Shown piece after piece: positions 1-64,000 of a stretch of DNA of 64,000 bases (positions within the stretch are counted from its first letter, which is position 1; each line of letters begins with the position of its first letter). The notes below the pieces were generated by a model. That model did not search any database. It saw only the letters and a program-made list of their open reading frames with translations, and was not told where the DNA came from. The position numbers were made by a program, and so were the translations under genes. This DNA is from Actinomycetes bacterium (GTDB lineage: Bacteria > Actinomycetota > Acidimicrobiia > Acidimicrobiales > JAMCPL01), in the NCBI GenBank assembly GCA_021841005.1, contig JAKBVZ010000035.1, forward strand, positions 1-64,000, written 5' to 3'.

Positions 1-402
1 GCGCCTTGTGATCTGAGCTTACCTCGTAGGTAATGGACATATAAATATCTTACCACCTGCGACGTTGTTCCTGGTAGATGGCCAGCCATTGGATGGACAA
101 GGACGATGTGACGCGCTACCAGTTGTAGCACGTCCGGTTTGTTGGACAGTTTTCATGCTTACCATGCCGCACCCGCAAGGGTGGCGGCCAGGTAGGCCTC
201 CCTTAGAGTGCAATGTCCCAGCCGCCCTATAAGCCACTGGGTGTTGTAGGACTCCGGCTACTGTGGAATGTGCGCCTAGAATACACCGCATGTGAGTTTT
301 AATCTGGTATTCTACAGATATGAACCTGAAACAGTGGGTAGGGAACCAGGGAATTTGCCACCACACCACTTGTTATTGGTTCCACGCTGGTAACGTGAAC
401 CT

Positions 403-422
403 CCCCGCCCTTACGGACGGGG
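403..422. repeat. Imperfect hairpin CCCCGCCC-TTAC-GGACGGGG, resembling IS200/IS605-type end hairpins
   Basis: Inverted repeat with one mismatch, directly upstream of the MT-A70 ORF. No transposase ORF nearby. Confidence 0.35.
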
Positions 423-442
423 TTTCCGGGACGTGATAAGCC

Positions 443-1159
443 ATGAAAACTTGTCGTTGCAGTAGCTGTTTGGAAAGCGCCTCAAAGAGGCATGTCGATG
501 GTGGCTCACTCCACCCACAAACCTTACAAGCCACCGGAGGTGCTACGGATCTCAATCTGGCGAACTTAGGAAGAAAGCCGTTCCAAACCGTGTTGGCAGA
601 TCCTCCATGGAGATTCCAGAACAGGACAGGAAAAGTCGCACCAGAGCACAAGCGTCTGAGTCGATACGATACGATGACGTGGAAGGACATTGCAGCTCTA
701 CCGGTAGCTGACCTAACGGCGAAGGAAGCGCACTTGTACCTGTGGGTCCCCAATGCCCTTCTTGACGAAGGATTAAAAGTCCTTGAAGCATGGGGATTCA
801 CGTACAAGTCCAATCTGGTCTGGTACAAAATACGAAAGGACGGTGGCCCCGACGGTCGAGGGGTTGGCTTCTACTTTCGCAATGTCACTGAGCTCATTCT
901 GTTTGGAGTGAAGGGGAATATGCGTACACTTCCACCCGGTCGATCTCAGGTGAATCTGCTCGCCACCCGCAAGCGGGAACACTCACGGAAGCCGGACGAG
1001 ATATATCCGTTGATTGAGAGCTGTTCTCCTGGGCCATTTCTGGAAATGTTTGCTCGTTACCCGCACCCAGGTTGGGTGGTCTGGGGAAACGAGGCGTCAT
1101 CTGATGTGGCGCCTCGAGGTCGTCAATATAAGGGATACGGCGGCGGCACGGCTAACTAA
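443..1159 (+). CDS. MT-A70 family DNA adenine methyltransferase
   Basis: VLADPPWRF (DPPW catalytic motif), LYLWVPNALL, ELILFGVKG, SRKPDEIYPLIE motifs. The N-terminal ~45 aa are atypical and the true start is uncertain. Confidence 0.85.
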   Translation: MKTCRCSSCLESASKRHVDGGSLHPQTLQATGGATDLNLANLGRKPFQTVLADPPWRFQNRTGKVAPEHKRLSRYDTMTWKDIAALPVADLTAKEAHLYLWVPNALLDEGLKVLEAWGFTYKSNLVWYKIRKDGGPDGRGVGFYFRNVTELILFGVKGNMRTLPPGRSQVNLLATRKREHSRKPDEIYPLIESCSPGPFLEMFARYPHPGWVVWGNEASSDVAPRGRQYKGYGGGTAN

Positions 1160-1812
1160 TGCGGCGTGTAGCACTTCGAGGAGATTGCCACTGCCAAAAT
1201 CGGACAGCCGCCGCCATCGCCCCGAGTCAGTCGAGGCTGCAACTTTTCGAGATTTGTGGTTGTTGTCGTGCTGAACTTCGACGTCGAAGGGTCCAGGCTC
1301 AGTGCTAACTGCCGCATATCGTCCTGAGTCCGGGTGATAATGACTCCGGCATCGATGACTCCGGCGTCGTACATGGCCCGATATGCACCGATGTCCCGGT
1401 CAAGATTTCCGTCTTTAGCGTTCCATTCGACGTCCAGCGCAACCCGTCCCTTGAGGTTGTCCACCTTGTAGCCCCGATTGTTCACCTCGGTGGCTTGTAC
1501 GTTAGCCCGACCGCCGGTAGGCCAAGACGAGACAGTGACCGTGAGCTTGATGCTTGTATCAACCCGTCCCTCTCGCCAGCCTTTCTGTCTAAATGCGCTG
1601 TCAATGCGTTCAGCGAGGAGCGACTTGTTTCCCCCTGCCCCCAAGATGTCATCAGGGCGAAGTTGGATGTCCGAGAGCACCTCGACAATCTCTTGCCACT
1701 CGTCGGGCGCTATTGAGGCAAGAACGCCGGCAGCATTGCGTACCTCTCGAATCTCGAAACGTTGCACGACCTCCGACGGTAGAAACCGCCGAAAGCTCTG
1801 AGTCAGGTCCAT
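1156..1812 (-). CDS. BglII/BstYI-family type II restriction endonuclease
   Basis: VALDVEWNAKDGNLDRDIGAYRAMYDAGVIDAGVIITR resembles the BglII-family core. Convergent with the methyltransferase, stop codons overlapping (ctaa at 1156-1159). Confidence 0.75.
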   Translation of the reverse strand: MDLTQSFRRFLPSEVVQRFEIREVRNAAGVLASIAPDEWQEIVEVLSDIQLRPDDILGAGGNKSLLAERIDSAFRQKGWREGRVDTSIKLTVTVSSWPTGGRANVQATEVNNRGYKVDNLKGRVALDVEWNAKDGNLDRDIGAYRAMYDAGVIDAGVIITRTQDDMRQLALSLDPSTSKFSTTTTTNLEKLQPRLTRGDGGGCPILAVAISSKCYTPH

Positions 1813-2211
1813 CGGTTGCCGATAGCGGCAAGGTGCTCAGCCAGTCCCTGATAGTTCCTCACAGTTGTGTGCCAAAGGTTGTGCGATCCAGTTTCAACAG
1901 CCAAGTTATCATCATATTGTCGTAACCACTCAGATATTTATCATAGCACGAGCCCGAGATGCCTATCCGCTGAGCCTCTAACCTGTCGTTTTTCTTCTCT
2001 GCACCACCTTCTGTTTCAGTGTTGATGCGCCAACAAGGGCTCGACTTCGGGCTGGTGTCGAGGAAGCGAGGGAGTGAGGAAGTGGGCCTATTCATTCAGT
2101 CGTTGGATATAACCACTTGTCCCGCCATTCCGGCACCCGCACTGCAGGCGCCTTCACTGTGATGTCTTAATCCCGCCAGTAACTTGCGTCCCCGGGTGGT
2201 ACGCTGTCTGG

Positions 2212-2883
2212 GTGCACAATGACTTCGAACGCTGCTATCGGGCAGTGCAGTCCAAAGACGCTCGCTTCGACGGCTGGTTTGTGACAGCGGTCTTAACCAC
2301 CAGGATCTACTGCCGGCCCAGTTGCCCGGCCCGCTCGCCTCTGGCCCGCAATGTCGCGTTCTACCCGACTGCCGCGGCGGCCCAGCATGCCGGGTTCCGG
2401 GCATGTAAGCGCTGCCGCCCCGATGCCTTGCCCGGCTCTCCGGAGTGGGACATGCGCCAGGATGTGGTTGCCCGGGCGATGCGGCTCATCGCAGATGGCA
2501 CCGTCGACCGGGAGGGTGTCTGTGGTCTGGCATCCCGCCTCGGCTACAGCGCCCGCCAGCTGGAACGCCACCTCAAAGCCGAAGTCGGCGTCGGTGCCGA
2601 CAGGGAGCGCACCCGGCAGCAACTGGCCGGGCTCGGTGGCATCGGGCCATGGACGACCGAGGTGATCGCCATGCGTGCGCTCGGGGACCCCGACGCTTTC
2701 CCGGCTACGGACATGGGCGTGGTGAAGGGCGCCGCCGTGCTCGGCCTGCCCGCCACCCCAGCTGCCCTCATCACCCACAGCCGGCGGTGGCAGCCGTGGC
2801 GGTCCTACGCAGTCCAGTACCTGTGGGCCACCCAGGACCATCCGATCAACCACTGGACTGCAAAGGAACCACCATGTCCCTGA
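2212..2883 (+). CDS. Shortened Ada metal-binding/AraC-HTH fused to AlkA-type glycosylase C-terminal half
   Basis: GTG start. Ada Cys4 segment (YCRPSCPAR...CKRCRPD), partial HTH, then AlkA HhH segment [29 protein letters not shown]. Intervening domains absent. Confidence 0.8.
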
Positions 2884-3365
2884 CCCGCTATCGCAACATC
2901 GACAGCCCCGTCGGACTGCTCACCTTGGCCGGGCAGGATGACCGTCTCACCCACCTGGTGATGGAAACTACGGCCCACCCACCTTCTGAGCGCAACCATT
3001 GGGTGGAAGACGCGACAGCGTTCCCCGATGTTATCGCCCAGCTCCATGACTACTTCGCCGGTAAGCGCACCGGCTTCGACGTCGCTCTGTGTCCAGCCGG
3101 CACCAGCTTTCAGCAACGGGTGTGGGACGCGTTGTGCGAGATCCCCTACGGGGAGACCCGCTCGTATGGTGAGATCGCCCGCCGTATCGGCCAACCGGGG
3201 GCAGCGCGGGCCGTCGGGCTCGCGAACGCACGCAACCCGATTGCCGTCATCATCCCCTGTCATCGGGTCGTCGGGGCGAACGGCGCCCTCACCGGCTATG
3301 CCGGAGGGCTCGAGACCAAGCGCGTCCTGCTCGACTTGGAGCAGACCCGCCAACCCGGGCCGTGA
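2874..3365 (+). CDS. ogt: Methylated-DNA--protein-cysteine S-methyltransferase
   Basis: [20 protein letters not shown] active-site motif. ATG at 2874 overlaps the end of the Ada-AlkA ORF. Confidence 0.92.
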
Positions 3366-3890
3366 CGCAGGCGACCCGCGCTCAAGGCAACGACCATCGG
3401 CGCTGGCACTAGGAGCCGTGATGCGTAGGCGGTCCGCCACGTCCCATGAGCCGTAGCTTCGGCGAGATGACGGTCACTGGCGAGGGGGCAAGGGGGCAAG
3501 ACCGGTATTCCTGAGCTCCAGCCGACCCGAATGCCACATCGGAATCCGGCCAGCAGGACAACGCACCGAGCCCTACGACGACGCGGTGGTCTCCCTCTCC
3601 GGCGGCTCCCTGGCCCGTCCACTCTGAGCCTCCCCGTGACACGCGGGCAGATGCTCGTCTCGATCCGGCGGCGGGGTACAGTTCACTTGACAACATGGCA
3701 CCTGATAAGATACACTATTTTACACAGGAAACAGATGGGCTACAGTAAGTCGGAAGAGATTGCCATGAGTCGACAGCAGACGGAAGGATACAGTTCAGCC
3801 ACCACGGCCAAGGCCAGAAGTGCCCCAGAAGTCGTTGTTGGTAGCTCGACGGCGGGGACTGGGGTTAGCAGCTGCAGTTGGAAACGTGGT

Positions 3891-4913
3891 ATGAGGTTGC
3901 GGCACGCTGGCGTGGTTATCATAATCGGGCTACTCCTTACGGCATGCGGAAGCTCGTCGCCGGGGTCGAGTTCGAATACACGCTCAGTACCCACAACATT
4001 TACGACAAGTAGCACTGGAGCGTTAGACACGTGCCTGGTCGGAACGTGGATCGACCGCGGCGAATCCGATACACTCAGCTACAAAGGAACGCCGCTTATA
4101 ATGGACGGTCTCGCTGGTAAAACGGTGACGTTTTCACCTAGTGGTACCGAGGTGGTCAGCTTCGCACGCGCAACGCCTTTACAGGGGTCAGTCGGCGGTT
4201 CGATCTATACCGTCACCGAGCGTGGGATAATCTCTGCTACTGTCGGCTCGAGCGCAAAGATCCTGTCGTTCTCCAATATCGATTACACGGACTTCACCGA
4301 GACCGCCACCCTGGGTGGGACGGCTACGTCTCCACCTGAACCTCCACCACCCACGCCTGACCGCTACACGTGCAGTTCAACCACGATGTCGCTCTCAGGT
4401 GTCGGCTCCCACTCTACGTTCAGGCGGTCATCTGCACTGGCACCGTCGGTTGCCACCACCACTTCCTCCTCTACTACTAAGCCAGTGCCGGTGGCATCTT
4501 CGCCATCATCAACCGGTGCCTCCGCGATCCCAGATTTATTCGTTTCTACCGCGGCAATCCCGCCCCCTGGCGAACTCTTCGCTTGGCCAAAATTCCCGAC
4601 CACAATTCAGAGGAACGACAACGCTTGGATCTCGGGAATCACCTGGTCGGCAAAGCCCCAGAGCGCCTCGGGTAGCGGCATCCTATACACCGACCTGTCA
4701 TGCAGCGGACCGGCCGCGAGTTGCCCTCCGACCGCCGAAGGCACGATCACGTTCAGTGCGACAATGCCCGAGACCTGCATCGTGGTCTTCACCAATCCCT
4801 CCAGTGGCGCCCAGCAGTCCGAGCAGACCTACGTCTACGACCATCTCCAGTACACCTGGGTAAGCGGCTCTCGAGCTGGTCAAACTTTCCCCTTACCCTC
4901 GCCGTGCACGTAA
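3891..4913 (+). CDS. Putative secreted lipoprotein of unknown function, Ser/Thr/Pro-rich
   Basis: MRLRHAGVVIIIGLLLTACGSSSPGSS is a signal peptide with lipobox LTAC. An internal ATG is chosen within ORF 3531-4913. Confidence 0.6.
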   Translation: MRLRHAGVVIIIGLLLTACGSSSPGSSSNTRSVPTTFTTSSTGALDTCLVGTWIDRGESDTLSYKGTPLIMDGLAGKTVTFSPSGTEVVSFARATPLQGSVGGSIYTVTERGIISATVGSSAKILSFSNIDYTDFTETATLGGTATSPPEPPPPTPDRYTCSSTTMSLSGVGSHSTFRRSSALAPSVATTTSSSTTKPVPVASSPSSTGASAIPDLFVSTAAIPPPGELFAWPKFPTTIQRNDNAWISGITWSAKPQSASGSGILYTDLSCSGPAASCPPTAEGTITFSATMPETCIVVFTNPSSGAQQSEQTYVYDHLQYTWVSGSRAGQTFPLPSPCT

Positions 4914-5146
4914 ACTACCTTCTACCTGAAGGCGAAAGCACCTTCGCCAAAAAACGATAGGAATGACCGGCAAATTACGCAGGAATAGTCACTATTGTCG
5001 CGGTTGCAGGTGCTTACACCCCCACGGAACGCGAAGAGCCCCTTATGTTAGGTATGCCACGCCGTGGAGGCAGCACACATGCCGATGTGGAGATCAGCCG
5101 ACTTGCCGATGTGCTGATTAGAGGATTAGGCGATTAGGCACATTTT

Positions 5147-5202
5147 CGATTAGTCGATTAGTCGATTAGTCGATTAGTCAATTAGTCAATTAGTCGATTA
5201 GT
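5147..5202. repeat. 7 x 8-bp tandem repeat, consensus CGATTAGT
   Basis: Units at 5147, 5155, 5163, 5171, 5179 (CAATTAGT), 5187 (CAATTAGT), 5195, with a degenerate flank. Ends 20 bp before the antitoxin start. Confidence 0.95.
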
Positions 5203-5222
5203 CGATTTGGCGAGGTGCTATA

Positions 5223-5504
5223 GTGGAATGCATGAGAACACTTACTCTGAACGAAGATGGGCGGATGACACTGCCTGCACCTATCCGTCACGCACTCGGC
5301 CTCGAGGGGGAGACCGAGATGGAGGTCGAGATCGACACCGATCATGATGCGATTATTCTTCGTCCAGCCGTTGTATTGCGGCGCGAAGACGCGTGGGCCT
5401 ACACGCCGGAGCACCGCGCACTGCTTGAACGTGCTCACGGCGACTCGCGAGCGGGCAGGGTCCGAAGTCTTTCCGAGGATGATCTTCGCTTGGCTGGTAC
5501 ATGA
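5223..5504 (+). CDS. AbrB/SpoVT (MazE-like) domain antitoxin
   Basis: LTLNEDGRMTLPAPIRHALGLEGETEMEVEI. GTG start with GAGG 7 nt upstream; an ATG at 5232 is an alternative. Confidence 0.7.
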   Translation: MECMRTLTLNEDGRMTLPAPIRHALGLEGETEMEVEIDTDHDAIILRPAVVLRREDAWAYTPEHRALLERAHGDSRAGRVRSLSEDDLRLAGT

Positions 5505-5507
5505 TCG

Positions 5508-5783
5508 GTGGCCGCAAAGTATCGGTCACTTGATTTTACAGAGACCTTTCTCGAGACCTTTGCTTCCATGAACTTCTCCAAGAATGAACGTTCGGCCGTA
5601 CTCAAGGCGCTAAGGCTGATCGACGAGAACGAACAGCATCCTTCGCTTCGAGTCCACAAGCTGGCGGGAGACAGGGAAGGCTCTTGGTCGGCATCAGCAA
5701 GTCGAAGCATCCGGCTGACTTTCGAGCGGCTGGATGGCGGTCGTAGGAGAATGCTTACCTGCTCGAAGCATTATGACCGGTGA
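5508..5783 (+). CDS. RelE/YafQ-like toxin
   Basis: 91 aa; HPSLRVHKLAGDREGSWSASASRSIRLTFERLDGG...KHYDR is RelE-superfamily-like. Starts 3 nt after the antitoxin stop. Confidence 0.65.
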   Translation: MAAKYRSLDFTETFLETFASMNFSKNERSAVLKALRLIDENEQHPSLRVHKLAGDREGSWSASASRSIRLTFERLDGGRRRMLTCSKHYDR

Positions 5784-5878
5784 CCAATCCCAGCCAGGCA
5801 GGAAACAATCTGGCTCCTGCGTTCGGTGTTCAACGATGTTCATGCTCCCATTTTCCCGGGGGAGCTAATACATTTGGC

Positions 5879-5908
5879 AAACTACGTAGTGCCAAACTAC
5901 GTAGTGCC
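5879..5908. repeat. 2 x 15-bp tandem repeat AAACTACGTAGTGCC, each carrying a 10-bp perfect palindrome ACTACGTAGT
   Basis: Palindromes at 5881-5890 and 5896-5905. Confidence 0.95.
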
Positions 5909-6058
5909 ATACTTTTGCAGATGAGTACCTTGACGGCTCAGGTGACCGGTATAGAAAACATTCCGAGCAGCGCAACTGCGTCTGTCGGCAACGTCACTGC
6001 AACTGGCGTTCGGAGCATCGCTTGGCCATAAAAGTACCGGAGTAGTACAATAAGTTCC

Positions 6059-6217
6059 ATGAGGAAAAGTGAGGACATGCAGGCTCGAGACTTTCAGGGT
6101 GAGGACTTTCAGGGTGAGGACATGCAGGCTCGAGACTTTCAGGGTGATCCCGTCAAGCGGCTGCAGTCGCGATTTAGGTGGGCGCGGCGGCGCTGCGGCA
6201 GGAGCTTTCCAAGATGA
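6059..6217 (+). CDS. Candidate 52-aa repeat peptide (MRKSEDMQARDFQGEDFQGEDMQARDFQGDPVKRLQ...), ATGA-overlapping the next gene
   Basis: Manual translation. TGA at 6215-6217 overlaps ATG at 6214. Below the length cutoff of the supplied ORF track; no strong SD seen. Confidence 0.35.
   Translation: MRKSEDMQARDFQGEDFQGEDMQARDFQGDPVKRLQSRFRWARRRCGRSFPR
6071..6145. repeat. 30-bp perfect direct repeat (6071-6100, 6116-6145) separated by a 15-bp partial unit
   Basis: gaggacatgcaggctcgagactttcagggt, then gaggactttcagggt, then the 30-mer again. Confidence 0.97.
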
Positions 6218-6633
6218 TCCGTCACTACAGGGTTGTCATAGCAAAACCGGGCCTGGATGGGCATGATCGTGGAGCAAAAGTGATTGCGAGGGCGCTCAGG
6301 GACTCGGGCTTCGAGGTGATCTACACCGGCTTGCATCAGACGCCCGAGCAGGTCGTCCAGGCTGTGCTCCAGGAGGACGCAGATGCACTTGGCCTGTCAT
6401 TGCTGTCAGGCGCTCATATGACCATAGTGCCGAAGGTGCTGAAGGGCCTTGCTGATAATGGCATTGACGACATAGTCGTGATGGTTGGCGGCATAATACC
6501 CGATGCAGATATAGAGAAACTGTCGGTGGCGGGAGTTGCCAGGGTGTTCACTCCTGGAGCGACGCTCCAGGGAGTGGCGGGATGGCTGGAGCAGGCGCTC
6601 GATGAGCGCGAGAAGGCCAGGGTCGTCAGCTGA
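6214..6633 (+). CDS. Stand-alone cobalamin-binding domain protein (methylmalonyl-CoA mutase C-terminal-domain type)
   Basis: VVIAKPGLDGHDRGAKVIARALRDSGFEVIYTGLHQTPEQ (DxHxxG B12 motif). Upstream in-frame GTG at 6178 is an alternative. Confidence 0.88.
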   Translation: MIRHYRVVIAKPGLDGHDRGAKVIARALRDSGFEVIYTGLHQTPEQVVQAVLQEDADALGLSLLSGAHMTIVPKVLKGLADNGIDDIVVMVGGIIPDADIEKLSVAGVARVFTPGATLQGVAGWLEQALDEREKARVVS

Positions 6634-6971
6634 CCACGGTCCAGTCAAGCGCAAGCCGCTGCGGCAACCATAGGCAACCATAGGGGGATGTCGGCAGGCG
6701 GCGTGATGACTGTGATGACTACCGTTCCGTAACACTTACAACAGAGTAACCGTTACGGTCTGTAGCTCCTCGAGCGGAGAGGTGCTGGCTATCTCTGACC
6801 CGGCGTTGGCTGACGGACGACCCTGCGGGCGTGCCAGGAAAGGTACTTGGAGTACCCAGTTTGCACCTCCGGTACTCAAGGGACAAGGATGGATGAGTAC
6901 GTTAGCAAACGGGCAGGCCGACAAATGGAAAGGTCAGCGAGCACGAAGACAAAAGAGCATTAGGAGCAGAC

Positions 6972-8117
6972 GTGGATCTCTTTGAGTATCAGGGAAAACA
7001 GTATTTCGAGCGCTATGGTATTCCGGTTTCCAAGGGGGCGGTGGCCGATACCGTGGACGAGGCGGTCGAGGCTGCCGGGAGGGTGGGCTACCCGGTTGTG
7101 GTCAAGGCGCAGGTAAAGGTAGGTGGGAGAGGCAAGGCAGGTGGGGTCAAGCTGGCATCTTCGCCTGAAGAGGTGAAGGCACATGCCGGCAACATATTGG
7201 GCATGGACATCAAGGGTCACGTGGTCGAAAGGCTGTGGGTCGAGCACGCCACCGACATAGCCAAGGAATGGTACGCTAGCTTTACCCTGGATCGTGCGGC
7301 TCAGCTCCATCTTCTAATGCTCTCTACCAGGGGCGGGGTGGAAATCGAGGAAGTTGCAAAGAGCGAGCCTGATGCCCTTGTCAGGGTGCATGTGGATCCG
7401 TCGGAAGGTTTTACTGAGGGCCAAGCATCGCAGGCTGTTATGGATGCCGGTATTGATGACAGTGTACGTAGTGAGACAGCGGAACTGCTGACCAAGCTGT
7501 ACCGGTGTTTCGTAGAGGGCGATTGTGACCTTGCAGAGATCAACCCTCTGGTGCTTACCGCGGAAGGCAAGGTGCATGCTCTCGATGCAAAGGTTACCCT
7601 GGATGACAATGCCGGCTTTCGCCATCCTGAGTGGGCCGAGTTCGCAGCCACGGAGACCACCGACATCAGGGAGAAAAGCGCCAAAGAGCGTGGCTTAAAC
7701 TATATCGGCCTGAGTGGTGACGTGGGCATCATAGCCAATGGAGCAGGCTTGGCGATGAGCACCCTGGACGTGGTGAGTCAAGTAGGAGGATCTGCCGCTA
7801 ATTTCTTGGACATCGGAGGCGGCGCCAGCGCTGAGCTGATGGCATCGGCCCTGGAGCTCATCAATTCCGATCCCAGTGTGAAGTCCATCCTTGTCAACAT
7901 ATTCGGGGGTATCACCAGGTGCGACGAGATTGCCAATGGAATAGTGGAGGCCATGTCCAGGGTGGATCTGAAGTCGCCCATTGTACTGCGTCTAGATGGC
8001 ACCAATGCTGTCGCTGGAAGGGAGATACTGGCCGGCCACATCTCGGATCGCCTTGTTGCCGAGCGCACAATGCTGGATGCCGCCGCCAGGGCCGTCAGCC
8101 TTGCCGCGGGTAGGTGA
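6972..8117 (+). CDS. sucC: Succinate--CoA ligase (ADP-forming) beta subunit
   Basis: MDLFEYQGKQYFERYGIPV; LVNIFGGITRCDEIANGI; adjacent to sucD. Confidence 0.95.
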   Translation: MDLFEYQGKQYFERYGIPVSKGAVADTVDEAVEAAGRVGYPVVVKAQVKVGGRGKAGGVKLASSPEEVKAHAGNILGMDIKGHVVERLWVEHATDIAKEWYASFTLDRAAQLHLLMLSTRGGVEIEEVAKSEPDALVRVHVDPSEGFTEGQASQAVMDAGIDDSVRSETAELLTKLYRCFVEGDCDLAEINPLVLTAEGKVHALDAKVTLDDNAGFRHPEWAEFAATETTDIREKSAKERGLNYIGLSGDVGIIANGAGLAMSTLDVVSQVGGSAANFLDIGGGASAELMASALELINSDPSVKSILVNIFGGITRCDEIANGIVEAMSRVDLKSPIVLRLDGTNAVAGREILAGHISDRLVAERTMLDAAARAVSLAAGR

Positions 8118-8249
8118 TGGGTAGGTGAATCTGCGTATAGGTGAGCAGGCATGTAAGCGGCCGGAGTCCAAGCGACCGGGATCACACGGTCAACAGGCAT
8201 ACAGAGAGCAGCGTGAGCAGGGCCGGATGGTTGGCTGGAAAGGAGAATT

Positions 8250-9134
8250 ATGAGTATTTTTGTCGATGATACAACCAGGGTTGTGGTGCAGGGGCTCACG
8301 GGCAGCCAGGGGAGGTTCCACGGTTTACGCAACCGGGAGTACGGTACCAAGGTCGTGGCTGGGGTGACTCCTGGCAAGGGAGGTGCCGATGTGGACGGTA
8401 TACCGGTATACGACTCCATGAAGGAGGCCGTGGAGGCAACCGGCGCCGATACGTCGTTTGTAGTGGTGCCGCCTCCTGCCGCACCTGAGGCCATCCTGGA
8501 GGCCGCTCGGGCCGGTATCAGGCTCGTCGTGTGCATAACGGAGGGCATACCTGCCCAGGACGAGGCGCGGGTGGTCAACACGCTGAAAAGAGACTACCCG
8601 TCCACCAGGCTGGTGGGGCCGAACTGCCCCGGGATCATCTCACCTGGCATGTGCAACATAGGTATCACGCCTGGGGATATAGCGCTACCCGGCGGGCCGG
8701 TAGGTATCGTAAGCCGTTCGGGCACCTTGACTTACCAGGCGCTGTATGAGCTCTCTCAGCAGCGGGTGGGGCAGACCACGTGCATAGGGATAGGAGGAGA
8801 CCCAGTACCGGGCACCAGCTTCATAGACTGCCTCAGTGCTTTCGAGGCGGACCCGGCCACCAAGGCGGTAATGATGATCGGCGAGATTGGTGGATCGGCC
8901 GAGGAGAGTGCTGCCGAGTACATAGCATCTTCAATGACCAAACCGGTGGTCGCCTATATAGCCGGCCAGACTGCTCCTCCCGGCAGGAGAATGGGTCATG
9001 CGGGCGCTATAGTCTCCGGTTCTGCTGGTACCGCCAAGGGCAAGATGGAGGCCCTTGGGGCGGCCGGAGTCAGGGTGGCCAAGAACCCCACGGAAGCAGG
9101 GGAGGTCATGGTGGAGATCGTGCATGGTCTCTGA
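8250..9134 (+). CDS. sucD: Succinate--CoA ligase alpha subunit
   Basis: [37 protein letters not shown]. Confidence 0.95.
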
Positions 9135-9231
9135 TCCGGTGTGTACGGCGTTGCCGGCCGGATGGGAGATGATTGGTTGGAAGGTTGCCGAGCATCTGCG
9201 TTGGCACGAGTATGACTAAGGGTATGAGCTG

Positions 9232-11127
9232 ATGAGAGCGTTACTGTCGGTGTACGACAAGAGTGGCTTGGTGGAGCTGGCCGGAGGGCTGGTATCGCTT
9301 GGCTGGGATCTGGTGGCGAGTGGCGGTACCGCCAAGGCGCTTGCAGATGCAGGCATCATGCATAGCGATATAGCTTCGATGACCGGGTTCGGGTCGCTTC
9401 TTTCAGGCAGGGTGAAGACGCTGCACCCTGCAGTGCACGCAGGTATCCTTGCCGACAGGGACAATCCGGATCATATGAAAGATCTGGAGGAACAGGGGAT
9501 AGAACCGGTGGACTTGGTCGTGTGCAACCTCTACCCATTCGGCAGTGACCCTTCGATAGAGATGATCGACATTGGTGGACCTACCATGGTGCGGGCATCG
9601 GCCAAGAACTTTGCTCATGTCGGTATCATCGTGAGTCCACAGGACTACGGTCCTGTACTCGAGGAACTTGCCGGCGCCGGTAGGCTGTCGCTACAGACGC
9701 GCAGGAGATTGGCCCGGGCGGCATTTGCGCATACTGCAGCTTACGATGCTGCTATCGTGTCGTGGATCGATCAGGGGGGGCTGGAGAGCTCCGGCGCTGG
9801 TGGATGGGGTGGTCATAATGGCCATGATGCGGCGGAAGCGGCCGGCGCGGCTGGTGCAGGCGCTGGTGCAGGCGCTGGTGCAGGCGCTGGTGCAGGCGCT
9901 GAGGTAGGGACCGTTACTGCGATGGGTGCCGGCACGGTAGGGATTGGAAACCATGAGATCGCGGCAGGTCCGAGAAGCGAGCCAGGCGGGGTAAGCGAGT
10001 CACATCTGCCTCCCACTATCCACCTGAGCCTCGAGCTTGCCAGCAGACTTAAGTATGGGGAGAATCCCCACCAGCGCGGGGCGCGTTACCGTATTTACTC
10101 GAAACCAGGCTGGCTGGATACCACCGTGCAGCACGCAGGCAGGGAACTCTCTTATATCAATTTGTTCGATGCCGAGTCAGCCTGGTGGCTGGTCCACGAG
10201 CTGAAGAGCGCTGGAGCTTCTGGCGCAGGAAGTGGCAACGGCGGGGGTGTCGACGAGAGGAGTGGCATCGGTGGTGCTGGAAGCGGTAGCGGTGGGACAG
10301 AGGGTGGTTCCGCTACCGGGAACAGTAGTGGCGCCGGAACCGGGAGCGGTGACAGCAGGGGCGCCATTTCCACGGATACCGCGAGTATTGCGAGCGCCGT
10401 CATAGTCAAGCATGCCAATCCGTGCGGAGCAGCGCTTGGCAGTGATATGGCAGAGGCATACCGCCTTGCTCTCGAGTGTGACCCGATCTCGGCGTTCGGC
10501 GGGGTGGTCGCCCTTTCCGGTCATTGCGGGGTCGATGTGGCTGCAGCCATGGTGGACGCGCCACAGGCTGACGTGATCATTGCGTCCTCCTTTGATAGCC
10601 GGGCCATAGAGATGCTGGTGTCGAGGCGTAAGGCTACGAGGTTGCTGGAGTCGCCGCCTCCCGTTCGTTCACCCTTGGCTATACGTAGCCTGGGAGACGG
10701 CTTTCTTGTCCAGGATAATGACCTGGTTTCCCTGGATACTGAACGCTTCCAGGTTGTCACAGATATGGGGGTGCCTGATGGCGAATGGCCTGAAGTAAAG
10801 ATGGCCTGGATCGTCTGCGCCAGGACTACATCGAATGCGATTGTGGTGGTCAATCACGGCCAGGCGGTTGGTGTGGGAGCTGGCCAGCAGAGCAGGGTGG
10901 AAGCAGCAGAGATAGCAGTGAAGAAGGCGGGCGACAGGGCAGGGGGCGGGGTGGCTGCAAGTGATGCATTCTTTCCGTTCAGGGATGGTCTTGATGTGCT
11001 GGCCCGTGCCGGGGTCAGGGTTATTGTACAGCCGGGTGGATCGGTCAACGATGCGGCCATTGTCGAAGCGGCGAACGAACACGGTATAGCTATGGTGCTG
11101 ACCGGCGAGCGCCACTTCCGTCACTGA
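9232..11127 (+). CDS. purH: Bifunctional AICAR formyltransferase/IMP cyclohydrolase with two Gly/Ala/Ser-rich inserts
   Basis: NLYPF, RLKYGENPHQ, VKHANPCGAA, DAFFPFRDGLDVLA motifs. 631 aa, longer than typical PurH. Confidence 0.95.
   Translation: MRALLSVYDKSGLVELAGGLVSLGWDLVASGGTAKALADAGIMHSDIASMTGFGSLLSGRVKTLHPAVHAGILADRDNPDHMKDLEEQGIEPVDLVVCNLYPFGSDPSIEMIDIGGPTMVRASAKNFAHVGIIVSPQDYGPVLEELAGAGRLSLQTRRRLARAAFAHTAAYDAAIVSWIDQGGLESSGAGGWGGHNGHDAAEAAGAAGAGAGAGAGAGAGAGAEVGTVTAMGAGTVGIGNHEIAAGPRSEPGGVSESHLPPTIHLSLELASRLKYGENPHQRGARYRIYSKPGWLDTTVQHAGRELSYINLFDAESAWWLVHELKSAGASGAGSGNGGGVDERSGIGGAGSGSGGTEGGSATGNSSGAGTGSGDSRGAISTDTASIASAVIVKHANPCGAALGSDMAEAYRLALECDPISAFGGVVALSGHCGVDVAAAMVDAPQADVIIASSFDSRAIEMLVSRRKATRLLESPPPVRSPLAIRSLGDGFLVQDNDLVSLDTERFQVVTDMGVPDGEWPEVKMAWIVCARTTSNAIVVVNHGQAVGVGAGQQSRVEAAEIAVKKAGDRAGGGVAASDAFFPFRDGLDVLARAGVRVIVQPGGSVNDAAIVEAANEHGIAMVLTGERHFRH
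9853..9900. repeat. 4 x 12-bp in-frame repeat GGTGCAGGCGCT within purH
   Basis: Four consecutive exact units encoding GAGA. Confidence 0.97.
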
Positions 11128-11191
11128 CGCCTGGAACCGGCAGCCATCTCGGGGCGACTGGGGGACTGTGGCTTGTTAGTATGGGTGCACT

Positions 11192-12127
11192 ATGACTGCG
11201 AAGATACTTGATGGGGAATCCCTGGCCACCAAGATCCGCGAAGAGGTTGCGAACGAGGCGGCCAAGCTGCGCGCCCGGGGGATAATTCCGGGTCTCGGTA
11301 CCATACTGGTAGGGGACGATCCACCATCTGCACGATATGTGGCCATGAAACATGCTGATTGCGCAGAGGTGGGCATTGAGTCGATTCACGAGCACTTGCC
11401 TGCAGATATTACTCAGGATGACCTCATGTCTGCGGTCGAGCGTTTCAATTCCGACACTCGGGTGCATGCCTACCTGGTCCAGCTACCCCTTCCTGCCGGC
11501 CTTGACGAGGAAGAGGTGTTGCTTTCGGTGGATCCTTCAAAAGATGTGGATGGGCTGCATCCGGTGAATCTGGGGTTGCTGGTCATGGGCCATCCAAGGG
11601 TGTTGCCATGCACGCCCGCTGGGATACTGGAATTGCTCAGCGCCAATGGAATAGACCTAGCGGGCCGCCATGTGGTCGTGGTGGGTAGGGGGCTCACTAT
11701 CGGCAGGCCTCTGGCTCTACTTGCAGCATTGAAGCGTCCAGGATGCAACGCTGCCGTGACGGTGGTCCACACGGGGGTACCGGACATGGCCGAACATGTA
11801 CGCAGGGCCGATATTGTCATCGCGGCGGCCGGCCATGCCGGCCTGGTGACGCGGGATATGATCAAGCCCGGAGCGGTGGTGGTCGGCGCCGGAACCTCTT
11901 GGGAAGGCCGCAAGCTGCTTTCGGACGTAGATGACGCAGTGAGCGAGGTGGCTGGGTGGATCACTCCGAGGATAGGTGGAGTAGGTCCGATGACGAGGGC
12001 AATGCTGTTGCGCAATGCAATATCTGCGGCTATGCACACTGCGGCTATGCACACTGCGGCTATGCACACTGCGGCTATGCACACTGCGGCTATGCACACT
12101 GCCGTTGTGGATTCCAAGGCAACATAG
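11192..12127 (+). CDS. folD: Methylenetetrahydrofolate dehydrogenase/cyclohydrolase with repeat C-terminal tail
   Basis: VGDDPPSARYVAMKHADCAEVGI, VQLPLPAG, GRGLTIGRPLALL (variant of the usual GRSxxVGRP), GVGPMTRAMLLRN. Tail (AAMHT)x5. Confidence 0.93.
   Translation: MTAKILDGESLATKIREEVANEAAKLRARGIIPGLGTILVGDDPPSARYVAMKHADCAEVGIESIHEHLPADITQDDLMSAVERFNSDTRVHAYLVQLPLPAGLDEEEVLLSVDPSKDVDGLHPVNLGLLVMGHPRVLPCTPAGILELLSANGIDLAGRHVVVVGRGLTIGRPLALLAALKRPGCNAAVTVVHTGVPDMAEHVRRADIVIAAAGHAGLVTRDMIKPGAVVVGAGTSWEGRKLLSDVDDAVSEVAGWITPRIGGVGPMTRAMLLRNAISAAMHTAAMHTAAMHTAAMHTAAMHTAVVDSKAT
12026..12100. repeat. 5 x 15-bp in-frame repeat GCGGCTATGCACACT at the folD 3' end
   Basis: Five exact units. Confidence 0.97.
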
Positions 12128-12188
12128 CACAAGGCAACCAAGGCAACATAGCAGGACGTGAGAATATCATAGAGCGTTGGAATATGAC

Positions 12189-13097
12189 ATGACCAAGATA
12201 TCGGAACTGATAACCGGGGGAACGAGTTTCTCGGTGGAACTCTGGCCTCCAAGGAACCCCGATGCAGAGGCACGCCTAGAGCAGGTGCTTTCCGAGCTTG
12301 AACCTCTTCGTCCCACCTTTACCTCAATCACTTACGGAGCGGGTGGTTCCACCAGGGAGCGAACCCACGATCTGGTGGTGAGGATCGCGCGTGAGGGGGT
12401 GATGACTCCGATGGCCCACCTCGTCTGTGCCGCTCATTCGAGGGATGAGCTTACCGGGATACTGACCCGCTACAGGGACGAGGGTGTGGACAATATCCTT
12501 GCCCTGACAGGGGATCCGCCTCTTGATGCCACTGTTCCCCTAGCCCGAGGTGAATTGGCACATGCCATAGAGCTGGTGGAGCTGGCGAAAGAGGTGGGCG
12601 ACTTTTGCGTTGCGGTGGCAGCGCATCCCGAAGGCCACCCTCAATCCGGTGACATGGAGGCTGATCGCAATTACCTGGCCGAAAAGCTTGCTGTGGCTGA
12701 CTTTGCCATTACACAGTTCTTTTTCGACGCGGATCACTATTTCAGGTTGCTGGATGATCTCGACGCCAGAGGGCTGGATAAGCCGGTTTTACCAGGGATC
12801 ATGCCCGTAACCAGGGTTCGAACAGTATACAAGATGGCGGAATTGTCCGGCACACGGGTTCCGGGTGACCTTGTGGAGAGACTTGAGAAAGTGGCGGACA
12901 TCCCCGAGGAGGTCCGTCGGATCGGCATAGAGGTGGCCACTGACCTGGGAGCCAGGCTGCTGGAGGGAGGTGCTCCCGGCCTGCACTTTTACACCATGAA
13001 CGAATCTGTTGCGACTATCGAGATAGCCCGGGCCCTTGGCATCGGCGCGCAGCGGCCGGCGGAAGTTCCCGAAGAGGACGCGACGCGTGGCGCTTGA
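12189..13097 (+). CDS. metF: Methylenetetrahydrofolate reductase
   Basis: SVELWPPRNPDAEARL, ITYGAGGSTRERT, NILALTGDPP, AHPEGHP, DFAITQFFFD. A TTG at 12177 is an alternative start. Confidence 0.93.
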   Translation: MTKISELITGGTSFSVELWPPRNPDAEARLEQVLSELEPLRPTFTSITYGAGGSTRERTHDLVVRIAREGVMTPMAHLVCAAHSRDELTGILTRYRDEGVDNILALTGDPPLDATVPLARGELAHAIELVELAKEVGDFCVAVAAHPEGHPQSGDMEADRNYLAEKLAVADFAITQFFFDADHYFRLLDDLDARGLDKPVLPGIMPVTRVRTVYKMAELSGTRVPGDLVERLEKVADIPEEVRRIGIEVATDLGARLLEGGAPGLHFYTMNESVATIEIARALGIGAQRPAEVPEEDATRGA

Positions 13098-13245
13098 AAA
13101 GATCGAACCCGCCTTGGGGCATGGTCGAGCCGCGTGTGCGAAGGCATGGCATCACCCGGCTGTCCACTGATTTCTGCTATAATGATATCAAAGGAAACTG
13201 TAGAGCCCGCTACGGGCGCGCTCACCGATCAAGCATGAGTTGTAA

Positions 13246-15339
<2,094 letters not shown>

Positions 15340-15619
15340 CGACATGAATACGCTCAGTGTTCCCAGCGTTACCGGTGTCCCGTCCCGTAAGCTCATGTCC
15401 TGCGCACCATGCTGCCCAAGACCGCTCGATGCCACGACTATTCCCACAATTATTCAATGCCACGCTACCTGTGCCGCAATTGGCATCGGCGCGAAATGCC
15501 ACGCAATGGACAGCAATGGGTATAGCCACGAATGACACGATTACGTTGGCGGGGTCGCTTGTGCACTCTCGCCCAAAGTTCACTTTTCCAATGAGAACTG
15601 ATAGGAGTTAAGAGGATAT

Positions 15620-18094
15620 ATGCCAGGTAGAGTAAGCGCCGGCGGAACTACGATGATGACAGGAGATACGCTTGGCGCGATAGAGCCCATTGACCTGCAG
15701 GAGGAGATGGAGAAGTCCTTCCTGGACTATTCGATGTCCGTCATCGTCTCGCGAGCACTGCCGGATGTGCGAGACGGGCTCAAGCCGGTGCACCGCCGCA
15801 TCCTGTTCTCGATGTATTCCCAGGGGCTACGCCCTGACCGGCCATACAGCAAGTGCGCAAGGGTTGTTGGTGATGTCATGGGTACCTACCATCCCCATGG
15901 AGACTCGGCCATTTACGATGCTCTCGCCAGGATGGTGCAGGAGTTCAGTTTGCGTTACCCGCTCATCGACGGGCATGGCAATTTTGGTGGCACCGGTCCG
16001 GATGAGGGACCCGCCGCCATGCGGTATACCGAGTCAAGGTTGCACGCCCTTGCGCTGGACATGCTGGCAGGTATTGATGAGGATACGGTCGACTTCACGC
16101 CCAACTATGACGGCACCAGCCAGGAGCCGGTCGTCCTTCCCAGCCGTTTTCCCAATCTACTGGTCAATGGCTCCCAGGGAATTGCCGTAGGCATGGCCAC
16201 CAACATTCCTCCTCACAACCTCGTGGAAGTGATAGACGCCACCATCGAGGTGCTCAGGAACCCGCAGGCCACCAGCGAAGAGCTCATGGGAATCGTGAAA
16301 GGGCCCGACTTCCCGACCGGAGCATCGATACTGGGCAGATCCGGTATCAGGGATGCTTACCGGACAGGAAAGGGATCCATCAAGATACGGGCGAAGGCCG
16401 AGATCGAGATGGTGAAGTCCACCGAACGGATCGTCGTTACCGAGATGGCCTACCAGACTTCGGTGGAGGCGGTCGAGAGGAAGATGGCGGATCTCATCAA
16501 ATCGGGGATGCTGGAAGGCATAGCCAGGTGGCAGAACGCATCAGCAGGCAAGAAGGCAAGGCTTATCATCGACCTCAAGCGGGATGCCAATGCCAATGTG
16601 GTATTGAACAATCTCTACAAGCACACGCCGATGCAGGTGAGCTTTGGTGTCAATATGGTGGCTCTGGTCGACGGCGTACCGCGTACGCTCGATCTGGCGC
16701 ATATGATCTCGTACTATGCATCTCACCAGATAGAAGTAATGCAGCGCCGGTCCCGCTTCCGGCTGGGTAAGGCCAGGGACAGAGAACACATCGTTGAGGG
16801 ATTGGTCAGGGCAATCGACATGCTCGATGAGGTGGTGGCGACGATTCGCGGATCCGAGGACAGGGCTGCCGCCAGGGAGGCGCTGATGGCGGATCCGTTC
16901 GGTTTCACCGAAATACAGGCCAATCATATACTGGACATGACACTTGCCCGGCTGACCAGGCTCGGTCGTGCCGAGCTTGATGAGGAACTTGGCCGTCTCC
17001 GTGAGACAATATCCTATCTCGAGGCGCTTCTTGCCGATCCTGTCAAGTTACGCGACGAGGTGATCAGCGATCTATCGACCATAAAGGAACGTTTTGGCGA
17101 TGCTCGCAGGACCTCTATCGAGAACGACCCAGGTGATCTGCTCGTGGAGGACCTGATAGAGGATGAGGACTTGGTCGTTACTCTCACCCAGGCGGGATAC
17201 ATCAAGGCTATGCCGGTATCGGCCTTCAAGAGCCAGGGCAGGGGCGGCAAAGGCGTCATGGGCACCAGGCTGAAAGAAGAGGACCTGATCACGTCTGTTG
17301 TCTACACGAGTTCCCATTCGTACCTGCTTCTCTTTACCAATCTGGGCCGGGTCTATCGCCTCCGGGGACACGAGGTTCCAGTAAAGGATCGTTCTGCAAG
17401 AGGTACTGCGATAGTCAACATCGTGTCCATGGATCCGGGTGAGAAGGTGGCGGAAATAGTCAGTGCCAAGGAACATTCTGGTGATGGCTATCTCATATTT
17501 GTGACGAAGCAGGGGCTGGTGAAGAAGACGAAGCTGGAGGAGTACGACAAGTCACGCCGTGAGGGCATCATAGCTATCACCCTGCGACCTGGTGACGAGC
17601 TTGTCAAGGTCATGGAAACCTCTGGAAACGATGAGGTGGTAATGTTCTCTTCCTACGGGAAAGGTATCCGATTCTCCGAGAGAGATGTGCGTTCAGTGGG
17701 CAGGGTCGCCGCAGGAGTGATAGGAATGCGGCTACAGCAAGGAGACACCGTGGTTGGAAGCGATGTCGTAAGTACTGGGAGCAATGTTCTGTTGATAACC
17801 AGTGCCGGCTATGGGAAGCGCACCAGCATAGATCAATTCAATACTCAAGCTCGCGGTGGCCAGGGAGTGAAGGCCATCAGGACCACCGCCGCCCGGGGGA
17901 AACTTGCGGGCGCTTTTCTGGTCGACATGGCATCCGAGATACTGGTTGTGTCTACGGGAGGTACTGTCATCCGTGTGGCGGTGGCGGATGTTGCCCGCCA
18001 GGGCCGCGATGCCACTGGCGTGCGTGTCATGCATCTCGGTGAAGGACAGAGCGTGGCGGCTATTGCCACGGTAACCGGTGAAGAGCAGGAGTAG
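15620..18094 (+). CDS. gyrA: DNA gyrase subunit A
   Basis: SYMSV-type segment, [38 protein letters not shown], GyrA-box-like [11 protein letters not shown]. Confidence 0.98.
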
Positions 18095-18128
18095 CTTCAC
18101 CGGTCGACTTCCATCTCCAAGATTTGCA

Positions 18129-18959
18129 TCAGGGCTTGGGGATGAACGACACCCTCCCTACCAACTCGACATAGCCGACGAACGCCACCGCATCGATGAG
18201 GAAGTGAGCGATTACCAGCGGTGCCGCCCTTTTTCGCTTCTGGTAGATACGCCCGAAGATGAGTCCCATTATCAGGTTGCCTGCGAACCCGCCGAATCCC
18301 TGGTAGAGGTGGTAGCTTCCTCGCAGCAGTGCGCTGGTGGCCAGTGACTTGTTGTCGCTCCAACCAAGCTGATCCAGTCGCCGCAGCAGGTATCCGCAGA
18401 CCACCACTTCTTCGAGGATGCCATTTTCGGCAGCTTGGAGGAGCAATACAGGGATCCTCCACCAGTCAGGTGGGAGGTTGGTGGGGACCACATTGAGGCT
18501 GAATCCGAGGTGGAAAGCGAGCAGGTATAGACCGAGCCCAGCGCCTCCTATGATCGCCGCCAGCACTGCGCCGAAGAGCAGATCTGAGCCGGGTTGCCGG
18601 CGATCGATGCCTAGGGCGTTCAGGCCGGGTACCCCCTGGGACTCATGGGACCGCAGGAGCAGGTAGCCAACGAGAGCTACGGGTGCCAGCGCTGTTGCTA
18701 TGCCGACGATCTGGAATGCTAGGTCGAGCAGCTCCACTCTGGGTGCTATCGCAGTATTGATAACGGCCACCTGGTGGCTGAGCGGTGCCTTGGTGCTTAC
18801 CAGGCTGCGCAGGAGATCCAGCACTGCATAGACCGCCGAGGCTCCGAGCGAGAGGGCAAGTACTATCCATATCTCCGCAGTCAGGTACCCGCGTGCCGGC
18901 AGTGCGTTGTTTGCTTCATCATTCACCGGAATGCAGCCTACCGCAAGAGGGCTATCCAT
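18129..18959 (-). CDS. CPBP-family intramembrane metalloprotease
   Basis: GILEEVVVCGYLLRRL, GSYHLYQG, IAHFLIDAVAF with several TM segments. ATG at 18959 chosen so the gene does not run toward the tRNA. Confidence 0.8.
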   Translation of the reverse strand: MDSPLAVGCIPVNDEANNALPARGYLTAEIWIVLALSLGASAVYAVLDLLRSLVSTKAPLSHQVAVINTAIAPRVELLDLAFQIVGIATALAPVALVGYLLLRSHESQGVPGLNALGIDRRQPGSDLLFGAVLAAIIGGAGLGLYLLAFHLGFSLNVVPTNLPPDWWRIPVLLLQAAENGILEEVVVCGYLLRRLDQLGWSDNKSLATSALLRGSYHLYQGFGGFAGNLIMGLIFGRIYQKRKRAAPLVIAHFLIDAVAFVGYVELVGRVSFIPKP

Positions 18960-19050
18960 CTGAGAGCGGCAGCCCAGGTCAGCACCTCGGTCACCAGATC
19001 GGTGGCCGTCCCCAGGCTCCGCTGGAACGCGAAGAGCCACATTACACTGG

Positions 19051-19122
19051 TGCCCTCGACAGGATTCGAACCTGCGCACCCGGCTCCGGAGGCCGGTGCT
19101 CTATCCCCTGAGCTACGAGGGC
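19051..19122 (-). tRNA. tRNA-Arg (anticodon CCG)
   Basis: Minus strand GCCCTCGTAGCTCAGGGGATAGAGCACCGGCCTCCGGAGCCGGGTGCGCAGGTTCGAATCCTGTCGAGGGCA folds as a cloverleaf; anticodon loop CTCCGGA. Confidence 0.95.
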
Positions 19123-19236
19123 AATATGCGTGATCATGCGAGCATGCAAGAGCCAGACGAAGATACCGTTCCCCGTACGGAGTCTATACCTATCCCGTAT
19201 CGAGTACATGTACGTTCGCGGCTAATCTGTTTCTAA

Positions 19237-20868
19237 ATGTCTATTCGCAATATTCTACAGCAATCCATAGCAGATGCGATGGCGGATCTGGGTGCAGAAT
19301 TGCTACCCGGGTCCATCCACCTCGAACGCCCCTTGCGCATCGAACACGGGGACTGGTCGAGCAACATTGCGCTCGCCTCTGCAAAGCATCTGAGGAAGAG
19401 CCCGAGAGAGGTTGCGCAGTGTGTATGCGAGAGTATCGCACAGAGGGGAGTCGAACATCTCGAATCCGTGGAAGTGGCAGGACCGGGGTTTGTCAATTTC
19501 CATCTGGACACAGGGTGGCTGCACGACGTATTACTGGAGGTGATAGCCAAAGGAGAGGATGGCTATGGGAGGTTGGACTTGGGTCATGGGGAGAAGGTCA
19601 ATCTGGAGTTTGTCTCCGCCAACCCGACCGGTCCCATCCATGTGGGCAACGGCTGGTGGGGTGCATACGGGGACTCACTTGCGAGGGTGATGGAACGTTG
19701 CGGGTATTCGGTGCACCGTGAGTATTACGTGAATGATACCGGCAGGCAGGTGCAGCTATTGGGGGAGAGCCTGCTTGCGCGTAAGAGAGGGGAAGAGGTG
19801 CCGGAGGGCGGGTACCGGGGCGCTTACGTGGAAAAGCTGGCGGAAGAGTACGATGGACCGCAGGATGCGATGGCGGCCGGCAAGTGGGCGACAGATGGGA
19901 TACTCGCTGAGATAGAACGCACCCTTTCCATCGTCGGCATTCACTATGACGAATGGTATTCCCAAGCATCGGTGGAAGAGTCCGGATTTCTCTATGAAAC
20001 GATAGAGGTGTTACGTGGTCAAGGACTGGTGGAGGAGAGGGATGGCGCAACGTGGTTCCTCGCCTCAAACTTGGGTGACACGAGGGACAGGGTGCTCATA
20101 AAGGATGACGGTACGCCAACCTATCTGGCTGGCGATCTGGCATACCATCGCAACAAGTTGGATGTACGTGGTTTCGACCGTGCGGTGGACATCTTCGGCG
20201 CGGACCATCAAGGCCAGGTGCCCAGCCTGAAAGCGGGAATCACGGCGCTCGGGATAGATCCTGACCGTCTGGAGATACTCATAGGGCAGATGGTATCGCT
20301 CGTGGATGGCGGGCAGGCGGGTAAGATGTCGAAGAGGTCAGGCAATTTTGTTCCTCTGGACGACCTGGTTGCCGACATAGGGCCGGATGCGACGAGGTTG
20401 CTGGCTCTCATGGGGTCTTTGGACCAGGCCTCTACGTTGGATCTCGATATTGTACGCAGCCAATCCATGGAGAACCCTGTGTATTACATCCAGTATGCTT
20501 ATGCCAGGATACAGTCTCTGGGAAGGGTGCAGGCCGGACGATCCATCGAGCGTATCCCTATCGAGAAGACTGACCTAAGCCTGCTTGCTCATCCCCGTGA
20601 AATGGAGATTCTCAGGGCATTGGAAGTCATGCCCGACATAGTGGCGGAAGCATGCGAGGAGAGGGCACCGCACAAGCTGACCACCTGGGTGAGGCGGCTT
20701 GCTGCGGCTTTTCATGGGTTTTACCACGACTGCCCGGTGCTTCCCCTGGCTGCAAACAGCGAAGACGCGATGCTGCTGAATGCCAGGCTCTGGCTGGTGG
20801 AGGGATGCCGGATAGGCATGGCTACGGCGCTGTCACTTCTAGGTGTCTCGGCACCCGATAGGATGTGA
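19237..20868 (+). CDS. argS: Arginyl-tRNA synthetase
   Basis: EFVSANPTGPIHVGNGW, YYVNDTGRQ, KMSKRSGNFV. Confidence 0.97.
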   Translation: MSIRNILQQSIADAMADLGAELLPGSIHLERPLRIEHGDWSSNIALASAKHLRKSPREVAQCVCESIAQRGVEHLESVEVAGPGFVNFHLDTGWLHDVLLEVIAKGEDGYGRLDLGHGEKVNLEFVSANPTGPIHVGNGWWGAYGDSLARVMERCGYSVHREYYVNDTGRQVQLLGESLLARKRGEEVPEGGYRGAYVEKLAEEYDGPQDAMAAGKWATDGILAEIERTLSIVGIHYDEWYSQASVEESGFLYETIEVLRGQGLVEERDGATWFLASNLGDTRDRVLIKDDGTPTYLAGDLAYHRNKLDVRGFDRAVDIFGADHQGQVPSLKAGITALGIDPDRLEILIGQMVSLVDGGQAGKMSKRSGNFVPLDDLVADIGPDATRLLALMGSLDQASTLDLDIVRSQSMENPVYYIQYAYARIQSLGRVQAGRSIERIPIEKTDLSLLAHPREMEILRALEVMPDIVAEACEERAPHKLTTWVRRLAAAFHGFYHDCPVLPLAANSEDAMLLNARLWLVEGCRIGMATALSLLGVSAPDRM

Positions 20869-20871
20869 GCA

Positions 20872-22245
20872 GTGAGATCCACCCCGATCGCAAGACACCT
20901 CCTGCCCGACAGCGCTACGGTCGATGCCGACGGGATGTTGTGTGTAGGTGGGATAAGACTTGATGAGCTTGCTGGTTCTTTCGGAACACCGTTGTTTGTT
21001 TACGATGAGGATCACCTGCGTGCTCGGTGCAGGGAGGCCAGGCAGGCATGGGGGGATGGAGTCGCCTACGCATCCAAGGCGTTCCTGTGCATTGCCATGG
21101 CGAGGCTGGTCCATCAGGAGGGCCTGAGGCTGGATGTGGCTAGCGAGGGTGAGATGCATGTGGCCATCAAGGCGGGAGTACCTCCGTCGAGCCTGGTCCT
21201 TCACGGGAACAATAAACCTGATTCTGAGATTGCCTCCGCCTTGAGCTACGGCGTGGGACGCATAGTAGTGGATTCTTTTGACGAAATACATCGCATCGAT
21301 AAGATCATATCCAAGATGAACGAGCCCGGCAGATCTCCGCAGGCGCTCATGGTCAGGATCAATCCTGGCATAGAAGCCCATACGCATGAGTACGTAAGGA
21401 CCGGCCAGGCAGATTCGAAATTTGGGTTTTCCATCGACAATGGGGACGCATTGTCTGCCGCCCGGCGAATCATCCAGATGAAAGGGGTGGAGCTTGCCGG
21501 TCTCCATGCCCATATAGGCAGCCAGATATTCGATGTTGGACATTTCGAAGAGGAGGTAAAACTGCTGGTGGGACTTGCCGGCGAGCTGGCCGGAGACGTT
21601 GGAGCAGAGATGGGTGGGCCGCCCGGATCTGGTAGTGCCGGCGATCTGTTTGGTGCCGGCGATCCAGGCGGGTTTGAACTCTGCATAGGTGGGGGCCTTG
21701 GAGTCGCTTACCTGTCGGATGAGAGCGCGCCTACGATCTCAAGGTGGGCTCAAGCCGTCAGCCAGGTCGCCAGGGAAAGTGGTGGCAATCTACGGTTGCG
21801 TATCACAGCCGAGCCAGGGCGGGCGATCGCCGCTGTTGCAGGCATGACTCTCTACACTGTCGGTACTGTTAAGGACATAGCCGGGATCCGCACCTACCTG
21901 TCCGTTGACGGCGGGATGAGTGACAATCCGCGTCCTGTCCTCTACGGCAGTGGATACGAGGCGTTTCTGGCCAGGGAAGCGTATGTGGAGCGATCCAGGA
22001 GGGTACGGATAGTAGGTAAACACTGTGAGTCCGGGGACATCGTGGTCGCTGATGGTATGGTTCCTGCAGACGTATCAGTTGGCGACTTGCTTGTTACTCC
22101 AGTCACGGGTGCGTACGGGTATTCGATGGCTTCCAATTACAACAAGGTTCCACGTCCTGCTGTAGTGTTTGTCTCTTCCGGCAATGCAAAGGTCGTGGTG
22201 AGACGAGAGTCGCTTGACGATGTGTGTCGCCTAGATGTCGGCTGA
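20872..22245 (+). CDS. lysA: Diaminopimelate decarboxylase
   Basis: GTPLFVYDEDHLRARC, YASKAFLC, GLHAHIGSQIFD, EPGRAI, CESGDIVV. GTG start 3 nt after the argS stop. Confidence 0.95.
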   Translation: MRSTPIARHLLPDSATVDADGMLCVGGIRLDELAGSFGTPLFVYDEDHLRARCREARQAWGDGVAYASKAFLCIAMARLVHQEGLRLDVASEGEMHVAIKAGVPPSSLVLHGNNKPDSEIASALSYGVGRIVVDSFDEIHRIDKIISKMNEPGRSPQALMVRINPGIEAHTHEYVRTGQADSKFGFSIDNGDALSAARRIIQMKGVELAGLHAHIGSQIFDVGHFEEEVKLLVGLAGELAGDVGAEMGGPPGSGSAGDLFGAGDPGGFELCIGGGLGVAYLSDESAPTISRWAQAVSQVARESGGNLRLRITAEPGRAIAAVAGMTLYTVGTVKDIAGIRTYLSVDGGMSDNPRPVLYGSGYEAFLAREAYVERSRRVRIVGKHCESGDIVVADGMVPADVSVGDLLVTPVTGAYGYSMASNYNKVPRPAVVFVSSGNAKVVVRRESLDDVCRLDVG

Positions 22246-22257
22246 GGTGCGGGGCAG

Positions 22258-22311
22258 GAGACCACGCAAATGATGGAGACCGCGCAGATGATGGAGACCG
22301 CGCAGATGATG
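22258..22311. repeat. 3 x 18-bp repeat, consensus GAGACCGCGCAGATGATG
   Basis: Units at 22258 (diverged), 22276 and 22294 (exact). Confidence 0.95.
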
Positions 22312-22332
22312 CTGCATACTGCAGATGAATGA
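22270..22332 (+). CDS. Candidate 20-aa leader peptide MMETAQMMETAQMMLHTADE overlapping the methyltransferase start
   Basis: GGAG at 22257-22260 about 9 nt upstream of ATG 22270. Stop at 22330-22332 overlaps the downstream ATG at 22325. Confidence 0.35.
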   Translation: MMETAQMMETAQMMLHTADE

Positions 22333-24040
22333 CCAATTCGAAGTGATGGGCGCTCTCGGGAGGCTGCTCGACGAAGCGGGCTATGCCGAGCTATACAGAG
22401 CGGTCGCAGGAGATCGCTTGCCGGCTGTAGACGCGGCAGCTGCGAGAAGGACAGTATCGTTGCTGCCGTCACCGGAGCGCGAGATGGCAAGTGCATTCAT
22501 TTTTGGTGATGACGTAGACGTTATGCACGGAGATCCCTCGAGTGTGCGACCGGGAGCAGCAGGTCGGTCTCTGGCCATCCCCGCTAGCGATGGGGCTAAA
22601 CCTACCGACCGTGGGCCAGGGATACCTGGCAACCCGGAAGGGCATCTGCCGGAGGCCAGGGTGGTCGAGTCGTCCAGAGAAGGATTCCTGGAGGTGACGG
22701 ATAGGCTTGTCCAGGTAGGGCTGGCGGTGGATGGGTCCAGTGGCCGGCACACTACGGGGTGGATCGTCGTACCATACAATGGAGGTTACCTTCTTGTGGA
22801 TAGGTTCGCGCCGTACGGCGGCGGTGATGTACATGTGTACATTGGAAATGATTCGCTGATGCTTGGTTCTCTCGTGCGCTGCCCTCAGGGTGCAAAGCTA
22901 CTGGATCTTGGCGCAGGTTCTGGAATCTTCGGGCTCCTCTCGGCTGGTGCGGGGAATCATGCCACACTGGTCGATATTGATGCACGGTCCATCGCTTTTT
23001 GCCGTTTGAACGAAGCATTGAACAGGTCAATTGGCAGGTTGGACCATCCGGTGAGGATACTGCAGGGCGATCTGTTCGAGCCGGTGCAAGGAGAGAGGTT
23101 CGATGTCATCGTCACTTTGGCGCCCTACGTGCCCAGCATTTCCATAGGGCAGGTGCCCCTGTTTGCCGATGGAGGGGAAGACGGGCTGGCTGTTCTCGGA
23201 AGGGTGCTTGATGAGGCACCGGCCCATCTGGAGGAGGGTGGTGAGCTACTGGCGCTGATGCAGGTGATGATAGGGCCGGATCGGCGCCCGCTGGTCTGCG
23301 ATATGCTCGACGACATCCTTGTACGGGAAGCCGAGCTGGGCAGGACCATGGAAGTGAGGATGACTCTTCATGATGTGCACTACCTGTGGCCTTATGCTCT
23401 TGATCTTGCCGGACAGCTTGCGATGGAGCAAGGAGCACAGGTTGCAAGTGCGGAGACTGAGACGGGTTCACGAATGGCGGGAAACAGGCAGCCGGCGGAT
23501 CAGGTGGAGATGGCGGAACGTATGGTGGCATCCTGGAGAGGCATGGGAGTGAGTTGCGTAGCTACTGCACTATTGCGCCTCCGACATACGGGTCGGGCAA
23601 CTCGTACTGACGATGGCTCTGGCGAGGGTTCTGGCGAGGGTTCTCCGAAAAGAGGCGCTCATGGTCGTGACGCAACCCGGGATGCAGGTGGCAGGCCGGT
23701 GGATGGTTCGAGGGACGGTGTAGGTCAGCTTGAATTGGTCATCGTAGATGTACCATGGTTGCCGTCTGATATACCAGTATTGCGTGGAGAGGGCTTGGCG
23801 GGACCATCCCATGTGCTTACGGTGAGTGCTCCTGGGGCTGGAACCTACCAGGTCGATGTTCCTACGGCCAAGTTGCTAGGGGCATGTGATGGGAGACGTT
23901 CATTGAGCGAGATCGTACCCGAGGTCTGGCCTGAGGGTTCCTCCAGCAAAAGCATGTCGTTGCTTGATGTGGCTATGGAAAAGTGCGCCAGGTTGGAGAA
24001 AGCTGGTATGTTGGCTAGGAGGATCGGTGAGGTGCACTAG
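22325..24040 (+). CDS. Class I SAM-dependent methyltransferase (HemK/PrmC-like core) with C-terminal extension
   Basis: KLLDLGAGSGIFGLLSA, LVDIDARSIAFCRLNEAL, FDVIVTLAPYVPS. Low-complexity SGEGSGEGS. Confidence 0.75.
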   Translation: MNDQFEVMGALGRLLDEAGYAELYRAVAGDRLPAVDAAAARRTVSLLPSPEREMASAFIFGDDVDVMHGDPSSVRPGAAGRSLAIPASDGAKPTDRGPGIPGNPEGHLPEARVVESSREGFLEVTDRLVQVGLAVDGSSGRHTTGWIVVPYNGGYLLVDRFAPYGGGDVHVYIGNDSLMLGSLVRCPQGAKLLDLGAGSGIFGLLSAGAGNHATLVDIDARSIAFCRLNEALNRSIGRLDHPVRILQGDLFEPVQGERFDVIVTLAPYVPSISIGQVPLFADGGEDGLAVLGRVLDEAPAHLEEGGELLALMQVMIGPDRRPLVCDMLDDILVREAELGRTMEVRMTLHDVHYLWPYALDLAGQLAMEQGAQVASAETETGSRMAGNRQPADQVEMAERMVASWRGMGVSCVATALLRLRHTGRATRTDDGSGEGSGEGSPKRGAHGRDATRDAGGRPVDGSRDGVGQLELVIVDVPWLPSDIPVLRGEGLAGPSHVLTVSAPGAGTYQVDVPTAKLLGACDGRRSLSEIVPEVWPEGSSSKSMSLLDVAMEKCARLEKAGMLARRIGEVH

Positions 24041-24201
24041 CCGGGGACGGCGCGATGGTGCCTGTCAGTTATGAACTATAGGAGGGGAAGGGCCCGTGCC
24101 GTATTTTGTGGAAGGAGTATACCGTATTGTACAGCATGCATTCTACTGCCATGGTAGCTGTATGAGGGTGTGCGGCGAGATGGAAGTGAAAGAGGCCTCA
24201 A

Positions 24202-25758
24202 GTGACGGGTAGCCATGATCACCAGGGGCAGGCATTGGTGCGTTGCGCCGTTCTGGGTTGTGGCAATGTGGGCTCAGCCCTGATCTCGCTTCTCGTGAAC
24301 GGACGTGATGAGATCAGGAAACGTTCCGGGATTGATCTGGAGATAGCCGGGGTGGCGGTGAGAGATACGGCCAAAGAGAGGCCACTATTGCCGGATGCTC
24401 TTTCCAGGGAGCTTTTTACGGATGACCCATTTGCATTGGTGGATGACAGCTCCGTGGATGTCGTTGTCGAACTGATAGGAGGGATCTCTCCTGCCGGGCA
24501 GGTGATCGACAGGGCTATAGCATCTGGGAAATCCGTGGTCAGTGCCAACAAGGAATTACTGGCTACTCGCGGCGCCGACCTTGTGGCTACTGCGGCATCT
24601 GCGGGCGTAGATCTGCTGTACGAGGCTGCTGTAGCAGGTGCAATCCCCATAGTGCGACTCCTCAGTGAGTCTCTTGCCGTGGAACAGGTATACAGGGTGG
24701 CTGGGATCATGAACGGTACCACCAACTACGTGCTTACATCGATGTCGGAAGATGGTATCGGTTACGAGGAGGCGCTTTCAAGGGCGCAGAGCCTGGGCCT
24801 GGCGGAGAGTGATCCGACCGCTGATGTGGATGGCCATGATGCCGCGGCCAAGGTGGCCATCCTCTCCAGTATCGCCTACAGTTGCGATGTCCGCTTGGAC
24901 GATATAGCGAGAGAAGGTATTACCGGTGTACGTGCTGTCGATGTAGAGTATGCCAGGCAATTGGGTTACGTGATCAAGTTGCTTGCCATTGCGGAATCTG
25001 TTGCCGAGCCCGGCGCTGCACCCGGCGCTGCACAACCAGCGAGGTCCGTTGCCGTGCCATCGGTTGCGAATTCCGGTGCGATTGCCGGCGGGAATACCAG
25101 GGACATCACGGTTGCGGGCAATGCAATTATGAGTACCGGTGGGGCAGTGGTGAGTACCGGTGGGGCAGTGGACGGGCAGGTCTCGGGGAATCAATCGGGA
25201 GACCAATTGGGAGACCAACTTGTCAACATGCCGGAGATATCTGTTCGGGTGTATCCTGCGATGGTGCCGGTGTCCCATCCTCTGGCTTCGGTCAGGGGAG
25301 CATACAACGCCGTGTATGTAGAGGGGATGAGTTGCGGTCAGATCATGCTCTATGGCCAGGGTGCCGGTGGTGTGCCTACCGCTTCTGCCGTTCTCGGTGA
25401 TCTAGTGGACGCGGCCACCAGGCGGCTTGCCGGTCACAGGCCTTACGGGTCGTCTATTCCTGTACGCAGAGTTGCTCCTAGAGCACGGATCAGCCCGCCG
25501 GATCGCTTGCGTTGCGCTTGGTACCTGAATATGGACGTAACGGATCGTCCAGGCGTACTGGCTTCGGTTGCGCAGGTATTTGGAGACAACGACATCTCGA
25601 TACGTTCAATGGAGCAGGTCGGCATGGGAGACGAGGCCAGGTTGGTCTTTGTAACCCATGAGGCACTGGAGGGCAATGTTCAAAGGACGCTTACGGAACT
25701 CCGGCAACTCGATGTTGTCGAAGATGTTGGTGGAATCCTCCGCGTCTTCGGCGCGTAA
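24202..25758 (+). CDS. hom: Homoserine dehydrogenase with ACT domain and ~70-aa low-complexity insert
   Basis: [58 protein letters not shown]-terminal ACT ([24 protein letters not shown]). Confidence 0.95.
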
Positions 25759-25925
25759 CGGTCCGGTGGACTCTTACGCGGAGGAAAGGTAGGCCACGAC
25801 GGCCACATCATCAGCTGATTGGGCACGAGCGTGATACTTCCAGGACAGGGCGGGACAGGCTGGGGCCGGGCAGGACAGTCCAGGACAGGCTAGGCTGTGG
25901 ATGTGGTAGATACCGTGATCGACGT

Positions 25926-27041
25926 ATGTTGAATGGCACCGGGGCTGAAGTGCCCTCAATATCCGAAGCTATCGAGGATGCTACGGGTGTACGCGCTGCT
26001 AATCCCAGATGGCCCGGAGTCATAGAGACCTACCGGTCGTACCTGCCTGTATCGAGCGGAACACCTGTAGTCACCCTTCTGGAAGGTGGCACGCCTCTTC
26101 TCGAGGCCCCACGCCTGTCGAGAATCGTGGGATCCCAGGTATACCTCAAGCTGGAAGGGATGAATCCCACTGGTTCCTTCAAGGACAGGGGGATGACCAT
26201 GGCCATGTCCAAGGCCGTAGAGAGTTCGAGCCAGGCTGTCATATGCGCTTCCACTGGGAATACGTCAGCTTCGGCAGCGGCATATTCCGCCCGTGCAGGG
26301 ATCACCTGTGCTGTTCTCATACCGGAAGGGCATATTGCGTTGGGCAAACTTGCTCAAGCATTGGTGCATGGTGCAAGAGTCCTGCAGGTCAGGGGCAATT
26401 TCGATGAGGCGCTGGACATTGTGCGGGATCTTGGTGAGCACTATCCGATCACCATCGTCAACTCCATAAATCCCTACAGGATAGAGGGACAGAAGACGGC
26501 GGCGTTCGAGATATGTGACGTGCTGGGGCAGGCCCCCGATTACCATCTGTTACCGGTTGGTAACGCCGGCAACATTACCGCTTACTGGAAGGGTTACAAG
26601 GAGTACTGTGAGGCGGGCAAGGTTGCCGGGATACCAGTGATGCTCGGCTTCCAGGCTGAGGGTGCCGCTCCGATCGTGCTGGGGCATCCCGTGGAACGGC
26701 CGGAGACTATTGCAACCGCGATACGGATAGGCAATCCTGCATCGTGGAAAGGGGCATTGCAGGCCGTGGAGGCGTCGCGCGGGAAGATCACGACAGTAAG
26801 CGACGCCGAGATACTGAGCGCATACAGGCTGCTGGCCACGGAGGAATCCGTATTCTGTGAGGCAGCTTCGGCGGCATCTGTTGCCGGCCTTCTTAAGTCT
26901 CAGATACCGGCGGGCTCCCTGGTGGTATGCGTCCTTACCGGCCATGGATTGAAGGATCCTGACTTGGCGATAAGCCAGATAGAGGTACCCAAGCCTGTAG
27001 ATGCAACCAGGGATGCTGTGCTGGAAGCGCTGGATATGTAA
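25926..27041 (+). CDS. thrC: Threonine synthase
   Basis: [18 protein letters not shown] (PLP Lys), [35 protein letters not shown]. Confidence 0.95.
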
Positions 27042-27106
27042 TATCGGGCAGTGCAGTTTCCTGCCTCAGAACCAGGCACCGGACAACTGCGTACAGCTCA
27101 GAGGGG

Positions 27107-28024
27107 ATGTCGATTAGTCTATCTTCTATGGCAACGATGAGTGGTATTGCGCGCCCTGTTTCGGTGGAGGGCGTACTTGATGTGCTTGATGAGGATCCTG
27201 CAACGCAGGTCTTGGCAGGTGGTACTGATTTTATGGTGGAAGTCAATTACGGCCACAGGAAGCCGCAGTCAATTGTTGCGCTTTCACGCGTGGCCGGAAT
27301 GCGCACCTGGCAGGTGGTAGAAGATCATCTGGTGATAGGGGCTGGGGTCACTTACAGCCAAGTCATGAAGGAGCAACTGGCTGATCTGTTGCCTGGTCTG
27401 GCCCAAGCGGCGCGAACGGTGGGATCACCGCAGATACGCAATGCCGGTACGATAGGCGGCAACCTCGGGACCGCCTCACCCGCAGGCGACAGCCTGCCGA
27501 TCCTGCTGGCGCTGGATGCGCTGGTCAATATACGTTCGAAGCATTCCAGCCGCAGCCTGCGAGTGGACGAGTACGTGATAGGACCTAAAAAGCACGCTCT
27601 CCAGCCTGGAGAAATAATTGTATCGGTACGGATACCCCTCAGCGATACTTCTCAGGAGTTTCTCAAGGTGGGTACGAGGAACGCCATGGTTATCTCTGTA
27701 GCCGGCCTGGCGCTTGTCGTCGACTGGAAATCGGGCCGGGTAGGTTGCGGTCTCGGATCTGTCGGACCTACACCGATTAGGGCCAGTGAAGCAGAGGCAT
27801 GGCTGGCCGGCGTCATCGACTGGGAGAATCGCCGCATCCCTGACAGAGATGGCTATGGGCAGGAATTCGGTCGGCTCGTTGCCCGTGCGGCCAGCCCGAT
27901 AGATGACCATCGCTCCAGTGCGGCATATCGCAGTTATGCTCTTAGCGTGTGCGGCAAGCGAGCATACGAGCGCATACGCCGTCAACAGCGGCAAGTTCTT
28001 CCAGGTATCGTGAATGGAGAATGA
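27107..28024 (+). CDS. Molybdenum hydroxylase FAD-binding subunit (CoxM/YgfM/XdhB type)
   Basis: LAGGTDFMVEVNYG, IRNAGTIGGNLGTASPAGDSLPILLALDA. Confidence 0.9.
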   Translation: MSISLSSMATMSGIARPVSVEGVLDVLDEDPATQVLAGGTDFMVEVNYGHRKPQSIVALSRVAGMRTWQVVEDHLVIGAGVTYSQVMKEQLADLLPGLAQAARTVGSPQIRNAGTIGGNLGTASPAGDSLPILLALDALVNIRSKHSSRSLRVDEYVIGPKKHALQPGEIIVSVRIPLSDTSQEFLKVGTRNAMVISVAGLALVVDWKSGRVGCGLGSVGPTPIRASEAEAWLAGVIDWENRRIPDRDGYGQEFGRLVARAASPIDDHRSSAAYRSYALSVCGKRAYERIRRQQRQVLPGIVNGE

Positions 28025-28770
28025 GTGTTATGGATGCAAGTGCCAATAAGGTCAATACGGTATTGCCGGAGAGCACGGTGAGGGTGGATCTAAGGATCAA
28101 TGGAAGGAACTACGTTCTTCCAGATATTTGGATAGGTGAGAACCTGCTCTATGTGTTGCGTGAACGCTTGGGTCTCCCTGGCTCGAAGAATGCTTGCGAA
28201 CAGGGGGAATGTGGCTCGTGTTCTGTGCTTGTCGATGGCATGCTTGTCTGTGCATGTCTGGTGCTGGCAGCAGATGCATCTGGGTGCGAGATAACAACCG
28301 TTGAGGGACTGGGCCGTACTCTTGCCGATCCTGCGGATTCGAGTGGGCAGGAGGAGGGGCAGACGCAGGGGCAGGGGCAGACGCAGGGGCAGGGGCAGGG
28401 GCAGACGCAGGAGGAGCGGCAGGGGCAGGGGCAGGGGGAGCAGGACCTTGCCGGGCCGACGATAATTGCATCGTCTATGCCGATGCCGCAATTGCAGGAT
28501 ATTAGCGTTACCGATGGCATGTCTTTCGAGGGAGCGCTATCCAGGATGCACCCCGTGCAACAGGCATTCGTCAACACTGGGGCGATACAGTGCGGGTTCT
28601 GCACTCCTGGGTTGGTGGTGGCGGTTGCTGACCTGCTGAGCCACAACCCCCATCCTTCGGCGTTGCAGGTTCGGGAGGCCATATCGGGTAACCTGTGCCG
28701 GTGCACCGGGTACGGTCGCATCTTTGCCGCTGTTCGCCGGGCCGAGGAACTACTTGCTGGAACTGCCTAG
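28021..28770 (+). CDS. Molybdenum hydroxylase [2Fe-2S] subunit (CoxS/XdhC-like small subunit)
   Basis: CEQGECGSCSVLVDGMLVCAC, CGFCTPGLV, NLCRCTGY. ATGA overlap with the preceding gene; Gln/Gly repeat insert at 28346-28440. Confidence 0.93.
   Translation: MSVMDASANKVNTVLPESTVRVDLRINGRNYVLPDIWIGENLLYVLRERLGLPGSKNACEQGECGSCSVLVDGMLVCACLVLAADASGCEITTVEGLGRTLADPADSSGQEEGQTQGQGQTQGQGQGQTQEERQGQGQGEQDLAGPTIIASSMPMPQLQDISVTDGMSFEGALSRMHPVQQAFVNTGAIQCGFCTPGLVVAVADLLSHNPHPSALQVREAISGNLCRCTGYGRIFAAVRRAEELLAGTA
28346..28440. repeat. GGGCAG/ACGCAG hexamer-type in-frame repeat in the [2Fe-2S] subunit
   Basis: Encodes GQEEGQTQGQGQTQGQGQGQTQEERQGQGQGEQ. Confidence 0.95.
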
Positions 28771-28773
28771 CCT

Positions 28774-31170
28774 ATGTCTCCCATGTCGTCTGCATCGCCC
28801 GTGCCACCCGTGCTACCTATGTCACCACCTATGCCAGTAGCACCAGATACGACCCGGGAGGGCGGGCGGCGAGAATCTAGTGGTTCCAACGGTTCAAACG
28901 GTATGATTGGCACGAGCGGCCTGATAGGTTCCAGCGTGATTCGCCCAGATGCCGTTGACAAGGCAAGGGGCGACTTCGCCTTCTCGTCGGACCTGTGGGC
29001 CGAGGGTATGCTATGGGGAAAAGTGTTGCGATCCCCGCATCCCTCCGCTCGGATACTGTCCATCGATACTGCAAGAGCACAGCAGATGCCTGGCGTGATG
29101 GCGGTACTTACCTGGGCGGATCTTCCAGGCGATCAGGTCTTCGGCTTGGATGCAAAAGATCAACCAGTCTTTGCACACGATGTAGTGCGTTATGCCGGTG
29201 AGCCGATCGCCGCAGTGGCCGCCACCCACCCTGAGCTTGCAAGGCAGGCGGTGGATGCCATAGTGGTGGATTTCGAACCCGCGATTCCACTGGTGGATCC
29301 CGATGAAGCCCTGTCAGCTCCCGCTACCCACGAGGCAGGCAACGTGTTCCGTCACATTACTCTGCGCCATGGGGACATTAAAGCTGAAGGCGACGTGGTG
29401 GTGGAGGGTACCTATGAGGTGGGTATGCAGGACCAAGCGTTCATGGGGCCGGAATCTGGACTTGCCATACCTTCGTCCGATGGGAGCGTGGATCTCTATA
29501 TATCGACGCAATGGTTGCATGTGGACAGAGATCAGGTGGCGGCCTGTCTTGGCCTGCCTCCCGAACTGGTGCGCCTGCATCTTGCGGGCGTGGGGGGCGC
29601 GTTTGGTGCACGAGAGGATATCACCATTCAGGTCCAGCTCTGCCTTCTGGCTCTTCGGACCCGTCGTCCGGTGAAGATGGTGTTTTCACGGGCAGAGTCC
29701 TTTCTCGGTCACGTTCACCGTCACCCGGCTCGTATGTGGTACCGCCATCATGCCCGCAGGGATGGCACGCTGGTAAAGGTGGAGGCAAGGATCGTTCTGG
29801 ATGGGGGGGCTTATATGTCCTCTTCCGCGGCGGTCATTGCCAACGCGACCTGCTTCGCTGCGGGACCTTACAGGGTTCCGTCCGCGGCGGTTGATGGATT
29901 TGCCGTGCGTACCAACAATCCACCCTGCGGAGCCATGCGCGGCTTCGGTGCGGTTCAGGTCTGTTTTGCATACGAGTCACAGATGGACAGGTTGGCCGAT
30001 GCACTGCAGATGGATCCGATCGAGTTGAGGTTGAAGAATGCCATATGCTCAACGGACAGATTGATAACCGGACAGGTTGTCGGTGGGACCGCGCCTGTGG
30101 CGGAGGTCATTCGAGCCGCTGCCGAGGCTCCGCTTCCCGAACCGGCATCCGGAGATCTGCTGGAGTTGCCGGGCGGGGCAGGGCGTTGTGCCGAATACGA
30201 TAAAGTGGTCCGGGGTACGGGATTCGCCGTTGGCTTTAAGAACCTCCTGTACTCCGAAGGGTTTGACGACTTTTCCACTGCCCGCTGTCGCTTGGATGGA
30301 GATATGGCCACCATTACCTGCGCCGCTGCGGAGGTGGGTCAGGGATTTGTAACTCTGGCCCGGCAAGTCGTAACCGAGACGCTCGGTGTCACGAAGGTGC
30401 GTATATCGTCCGGAGATACAAATGAGATTGGATCGGCGGGTTCCACTTCGGCAAGCCGCCAGAGTTGGATGTCTGGTGGTGCGGTTCTCGAGGCGTGCAA
30501 GGCTGTCGCCGACCGTGTACTCTCGATGGCAGCCGATACTCTCCAGGTGCGCCCGGAGACCCTGAGACTAAGCGTTGGCTATGTGGTGTCCGGCGATGGC
30601 ATCCCTCTGATCTCGTTGAACGATCTCACGCGGGGCAAGCCTGTTGAGGAAAGCGTGGTATTCCATCACAAGCCGACTGATCCCCTGGACAGCGATGGTC
30701 AAGGGAATGCTCATGTGTCCTTCGCATTTGTCGCTCACAAGGCTGTCGTGGATGTGGATGTCGAGTTGGGTCTGGTCAGGGTCGTGCAATTGTCCACGGC
30801 CCAGGATGTCGGGAAAGTGCTAAATCCGCTCCAGTTACTCGGACAGATCGAAGGTGGAACGCTCCAAGGGGTGGGCCTTGCCGTCATGGAGGAATTGCTG
30901 GTGGCGGATGGGATAGTCCAGAATCCTTCTTTCACTGACTACCTGATACCCACGACGCTGGACGCTCCTGACATCGTGGTGACTCGCCTGGTGGAAGAGC
31001 CTGATCCGCTTGCGCCTTTCGGCGCCAAAGGGGCCGGCGAGATGCCTGCCATATCTTCCACCCCTGCAGTGGTATCAGCTATCAGGAATGCCACGGGATT
31101 GGCCTTGTCCAGGGTTCCCGTACGTCCTCAGGACATAGCGTTTGGATATGCGAAGAGCGACTCCGCTTAA
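28774..31170 (+). CDS. Xanthine dehydrogenase-family molybdopterin-binding subunit
   Basis: GGAFGAREDITIQVQLCLLALRTRRPVKMVFSRAESFLGHVHRHPA, PPCGAMRGFGAVQ, GAKGAGEMPAI. No CoxL-form-I AYxCSFR signature. Confidence 0.92.
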   Translation: MSPMSSASPVPPVLPMSPPMPVAPDTTREGGRRESSGSNGSNGMIGTSGLIGSSVIRPDAVDKARGDFAFSSDLWAEGMLWGKVLRSPHPSARILSIDTARAQQMPGVMAVLTWADLPGDQVFGLDAKDQPVFAHDVVRYAGEPIAAVAATHPELARQAVDAIVVDFEPAIPLVDPDEALSAPATHEAGNVFRHITLRHGDIKAEGDVVVEGTYEVGMQDQAFMGPESGLAIPSSDGSVDLYISTQWLHVDRDQVAACLGLPPELVRLHLAGVGGAFGAREDITIQVQLCLLALRTRRPVKMVFSRAESFLGHVHRHPARMWYRHHARRDGTLVKVEARIVLDGGAYMSSSAAVIANATCFAAGPYRVPSAAVDGFAVRTNNPPCGAMRGFGAVQVCFAYESQMDRLADALQMDPIELRLKNAICSTDRLITGQVVGGTAPVAEVIRAAAEAPLPEPASGDLLELPGGAGRCAEYDKVVRGTGFAVGFKNLLYSEGFDDFSTARCRLDGDMATITCAAAEVGQGFVTLARQVVTETLGVTKVRISSGDTNEIGSAGSTSASRQSWMSGGAVLEACKAVADRVLSMAADTLQVRPETLRLSVGYVVSGDGIPLISLNDLTRGKPVEESVVFHHKPTDPLDSDGQGNAHVSFAFVAHKAVVDVDVELGLVRVVQLSTAQDVGKVLNPLQLLGQIEGGTLQGVGLAVMEELLVADGIVQNPSFTDYLIPTTLDAPDIVVTRLVEEPDPLAPFGAKGAGEMPAISSTPAVVSAIRNATGLALSRVPVRPQDIAFGYAKSDSA

Positions 31171-31253
31171 GCAGGGTGACCCTAGCAGCGTTCGTCTTGG
31201 TCGGCGCCGTCCATCCGGCAACGCTCATGTACATACGCGCATGGCTGGTGCAG

Positions 31254-32900
31254 CTATAGCTCGTCCGTTTCGGCAGCGCCCACTTGGCTCGCCAGCTTGC
31301 CTCCATTGACGGCGAGCCTGCCGCCGACCCAGACCTTCTCTATGCCTACCGGTGGGAGTCTTGGCTCTTCCCACGTAGCCTGGTCCGACACCTGCTCTGG
31401 ATCAAAAGCCACCATATCCGCCCTGCCACCTACGGCGATGCTGCCGACTCCTGGCCACCCTGCCGTGCTCGCCGCCTTCGAGGTCATAGCTTGTATCGCG
31501 TTGGGTAGATCTAGCACTCCAAGCTCACGGACAAACCTCCGCAGTACGCGTGGAAACGTTCCGTAGAGCCGCGGATGGGGGTGCCCGTGAGGGTTCACCA
31601 GGGCATCGCTGCCTACGCTTGTATAAGGTTGAGCTAGGAATCTGGCGATGTTCTCTTCGGTATTATTGAAAGAGATCAGGGAAACGGAGAAGTTTTCCGA
31701 GATCAGCAGGTCAAAAAGGAGGTTGAAAGCCTCTTGCGAATTGATGTCGTTCACTCCCTCGCTGCGGATCCACTCTGCGAAACTTTTCCCCTGTACCTCC
31801 GGCTTGCTTGCCTGGGCTATCCTGAGCCCTTCGAAGCCGTCTGAGAATACAAACCAGTTGTCGTAGCTGGTCGTGTCGGAGAGCATCTGGGAACGGACCC
31901 GCTTTCTTGTCGCCGGATCGGACAGGCGTATCCTGGCGGCGTCCTCACCGCCATCGAGCACCCAGGGGGGGAGTAGGACCGTTGCGGTGGTAGATCCTGC
32001 AACATAGGGATGGATGTCGGCGGTGACCTGCACCCCTTTTGCCTGGTAGTCGCTTACCATCTCTACGAGCTTGCCAGCGAGTGGCCAGTTTGCCCTGCCT
32101 GCAGTCTTGATGTGGCTGTAATGCAAGTGCACACCGGAACGGCGGGCTACTTCGAGTACCTCCTCGGTAGCTTCTACGACCCGGTCGCTCTCTGACCGGA
32201 CATGTACAAAAAAGCGCCCGCCGCGTGAGGCCACCACCCGTGCAAGTGCGACCAGCTCGTCTGTACCGGCGTAAGCGGCAGGCACGTATACGAGACCGGT
32301 GGAAAGCCCCAGCGCTCCCTCGGCCATGGCACTGTCCACCGCCTGGCACATACGGTCCAACTCGTGCGGGTGAGGCGGCCTCATCTCTACGCCCATGACC
32401 ATCCTGCGTATGGTGGAGTGTCCCACTAGGCCGGCCACCCTTGTGGCTGATCTGCGGCGTACGGCAGTGAGATACTCGCCAAAGCTGCGCCAAGTCCACT
32501 GCCCTGCATCGATACTGCCATCCAGCCCGGCCATAGATCGAGCCAGATCATCCACTCCGTGGTCTTCAACCGGAGCGGCAGATACGCCATCTTGCCCAAA
32601 AATCTGAGCGGTGCAGCCCTGCAGCAGCTTGGGGGCATCACCTACCGGTGCAGCGGTTCCCTCTCGCGACATGCTGTAGAGATCCGAATGCGAGTGCAGG
32701 TCGACAAAGCCGGGCGAGATGGTGAGCCCCTCGGCATCTACCACCTTCTCCATCTCGCCTGCCTTCAGGTGTTCCCCGATTTCGGCTACCCGGCCGTTGC
32801 CGTCGATGCGGATGTCGGCTCTTCGTGGGGGAGAAGCACTGCCGTCGATGAGTGTACCACCTCTCACTACGAACGGGCCCGACTCATCCATGGCATCCAT
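31254..32900 (-). CDS. N-acyl-D-amino-acid deacylase/D-aminoacylase-family amidohydrolase
   Basis: TISPGFVDLHSHSDLY, GALGLSTGLVYVPAAYAGTDELVALA, HYSHIKTAGRANW, PHPRLYGTFPRVLRRFV. Confidence 0.85.
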   Translation of the reverse strand: MDAMDESGPFVVRGGTLIDGSASPPRRADIRIDGNGRVAEIGEHLKAGEMEKVVDAEGLTISPGFVDLHSHSDLYSMSREGTAAPVGDAPKLLQGCTAQIFGQDGVSAAPVEDHGVDDLARSMAGLDGSIDAGQWTWRSFGEYLTAVRRRSATRVAGLVGHSTIRRMVMGVEMRPPHPHELDRMCQAVDSAMAEGALGLSTGLVYVPAAYAGTDELVALARVVASRGGRFFVHVRSESDRVVEATEEVLEVARRSGVHLHYSHIKTAGRANWPLAGKLVEMVSDYQAKGVQVTADIHPYVAGSTTATVLLPPWVLDGGEDAARIRLSDPATRKRVRSQMLSDTTSYDNWFVFSDGFEGLRIAQASKPEVQGKSFAEWIRSEGVNDINSQEAFNLLFDLLISENFSVSLISFNNTEENIARFLAQPYTSVGSDALVNPHGHPHPRLYGTFPRVLRRFVRELGVLDLPNAIQAMTSKAASTAGWPGVGSIAVGGRADMVAFDPEQVSDQATWEEPRLPPVGIEKVWVGGRLAVNGGKLASQVGAAETDEL

Positions 32901-32985
32901 AGCTTAAGTATATCCAGCCATCTCGGGTCGGATGTTTAGATGTGCCCTACTTGATGTCGTTCCATTAAGGCGCGATAATTGGATT

Positions 32986-34230
32986 ATGAGTAGCACCTCG
33001 CCGTTTCTTGCCGCTGCGGAACGTCATCGCAAGGCGGTGGTGAGCCTTCTGGGCGATCTGGTGCATACTCCTTCTCTCTCCACCAACGAGGAGGACGTTG
33101 TGAATCGCCTTCGCCAGGAGATGCTGGATGGCGGTTTCGACGAAGTGTTCATCGAACCTTTCGGGTCTGTCGTGGGCAGGATCGGCAACGGTCCGGTGAA
33201 CATTGTATATGACAGCCATGTGGATACCGTTGCGGTTGGAAGCCGTGGTGAGTGGCAGACCGACCCATTCGAGCCGACCATCCGGCCGGATGCCGGTGGA
33301 GGTGTCATGTGGGGGCGGGGTTCCAGTGACGACAAGGGGGGTATAGCTTCCATGGTTCGGGGAGCGGCCCTCTACAACGAGCTTGGCCGCAGCGAGTCCG
33401 TCACCCTGTGGGTTGTCGGATCCGTCCAGGAGGAAGAGTGCGATGGATTGGCGCTCGAGCATGTATTGACCGAAGTCATACCGAAGCCCGATCTGGTGGT
33501 GCTCGGTGAAGCAACCCGTTGCCAGGTATACAGGGGGAATCGTGGGCGTATAGAGGTTCTCGTCCAGTTGAAAGGGTCGTCCTGTCACGCATCTGCTCCA
33601 GATCGGGGAATAAACCCTGTCTATCATCTTGCTCCCGTGATAGCTGAAGTGGAGGCCCTCAACTCCAACTTGGGCAAAGACGATTTTCTCGGGTCCGGCT
33701 CTGTCGCCCTTACCAAGATAGAATGCGAAACCCCCAGTCTCAATGCGGTGCCTTCCACCGCCACCATCTATCTGGATCGCCGCCTGACTGCAGGGGAGTC
33801 GCCGGAGGAGGCGCTCGAGGAGATCCGCCAACTTCCCGCCGTAAAGGCTGCGGGAGGCAATGTTCAGTTACTCACCTACGAACGCACCTCTTTTACGGGG
33901 ATGACCCTGTCGCAGCCCAAGTCGTTCAGCACATGGGTAACGCCGGCGGATCACTACGGCGTCAAGGCCGGGCTCGAGGCAGGCAGGGTGGCACTGGACA
34001 AGGAGCTGGCTACCGGTAGCTGGGTATTTTCCACCAACGGGGTAGCCTCCATGGGCAAGCTCGCCATACCGACCATCGGGTTTGGTCCGGGCGACGAGGT
34101 GCATGCCCATACGGCGCATGACCAGTGTGCCCTAGATGATCTGGTGACTGCTATGGCTTGGTATGCTGCATTCCCGGCCGTCTTTGCCGAGCACTACCGG
34201 CAGGTGAACTTGGCTGGTAGGAACTTGTGA
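32986..34230 (+). CDS. ygeY: YgeY-like M20 peptidase (putative selenium metabolism hydrolase)
   Basis: YDSHVDTVAVG, WGRGSSDDKGGIASMVRGA, VGSVQEEECDGLALEH, FSTNGVASMGKLAIPTIGFGPGDEVHAHTAHDQC. ATG at 32986 selected. Confidence 0.85.
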   Translation: MSSTSPFLAAAERHRKAVVSLLGDLVHTPSLSTNEEDVVNRLRQEMLDGGFDEVFIEPFGSVVGRIGNGPVNIVYDSHVDTVAVGSRGEWQTDPFEPTIRPDAGGGVMWGRGSSDDKGGIASMVRGAALYNELGRSESVTLWVVGSVQEEECDGLALEHVLTEVIPKPDLVVLGEATRCQVYRGNRGRIEVLVQLKGSSCHASAPDRGINPVYHLAPVIAEVEALNSNLGKDDFLGSGSVALTKIECETPSLNAVPSTATIYLDRRLTAGESPEEALEEIRQLPAVKAAGGNVQLLTYERTSFTGMTLSQPKSFSTWVTPADHYGVKAGLEAGRVALDKELATGSWVFSTNGVASMGKLAIPTIGFGPGDEVHAHTAHDQCALDDLVTAMAWYAAFPAVFAEHYRQVNLAGRNL

Positions 34231-34351
34231 GTTGCCGGTCTGCCTCTGAATCCATGAGCGTACAATCCATGCTCCAACAAGCCGGCAGTATTGACGAAGG
34301 AGACGTCGATGTCGGTGCCTGTGGCGGGAAGGCGCAGCACCAGCTGAACCC

Positions 34352-36970
34352 ATGAGCGTACAATTTACTCTCAATGGAAAGAGCGTCCAGGTCGGGGAAG
34401 AGTACCCCCATCTCTTGAGTGTGCTACGTGAGGAGTTCCTGATCACTTCTCCCAAAGATGGCTGTTCTCCGTCGGGCCAGTGCGGAGCCTGTACGGTCCT
34501 GGTGGACGGGAAAGCAACGGTTGCCTGCCTGGCATCTCCTGCCTCGGTGGCGGGCCGGTCGGTTACCACTCTGGAAGGACTACCGGCGCAAGAAGTCGAT
34601 CGTCTGGCCAGTGCATTTGCGGATGCCGGTGCTCTCCAGTGTGGGTTTTGCACACCCGGTATACTGCTCCGTACAAAGTACTTGCTGGACAAGAAGGGTG
34701 CTTCGCTTACACGCGAGGATGCGGCACGCCATCTGGGAGCGCATCTCTGCCGGTGCACCGGGTACGTCAAGATACTCGATGCCGTGGAACAGCTGGTCAG
34801 GCAGGCTGCGGTTGAGAACCCATCCGAGAACCTGTCTGGATCTCAGCCCCGGGTCGCGACGCTTGGCGCTCGCGTTGGCGATCGTGGGCTGCGTTACCAG
34901 GCAAGAGAGTTGGCCACCGGCTCGAGAGGCTATGTGGACGACATGGTGATTCCCGGCATGCTGCATGCAGCGTTCCGCATGAGTGACCACGCTCGAGCTG
35001 TGGTAACTGCCATCGACACCAGGTCTGCCGAACAGGCTGAAGGTGTCGTGGCTGTACTAACCGCAAAGGATATACCCGGTGAGTTGAGGGTAGGTATCAT
35101 AGACCGTGATTGGCCGGTACTTATCCCCGTAGGTGCCAGGACCTCTTTTGTGGGAGACGTGCTGGCGGTGGTGGTGGCAAGGGACAGGATCACGGCCAGG
35201 AAGGCCGCCGCCCTGGTATCGGTGGACTACGAGGTGCTCCAGCCTCTGACCGACCCGATTGCTGCAATCGATAGTTCGGAGGATGCCGTATGGGGTCTTC
35301 ACGGCAATGTGCTGTCCACGTCCCGTTACGCCAGGGGGGATGTGGATGTTGCGCTTGCGTCGTCTTATCATGTTGTACACGAGGTATTCCGGACCCAGCG
35401 CGTAGAGCATGCATTCCTGGAACCTGAGTCGACGCTGGCGGTGCCTTCTCGTTCCGGCGGTTTGCATGTGTATTCGGGCGGGCAGGGGATCTTCGACGAC
35501 AGGGATCAGATTGCTGCCGTGCTAGGTATTCCGACCGAGAAGGTGGTGGTCGAACTCGTATCCAACGGTGGAGCGTTTGGAGGGAAGGAGGACCTTTCCA
35601 ACCAGGCCCACGCCGCCCTGGCGGCCTACCTGCTCCAGGTGCCCGTGCGCTGCACGCTTTCGCGCACAGAATCGCTGCTGATGCACCCGAAACGGCATCC
35701 CATGCAGCTGGAGTATTGGGCAGGTTGTGACCGCGAAGGCCATCTGACTGCTCTGCGGGCCAGGATAGTGGGAGACTCCGGTCCCTATGCTTCGGTGGGC
35801 GCCAAGGTGTTGGAGAGGGCGGCAGGCCATGCCGGTGGACCTTATGAGGTAGGGTCTATAGACGTAGAGGCTGTAGCAGTTCGTACCAACAATCCAGTCT
35901 GTGGAGCATTCAGGGGGTTTGGTTCCAACCAGGCTCAATTTGCTATGGAGGGGGTAATCGACCGGTTGGCCGAAAAGGTTGGAATAAGCGGCCTGGAAAT
36001 GCGACGTCGCAATCTGGTGCGCCCGTCCAGTGTCTGGGGACCTGGCCAGGTGTTGGATGATGGGGCGCTTGGAGCGGCGGAATGCCTGGCGGCGGTGATA
36101 CCTGCCTATGAAGAGGCTCGTGGCGCAGGTAAGGCCGTTGGCCTGGGTGTCGCCATCAAGAACTCAGGACTAGGCAACGGCGCCGTAGAAGTTTCCAGGG
36201 CGGTGATTCTCTCCAATGAGGACGGGAATGTCGAAGTCCGCCATGGATGGACGGAGATGGGTCAAGGGGTCAATACCGTGGCGCTACAGGTGGCTGCCCA
36301 GGAATTGGGCGTGGATCCCGAGAGGATTACGGTGATGGTCGATACCACTCGAGAGCTGGGAGATGGCCAGACCACAGGTTCGAGGGCTACGATTATGGTG
36401 GCAGGAGCGGTATCGAATGCCTGCAAAGTGGCGCTGGCGGGCGGGCTGCGTCCGGGGATCGACTATTTGGGCGAGTATCGCGTGGATTGGACCAACTCCA
36501 TCGAGGAGGGTCTCGAGCATCCCGTGGTTCACTCTGCCTTTTCCTATGCCGCACAGGTGGTTGTCGTCGATCGGGTCACAGGCGCGATCGAGAAGGTTGT
36601 AGCCGCCCATGATGTCGGCAAGGCGGTCAATCCATTGCTGGTGGAAGGCCAGATAGAAGGAGCTGTTCATATGGGCCTTGGTTTTGCCCTGAGCGAAGAG
36701 TTCCCCACCGATGAGGAGGGGCGCCCGTTGAATATGACGTTACGGAGTCTTGGCATTCTCAGAGCCAAGGATGTCCCTCGAATCGAAGTTCATATAGTGG
36801 AGTGCCCCCAGCCGCGCTCCCCTTACGGGGTGAAGGGCGTCGGGGAGATAGGGCTTGTACCGACAGCGGGGGCGGTGGCCGCCGCTCTCCACGACCTTGA
36901 TGGCATCTGGCGCGTTTCCCTTCCCATGGCGATCGGTACAGCGGAGAATCGTGTTGGCAACGGCAAGTGA
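34352..36970 (+). CDS. xdhD: Fused [2Fe-2S]-molybdopterin hydroxylase, XdhD type (selenium-dependent hydroxylase family)
   Basis: N-term CSPSGQCGACTVLVDGK, CGFCTPGI, HLCRCTGY. Moco domain FGGKEDLSNQAHAALAAYLLQVPVRCTLSRTESLLMHPKRHPM, NPVCGAFRGFGSNQAQFAMEG, VKGVGEIGLVPTAGAV. Confidence 0.88.
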   Translation: MSVQFTLNGKSVQVGEEYPHLLSVLREEFLITSPKDGCSPSGQCGACTVLVDGKATVACLASPASVAGRSVTTLEGLPAQEVDRLASAFADAGALQCGFCTPGILLRTKYLLDKKGASLTREDAARHLGAHLCRCTGYVKILDAVEQLVRQAAVENPSENLSGSQPRVATLGARVGDRGLRYQARELATGSRGYVDDMVIPGMLHAAFRMSDHARAVVTAIDTRSAEQAEGVVAVLTAKDIPGELRVGIIDRDWPVLIPVGARTSFVGDVLAVVVARDRITARKAAALVSVDYEVLQPLTDPIAAIDSSEDAVWGLHGNVLSTSRYARGDVDVALASSYHVVHEVFRTQRVEHAFLEPESTLAVPSRSGGLHVYSGGQGIFDDRDQIAAVLGIPTEKVVVELVSNGGAFGGKEDLSNQAHAALAAYLLQVPVRCTLSRTESLLMHPKRHPMQLEYWAGCDREGHLTALRARIVGDSGPYASVGAKVLERAAGHAGGPYEVGSIDVEAVAVRTNNPVCGAFRGFGSNQAQFAMEGVIDRLAEKVGISGLEMRRRNLVRPSSVWGPGQVLDDGALGAAECLAAVIPAYEEARGAGKAVGLGVAIKNSGLGNGAVEVSRAVILSNEDGNVEVRHGWTEMGQGVNTVALQVAAQELGVDPERITVMVDTTRELGDGQTTGSRATIMVAGAVSNACKVALAGGLRPGIDYLGEYRVDWTNSIEEGLEHPVVHSAFSYAAQVVVVDRVTGAIEKVVAAHDVGKAVNPLLVEGQIEGAVHMGLGFALSEEFPTDEEGRPLNMTLRSLGILRAKDVPRIEVHIVECPQPRSPYGVKGVGEIGLVPTAGAVAAALHDLDGIWRVSLPMAIGTAENRVGNGK

Positions 36971-38081
36971 TGCAGTCGCCACTCCCGTTGCTGACCGCGC
37001 CGGTGAGGATACAGCCGGTGAGGATACAGCCGGTGAGGATACAGCCAAAGGCTCCGGCGTTACGCCAGGGCTCGTCTGTGCCCATCACCACCTTTATTCG
37101 GCCTTGGCCAGGGGAATGCCTGCACCTTCCCGTACGCCATCGAACTTTTCCGAGATCCTCGAACTTGTCTGGTGGCGTCTCGACAGGGCTCTCGATCTCG
37201 ACATGGTCCGGTGGTCGGCCATGCTTGGAGCGCTGGAAGCTCTGCAGGCAGGTACGACCGTTATTGTCGATCATCATTCCTCACCCAACGCTATCGACGG
37301 CTCTCTCGATGTCATAGCAGATGCCTGCGCCGAGGTGGGGATCCGTGCGCTCTGCTGTTACGAGGTAACCGACCGGAACGGACCTGGTGCGGTCAAGGCG
37401 GCCTTGGCCGAAAATCGACGCTTTCTCGAGGCCGGCGGTCAGGGGATGGTAGGAGCACATGCCTGCTTCACCCTTTCGCAGTCCACGCTGGACGCAGTGG
37501 CCGGATTGGCGGACAGCCTTGGGGTCGGTGTGCACATCCATGTCGCCGAGGACAAGGTCGATGCCGATGCCGGGGAGCGTCTGGAAGGGATCACCAAGCC
37601 CGACTGGCTACTCGCCCATTGCGTCCATCTTGACAGGCCATTGCCCGGCATGGTGGTCCACAACCCTCGTTCCAACCAGAACAACGCTGTCGGTTACGCT
37701 CGCCCATCCCGTTTCTCCAACCCAGTGCTTCTCGGTACCGACGGAATCGGTGCTGATATGCTGGAGGAGTTCAGGATTGCTTATGCCCGTTTGCGTGAGG
37801 ACGACGTAACCGCCATTCCTGCGGTTCCCTGGCAGTGGCTGGAAAATGGGTGGCGCTTGGCACCCATCGCCCTTTCCGATCAGGTGCGCTGGAGCTATGC
37901 ACCCATCGACCCGTGGCATCTGGCGTTTACGCCAACGGTTAGACCCCTGGAAGTCGTCGTGGACGGTGAGGTGGTACTGCGCGACGGTCGGCCAGTAAAG
38001 GTGGATGAGCAGGAAGTGCGATCCAAGGCTCGCGAGCAACAAGCCAGGCTCTTCGCCAGGCTGGAGACATTGGGACCATGA
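36951..38081 (+). CDS. ssnA: SsnA-like amidohydrolase (putative selenium metabolism protein), N-terminus shortened
   Basis: GLVCAHHHLYSALARGM, GTTVIVDHHSSPNAI, HVAEDKVDAD, VVHNPRSNQNNAVGYA. GTG start overlaps xdhD; the usual N-terminal beta-domain is missing. Confidence 0.78.
   Translation: MLATASDAVATPVADRAGEDTAGEDTAGEDTAKGSGVTPGLVCAHHHLYSALARGMPAPSRTPSNFSEILELVWWRLDRALDLDMVRWSAMLGALEALQAGTTVIVDHHSSPNAIDGSLDVIADACAEVGIRALCCYEVTDRNGPGAVKAALAENRRFLEAGGQGMVGAHACFTLSQSTLDAVAGLADSLGVGVHIHVAEDKVDADAGERLEGITKPDWLLAHCVHLDRPLPGMVVHNPRSNQNNAVGYARPSRFSNPVLLGTDGIGADMLEEFRIAYARLREDDVTAIPAVPWQWLENGWRLAPIALSDQVRWSYAPIDPWHLAFTPTVRPLEVVVDGEVVLRDGRPVKVDEQEVRSKAREQQARLFARLETLGP
36999..37043. repeat. 3 x 15-bp in-frame repeat GCCGGTGAGGATACA near the ssnA N-terminus
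   Basis: Exact units encoding AGEDT. Confidence 0.97.
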
Positions 38082-38119
38082 GAGCAGCTCCGGTGGCGCT
38101 TGACGGTCATTCTGGCGAT

Positions 38120-38153
38120 ATGACGGATGTGGCGGTATGACGGATGTGGCGGT
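38120..38153. repeat. 2 x 17-bp tandem repeat ATGACGGATGTGGCGGT upstream of the LLM oxidoreductase
   Basis: Exact tandem copies in the intergenic region. Confidence 0.95.
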
Positions 38154-38180
38154 ATGAAGACCAGTGAAAGGAAGGCATAG

Positions 38181-39215
38181 TTGAACTCCAGAGAACCCCG
38201 AATCCCTCAGGCTGCTCTTTACCTGCAGGATGCACATTCCATCCGGGACAGCATGGCCATAGCGGCATACGCCGAACAAAAGGGGTTTTCTGCCATCTGG
38301 CAAGCGGAAAGCCGCCTGGTGAGAGAAGCGACCGTGCCCATGGCCGCTTACCTGGCGTCCACCGAACGTATATCTGTCGGCTCCGGCGTCGTCAACAACT
38401 GGACACGTAATCCGGCGTTGCTGGCCTCGACCTTCTCCACCCTCGATGACCTTGCTCCTGGAAGGGTGATGCTGGGGATCGGCGCCTGGTGGGATCCCCT
38501 GGCCCACAAGGTGGGTATTCATCGTAACAGGCCCCTTCAGGCCATGAGGGAAACAGTGGAAGCGGTAAGGGCCCTTCTTACCTGCGAACCGGTGACCTAT
38601 CATGGTGAGGTGGTCCATCTTGATGGTGCGCAACTCGACTACGTCCACAGCGAGCGCCGTCTCAAGCAGGTGCCGATTTACATTGGGGCGACGGGGATGA
38701 AGATGATGGAACTTGCAGGTGAGATCGCCGACGGAGTGTTGCTCAACTACCTGGTGTCACCTGATTACAATGACATGGCCATGGAGCATCTTGCCCGTGG
38801 CGCTTCTCGTTCCGGGAAAGACGTGGCGACCTTGGACCGTCCACAACTCATCGTCTGCTCTCTGGATGACGACCGCGAGGCAGCACTAGACGCTGCCAGG
38901 TTGCTCGTTACCCAATACCTGGGTCAGCAACCACATATAATGGCGGCCTCGGGGGTGCCGCACTCCCTCCTAGAGGCAATTGCGGAGCACCTGTCGTGGC
39001 CAGCCACCCATCAGCAGATAGAAGCAGCCAGCAGGCTTGTGCCTGACGAGGTTGTCCAGATGATTACCGCATCCGGCAATGCAGAGGAGTGCAGGGCAAA
39101 GGTGAACGAGTATATCGAAAGAGGGTGTACCTGCCCTATCCTCTATCCACTTGGTTCAGACGTACAGGCCATGATTGATGTCTTTGCTCCCCAGCCGGAC
39201 CAAGGTCCGGCTTAA
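38181..39215 (+). CDS. LLM-class flavin- or F420-dependent oxidoreductase
   Basis: [85 protein letters not shown] start. Confidence 0.88.
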
Positions 39216-39394
39216 GGCATACCGGCGATCTCCGTCCATATGCTGATGCGCATCCACAACCGTTACTCCCCAAGTGGACCACTTTTCACTATTGCTGGTC
39301 GTAGCCGGCCAACTGGCTCAGCCGTGTGGATGCGTGCTGCCATTTGGCGGTATTTGCGGCCTGAGTCACTAGACACGGCAAGGGTGGCCGGCTG

Positions 39395-40675
39395 ATGGAT
39401 GAAGTTCTGGAAAGCATAGAGACCTGGCGGCGAGCCGGGCTCCGGGTGGCCATCGCTAAAGTGATAAAAGTGGGTGGATCTGCCCCGTTAGGTCCCGGTG
39501 CGATTATGGCGGTAAACGAGAATGGCGAAGTTGCCGGCTCGGTGTCGGGAGGTTGCGTCGAAGGAGCGGTGCTGGAGGATGTTCTGGAATCGATGCACGG
39601 CTCCTTACCCGCTCATGTACGCACCTATGGATACTCTGATGAGGATGCCTTTGCAGTGGGGCTGACCTGTGGCGGTACTTTGCACATACTGGTTACTCCC
39701 GATCTTCCTTTAGTGTACGAAGAATTACGGGATTCGCTGGTTGCGGCCAGGCCTGTCGTTTTGGCAACCGTTTGCAGGGTGGATCCGAGTACGGTTGGGA
39801 TATCCACGAGCCCAGGAGAAGGGGGAGGCATGGCAGGGAGTGCTGCCTCATCTCCTGCGCTGGTTGATGACGGTGGCGAACATGCTAACTGTGACGCCGG
39901 CGCAGGCGGCACGGTGGCCGGAGCAACCATGCTGGTCACAGAAGGGGGCCGGCTGACCGGTTCCCTCGGGGACATCCAGCTTGATCAGGCGGTAGCTGGA
40001 GATGCCCATGATGCGCTTGCCGGAGGAACAACGAGCATGCGTCATTACGGGATTGGTGGCGATAGATGCTTGCACGCGGTGGAGGTTGCGGCGGGGGCTG
40101 GAGTGGAGGTGTTGCTCGAGTCGTTCGTACCTCCTCCGCGCATGATCATACTGGGGGCAGTCGACTTCACCGCGTCCCTGGCTCAAGTGGCCAAAGTGCT
40201 CGGCTACCATGTGGTTGTGTGCGACGCTCGCGAGGTATTCGCTACGAAGGCCCGCTTTCGGGTGGCTGATGAGGTGGTTGTTGCCTGGCCGGACCGGTAC
40301 ATTGATTCCATCGACCCTCCCTTGGGGCAACGGGATGCCATCTGCATACTTACCCACGATCCCAAGTTTGATATACCTGCTGCGGTGGCAGCCCTGCGTA
40401 CGGAGGTGGGATATATCGGGGCCATGGGATCACGCAGGACCCATGCGGCACGCCTTGCAAAGCTACGAGATTCTGGCGTGACGGAGGAGGCACTTTCCAG
40501 GATAATGGCGCCCGTGGGCTTGGACATAGGAGCACGTAACCCGCAGGAGACAGCAGTATCGATCTGTGCCGAGATTATACTGTTACGATCTGGCGGCGGA
40601 GCGGTATCATCCTTGAGAGATACCAGCGGGCCGGTACATGGTAGATCGATGCCAGGAGGTGGACTACGGCCGTAG
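39395..40675 (+). CDS. xdhC: XdhC/CoxI-family molybdenum hydroxylase maturation protein with internal insert
   Basis: VIKVGGSAPLGPGAIMAVNENGEVAGSVSGGCVEGAVLED, LTCGGTLHILV, GYIGAMGSRRTHAARLAKL. Confidence 0.9.
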   Translation: MDEVLESIETWRRAGLRVAIAKVIKVGGSAPLGPGAIMAVNENGEVAGSVSGGCVEGAVLEDVLESMHGSLPAHVRTYGYSDEDAFAVGLTCGGTLHILVTPDLPLVYEELRDSLVAARPVVLATVCRVDPSTVGISTSPGEGGGMAGSAASSPALVDDGGEHANCDAGAGGTVAGATMLVTEGGRLTGSLGDIQLDQAVAGDAHDALAGGTTSMRHYGIGGDRCLHAVEVAAGAGVEVLLESFVPPPRMIILGAVDFTASLAQVAKVLGYHVVVCDAREVFATKARFRVADEVVVAWPDRYIDSIDPPLGQRDAICILTHDPKFDIPAAVAALRTEVGYIGAMGSRRTHAARLAKLRDSGVTEEALSRIMAPVGLDIGARNPQETAVSICAEIILLRSGGGAVSSLRDTSGPVHGRSMPGGGLRP

Positions 40676-40683
40676 CTGCGATC

Positions 40684-41244
40684 GTGTTGGCAGCGGGAGG
40701 CTCCACGCGATTCAAGGGCATTACGCACAAGCTACTCGTTCCTTTCCGCGGTAAACCATTGGCACTCTGGGCCATCGAAGCGGCCCTGCAGGCTGGGTTG
40801 GACGAGACCGTAGTGGTAAGCGGCGCGGTGGACCTTAGCGAAATAGTGCCTGCCGGAGTCACGCTGATCGGGAACGTTTCCTGGCGACAGGGACTTGCCG
40901 GATCGCTGGCTCGAGCACTGCGATGGTGCGAGTACCATCGCTACGATGGTGCAGTGGTCGGGCTGGCTGACCAGCCGCTGGTACCTGCCTCTGCCTGGAT
41001 CAGGGTTGCTTCAGCAGCTGCCTTGCCGTCGGCCCGGCCAGTGGTGGTCGCCGTTTACAACCACCAGCGAAGAAACCCGGTGTACTTGGACAGATCGGTA
41101 TGGTCATTGTTGCCGTCTTCCGGGGACGCAGGTGCGCGTACCCTTATGGTACAGCACCCTGAACTCATCACCGAGGTGGATTGCGATGGCGATCCATCCG
41201 ATATTGATACCATGGATGATCTGGAACGCCTGGAACGTCTGTAG
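40684..41244 (+). CDS. mocA: MocA-like nucleotidyltransferase (molybdenum cofactor cytidylyltransferase family)
   Basis: VLAAGGSTRFKG...HKLLVPFRGKPL, VVGLADQPLV. The conserved N-terminus extends upstream of the first canonical start. Confidence 0.82.
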   Translation: MLAAGGSTRFKGITHKLLVPFRGKPLALWAIEAALQAGLDETVVVSGAVDLSEIVPAGVTLIGNVSWRQGLAGSLARALRWCEYHRYDGAVVGLADQPLVPASAWIRVASAAALPSARPVVVAVYNHQRRNPVYLDRSVWSLLPSSGDAGARTLMVQHPELITEVDCDGDPSDIDTMDDLERLERL

Positions 41245-41350
41245 CCGCAAGCGTTCCAGGCGTCAGCTTCCACGAGATCGCTGGATGCCCATATGATGTA
41301 CCCAGAATGACCAGCAACCTAGTGTTAAGAGTGTCCGAACTGCCGCAAGA

Positions 41351-42880
41351 TCAGTTGCCTGCCACAATGCCGCTCTCCGTGCCAGCGGCCACCTCGGCAC
41401 GGACACTGCGGTAGGAGAGAATCCAGTATGCCACCCCACCGACGATTATGCCTACCAGCCAGCTGAAATCTGCGCCACCGGTTGCACTTGACAGTGGCCC
41501 CGTATAGCTTGGCACGTAAAATGCAGCATCTATCCACATCATGGCCGCTGCCATGCCGAGGAATAGCGATACCAGTGCCCGCCAGTTCACACCGCCGTTG
41601 CGCCAGTAGACCCCTCCTCCCTTCCTGAACAGGGCATGCCTATCGTACTGGCCGTGCCGTAGCAGGTAGTCGACGAATAGGATAGCGAACCATGGGCCAA
41701 GCCACACCACTATGTAATCGAGGAAGCCAGACAGGTCCGTATAGAAATTGCCCTTGAAGATCACCAGAGCGGTAACCAGGCCCGCAACCACGGTGTCGAT
41801 GATGACCGCTCCCCACCGCTTGACACGCAGCCCGAGGGCCTGCAGCGTTACTCCAGAAGAGTAGAGATCCAGGGTATTGATGGCGAAGATTTGGGGCAGG
41901 GCCAGGATCAGGAACGGCCAGAAGAACCAGCTTGCAAATGACGAAGGCACCCCAGTTACCGCGGTGGCCTTGGAGCTGACGATGAATGCGGCGGCTCCAA
42001 GCAATTCGAGCAGGATTGATGGGATTGCCGGTCCAAGGGTGGCCGCCCAGAAGGTCTTGTGTTTGGGGGTCGACCGGGGCAGGTAGCGGGAGTAGTCATT
42101 GCCGTTCTCTGTCCAGCCCAGTCCTCCTGCGGAAACAATCAGAACGACACCTGTCGTCCAGATGGCCCACGAGGCGCTCTTGTGGTAACTGGAAAGATGG
42201 ACATGAGGCAGGAGGAGGATTGCCATGACAACGAAGAGGACGATGAATACGAAGGACAGGTAGCGCAGGATTTTAGTGATGGTGGCGTGCCCGAGAAATG
42301 GCACGATGAACTGTATGAGCACCGCAGCCAAGATGAATACGATTTTCAGTCCAGTGCCTGACGTGATCCCTCCTCGCTGGAACAGTGCTTCAACAATCAG
42401 AACGATGAGTACAATGCCTTCTATCTCGAAACCCACCTGGGTGATCCAATTGAATAGAGATGGAACCCGGTTGCCGTTGCGGCCGAAGGGAGCGCGGCTT
42501 ACGCCAAATGCGGTGGTACCTGCCTCAGGTCCCTGGAGGCTGGCTATTCCCAGCAATGCATAGAAGACATTGCCGATGAGGATGGCCAGCACCGCCTGGA
42601 TGAACGAGAGTCCAAAGGAAACAACCAGTGCTCCGTAGACTAGGAACTCCACGTTCCAGACCGCCCCAGCCCACATCCAAAAGAGATCGGAGGGACGCAT
42701 GGGTCGTTCATCCTCCGGTACGAGCTCTATCCCCCTCTGTTCGAGCTTGAAGGCTTCGTATTCCTCCTCCTCCTCGCCGGAATCATCTGCCACGATGGCC
42801 GTACCGGCCGGATCACCTACTACATTACTCATCGCATTCTCCTCTCCTGCTCCCATTTTCTCGTACTTTGCCAGGCTCAC
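41351..42880 (-). CDS. NCS1-family nucleobase/cytosine-purine permease
   Basis: About 12 TM segments; MRPSDLFWMWAGAVWNVEFLVYGALVVSFGLSFIQAVLAILIGNVFYALLGIASLQGPEAGTTAFGVSRAPFG. Confidence 0.87.
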   Translation of the reverse strand: MSLAKYEKMGAGEENAMSNVVGDPAGTAIVADDSGEEEEEYEAFKLEQRGIELVPEDERPMRPSDLFWMWAGAVWNVEFLVYGALVVSFGLSFIQAVLAILIGNVFYALLGIASLQGPEAGTTAFGVSRAPFGRNGNRVPSLFNWITQVGFEIEGIVLIVLIVEALFQRGGITSGTGLKIVFILAAVLIQFIVPFLGHATITKILRYLSFVFIVLFVVMAILLLPHVHLSSYHKSASWAIWTTGVVLIVSAGGLGWTENGNDYSRYLPRSTPKHKTFWAATLGPAIPSILLELLGAAAFIVSSKATAVTGVPSSFASWFFWPFLILALPQIFAINTLDLYSSGVTLQALGLRVKRWGAVIIDTVVAGLVTALVIFKGNFYTDLSGFLDYIVVWLGPWFAILFVDYLLRHGQYDRHALFRKGGGVYWRNGGVNWRALVSLFLGMAAAMMWIDAAFYVPSYTGPLSSATGGADFSWLVGIIVGGVAYWILSYRSVRAEVAAGTESGIVAGN

Positions 42881-43155
42881 ATCTTTTATACATGGTATCT
42901 GTTACGTACGGGTTTTCGGGAGATGAACAACCTGTTTCGACCAGCACTCCCCAGTATCTACATAGTTACGAGTCAGTTACGAGTGGCGCGGTCATCTGAA
43001 TTGAGTTCACAGGGCCACCTCTCCTGTCCTCCTCTCCTCTCCAGCCCCTGCAAGCATTTAATTACAAGTAAATGTAACACACAGGCAATTCCAGATCAAC
43101 CATTACCACCAAAATGTTCAGAGTCCAAGATTGCCTTTGTTCAGATGTCATCTAT

Positions 43156-44418
43156 TCATCCGTCCTGGATGGCCTGCTGGAAGCTGGTGGGGTCGGTAGC
43201 GCCTTCTGTGGACAGAACGAGCACTGAAGTGCCTTCCCCTATACCAAGCGCTTCTCGTAGCGCGGTATTTTCAGTGGCTGAGACGATTTGCTCCATCCCA
43301 GCCAATCCAGCGGCACCGGTCTCGCCGGATACCAATCCTGACCGGTAGAGATGCCGTACCGCCTGGATGGCCGCCGCGTCATCTACAGCTATTGCCGCAT
43401 CCAATCCTGCCAGCAACGATGGCCATGCTACTGGTGATGGGGTATCGCAATTCAGTCCTACCATTATCGAGTCATGAGGACCCGGAACTACGACCGGCTT
43501 GCCTGCCTGCAGCGATGCGAGTACGCATGCCGCCGTATCAGGTTCCACTCCAACGACGCGGGTGTGCCTTCTCCTGAGCGCTCCTGTGGATGGAACGGGT
43601 TCGCCGGTGGAGATGGCCAGACCCTTGTAGTGGCGCAATGTGGCTGCGGCAAGAGCACCAACGCCCATCTGGACAACCACCACATCGGGATCGTCGGCAC
43701 TTAAGCGCTCCAGCTGATCGTCGACTTCGGCGAAGATGGTGGAGTAGCCTTCGACTACCCACTTCGGAGTGAGGTGCGTGGACCCACCCGGACCGGCTTC
43801 TGCATCGGCTTTTGCTTTTGCTTTTGCTTCGGTATCGGCGATAACCAGCGTGTCCTTGCCGGCGCTGCCCTGGGCTCGGCGTACGGCATCGTAATAGGTG
43901 CCGTTCACCACAGATACTTCAGCTCCTTCGCCGGTGATGGCCGCGATGCGGGCTTCGGTTGTCCCGCGAGGAACGAATATATGAGCATGGAGCCCCAGTA
44001 CTCTCGCCATATAAGCCACCGCCCTGCCATGATTGCCGTCAGTTGCTGCGGCCAGGGTAAGTATGCCGGACGTGGATGCAAGCGATCTGATCCAACCGCG
44101 GATGCCGTCTACAGAGTACATCTCTCTTGCCAGTGTGGCGCCGAAGTGTTCCTCCAGTGCTCGCAGTACAGCCCACGATGCCCCGAGGACCTTGAAAGCA
44201 GGGAGGCCGAGCCTGCTGGACTCGTCTTTTACCATGAGCCGGGAGATACCCAGCGACTCCGCAATGGAGGGAAGGTCCACCAGGGGGGTTACTTCGTATC
44301 CGGGCAAGCACTGATGCAACCTCAACGCTTCCCGTCCATTCTCCGGCACCAGCTGAGCCGCCCGTTGCTCCATCTCCCTTGCTTGTCCAGGGCTTTTCCT
44401 TATCCAGAATTGTTTCAT
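43156..44418 (-). CDS. dpaL: Diaminopropionate ammonia-lyase (YgeX/DpaL type)
   Basis: GYEVTPLVDLPSIAESLGISRLMVKDESSRLGLPAFKVLGASWA, AATDGNHGRAVAYMARVLG, VVVQMGVGALAAATLRHY, GLNCDTPSPVAWPSL. Confidence 0.9.
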   Translation of the reverse strand: MKQFWIRKSPGQAREMEQRAAQLVPENGREALRLHQCLPGYEVTPLVDLPSIAESLGISRLMVKDESSRLGLPAFKVLGASWAVLRALEEHFGATLAREMYSVDGIRGWIRSLASTSGILTLAAATDGNHGRAVAYMARVLGLHAHIFVPRGTTEARIAAITGEGAEVSVVNGTYYDAVRRAQGSAGKDTLVIADTEAKAKAKADAEAGPGGSTHLTPKWVVEGYSTIFAEVDDQLERLSADDPDVVVVQMGVGALAAATLRHYKGLAISTGEPVPSTGALRRRHTRVVGVEPDTAACVLASLQAGKPVVVPGPHDSIMVGLNCDTPSPVAWPSLLAGLDAAIAVDDAAAIQAVRHLYRSGLVSGETGAAGLAGMEQIVSATENTALREALGIGEGTSVLVLSTEGATDPTSFQQAIQDG

Positions 44419-44616
44419 TGGCTCTCCTTGCTGCGGTCACGTATCCATGTGCGAATGTCAGGTACATGATGATAGATCTTACGATAGCTCATGGGGACCT
44501 GGTAGCCGGGCTTCTGGGCTACGTTGTAACATGTGGTGGTGTCCGGTCCGCCGGTCCGGTTGCCGACAGATGGATGACGACATACGGTAGGACATGAAAG
44601 CTGGACAGGAGGTACT

Positions 44617-45915
44617 GTGCGCCTGATATTGACCGGAACCCGCTGGCCCGGAGACGATATAGCAATAGAGGATGGACGTATAGCCGCCAGGGGGGAAGTA
44701 CGTGCCCGCGAGGGTGACCGGATTATACATTGTGAAGGCGATATAATCACGCCGGGACTTGTAAATACTCATCACCATCTCTACCAGTGGATGACGCGGG
44801 GCAGGGCCACTGGATGCGACCTGTTCGGATGGCTCAAGGTTCTGTATCCCATATGGGCGAGGATGGATACCGCTGACATTCGGGCTGCGGCGCTCACCGG
44901 TCTTGGCGAGCTTGCTCTTTCGGGGGCGACCACTGTGGCCGATCATCATTACATAGTGCCCAGAGGTGATGACAGCGTGTTCTACGCAATAGCCGATGCC
45001 GCCAGGGAAGTGGGAGTGAGGCTGGTGCTGTCCAGGGGATCGATGGATCTTGGGGAATCGAATGGTGGCTTGCCTCCTGACGACATTGTGGAGGACACCG
45101 AAGCGGTGCTCGCATCCACTGAATCCGTGGCATCCAACTTGCACGATGGTGACATGACTACGGTGGTGGTGGCGCCCTGTAGCCCTTTCTCCGTCACTCC
45201 CGAACTCATGGAAACCTCTGCAGTGCTCGCCCGTACGCTTGGCTTACGATTGCACACCCATCTTGCCGAGACTGTCTCAGAAGAGCGGGATTGCCAGGCC
45301 CGCTACGGTCGGCGTCCTCTGGAAGTGATGGAGGAACTGGGTTGGGTAGGCCAGGATGTATGGTTTGCGCATGGTATCCACTTCAACCCTGCAGAGATAC
45401 AACGGCTGGGTACGGCTGGAGTGGGGGTGGCTCACTGCCCGTCATCCAACGGGCGGTTGGCGTCAGGATTCTGTCCTGTGGTGGATCTCAGAAGCGCAGG
45501 CGTACCGGTTGGGCTGGGCGTGGACGGTGCAGCCTCCAACGAGTCAGGTGCGCTGTTCCCCGAGATTCGCCAGGCTGTCTACCTGGCTCGCTTGCGGGAA
45601 GGGAGGCCTGATGCCCTCTCACCTGAAGAGGGCTTGGAGATGGCTACGGTAGGCGGGGCTAAGTGCATCGGCCGCCCGGAACTCGGCACCCTGGAAGTCG
45701 GCTCGCCTGCCGATATTGCCGTCTGGCCGGGAGGTGACCTGGAAGATGTGGAGGATGCTTTGGCTGGCTTGGTACTGGGTCCCGACCGGCGGGTGAGGCA
45801 CCTATTCGTCGGAGGCCGCATGGTGGTGGAGGACGGGATGCCAGTGGGGTTTAACCTCGACGCAAGCCATCGGGAACTGGCTCGCCGCGCCAAACGGCTT
45901 TTCGCTTCTGATTGA
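44617..45915 (+). CDS. 8-oxoguanine deaminase/hydroxydechloroatrazine hydrolase-type amidohydrolase
   Basis: TPGLVNTHHHLYQWMTRGRATGCDLFGWLKVLYPIWA, HTHLAETVSEERDC, VAHCPSSNGRLASGFCPVVDLRSAGVPVGLGVDGAASNESG. Confidence 0.88.
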   Translation: MRLILTGTRWPGDDIAIEDGRIAARGEVRAREGDRIIHCEGDIITPGLVNTHHHLYQWMTRGRATGCDLFGWLKVLYPIWARMDTADIRAAALTGLGELALSGATTVADHHYIVPRGDDSVFYAIADAAREVGVRLVLSRGSMDLGESNGGLPPDDIVEDTEAVLASTESVASNLHDGDMTTVVVAPCSPFSVTPELMETSAVLARTLGLRLHTHLAETVSEERDCQARYGRRPLEVMEELGWVGQDVWFAHGIHFNPAEIQRLGTAGVGVAHCPSSNGRLASGFCPVVDLRSAGVPVGLGVDGAASNESGALFPEIRQAVYLARLREGRPDALSPEEGLEMATVGGAKCIGRPELGTLEVGSPADIAVWPGGDLEDVEDALAGLVLGPDRRVRHLFVGGRMVVEDGMPVGFNLDASHRELARRAKRLFASD

Positions 45916-45955
45916 GTGGAACCTGCCGGTACCGTAGCCGCTTCGATCCGACCGG

Positions 45956-48142
45956 CTAAGGGATGACGGTTACAAGGGTGCCGATATGCACCTGGGGATA
46001 CACCTGGGCAGCTACAGATACCGGCAGCTCCACGCAGCCGAGACTCTGGGGGAAGCCGTAGGAGGCCCTGATGAAGCCGTGGACGGCATCGCTGCCATTG
46101 AAGTAGTTGATCCAGTAGACGGGGTCGTGGTAGTAGGTGCCGTTAGGGTTGTAGCCACTCATGTAGTGGAACGGGAAGCGCAGGTATATGGGGTAGGTGC
46201 CTGGCGCTGTGGGGGTCTGGGGAATGCCGGTATTGACCAGATTGGTGAGCACCACCTGGCCATTGCTCCACAGCCAGAGTCTCTCGGGAAGCTGCATGGA
46301 TACCTGTATCCAAGTGTATGGGTGCGGGTCGTGGGCACCGCTGAGCAACGCATGGATCAGGGTCGGCCACAGGAGCGGGTTGGCGCGCCCTACGGTGTTC
46401 AAACCTTCCACCTGCTCGAAGGCCATCACCGCTCCCTTGGTCATCACTGTATATGCTCCTGGCTGCCACAGAGATGTCAGGGCACTGGGAAAATTCCAGC
46501 GCCAGGTAAAGGTGCCTTGCGGCGGAGAAACCATCATGGATGCTTGGGCGCTGATCGTGCCTGCGCTTGTGTTGCCAGTAGCAGTGACAGTTCCCGTGCT
46601 GCCGGTGCTAGGTGCAGAGGGGATCCAGTTGAATGGTAGGTACCCGAGATGTGCAAGGATCTGTTGCAGGCGTAGGGTGGATCCCGGGGCACCTTGCAAC
46701 TCCACGGTGCTCGTGGGATCAGACACCGTGCCCGCGCCGTTCGACAGGCGTACCGCGGCCGGCAGGTGCATATTCACCTGCTCGCCTGGCCAGAACACCG
46801 GACCGTCCGGGGTGAACTTCAGGCTGTAGGCAGTAGGTTCCGACCAGGTTCCCTTGGGAACGATAGCTCCATTGATCACTGGGGTGATCGACGGGGTGCG
46901 CTTTCCGAATACACTAGCCACCGGTTCCGAGAGAGTGATCTTTACGGGAGAGGATGCCGGCAGGGCGCTACCGGCGGTAGATGGAGTGATGATCGCCATA
47001 GGAGTATGTCCGATGGTTCCAAAGTAAGTGAACCGCACTTGCCGAGCGGGTAGCGATTCCCAGAGGTAGGGAGCAGCAGCAACGCTGGCTATGCCTGCCT
47101 GCCCATTTTTCACCTGGTTCACTATTTCAACCCTGCTGGATGGCGTCTTCAGACGCTCGATTGGATCGATGGAGGCAATCGTGACCGACACCTCGCTTAC
47201 CGGTTTGCTGAACCTGGCATACACCGCCTGTCCTGGAGGAACTGTAGTGACCGATGTCAGCAGGCGAGCATAGGGGGTGGTCACCTGCCTGGTGAGCTTA
47301 GCAGTGTGACCGGCCAACCAGCCGATCCAGGAAGGCCTGCGCAACTCTACGGTGACATCGACTCTTGTTGCGGTAGGAACCGGCGACAGGGGCACAAAGC
47401 TCCCGCCATGATCGGCAAGTGTGACCTGATGACCATGGTAGCTTGCAATCGCCGAGACAACGCGGCCACTGGCTCCACTCGACTTCAAGTCGACGAGTCC
47501 TTGCGAGGATGGTTCAAGGTTTGCTCGTGGCCAGGAAAGGTACAGGAAGGTGGCGCCCAACAGTGCCAGCAGTACTACGGCACCGAACCCTACCAGCATG
47601 CCCCAACGATGCTTGCCACGGGCTTTTGACACTTCCTCCGATCGCGGATGGCGCTCAGTTCCCAAGGCGTGGTTGCCGGCTGGATCGTATGACCACGATG
47701 AAGGCAATCCGGCAGGTGAAGCAGGTGGCGTAGCCAGTGACCCGGAAGCAGGAGGCGCTATGGCCGGTATGGTTGGTGCTGTAGCCGGCGACTCAGAGGT
47801 TGGTGCTGTAGCCGGCGATGTAGGTATTGCCGCAAATTCCTGTGTCATGGAGGATGCTTGGGCTGGTACTGATGTAAAGTCTGGAGCCGGAGTCTGCAAG
47901 GATGCCGGCGGCAGGGCCCCGGGATTCCCTGCAGCAGACGGGGTGAAACCTAGCGGCACAGAGGCAATCGGTGCAGACGGCGGCATCGTAACTGTTGGAG
48001 TTGCTTGTGCATCAGCCACCTGAACTTCTGCAGTAGTGGTTCCGTATTGCGGCGCTGTGAAGCCCGGTCCAGTGCCGACATGTTCCGGCTGTCGGGGCGT
48101 AGATGCCTGCTCGGCTGTTCCCTGCTTCCTGAAGTACTTCAC
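45956..48142 (-). CDS. L,D-transpeptidase (YkuD) with Ig-like region, one TM helix and long Pro/Ala-rich N-terminus
   Basis: HGFIRASYGFPQSLGCVELPVSVAAQVYPQVHIGTLVTVIP (YkuD Cys motif); TM WGMLVGFGAVVLLALLGATFLYLSWP. Confidence 0.85.
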   Translation of the reverse strand: MKYFRKQGTAEQASTPRQPEHVGTGPGFTAPQYGTTTAEVQVADAQATPTVTMPPSAPIASVPLGFTPSAAGNPGALPPASLQTPAPDFTSVPAQASSMTQEFAAIPTSPATAPTSESPATAPTIPAIAPPASGSLATPPASPAGLPSSWSYDPAGNHALGTERHPRSEEVSKARGKHRWGMLVGFGAVVLLALLGATFLYLSWPRANLEPSSQGLVDLKSSGASGRVVSAIASYHGHQVTLADHGGSFVPLSPVPTATRVDVTVELRRPSWIGWLAGHTAKLTRQVTTPYARLLTSVTTVPPGQAVYARFSKPVSEVSVTIASIDPIERLKTPSSRVEIVNQVKNGQAGIASVAAAPYLWESLPARQVRFTYFGTIGHTPMAIITPSTAGSALPASSPVKITLSEPVASVFGKRTPSITPVINGAIVPKGTWSEPTAYSLKFTPDGPVFWPGEQVNMHLPAAVRLSNGAGTVSDPTSTVELQGAPGSTLRLQQILAHLGYLPFNWIPSAPSTGSTGTVTATGNTSAGTISAQASMMVSPPQGTFTWRWNFPSALTSLWQPGAYTVMTKGAVMAFEQVEGLNTVGRANPLLWPTLIHALLSGAHDPHPYTWIQVSMQLPERLWLWSNGQVVLTNLVNTGIPQTPTAPGTYPIYLRFPFHYMSGYNPNGTYYHDPVYWINYFNGSDAVHGFIRASYGFPQSLGCVELPVSVAAQVYPQVHIGTLVTVIP

Positions 48143-48178
48143 GAAGTCATTATATACTCCTGCCCGCCATTTTGCCGT

Positions 48179-50413
48179 TCAACCCTGCAGTTCCGGGTCC
48201 CTTCTACGGCGTACCCTGTCCAGGGCCAGCGCCTCCAGCGCCACTTGTGCATTGGTTCCCGTAACGGCAGGCAGTCTTTCCCACGAACCGGTTGGCATCA
48301 GCTCCCAGGAGTTGGTATCGTCTTTCAGGCACAGATCAAGTATGTCTTCCAGCCGGCCCCTCGCGCCGAAGTCGCTTACTGGAACGAGAGCCTCTATGCG
48401 GCGGTCCAGGTTGCGTTCCATCAGGTCAGCCGATCCGATGAGTAGCCGACGATCGTCCGAACCGGCTTGACCGAATGCATATATCCGGGAATGTTCCAGG
48501 AATCGTCCAACTATCGATTTTACGGTGATCCTTTCAGAGAGGCCGGGGAGTCGGGGCCTTACCGAGCACACACCCCTTACGATGAGATCCACTCTTGCTC
48601 CTGCCATCCCGGCGCCGTAGAGGGCATCCACTATCTCCACATCGGTGAGACCGTTGACCTTTATGACGATCCGGCCATCTTCTCCTTTTTGTGCTTGCTC
48701 ATTGATCCATCCCAGTATTGCCTTTCTTGTCTTGACCGGGGAAACCACCAGCTTTTTGTAGTCGACATGCTTGCTGAAGCCGGTCAGGTAGTTGAACAGA
48801 TCCCCTACGTCTCTGGTGAGGGCTGGATCACTGGAGAACAGGCCTATATCTTCATACGATCTTGCTGTTTTGGGGTTGTAGTTTCCGGTTCCTATATGGC
48901 AGTAGCGGCGTATCCCATCTTCCTCCCGGCGAGCGACCAGCAGTATCTTGGAGTGCACCTTGAGGCCAGGAACGCCGTATACGACATGCACCCCCGCCTC
49001 TTCGAGGGTCCGGGCCCAGTTGATATTGTTCTCCTCGTCAAACCTCGCTTTGAGCTCTATGACAGCGGCAACCTGCTTGCCGGCCTCGGCAGCGTCTATC
49101 AGCGAACTGATTATAGGGCTGTCTCCGGAAGTTCTATACAGAGTCTGCTTGATGGCCAGTACATCCTTGTCTGCCGCTGCCTGGGAAAGGAACGCTTCCA
49201 CTGAAGTGGTAAACGAGTCATAGGGGTGATGCACCAGAACATCTCTTTTGGCCAGTACCGTAAAGAGGTCCGTGGATTGGTTGCTGGCGTCTGCAAGTGG
49301 ATACGAGGTCATGGGAGTCCATGCATCGACGTGTAGATCGGGCCGATCGATTTCGTACAGTAGCCATAGCCCGGTCAGCTCCAGCGGGGCCGTTGTGCTG
49401 TATATGTCCGAAGCTGTGAGATCGAGTTCGGCGAGCAACAGGTCGACCAGATCCTGCGACATGCCCGAAGTGATCTCGAGCCTGATGGCGCTGCCGAAGC
49501 GCCGCCTTCTGAGTTCCATTTCTACGGCAACGAGGAGGTCGTCTGCTTCATCCTCCGCCACGATGAGGTCTGCGTTACGGGTCACCCTGAATGCACAGGT
49601 TTCGCCGATACGCATATGGGGAAAGAGCCTTTCCAGCTGGGCGGTGATGATCTGTTCCAGGGGTACGAAGCGCTTGCCGTCAAGTGTCTCTATGAAGCGG
49701 GGGAGCGATGGTGGTACTTTTACTCTGGCAACTCTTTGTAGCCCGCTTGTAGGATCTTCGATCTTCACGATTAAATTGAGTGATAGGTTGGATATATAGG
49801 GGAAAGGATGGCCAGGGTCTACCGCCAGAGGTGTGAGTACGGGGTATATGTCTCGTTCGAATACCTCGACCAGGTACTCTTGTTCTGAAGCCGTAAGGTC
49901 TGTCCAATTCGAAAAGGCGATGCCGCACGCTTGCAGCTCCGGCACGATACATGAGAGGAATATCTTGGACTCCCGTTCCACAAGCTGCATCACCCTGGAT
50001 CTTATGGCTGTGAGTACTTCTTGAGGCCTCATACCATCCGGCAACCTGGATCTGAGTCCGGCATCGACCTGGTCTTTGAGCCCGGCCACTCTTACCTGGA
50101 AGAACTCATCGAGACCTTCGGAGAAGATGGCAAGGAACTTGGCCCTCTCCATCACCGGCAGAGTTGTGTCATCCGCGAGGTCAAGAAGCCTGGAGCCGAA
50201 CTCCAACCAGGACAGCTCACGATTCGTGAATCGCTCGTGGTTGCCTGCCCAGCCATCAAGCTTGACCGTGCCACCCGGCAGCGTACCGGCTGTGCTTGCT
50301 GTACCTGCCGTACCGCCATCGGCATCGCTACTGTCGCTACCGGAAATGCCACTACCGGCACTGGGGGGTAGCGTCTCTACGCCAAGATGTCCAGTATAAT
50401 CATCATTCAACAT
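48179..50413 (-). CDS. ppk1: Polyphosphate kinase 1
   Basis: NRELSWLEFGSRLLDLA, HHPYDSFTTSVEAFLSQAAADKDVLAIKQTLYRTSGDSPI, HSKILLV, GTGNYNPKTAR. Confidence 0.96.
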   Translation of the reverse strand: MLNDDYTGHLGVETLPPSAGSGISGSDSSDADGGTAGTASTAGTLPGGTVKLDGWAGNHERFTNRELSWLEFGSRLLDLADDTTLPVMERAKFLAIFSEGLDEFFQVRVAGLKDQVDAGLRSRLPDGMRPQEVLTAIRSRVMQLVERESKIFLSCIVPELQACGIAFSNWTDLTASEQEYLVEVFERDIYPVLTPLAVDPGHPFPYISNLSLNLIVKIEDPTSGLQRVARVKVPPSLPRFIETLDGKRFVPLEQIITAQLERLFPHMRIGETCAFRVTRNADLIVAEDEADDLLVAVEMELRRRRFGSAIRLEITSGMSQDLVDLLLAELDLTASDIYSTTAPLELTGLWLLYEIDRPDLHVDAWTPMTSYPLADASNQSTDLFTVLAKRDVLVHHPYDSFTTSVEAFLSQAAADKDVLAIKQTLYRTSGDSPIISSLIDAAEAGKQVAAVIELKARFDEENNINWARTLEEAGVHVVYGVPGLKVHSKILLVARREEDGIRRYCHIGTGNYNPKTARSYEDIGLFSSDPALTRDVGDLFNYLTGFSKHVDYKKLVVSPVKTRKAILGWINEQAQKGEDGRIVIKVNGLTDVEIVDALYGAGMAGARVDLIVRGVCSVRPRLPGLSERITVKSIVGRFLEHSRIYAFGQAGSDDRRLLIGSADLMERNLDRRIEALVPVSDFGARGRLEDILDLCLKDDTNSWELMPTGSWERLPAVTGTNAQVALEALALDRVRRRRDPELQG

Positions 50414-50588
50414 TTCAATACAATCCTACTCAATTCCGAGGTTGGATGCTCCCACCTCCGGGTTTTTGGCAGCTGGTCTCATCCGGAGGTTTTAGGTGAG
50501 GCGACGAAGCGAGATTCTCGGAGGATTTGGCAGGACAACAGGAGCGCCCGCAGGTACGCGCCGGCGTAGTGTAAAATAGACTCTCGAG

Positions 50589-51800
50589 ATGACCACGATT
50601 ACCGGTTCCACTTTCACCGCAGGCGCTTCCATGCCTCCGCCCGCCAGTGAGACCAGGCGCGGGCTGGCCAGGTTCGACTTCATCCTGATAGGAGCTTCTG
50701 TCCTCTTGTCGATTGTAGGCGTTACCGTAGTCTATGCATCTACACGCGAGCAACTGATAGCGCAGGGGGCGAATCCTCATTACCTTATGGATCATCAGGT
50801 GGAATACATAGTCGTTGGCTTCGTGGCAATGATGGCACTGGCACTGGTCGATTACCGGTGGCTCGAGGCACTCCGGTGGATAGTATACGCAGGCCTTGTC
50901 CTGGCCCTGCTGGCGACATTCACCCCGCTCGGCTCCAGCGCATTGGGCGCAGCCAGATGGATACAGGTGGGACCTGTCCAGATCCAGCCTTCCGCTTTTG
51001 GAGCTCTAGTGCTTATAGTGGTGGTTGCCGCTTACTGCGGGCGGCGATACCAGCTGGACCAGATGCACACGGATGCCCTCACTTTCAAGGATATGGTGAA
51101 GTTGCTCCTTCTTGCGGCTCTTCCTATCCTGCTGGTGGTGAAGCAGCCGGATCTAGGTAGCGCCATTGTCATGTTGACGACCCTCTTCGTGCTGCTGGTG
51201 GTTGCAGGCCTTCCAAATCGCTATACGATCCTATTGGTGCTGCTCGGAGTGGTGGCGGCGGTTGCCATGGTCAAGCTTGGCCTCCTCCATCACTACCAGC
51301 TCCTGCGACTTACCAGCTTTATACACCAGACCAACAATCCGGCAGGTGCTGCATACAATTCGGTGGAGTCCAAAGCGGCTATTGGCTCTGGCGGCCTTTT
51401 TGGGACCGGGCTGCTCAAGGGCCCTCAGGTCAACCTGTTTTTCCTGCCTGAAGCTCAGACTGATTTCATTTTTTCAGTAGTGGGCGAGGAACTGGGATTC
51501 ATAGGTGGAGCTGTCTTGATTTTCTTGCTGGGTGTGGTCATATGGAGATTGGTAAGGATAGCAAGGTTGGCAGGCGATCCCTTCGGGCGCATACTCGTAG
51601 GTGGTACTGTTGGGCTCATGGCTTTCAGCGTTTTCGAGAACATAGGCATGGCAAGTGGCATCATGCCGGTTGCGGGCATTCCATTGCCGTTTATCAGCTA
51701 TGGCGGATCGGCGTTGCTGTCGTTCTTCGCGTGTACCGGCATTGCCTTGTCGGTCTATGCCCGATCGCCTCGAAAGCGCAATAGCGTCTTCATCCGCTGA
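50589..51800 (+). CDS. SEDS-family protein (RodA/FtsW), copy 1
   Basis: Multiple TM; KQPDLGSAIVMLTTL, QTDFIFSVVGEELGFIGG, GMASGIMPVAGIPLPFISYGGSALLSFF. Confidence 0.92.
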   Translation: MTTITGSTFTAGASMPPPASETRRGLARFDFILIGASVLLSIVGVTVVYASTREQLIAQGANPHYLMDHQVEYIVVGFVAMMALALVDYRWLEALRWIVYAGLVLALLATFTPLGSSALGAARWIQVGPVQIQPSAFGALVLIVVVAAYCGRRYQLDQMHTDALTFKDMVKLLLLAALPILLVVKQPDLGSAIVMLTTLFVLLVVAGLPNRYTILLVLLGVVAAVAMVKLGLLHHYQLLRLTSFIHQTNNPAGAAYNSVESKAAIGSGGLFGTGLLKGPQVNLFFLPEAQTDFIFSVVGEELGFIGGAVLIFLLGVVIWRLVRIARLAGDPFGRILVGGTVGLMAFSVFENIGMASGIMPVAGIPLPFISYGGSALLSFFACTGIALSVYARSPRKRNSVFIR

Positions 51801-52468
51801 TGGATCGGGAGGGGGCTCTTCCCGTGCCTGCAAGTGGTAAGAGTACAGTGAACGAGGTGATCATAGAGGAGGAGTCTGTCGTGAGCGCCGGCGAGAATGT
51901 TGCCGGAGAGATCGCTATGGATGTGAACGAGGTGCCCAGTGCTCGCGAGACTGGTGCAGACGCCGGCGGAGGGGAGGTCACTACGGATGTGGCTACCGCA
52001 AAGACGATCGGGGCGACCGCTGGAGCCGATCACCCGTACAGTCCCTGGTCTGTGGTCCTTGTGGACGATGTGTGCATGGAGTTGCCTTCCAACAATCCTG
52101 TGATCGTGCTGCGCGAGCAGGATGCACCCTGGAGGGAACTGCGTATTCCAGTCGGACTGGCTGAAGGCAACTACATAGCTTACGCAATGAAGAAAGTGGC
52201 CACTCCGAGGCCGCTGGTTCACGATCTCATGCTCGATCTGCTGGAGCGCCATCAGGTGACAGTGGAAGCTGCGCGTATCGTGGGAGTCCAGGGAAAGTTG
52301 TTCCTCGCCGAACTCGAGACCATGGGACCTAAGGGTCGCCAGGTGATACAGTGTAGGCCGTCCGACGCGATAGCCCTGGCCGTACGCACCAAGATGCCTA
52401 TTCCGGTTCTGGTCGCGGAGTGGGTGTTTGTTTCCGTGTATCATGCAGGGAAGCCCGGTTGCAAGTAA
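51800..52468 (+). CDS. Bifunctional nuclease (DUF151) family protein
   Basis: NPVIVLREQDAPWRELRIPVGLAEGNYIAYAMKKVATPRPLVHDLMLDLLE, CRPSDAIALAVRTKMPIPV. ATG overlaps the upstream stop. Confidence 0.88.
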   Translation: MDREGALPVPASGKSTVNEVIIEEESVVSAGENVAGEIAMDVNEVPSARETGADAGGGEVTTDVATAKTIGATAGADHPYSPWSVVLVDDVCMELPSNNPVIVLREQDAPWRELRIPVGLAEGNYIAYAMKKVATPRPLVHDLMLDLLERHQVTVEAARIVGVQGKLFLAELETMGPKGRQVIQCRPSDAIALAVRTKMPIPVLVAEWVFVSVYHAGKPGCK

Positions 52469-52482
52469 GAGGCTCCAGCGAA

Positions 52483-53286
52483 TTACTTTAGTATTCGGCG
52501 ACCGATGCATCCGAGTCCGATGCCCATTGCCATGCCTCCTATCACATCTGTGGCATAGTGGTGCCCCAGGTGAAGCCGGGAATACGAGACGGCGGACGCC
52601 AGGAGGTAGTAAACGGGACCGAGAGGATCGCCAGCTGCAAGGACGGTGGCTGCGCACCAGGCCGTAAGGGTGTGGCCCGACGGGAAACTAGGACTTCCAG
52701 GGGTTCGCACTCCATACGATTCTCCGAGTGGTGCCGGCATGGCAGTGGTCGGGTACGCATTCCCGGAACCAACGCGTCCAGCTACGCTAGGGGTTGGTAC
52801 AGCTACGCTAGGGGTTGGTACCGGCGATGTATGTCCTTGTCTTTTCCGCTGCCCTGATATGTTCTCGGAGCCCAATCTTCCGGAGGGCCCCGATCCTACC
52901 GGCGATGACTCTGGCGGTGAGCCTTTCCCCGGCTCCAGCTTGCCGCAAGGGTCAGCTTCATAGGGTCTTGGTCTTCTAACGATATACTTCAATGACCAGT
53001 TCAGCGAGGGGGCGCCCATGGAGGTGAACAGGATGGCGTGGACAGTGCTCCTGCGTGCTTGCGGGTGGGAAAGTGCCCGCACGGCGCCGATCAATGCCCA
53101 CACAAGACCGTAATCGGCCAGCTTGGTGAGCAGTGCGGATGACGCATCAAGCGCACGGATGCCTCTTGCGTGCTGGAGGGCGGAGTCGACGGTATGGTCG
53201 AAATGGTATATCCCTGTGACAACGGATCCGATAAACCTCCCCATCCCCACGGGCGAGGATTGCGTCCCCATCAGTGCATATTCCAT
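52483..53286 (-). CDS. PAP2-family phosphatase with low-complexity insert
   Basis: KYIVRRPRPY, PSFPSGHTLTA, SRLHLGHHYATDVIGG. Confidence 0.9.
   Translation of the reverse strand: MEYALMGTQSSPVGMGRFIGSVVTGIYHFDHTVDSALQHARGIRALDASSALLTKLADYGLVWALIGAVRALSHPQARRSTVHAILFTSMGAPSLNWSLKYIVRRPRPYEADPCGKLEPGKGSPPESSPVGSGPSGRLGSENISGQRKRQGHTSPVPTPSVAVPTPSVAGRVGSGNAYPTTAMPAPLGESYGVRTPGSPSFPSGHTLTAWCAATVLAAGDPLGPVYYLLASAVSYSRLHLGHHYATDVIGGMAMGIGLGCIGRRILK
52780..52821. repeat. 2 x 21-bp in-frame tandem repeat AGCTACGCTAGGGGTTGGTAC within the PAP2 gene
   Basis: Exact tandem copies; encodes the PTPSVAVPTPSVA segment on the minus strand. Confidence 0.95.
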
Positions 53287-53301
53287 ATTAATATGTTCCT
53301 A

Positions 53302-54429
53302 TCAGCAGCCGGCGGTTGTGGCATTACCGGTAGATGTGCCGGGAATGGCGGGGATGGAGTTGCGCGTTGCCGTACCGGCGGCGGGAGTAGTGCTGGCAAC
53401 CGTGGCAGGAGAGGCGCTGTTGTGGGCAGGGCAGAGGTCCTTGAATCCGCACCATCCACACAGTCCCGAGATGCGCGGCAGGAAACCACCGCCATCACAT
53501 GCTTTCACTACGGCGTTCCACAGAGCGGATATGTTCTTGCGCATTGCGCGTATTGCCTGGTCCGACGGTCCTATGGAAAGCACGCAGGGCTGCTGCAGGT
53601 ACAGTAGCTGCACTTTGGCAGGTCGTATCCCTATCACTTCCTCGCAGAGCAACGCGTACATGTTCACACCGTGGAAGCGCGCCCTTTCGAACCCGCTCGA
53701 CGGTGCGCGGCCGGTCTTGTAGTCGGTAATGGTCAGGTTGCCGTTCCCGTCCATGTCCAGGCGATCGATGATGCCCCTCAGCCTGGTGCCTCCAACGTCC
53801 GCCTCCAGCGCCATCTCTATGCCCGCCGGGTATATTGTGTCAGGGTCTTCAAGATGGAAGTAGCCATCGATCAGCGCTTTGGCCTGCCGGAGAAGCGCCG
53901 CCAGTCCGGAATCGTCGAGTTCCAGCGCATCCAGGTCGGGGTCATCTCCGGTCATTGCATCGAGCTCCGATTCAGCGAAACCGCATGCCCTTTCCAGGGA
54001 GCGTTGTCCTGCCGGTAGCTCCCAGAACAGCCTTTCCAGTGCCCTGTGTACCAGCGTGCCCTTGACGGCATGGATGGATGGAGCTTCCTTCAATCCGTCG
54101 ATATAAGAGAACTTGAAGGAAAGGGGGCAGTCCTTGAATGTCGCGATCTTCGATGGCGACAAAGATCTAGGCAACGCGTGGCAGGATCCCAGTCCCTGTC
54201 CCTGTACAGGCTCGGTGCTCGTGATGCCGGGCTGGAGGCGGCTCGCAGATGGCAGGAGGGGCCTAGATGGCGATCCTGAAAGTGGTGGTTCTGAAAGTGG
54301 TGGTTCTGCGGGTAGCTGTCCGGGATCGGGAAGCATCAGGACGGGCAACCTGGTATCGGAGCCTTGGAATTGGAATACTCCGAGAACAAGCCGAGGAGCC
54401 CGCATACAGTGCTCTTGGCCACCAGCCAT
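53302..54429 (-). CDS. RecB/Cas4-like PD-(D/E)XK nuclease with C-terminal Cys cluster
   Basis: SLSPSKIATFKDCPLSFKFSYIDGLKE, GTLVHRALERLF, GIIDRLDMDGNGNLTITDYKTGRAPS, CGWCGFKDLCPAH. The start is probably internal because the 5' end overlaps the next gene. Confidence 0.82.
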   Translation of the reverse strand: MAGGQEHCMRAPRLVLGVFQFQGSDTRLPVLMLPDPGQLPAEPPLSEPPLSGSPSRPLLPSASRLQPGITSTEPVQGQGLGSCHALPRSLSPSKIATFKDCPLSFKFSYIDGLKEAPSIHAVKGTLVHRALERLFWELPAGQRSLERACGFAESELDAMTGDDPDLDALELDDSGLAALLRQAKALIDGYFHLEDPDTIYPAGIEMALEADVGGTRLRGIIDRLDMDGNGNLTITDYKTGRAPSSGFERARFHGVNMYALLCEEVIGIRPAKVQLLYLQQPCVLSIGPSDQAIRAMRKNISALWNAVVKACDGGGFLPRISGLCGWCGFKDLCPAHNSASPATVASTTPAAGTATRNSIPAIPGTSTGNATTAGC

Positions 54430-54896
54430 TTTCCACCTGTAAATACTGCGTAACCCGCGCCAGAGGTAAGCGTCTGCCCGCTAGGGGAAAGGATCGTGTA
54501 AGCTGCCTTGGCGCACGGGTAGGCCAGCCCGCTGTCGGCGCACTGTGTCTTCGTATACGGAGTAACCGAGCTCACCTTTGCTCCAGCCGCCGCTTTCGCC
54601 AGTGAGGATGACATTGCTGTACTCACTGCCTTTTGCAGAGCTTTGCCATCCTGGATGGCATCAAGCTTGTTGGAGAGCGACGGGTTATGTAGGTCGAAGA
54701 AGTTCCCGTAGGCGGTTGCCACTTCCTTTCTGGTGACTGCAGCACTTGGAACCTTTACGGTAGGCGTGCTAGGAGGTTTCGAGGATGAGCAGGAAGCTAG
54801 CCATGATCCACCGGCCATTACCATCACTAGGACCGCGCAGCAGCGTTTCCAGCCTGCAATATTGGTTGAACTGGTACCAGCGGTACTTCTGATCAT
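54336..54896 (-). CDS. Putative lipoprotein
   Basis: Signal peptide CCAVLVMVMAGGSWLASCSSSKPPSTPT with lipobox LASC. Confidence 0.6.
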   Translation of the reverse strand: MIRSTAGTSSTNIAGWKRCCAVLVMVMAGGSWLASCSSSKPPSTPTVKVPSAAVTRKEVATAYGNFFDLHNPSLSNKLDAIQDGKALQKAVSTAMSSSLAKAAAGAKVSSVTPYTKTQCADSGLAYPCAKAAYTILSPSGQTLTSGAGYAVFTGGKWLVAKSTVCGLLGLFSEYSNSKAPIPGCPS

Positions 54897-55015
54897 GTGG
54901 TCAATGATACAGCTTTCACGAATACGTCACATGTCGGCTCGCAATATTCCATGTCGCACCAGTTGCCGGTGGGTACCTATGGTGTCACCAAAGGAGCGTT
55001 AGGTGCTTACCGGGA

Positions 55016-55124
55016 GTTCCAAGCGGTCCTTGACAATCTTCATATCGCCCTTCACTTGAGTTCTCCAAACGTGATTCTCTCACCTTTGTTCCAAGCGGTC
55101 CTTGACAATCTTCATATCGCCCTT
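55016..55124. repeat. 37-bp perfect direct repeat (55016-55052, 55088-55124), 72-bp period
   Basis: gttccaagcggtccttgacaatcttcatatcgccctt twice; the second copy encodes a CDS C-terminus on the minus strand. Confidence 0.98.
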
Positions 55125-55418
55125 AAGCTCTCCTACGTCTTTAACTATCTGATCCATCCGGGCGGTCAGATCTGAACTGAGCTTGTCTATCTTGGAGAGG
55201 ATAAAAAGCAGGAAGCTGACGCTCATGGAAGCAAGTATGCCCAATGCCGTCCAAGTGATAGCAACCTCCATGGCATCTATCATATCATTGATCAGTTTGC
55301 ACAGTGGCGTATAAGGGGCTCTTAGAATATGAGGGGGTTCAGCACTTTGCACGATACGTATAGGGATGGCCTCGAGTGAATCCTTAGCGGGTAGAGGTGC
55401 TTTTCCACCATACGTCAT
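55080..55418 (-). CDS. Small single-TM protein with C-terminal coiled-coil segment
   Basis: TM ITWTALGILASMSVSFLLFILSKID then SSDLTARMDQIVKDVGELKGDMKIVKDRLEQR. Confidence 0.6.
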   Translation of the reverse strand: MTYGGKAPLPAKDSLEAIPIRIVQSAEPPHILRAPYTPLCKLINDMIDAMEVAITWTALGILASMSVSFLLFILSKIDKLSSDLTARMDQIVKDVGELKGDMKIVKDRLEQR

Positions 55419-55474
55419 CGGCAGCCTGCACGGAAAATGTCATGGTACGTAAAAGCCTGTAAGATTGGCCCGGT

Positions 55475-55843
55475 ATGATTGAGATAGATCAAATAGTACT
55501 CGTGGCCACCATGGTCCTGGCATTCCTGGTCCTGGTTGCTGGGATCGTCATAATTGTCTTGCTGACCAGGTTGCGCCGGGCACTCCAGGAGATGGTCACC
55601 CGCATCGACAGTGAGAGCATACCGGTGCTCAGGGACGCAAGGATCCTGGCCGAGCAGGCAGCTGGCGAGATGGAGAGGGTGGGCGATGTCATGGAGGTAA
55701 CCGAGGCAGTATCCGCTACGGTGGATTCCGCCTCGCGACTTGCATACCGTATATTTGCCAACCCATTCGTGAAGACGGTGGCCTATGCATCGGGATTCAG
55801 GAAGGCGGGCAACCGGTTGCTCTCGCCAGGAGAGGATAGGTAG
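55475..55843 (+). CDS. DUF948-like small membrane protein
   Basis: N-terminal TM VLVATMVLAFLVLVAGIVIIVLL then amphipathic helices; NPFVKTVAYASGFRK. Confidence 0.65.
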   Translation: MIEIDQIVLVATMVLAFLVLVAGIVIIVLLTRLRRALQEMVTRIDSESIPVLRDARILAEQAAGEMERVGDVMEVTEAVSATVDSASRLAYRIFANPFVKTVAYASGFRKAGNRLLSPGEDR

Positions 55844-55859
55844 AGGGACGTAGGCGGCA

Positions 55860-56207
55860 ATGTTGAAGAGGGCACGATGGTTCATATGGGGAGCGTTGGC
55901 CGGTGCGGTAGGCGCTGTGGTTGGCCGGCGCAGGGTGCTGGCTCGACTCCACGACATATCGGAACCAGATGGACAATCCACTCCTGCAGCCAAGACGCTG
56001 AACATGGCGGCTTGGGGTGCAAAACAAGTGGGCAGGGGCGTGGATCTGACCGCGTCGAAAACCAGCGGGCTGTTCAGGAGCGCAATAGACGCAGGGAGGG
56101 ATGAAGCCAGGCGCAAGGAGGCCGAGATGTGGGAGGAGATTTCCAGTCATCGGAACGGCTTACGACCCGGTGGTTGCCCTCAGCATCTCCATGACCAGCT
56201 AATGTAG
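55860..56207 (+). CDS. Small membrane-associated hypothetical protein
   Basis: FIWGALAGAVGAVVGRRRVLARLHDI; directly upstream of alaS. Confidence 0.5.
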   Translation: MLKRARWFIWGALAGAVGAVVGRRRVLARLHDISEPDGQSTPAAKTLNMAAWGAKQVGRGVDLTASKTSGLFRSAIDAGRDEARRKEAEMWEEISSHRNGLRPGGCPQHLHDQLM

Positions 56208-56279
56208 GCTGCTGCGGCCACTATGCCGCAGCCCGTGTACAGCGTTGCCCTCAGCATCTCCATGACCAGCTAATGTAGG
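56173..56279. repeat. 36-bp perfect direct repeat (56173-56208, 56244-56279), 71-bp period, flanking a perfect hairpin (56211-56232)
   Basis: gttgccctcagcatctccatgaccagctaatgtagg twice; GCTGCGGC-cactat-GCCGCAGC between. Confidence 0.98.
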
Positions 56280-56284
56280 TACCT

Positions 56285-58846
56285 ATGGTAGGTTCCGAGC
56301 GCTTGCGTTCTGAGTTTGTTAAGTTCTTTGTAGGCCGAGGGCACGTAGAGGTCCCCTCTGCCAGTCTTGTGCCTCCCGATCCCTCCATAATGTTCACTAT
56401 TGCAGGGATGGTGCAGTTCAAGCCATATTTCCTCGGGCTGGAGACGCCACCCTGGCCACGAGCTACCAGTGTACAGAGATGCTTTCGCACCTCTGATATT
56501 GAAATCGTGGGCACCACCACGAGGCACTGTACCTTCTTCGAGATGCTCGGTAATTTCAGTTTCGGTGATTATTTCAAAGAAGGTGCCATAGCCTATGCGT
56601 GGGATTTTGTCACTGAAACCTTGGGCATAGACGGTGATCGGCTCTGGGTTACGGTTTATGAAGACGATGACGAGGCGGAGCGGATATGGCGTGATGGTGT
56701 CGGCATGCGCCAGGAACGTATCCAGAGAATGGGCGACGACAACTTTTGGAAGATGGGAGATACGGGACCCTGTGGTCCCAGTTCGGAGATATATTTCGAC
56801 AGGGGAGAAGCATATGGAGCGGGCGATGGACCGGCCAGTTCCGGTAGCGACAGGTATGTGGAGATCTGGAATCTGGTTTTCATGGAACTGGAGCGGGCTT
56901 CTGACGGCGGTCTCAAGGAACTTCCTAGGCGTAATATAGATACGGGAGCCGGACTGGAACGAATCCTACCCATTGTCGATGGAGTGGACTCGATGTTCGA
57001 CACCGATTTGTTCGTACCACTGCTTGATAAGGCGCAGTCCATAACAGGCGTGCGCCAGGGGAGGGATCCCGACGAGACGCGTAGTCTCAGAGTGATGGCG
57101 GATCATGCTAGGGCCATGGTCTGCCTGGTGGCCGACGGGGTGGCTCCCTCCAATGAAGGAAGGGGAAGCGTGCTGCGTCGCATTATAAGAAGAGCTGTGT
57201 TGCGAGCCTTCCAACTCGGTTCCTCCGGTGCTGTGTGTGCTTCCTTGGGTGCGGTTGCGGTGGATACGCTTGGTGGCGTGTTCGAGAAGCTCGAAACTTC
57301 CAGGGATGCGATACTTGACACCCTTGACCGGGAGGAGGCGGCATTCCGGCGTACCTTGGAGCGGGGGCACTCCATCCTTGATCAGGAACTCACCAGTGGC
57401 AACGATATATCGGGGTCGACAGCATTCACCTTGCACGATACATATGGTTTTCCCATCGAGCTCACCACGGAGATTGCCGGTATCGCAGGAGTGGCTGTCG
57501 ACGTGGAAGGGTACGAAAGAGAGATGGAAGCACAGAGGGATCGTGCCCGCCAGGCGTTGAAGGTCAGCAGGCGTCTGGCTATGGATGGTAATGACGGCGA
57601 GTTGTTCACGCGGTTGCTGGAGAAGTCGGGCCCTACGGTCTTCGTAGGCTACGATACCGAAGATGCGGGAGCCACCCTGCTGGCTGTCGTTCCCACGGAC
57701 ACACCAGGAGTTGCTGACATCATACTGGACAGGACACCTTTCTATGCAGAGAGCGGTGGACAGGTGGGCGATACGGGTGAGATCAGGTGCGGAGATGGCT
57801 TGGCCTGGGTGCTCGATACGCAGAGCAAGGCAGGCGGGATTATTGTTCACCGGGCTAGGGTGTCTGGGCAGATGCACCCAGGTGATCCGGTACGTGCTGT
57901 GGTTGACAGCGCAAGAAGGGCCGATCTGCGCCGTAACCACACGGGAACGCACCTACTGCACAGTGCACTGAGACAGGTCCTAGGAGACCACGTCCATCAG
58001 CAGGGCTCATTGGTGGCGCCCGGCAGGTTGCGCTTTGATTTTTCCCATCACTCCCGTGTCCTGCCCGAAGAATTGAACGAGATAATGAATATGGCCAATG
58101 CCGATGTGATCAGCGATGCTGTAGTGCACACGGTTGTGACCGATAGGGCAACTGCTGAGTCGATGGGAGCCCTTGCTTTTTTTGGGGACCGCTACGGCAA
58201 TGAAGTGCGGGTGGTCAAGGCCGGTGAGCACTCTACGGAGTTCTGCGGAGGAACGCATGTCTCTTCACTGGGCCAGATAGGTCCAATCCTGATTGTCTCG
58301 GAATCATCCATTGGGTCCAATACGCGGAGGATGGAAGCCGTTACGGGCATGGATGCCGCAGGCAAGCTGGTGGAGCGCTCTTACATGGTCGAGTCGGCAT
58401 CCAGGGCCCTCAATGTCGAACCAGAGGAGTTGCTGGAGGGGATAGGCAGGCTGGTGGAACAGAAGCAGCTGGCCGTGAAGGAACTGGATCGCCTGAAAGC
58501 ACAGCGCCTGGAAGGCCTGGCGTTCGACCTCGCAGGCATGGCCAGTAATGGTATATTGGTTTCCAGGGTGGATGGACTTTCCAATGATGACATGAGAGAC
58601 GTGGCGCTCAAGGTCAGAGGGCATGGCGTTGCGGCGACCCTGCTCGCAGGATCACCGGACGGATCGAAAGCAGCCGTTGCAGTGGCGACTGACGGGAGCA
58701 GGGACGCGCGCGAGCTGGTGAAGGCGTTGGCTGGCATAATCAAAGGTGGCGGAGGGGGGAGCGCTGAAGTTGCAGTTGCAGGCGGTAAGGATGCATCCGG
58801 CCTAGACGAGCTGGTGGAGCGAGCTCGGAGGTTGATCGCTGGGTAA
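56285..58846 (+). CDS. alaS: Alanyl-tRNA synthetase
   Basis: MVQFKPYFLG, HCTFFEMLGNFSFGDYFKE, NHTGTHLLHSALRQVLGDHVHQQGSLVAPGRLRFDFSH, EFCGGTHV. Confidence 0.98.
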   Translation: MVGSERLRSEFVKFFVGRGHVEVPSASLVPPDPSIMFTIAGMVQFKPYFLGLETPPWPRATSVQRCFRTSDIEIVGTTTRHCTFFEMLGNFSFGDYFKEGAIAYAWDFVTETLGIDGDRLWVTVYEDDDEAERIWRDGVGMRQERIQRMGDDNFWKMGDTGPCGPSSEIYFDRGEAYGAGDGPASSGSDRYVEIWNLVFMELERASDGGLKELPRRNIDTGAGLERILPIVDGVDSMFDTDLFVPLLDKAQSITGVRQGRDPDETRSLRVMADHARAMVCLVADGVAPSNEGRGSVLRRIIRRAVLRAFQLGSSGAVCASLGAVAVDTLGGVFEKLETSRDAILDTLDREEAAFRRTLERGHSILDQELTSGNDISGSTAFTLHDTYGFPIELTTEIAGIAGVAVDVEGYEREMEAQRDRARQALKVSRRLAMDGNDGELFTRLLEKSGPTVFVGYDTEDAGATLLAVVPTDTPGVADIILDRTPFYAESGGQVGDTGEIRCGDGLAWVLDTQSKAGGIIVHRARVSGQMHPGDPVRAVVDSARRADLRRNHTGTHLLHSALRQVLGDHVHQQGSLVAPGRLRFDFSHHSRVLPEELNEIMNMANADVISDAVVHTVVTDRATAESMGALAFFGDRYGNEVRVVKAGEHSTEFCGGTHVSSLGQIGPILIVSESSIGSNTRRMEAVTGMDAAGKLVERSYMVESASRALNVEPEELLEGIGRLVEQKQLAVKELDRLKAQRLEGLAFDLAGMASNGILVSRVDGLSNDDMRDVALKVRGHGVAATLLAGSPDGSKAAVAVATDGSRDARELVKALAGIIKGGGGGSAEVAVAGGKDASGLDELVERARRLIAG

Positions 58847-58871
58847 CGGTGGTTCCCTTCGTAGTATCGGG

Positions 58872-59354
58872 GTGGACCTCGGGGCACGGCGGGTGGGCAT
58901 TGCTGTTTCGGATTCGAAGGGATCCATGGCCACGCCTCTCACTACCTTGTACCGGGCTGATCCAAAGAAGGCTGGAGCAAGAAAGGCCGGAGGTGCTCAG
59001 AGGGTCGGAGGTCAGCCTGGTGTGGCACCGGACGCTCTGTACATGGAGATCCTGGATATTGCGGTTGAATACGAGGCGGGGTGGGTGGTAGTGGGCCTGC
59101 CGGTCAACATGGACGGATCGGAGGGGCCGGCGGCGCTTTCTGCGCGGTCCGAAGCGGCTGAGCTTGCGGCGCTTGGGGAGCATTATGGCATAAGAGTCGA
59201 GCTTATGGATGAGCGCCTGACCTCCAGCCATTCCGAGAGGAGCCTGTCGTCGTTGGGGCTGGACGGCAAGCGTAGCAGGAGGGTGGTGGATCAGGTTGCA
59301 GCTTCGGTATTGCTGCAGTCGTGGCTGGATGCGCAGCGGATCGGTGATCCTTGA
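58872..59354 (+). CDS. ruvX: Holliday junction resolvase-like protein RuvX/YqgF
   Basis: (G)VDLGARRVGIAVSDS, VVGLPVNMDGSEGP, DERLTS. Conserved N-terminal residues extend upstream of the first GTG. Confidence 0.85.
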   Translation: MDLGARRVGIAVSDSKGSMATPLTTLYRADPKKAGARKAGGAQRVGGQPGVAPDALYMEILDIAVEYEAGWVVVGLPVNMDGSEGPAALSARSEAAELAALGEHYGIRVELMDERLTSSHSERSLSSLGLDGKRSRRVVDQVAASVLLQSWLDAQRIGDP

Positions 59355-60463
59355 TTTTTGGCAGGTCATTCCACAGGAACTCATCAGGTCTTGCCGCCGG
59401 TCAAGAGGCGCAGCACAAGGCATCGACCCTTCATGGGCTGTTTCGCAAGAGTCTTCTGCTGGAATTCGCGGTGATGTGTGCCGTCATCGCCATACCGGTT
59501 GGAATATCGATGGCGTGGTACGAGAACGTATGTGCCGGATCGCCAGGGGGCAGGCCCGTGGTGGTGGCGGTCAAGAGTGGGGAGAGCGCCACTGGAGTGA
59601 TGGACACGTTGACCAAGGATGGCGTAGTGACTGATACGCTTGCAATGCGGGTGTATATGTTGTTGCACGGAACGCCCAGCATAGAGGTGGGCCTATATAG
59701 GTTCTTCAAGCACGAATCGTTTGCGGGGATCACTGGCACGCTGGAGGGTGGACCGGATGTCGCAGATGTCGTTGTGCAGCCGGGCGCCACCATCGACCAG
59801 GTTGCTCTTGAGGTGTCGCAGGCCACGTCCCGCAGCGCGGGGAGCTTTTACAATGCCCTTTCCTCCGCTGTCCACGCGAGTAGCTTGATAGGAGCTATCG
59901 TACCACGTAATGCAACAAGCATGGAAGGCATGGTGGGAACAGGTACTTATAGGATCCTTCCCGGGGAGAGTCTGGATATTATCGCTCGCCAGATGGTGGC
60001 GAGGTACGGAGCGGAGTTGGAGAAGACGGGGCTTATCCAGTCGGCTCGCCATTTCGGTATTACCCCGTATCAAGCTATGATCGTAGCATCTCTGGTCCAG
60101 GAGGAAGGTGTCTATACTTCGAATATGCCCAAGGTTGCTCGTGTCGTCTACAACCGTCTCAGCCAGCGAATGAAGTTACAGCTGGATGCCACCGTGCTGT
60201 ATGCGCTTCACCGGTCGGGCGGTGTAGTCACGGGGAGCGATCTCTCCGTCCAGTCACCGTATAATACCTACCTGCACGCGGGCTTGCCTCCCACGCCGAT
60301 AGGCATAGCATCGATTCAAGCACTTGACGCGACCGTCCATCCGGCCAATGGCGCCTGGTTATTTTTTGTGGTCGTTTCTCAATCAGGCAAGGAGGCGTTC
60401 TCGGATACCCTTGCCCAGCAGCTTGTAAACGAGAAGATAGCGAGGCGGAATGGCATACTCTGA
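59351..60463 (+). CDS. mltG: Endolytic murein transglycosylase MltG/YceG
   Basis: IVASLVQEEGVYTSNMPKVARVVYNRLSQRMKLQLDATVLYAL, SPYNTYLHAGLPPTPIG. Confidence 0.93.
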   Translation: MIFGRSFHRNSSGLAAGQEAQHKASTLHGLFRKSLLLEFAVMCAVIAIPVGISMAWYENVCAGSPGGRPVVVAVKSGESATGVMDTLTKDGVVTDTLAMRVYMLLHGTPSIEVGLYRFFKHESFAGITGTLEGGPDVADVVVQPGATIDQVALEVSQATSRSAGSFYNALSSAVHASSLIGAIVPRNATSMEGMVGTGTYRILPGESLDIIARQMVARYGAELEKTGLIQSARHFGITPYQAMIVASLVQEEGVYTSNMPKVARVVYNRLSQRMKLQLDATVLYALHRSGGVVTGSDLSVQSPYNTYLHAGLPPTPIGIASIQALDATVHPANGAWLFFVVVSQSGKEAFSDTLAQQLVNEKIARRNGIL

Positions 60464-60502
60464 AGCAACCACGGAATTACCGTCTGGCTGGATTGTCGTC
60501 TG

Positions 60503-61567
60503 GTGAGACCGTTGCCTGCCCAGCCTGAACCCTATCCCTCTGTGCCTGCCCAGTCCGCAGATGCCGAGCCCTCTTCACACCCGGCCAGTTCTACCTGGAG
60601 TTCCTCTGGTCAGACACAGCCGAGGATGTCTCCGTTGTGGCCTTCGGCGCGCTCGGTGGTGGTCGCAGTGATTGGTGATCCGGTCGCTCATTCGCTCTCC
60701 CCGTTACTGCATAATGCCGCCTTTGATGCTCTGGGAATGGATTGGGTGTCTGTGGCGTATACCGTGAATGAGCATGAGTGCGAGGCGGCACTGGATGGGA
60801 TGAGGGCGCTCAAGATGGCTGGACTTTCCGTGACCATGCCCTTGAAGACAAGAGCCGCCTCTTTGATGGATCGGCTGACCCCTACCGCGGAGGTTCTCGG
60901 TGCAGTCAACTGTGTCACTCTTTCAGACGGATTGCTCACAGGTGATTCGACCGATGGCGAGGGTTTTGTGGCTTCCTTACGGGAGCTGTGCGATGCCGAT
61001 CTGCATGCCATGCGTTGTGCCATTGTAGGTACGGGTGGCGCAGCACGTGCAGTTGCCTATGCCTTGGGAGTGAACGGCGCCGGGGATATTGCAATTGTGG
61101 GCAGATCGTCGGCCAGGGTGGATGCAACCGTAGCTGTAGCCGGTACGGCTGGTCGGGCAGGCAGCAGCGATGATATATCGACAGTCGATCTTATCGTACA
61201 GGCTACGCCAGTTGGCATGACTGGCAGGGGTCGGGGTGCTTCGGGAGGGGAAGCAGCAGGTCGGGGTGCTTCGGACGACAGGGAAGAGGGGATTACAGGG
61301 GGAAGGGCCGGGGAGTCAGCCGGCATGCCGTTCGATCCAAACTTGCTGAGAGAAGGCCAGTTGCTGGTGGATCTCATCTACCATCCAGAAGTTACGCCCA
61401 TCATGGATGCTGCAGCCCTGCGGGGCGTGAGGGCCGTGAATGGGCTAGGCATGCTTGTACACCAGGCGGCTCTCCAGATTGCCAGGTGGTGTGAGGTAGA
61501 CCCCCCCGTAGAGGCTATGTGGGCAGCCGTGCGTGCTGGTTCTCAGGTAGGCTGGATACAGCAATGA
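60503..61567 (+). CDS. aroE: Shikimate dehydrogenase with low-complexity N-terminus and insert
   Basis: VIGDPVAHSLSPLLHNAAFDALGMDW, GLSVTMPLKTRAASLMD, GAVNCV, VGTGGAARAVAYAL. Confidence 0.92.
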   Translation: MRPLPAQPEPYPSVPAQSADAEPSSHPASSTWSSSGQTQPRMSPLWPSARSVVVAVIGDPVAHSLSPLLHNAAFDALGMDWVSVAYTVNEHECEAALDGMRALKMAGLSVTMPLKTRAASLMDRLTPTAEVLGAVNCVTLSDGLLTGDSTDGEGFVASLRELCDADLHAMRCAIVGTGGAARAVAYALGVNGAGDIAIVGRSSARVDATVAVAGTAGRAGSSDDISTVDLIVQATPVGMTGRGRGASGGEAAGRGASDDREEGITGGRAGESAGMPFDPNLLREGQLLVDLIYHPEVTPIMDAAALRGVRAVNGLGMLVHQAALQIARWCEVDPPVEAMWAAVRAGSQVGWIQQ

Positions 61568-62955
61568 GCGATGATCATGGCAAAGCACGCAAGCTGAGGA
61601 GGCCGAAGCCAAGGAGGCGTACCGAACTCGGGTTGCTGGTGCTCTCTTCAGTAATAGTGACGGCGCTGTATGCTTTACTGTCCTTTTCGACCAGTTCCAC
61701 CACATCTCTTCACCTTGCAGTGTTTCTGGGCATTGTCCTGGGCCTATCGCTTATTGCCCACGCTGTAACCAGAGTCCTTGCACCAGACGCAAGCCCGGTT
61801 TTCCTGCCGATAGCCGCCCTGCTGAACGGCATCGGTTATGTGATGATATCGCGGCTTTACCCGCACGAGGCCAAACTCCAGGCAGGGTGGACCGCCGTAG
61901 GTATTTTACTTTACGCATTGACACTGTATATCGTCAAGCGATCTAGAGATCTTGACCGTTACCGGTACTTGCTGTTGCTCCTTGCCATCGTCCTCATCCT
62001 CTCCCCTCTCATGCCTGTCATCGGTGAAAATATCTATGGAGAGAGGCTGTGGATACATGTGGGTCCCATCAGCGGGCAGCCTATAGAAGGAGCGAAGATA
62101 CTGCTTTGTATTTTTTTTGCCTCGTATTTCAGCGAGAAGCAGGAAGTGCTGAGGATCCCTACATTGCGAGTCGGCAACCGGCTACTGCCTTCCCCGGCTC
62201 CCCTAGGACCTATCCTGGCGGCATGGGCATTCTCCATGCTGGTACTGGCGGTCGAGCATGATGTCGGTTTTGCCGTCTTGCTCTTCGCTTTTTTCATAGC
62301 GATGTTCTGGCTGTCTACTGGGCACAAGCGCTGGATACTGTTCGGGTCGGGAATCTTTGCGGCAGGTCTTTTCGTGGGCATCCGCATACTCCCTCAGGTG
62401 CAGGAACGCATTACCGTGTGGCTGCACCCATTCAGCCACGCACAGACAACTGGTTACCAGATCGTTCAGGGTCTGTACGGCATGGGAACCGGTGGGCTTA
62501 TAGGCACCGGGCTTGGTCTGGGACACCCAGGCTTCATTCCCTTCCCGAGCACAGACATGATTTTCAGCGCCATCGGGGAGGAGATGGGTCTTCTGGGCAC
62601 CACCGTGGTGGTGGTGGCATTCATCTTCTTCCTCGGTGCAGGTCTCCAGGCTGCTCAGAGAGCCAGATCCGATTTCTCGAAACTGCTGGCTGCTGGCCTT
62701 ACTGTGATATTATCGCTTCAAGCATTTTTCATAATGGGTGGTATTACTCGCTTGTTCCCGCTGACTGGTTTTACCTTACCGTTTGTCGCTTATGGGGGTT
62801 CCTCACTGGTGGCTAATTACGTCCTGATAGCAGTTCTTGCCAGGATATCGGACGAGGGAAACCGCCCTGCGCTGGTGAGGGAGGCGACCACGCATGCCGT
62901 GATGATCCGCGAAGAAGACTTGCAGCCAGCGGCCGGCGCTCCGCCGACCCTATAG
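61564..62955 (+). CDS. SEDS-family protein (FtsW/RodA), copy 2
   Basis: Multiple TM; GLGLGHPGFIPFPSTDMIFSAIGEEMGLLG, FIMGGITRLFPLTGFTLPFVAYGGSSLVANY. ATGA overlap with aroE. Confidence 0.92.
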   Translation: MSDDHGKARKLRRPKPRRRTELGLLVLSSVIVTALYALLSFSTSSTTSLHLAVFLGIVLGLSLIAHAVTRVLAPDASPVFLPIAALLNGIGYVMISRLYPHEAKLQAGWTAVGILLYALTLYIVKRSRDLDRYRYLLLLLAIVLILSPLMPVIGENIYGERLWIHVGPISGQPIEGAKILLCIFFASYFSEKQEVLRIPTLRVGNRLLPSPAPLGPILAAWAFSMLVLAVEHDVGFAVLLFAFFIAMFWLSTGHKRWILFGSGIFAAGLFVGIRILPQVQERITVWLHPFSHAQTTGYQIVQGLYGMGTGGLIGTGLGLGHPGFIPFPSTDMIFSAIGEEMGLLGTTVVVVAFIFFLGAGLQAAQRARSDFSKLLAAGLTVILSLQAFFIMGGITRLFPLTGFTLPFVAYGGSSLVANYVLIAVLARISDEGNRPALVREATTHAVMIREEDLQPAAGAPPTL

Positions 62956-62993
62956 ACCATCTTCCGGTTTTCCCAGGAGTGCTTGGATCCCTG

Positions 62994-64000
62994 TTACGGG
63001 TTTCCATGGTTGGCAGGATTTCCGGTGTCGCCCGTATTTTCCGGCGTGCCGGCATTTCCAGCGGTATCGAGTGTACCAGGCTTCCCGTCCGGCGCAGTAC
63101 TGCCGTTCTGCCGACCGTTGAGATATCGTTTTACCTCGAACCTGCCTTTCTGCCATCCTTCTGTACGCACCTTCAGGGACAGGTAAGTGGCTCCTCCGAC
63201 GGGGATGGGCAGCCAGAAGTTGATAAGGCGATAGCCGAGCACGGCCAGTATCGCAGTGGTCTTGGCTACCCCGAAACCATGCAGGGTGGGGATCAGTATA
63301 CCTTCTATGATTCCCAGCCCACCAGGTGTCACAGGTATCACTGCCAGTACGTTGGCCAGCCCGTAGGCCACGAGAAGATCCACCGGAGACAGGATCGTGC
63401 CGAATGCGGCTATAAATACCCACAGGGAGGCTGCATCAAGTATCCAGTTGGTTGCGGCCCATATGATTGCGCGCTTGAGCATACTGCGATCCGCCGCCAG
63501 CGAGTGTAGCCTGCTGGCTATTTCTTGGAGGATACTTGTTACCTTGGCTCCGTGGATGAAAGGTATGTGGTCGCAGATAGAACCTACGCGGTCCAGAAGC
63601 TGCCGCTGGCCCTTTGTCAAAAGGAGCACCACTGAAGCGAAGATGGCGATCATGACGACTCCGGCACCGGCGGCAATCCCATAGAGGGGCTGGTAGCCGT
63701 CTATGGGTATGGAGACCACTAAGGCAATCCAGAATATTGCGTTCAACACTAGCGCCGATCCGACTCCCTGCATGCCCAATGCGAATGTTGCAGTGGCGGG
63801 GCTGATCCCCTCGCTCGTGAGCATACGGTAGCCGAGAGCCGCGCTTGGCGCATTGCCACCTGGCACCACGTGACTGAGGGCGAGCGTGGATAGGTCCACC
63901 CTCGCCAGGTAAGTCCTCTTCAAGCTGGGAGGTGGCAGCATTTCGTGAGTAAGCTGTATATATGCAGTCAGGGAGCCGACTTCCAGTATGACCCCAGCCA
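62994..64000 (-). CDS. YbhN/UPF0104 (lysylphosphatidylglycerol synthase TM-region-like) membrane protein, 5' end outside window
   Basis: VVPGGNAPSAALGYRML, VIPVTPGGLGIIEGILIP. The frame stays open (AGVILEVGSLTAYIQLTHE) from 63941 to the window edge. Confidence 0.82.
   Translation of the reverse strand, partial: AGVILEVGSLTAYIQLTHEMLPPPSLKRTYLARVDLSTLALSHVVPGGNAPSAALGYRMLTSEGISPATATFALGMQGVGSALVLNAIFWIALVVSIPIDGYQPLYGIAAGAGVVMIAIFASVVLLLTKGQRQLLDRVGSICDHIPFIHGAKVTSILQEIASRLHSLAADRSMLKRAIIWAATNWILDAASLWVFIAAFGTILSPVDLLVAYGLANVLAVIPVTPGGLGIIEGILIPTLHGFGVAKTTAILAVLGYRLINFWLPIPVGGATYLSLKVRTEGWQKGRFEVKRYLNGRQNGSTAPDGKPGTLDTAGNAGTPENTGDTGNPANHGNP

Follow-up and report, generated by a model that had tools for sequence, protein, structure and literature searches.

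A probable expanded modular operator of 8-bp units upstream of a predicted AbrB-RelE toxin-antitoxin operon

Why should a row of near-identical 8-bp units stand directly in front of a toxin-antitoxin operon? In the window (the whole stretch of 64,000 nucleotides analysed), seven such units follow one another without interruption at positions 5147-5202, five copies of CGATTAGT and two of CAATTAGT, and then comes CGATTTGG; the two CAATTAGT copies are adjacent, at 5179-5194. The seven units, two of them with a G to A change, had been noticed in the original prediction and are indeed present, but they turned out to be the core of a longer array: degenerate units continue in phase upstream of the core back to 5080, and one further unit is found at 5208-5215, which makes 17 in all (Table 1). 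The strongest lag-8 self-match of the whole window is at 5097-5213, and a two-unit probe allowing up to three mismatches gave 8 matches when 0.18 were expected from shuffles. No second array of such 8-bp units was found in the 2.45 Mb of the same genome. The homogeneous core is probably the product of internal duplication. The outer units (5080-5143) differ from one another, which marks them as old, and not one indel disturbs their phase; that they kept both the phase and the family consensus in spite of their age suggests that they are under maintenance. The window is in general rich in short tandem arrays, with 50 rows in the tandem-repeat listing. Examples are 5.3 perfect copies of the 15-bp unit CTGCGGCTATGCACA at 12024-12102, where the 3′ end of a folD-like gene (11192-12127) contains them in frame and so encodes an AMHTA pentapeptide repeat; the 12-bp unit GCTGGTGCAGGC, present at 9850-9901 in 4.3 perfect copies that form an Ala/Gly-rich insertion in a purH-like gene (9232-11127); and about 15 imperfect GGGCAG hexamers at 28345-28437, within an ORF at 27949-28770.

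Table 1. Features of the array and of the operon downstream of it, in window coordinates
Feature	Position	Strand	Description	Basis or remark
Putative operator array	5080..5215	+	17 units of 8 bp in phase; the -10 fixes the register	orthologue-derived matrix
Array units 1-9, in order			TGCCGATG TGGAGATC AGCCGACT TGCCGATG TGCTGATT AGAGGATT AGGCGATT AGGCACAT TTTCGATT	
Array units 10-17, in order			AGTCGATT x3, AGTCAATT x2, AGTCGATT x2, TGGCGAGG	
Homogeneous core	5147..5202	+	7 x CGATTAGT/CAATTAGT	
-10-like hexamer TATAGT	5219..5224	+	predicted	position conserved in orthologues L011-L014, L018
Antitoxin gene	5232..5504	+	90 aa, AbrB/MazE-type DNA-binding domain	start by alignment
Toxin gene	5508..5783	+	91 aa, predicted RelE/YoeB fold	

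The array precedes a gene pair that, judging from domain matches and from the modelled toxin, is an AbrB-RelE type II toxin-antitoxin operon, with the antitoxin first and a predicted RelE-fold toxin directly downstream. The antitoxin passes the cut-offs narrowly (24.9 bits against 24.7 for PF04014, 29.7 against 28.3 for TIGR01439); among the Pfam families, MraZ is matched weakly too (E 0.067). It is the one PF04014 gene of its genome at the threshold used. Its predicted structure has a pLDDT of 61, and our conclusions are not based on that model. For the toxin, there are weak sequence matches to HigB and YoeB, and the model (pLDDT 77) superposes on the solved structures of YoeB, YafQ, RelJK and HigB with TM scores of about 0.6-0.73; neither NCBIfam nor PADLOC assigned it to a family. 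We rejected a MazEF identity, the toxin having a RelE and not a MazF fold. The AbrB-RelE combination was catalogued in 2009, when 27 such neighbourhoods were counted, with the same gene order of an AbrB-domain antitoxin followed by a RelE-fold toxin (PMC2701414). The operator was not described there, and the array of 8-bp boxes is thus the new part. The gene pair is conserved: relatives of the toxin, 71-79% identical, exist in five other genomes, and each time the antitoxin stands in front. No relatives of the operon were found in the viral contigs or plasmids searched. A MAG labelled Acidobacteria also has the operon (L015:2760-3273, toxin 71% identical); in its antitoxin some 13 AbrB-domain residues are missing, and its array is further from the start codon. 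This is a case either of transfer between phyla or of a binning error.

The position of the array relative to the promoter depends on the start codon. The -10-like hexamer lies 3 nt past the last array unit and 7 nt ahead of the ATG at 5232. The GTG at 5223, initially taken as the start of the antitoxin, overlaps this hexamer, and the alignment of the orthologues starts at the ATG, which is therefore the probable start codon. In the window and in five relatives, the hexamer ends 6-7 nt before the ATG. Because of this short distance, the transcript is probably leaderless, its -10 and start site both being predicted. It follows that the array, first described as lying in the leader, is more probably in the promoter, upstream of the start site, and that any -35 would be inside it; the accompanying suggestion of a promoter location agrees with a position upstream of the predicted -10 and over the -35 region. 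A sigma-70 promoter scan reported no promoter at the site because there is no -35 at 16-18 nt before the -10. Downstream of the toxin gene, at 5878-5913, a 15-bp unit, CAAACTACGTAGTGC, is repeated 2.4 times. This stretch, which has operator-like TGCCA/TGGCA boxes and ends in GTGCCATACT, is possibly a remnant promoter.

When the orthologous promoters are cut in 8-bp steps, going back from 3 nt before the -10, the same kind of unit appears in them: TGGCGACT TGCCAACT TGCCAACT TGGCGAAG in L012, TGATGATT GGACAATT CGCCTATT TGTCAAAG in L011, TGCCCCTT TGCCATAC TGTCAATA in L013 and CGCCGATT CGGCTAGT CGGCGAAG in L015, while the promoter of L018, whose antitoxin is 55% identical, ends in TGCCATTC TGGCAATA. 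The orthologues thus have about 3-4 recognizable units against 17 in the window, and the last unit is 3 nt from the -10 in both cases. This bears directly on the earlier idea of a phase-variable switch, in which slippage would alter the number of units and with it the promoter spacing, turning the operon on or off. Uniform 8-bp units can slip, and the two adjacent A-variant units hint at a past duplication; however, since the end of the array stays 3 nt before the -10 at any unit number and any -35 would lie within the array, added units would leave the -35/-10 spacing unaffected. A change in copy number would therefore alter the length of the operator rather than this spacing, and we consider such a switch very improbable.

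A weight matrix built from the six orthologous promoters only, with the register fixed to the -10, was applied to the window. In the -10 register the 17 units score +3.4 on average, whereas the seven alternative registers give -4 to -11; the signal falls off sharply at 5080, and 16 of the 17 units score above zero. The uniform core is by itself weak evidence, because 2.3% of random 8-mers match or exceed the score of the core unit, a moderate match. It is the eight diverse outer units that carry the argument, since none of the 63,690 other positions of the window reaches their mean score. In leave-one-out tests, the same register was the best one in every orthologue.

When about 790 genomes from the class and the phylum were searched with the antitoxin, distant members came up, many with RelE-like partners. 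In 42 promoters of homologues (window excluded), the self-match at lag 8 reaches 0.379, compared with 0.264 elsewhere in these loci (z +11.6), with further signals at lag 16 (z +8.9) and lag 24 (z +3.3), these z-scores, like the p-value below, not being exact probabilities because the homologues share ancestry. All the other lags are near or below background in these promoters and there is no lag-10 signal; some of the homologues are without the lag-8 signal. As a control we used the PF04014 matches in 40 genomes of the order, minus the window and the orthologues already collected. The 55 control promoters of other AbrB genes, by eye mostly with PIN-domain partners, average 0.262 at lag 8, against 0.390 for 23 promoters of the RelE-partnered AbrB type (p = 4e-9), a comparison to be read knowing that some promoters had been viewed by eye before the homologues were split at 30 bits, the 55 controls having been fetched afterwards; no comparable effect is seen at other lags. 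The three members of the RelE-partnered type in the 40-genome set have lag-8 scores of 0.47, 0.51 and 0.64, and the mazE promoter of E. coli K-12 is devoid of the 8-bp period (lag-8 score 0.21). As far as promoter comparison can tell, the 8-bp period, its register to the -10 and the type of box (see below) accompany the RelE-partnered AbrB antitoxins, and other AbrB genes lack them. Upstream of the start of a distant antitoxin of the same type, in L019, we observed another rather uniform 8-bp array (GTACAGTT x2, GGACAGTT, GGACAGTA); as it is independent of the present one, local expansion of units has happened more than once.

The unit consists of a 5-bp near-palindromic box and a 3-bp linker, the box being TGNCA in close relatives and TCNGA in distant ones. 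TGNCA was seen 13 times in the close group (2.7 expected), and TCNGA 18, 9 and 9 times in the distant groups (3.6, 3.3 and 2.1 expected). Two copies of one box at a distance of 8 bp occur 6 times in the close group (0.15 expected) and 10 times in the class-level group (0.09 expected); in the control promoters nothing comparable is seen. In the window, the core AGTC(G/A)ATT keeps the G-N-C and the next A, the outer T of TGNCA being lost. Thus, in the promoters compared, the box appears to change with the antitoxin subfamily while the 8-bp period stays. Most TGNCA promoters belong to antitoxins with the loop GR and most TCNGA promoters to antitoxins with the loop GQ, a trend confounded with ancestry. 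As a strict rule (GR = TGNCA, GQ = TCNGA) we rejected it, in view of L019 (GQ, with ACAGT boxes) and of L027 and L056 (GR, without TGNCA). We searched six genomes for tandem pairs of TGNCRAWN units but claim no second regulon, because the matches appear intragenic or unrelated; the incomplete genome G001 has 6 such pairs, unexplained, against 0 for the control pattern.

These data also bear on the possibility that the array is bound by another host factor or is an A/T-rich upstream element that acts on RNA polymerase to increase promoter activity. In favour of this, the core unit has a high A/T content for its genome and stands shortly before the -10. However, across many genera the period and the box go together with one antitoxin-toxin family and are not shared by the other AbrB promoters of the order; a common host factor would leave unexplained why the box varies from one antitoxin subfamily to another; and a pitch of 8 bp does not fit the helical turn of DNA. 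An explanation of this sort is, we think, unlikely.

Rows of short boxes read by dimers are already known in bacteria, and none of them is an 8-bp operator of an AbrB-type antitoxin. The omega repressor of pSM19035 is likewise a dimer reading a row of short repeats in a toxin-antitoxin promoter, but it is a ribbon-helix-helix protein, is not the antitoxin, and its units, NATCACN, are 7 bp long (PMC3920265); the 8-bp period and the AbrB domain led us to reject an omega-type heptad operator. MraZ of Mollicutes also binds direct repeats in its own promoter, but it is a cell-division regulator and not an antitoxin, and its repeats (AAAGTGKN3 x3) have a 10-bp period (PMC5282649); since the lag-10 signal is absent, this type was rejected too. 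RptR, the repressor of a defence island, binds as a dimer to a short palindrome in tandem direct repeats over the promoter, but it is another protein, not an AbrB-type antitoxin, and the repeats are three imperfect ones of 9 bp (PMC12255303). Finally, E. coli mazEF likewise has an AbrB/MazE-type antitoxin and palindromic elements overlapping the promoter, the alternating palindrome (PMC4803016), but MazF is not RelE-fold, and the mazE promoter, which we compared by period only, has no 8-bp period. We found no published account of an 8-bp AbrB-type antitoxin operator in the literature searched, mostly without subscription papers, and an earlier description may exist.

Taken with the rule that type II antitoxins repress their own synthesis through an operator overlapping the promoter (PMC4803016), the evidence from sequence comparison makes us fairly confident that the array is an expanded modular operator of the AbrB-RelE operon, with the antitoxin as its presumed binder. 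The original prediction of a multimerized AbrB-type operator is in this respect well supported by period, register and box type. In the mechanism that we infer, in all its parts (binder, cooperativity, repression, influence of the number of units), dimers of the AbrB-domain antitoxin, with or without the toxin, would bind successive units cooperatively; the row of antitoxins would cover the -35 region up to the -10, block RNA polymerase and so repress its own leaderless promoter, and the toxin may modulate this repression as in other type II systems (PMC4803016). Each 8-bp step turns neighbouring units by about 274 degrees and brings back the same face every four units, so that a filament winding round the DNA is plausible. 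Internal duplication would have raised the number of units from about 3-4 to 17, making repression tighter and steeper and allowing the operator to hold more antitoxin.

A different view of the unit number deserves attention: a short operator would be conserved, only the units nearest the -10 would work, and most of the 17 would be effectless slippage products, the genome having a tendency to tandem duplication. About 3-4 units are enough in the orthologues, the window contains many other perfect short tandem arrays, such as the five 15-bp copies in the folD-like gene, and RptR represses with two of its three repeats (PMC12255303). The maintenance suggested by the old outer units, which are diverse and have nevertheless kept phase and consensus, argues against it, and we regard such neutral expansion as possible, though somewhat doubtful. 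One may tentatively, and with somewhat less than even confidence, extend the case to an operator code for a whole branch of AbrB-type antitoxins, in which palindromic boxes of 5 bp recur strictly every 8 bp and each holds one dimer, the dimers winding round the DNA; the box would be set by the DNA-binding loop (mostly GR/TGNCA and GQ/TCNGA), and the number of units, 17 here, would serve as an evolvable knob of repression strength.

DNA recognition by AbrB-type proteins is poorly understood. A conserved, phased box that varies with the antitoxin would offer natural protein-site pairs from which the rule of recognition could be worked out, and the 17-unit array may serve as a natural experiment relating unit number in the operator to the response of a toxin-antitoxin switch.
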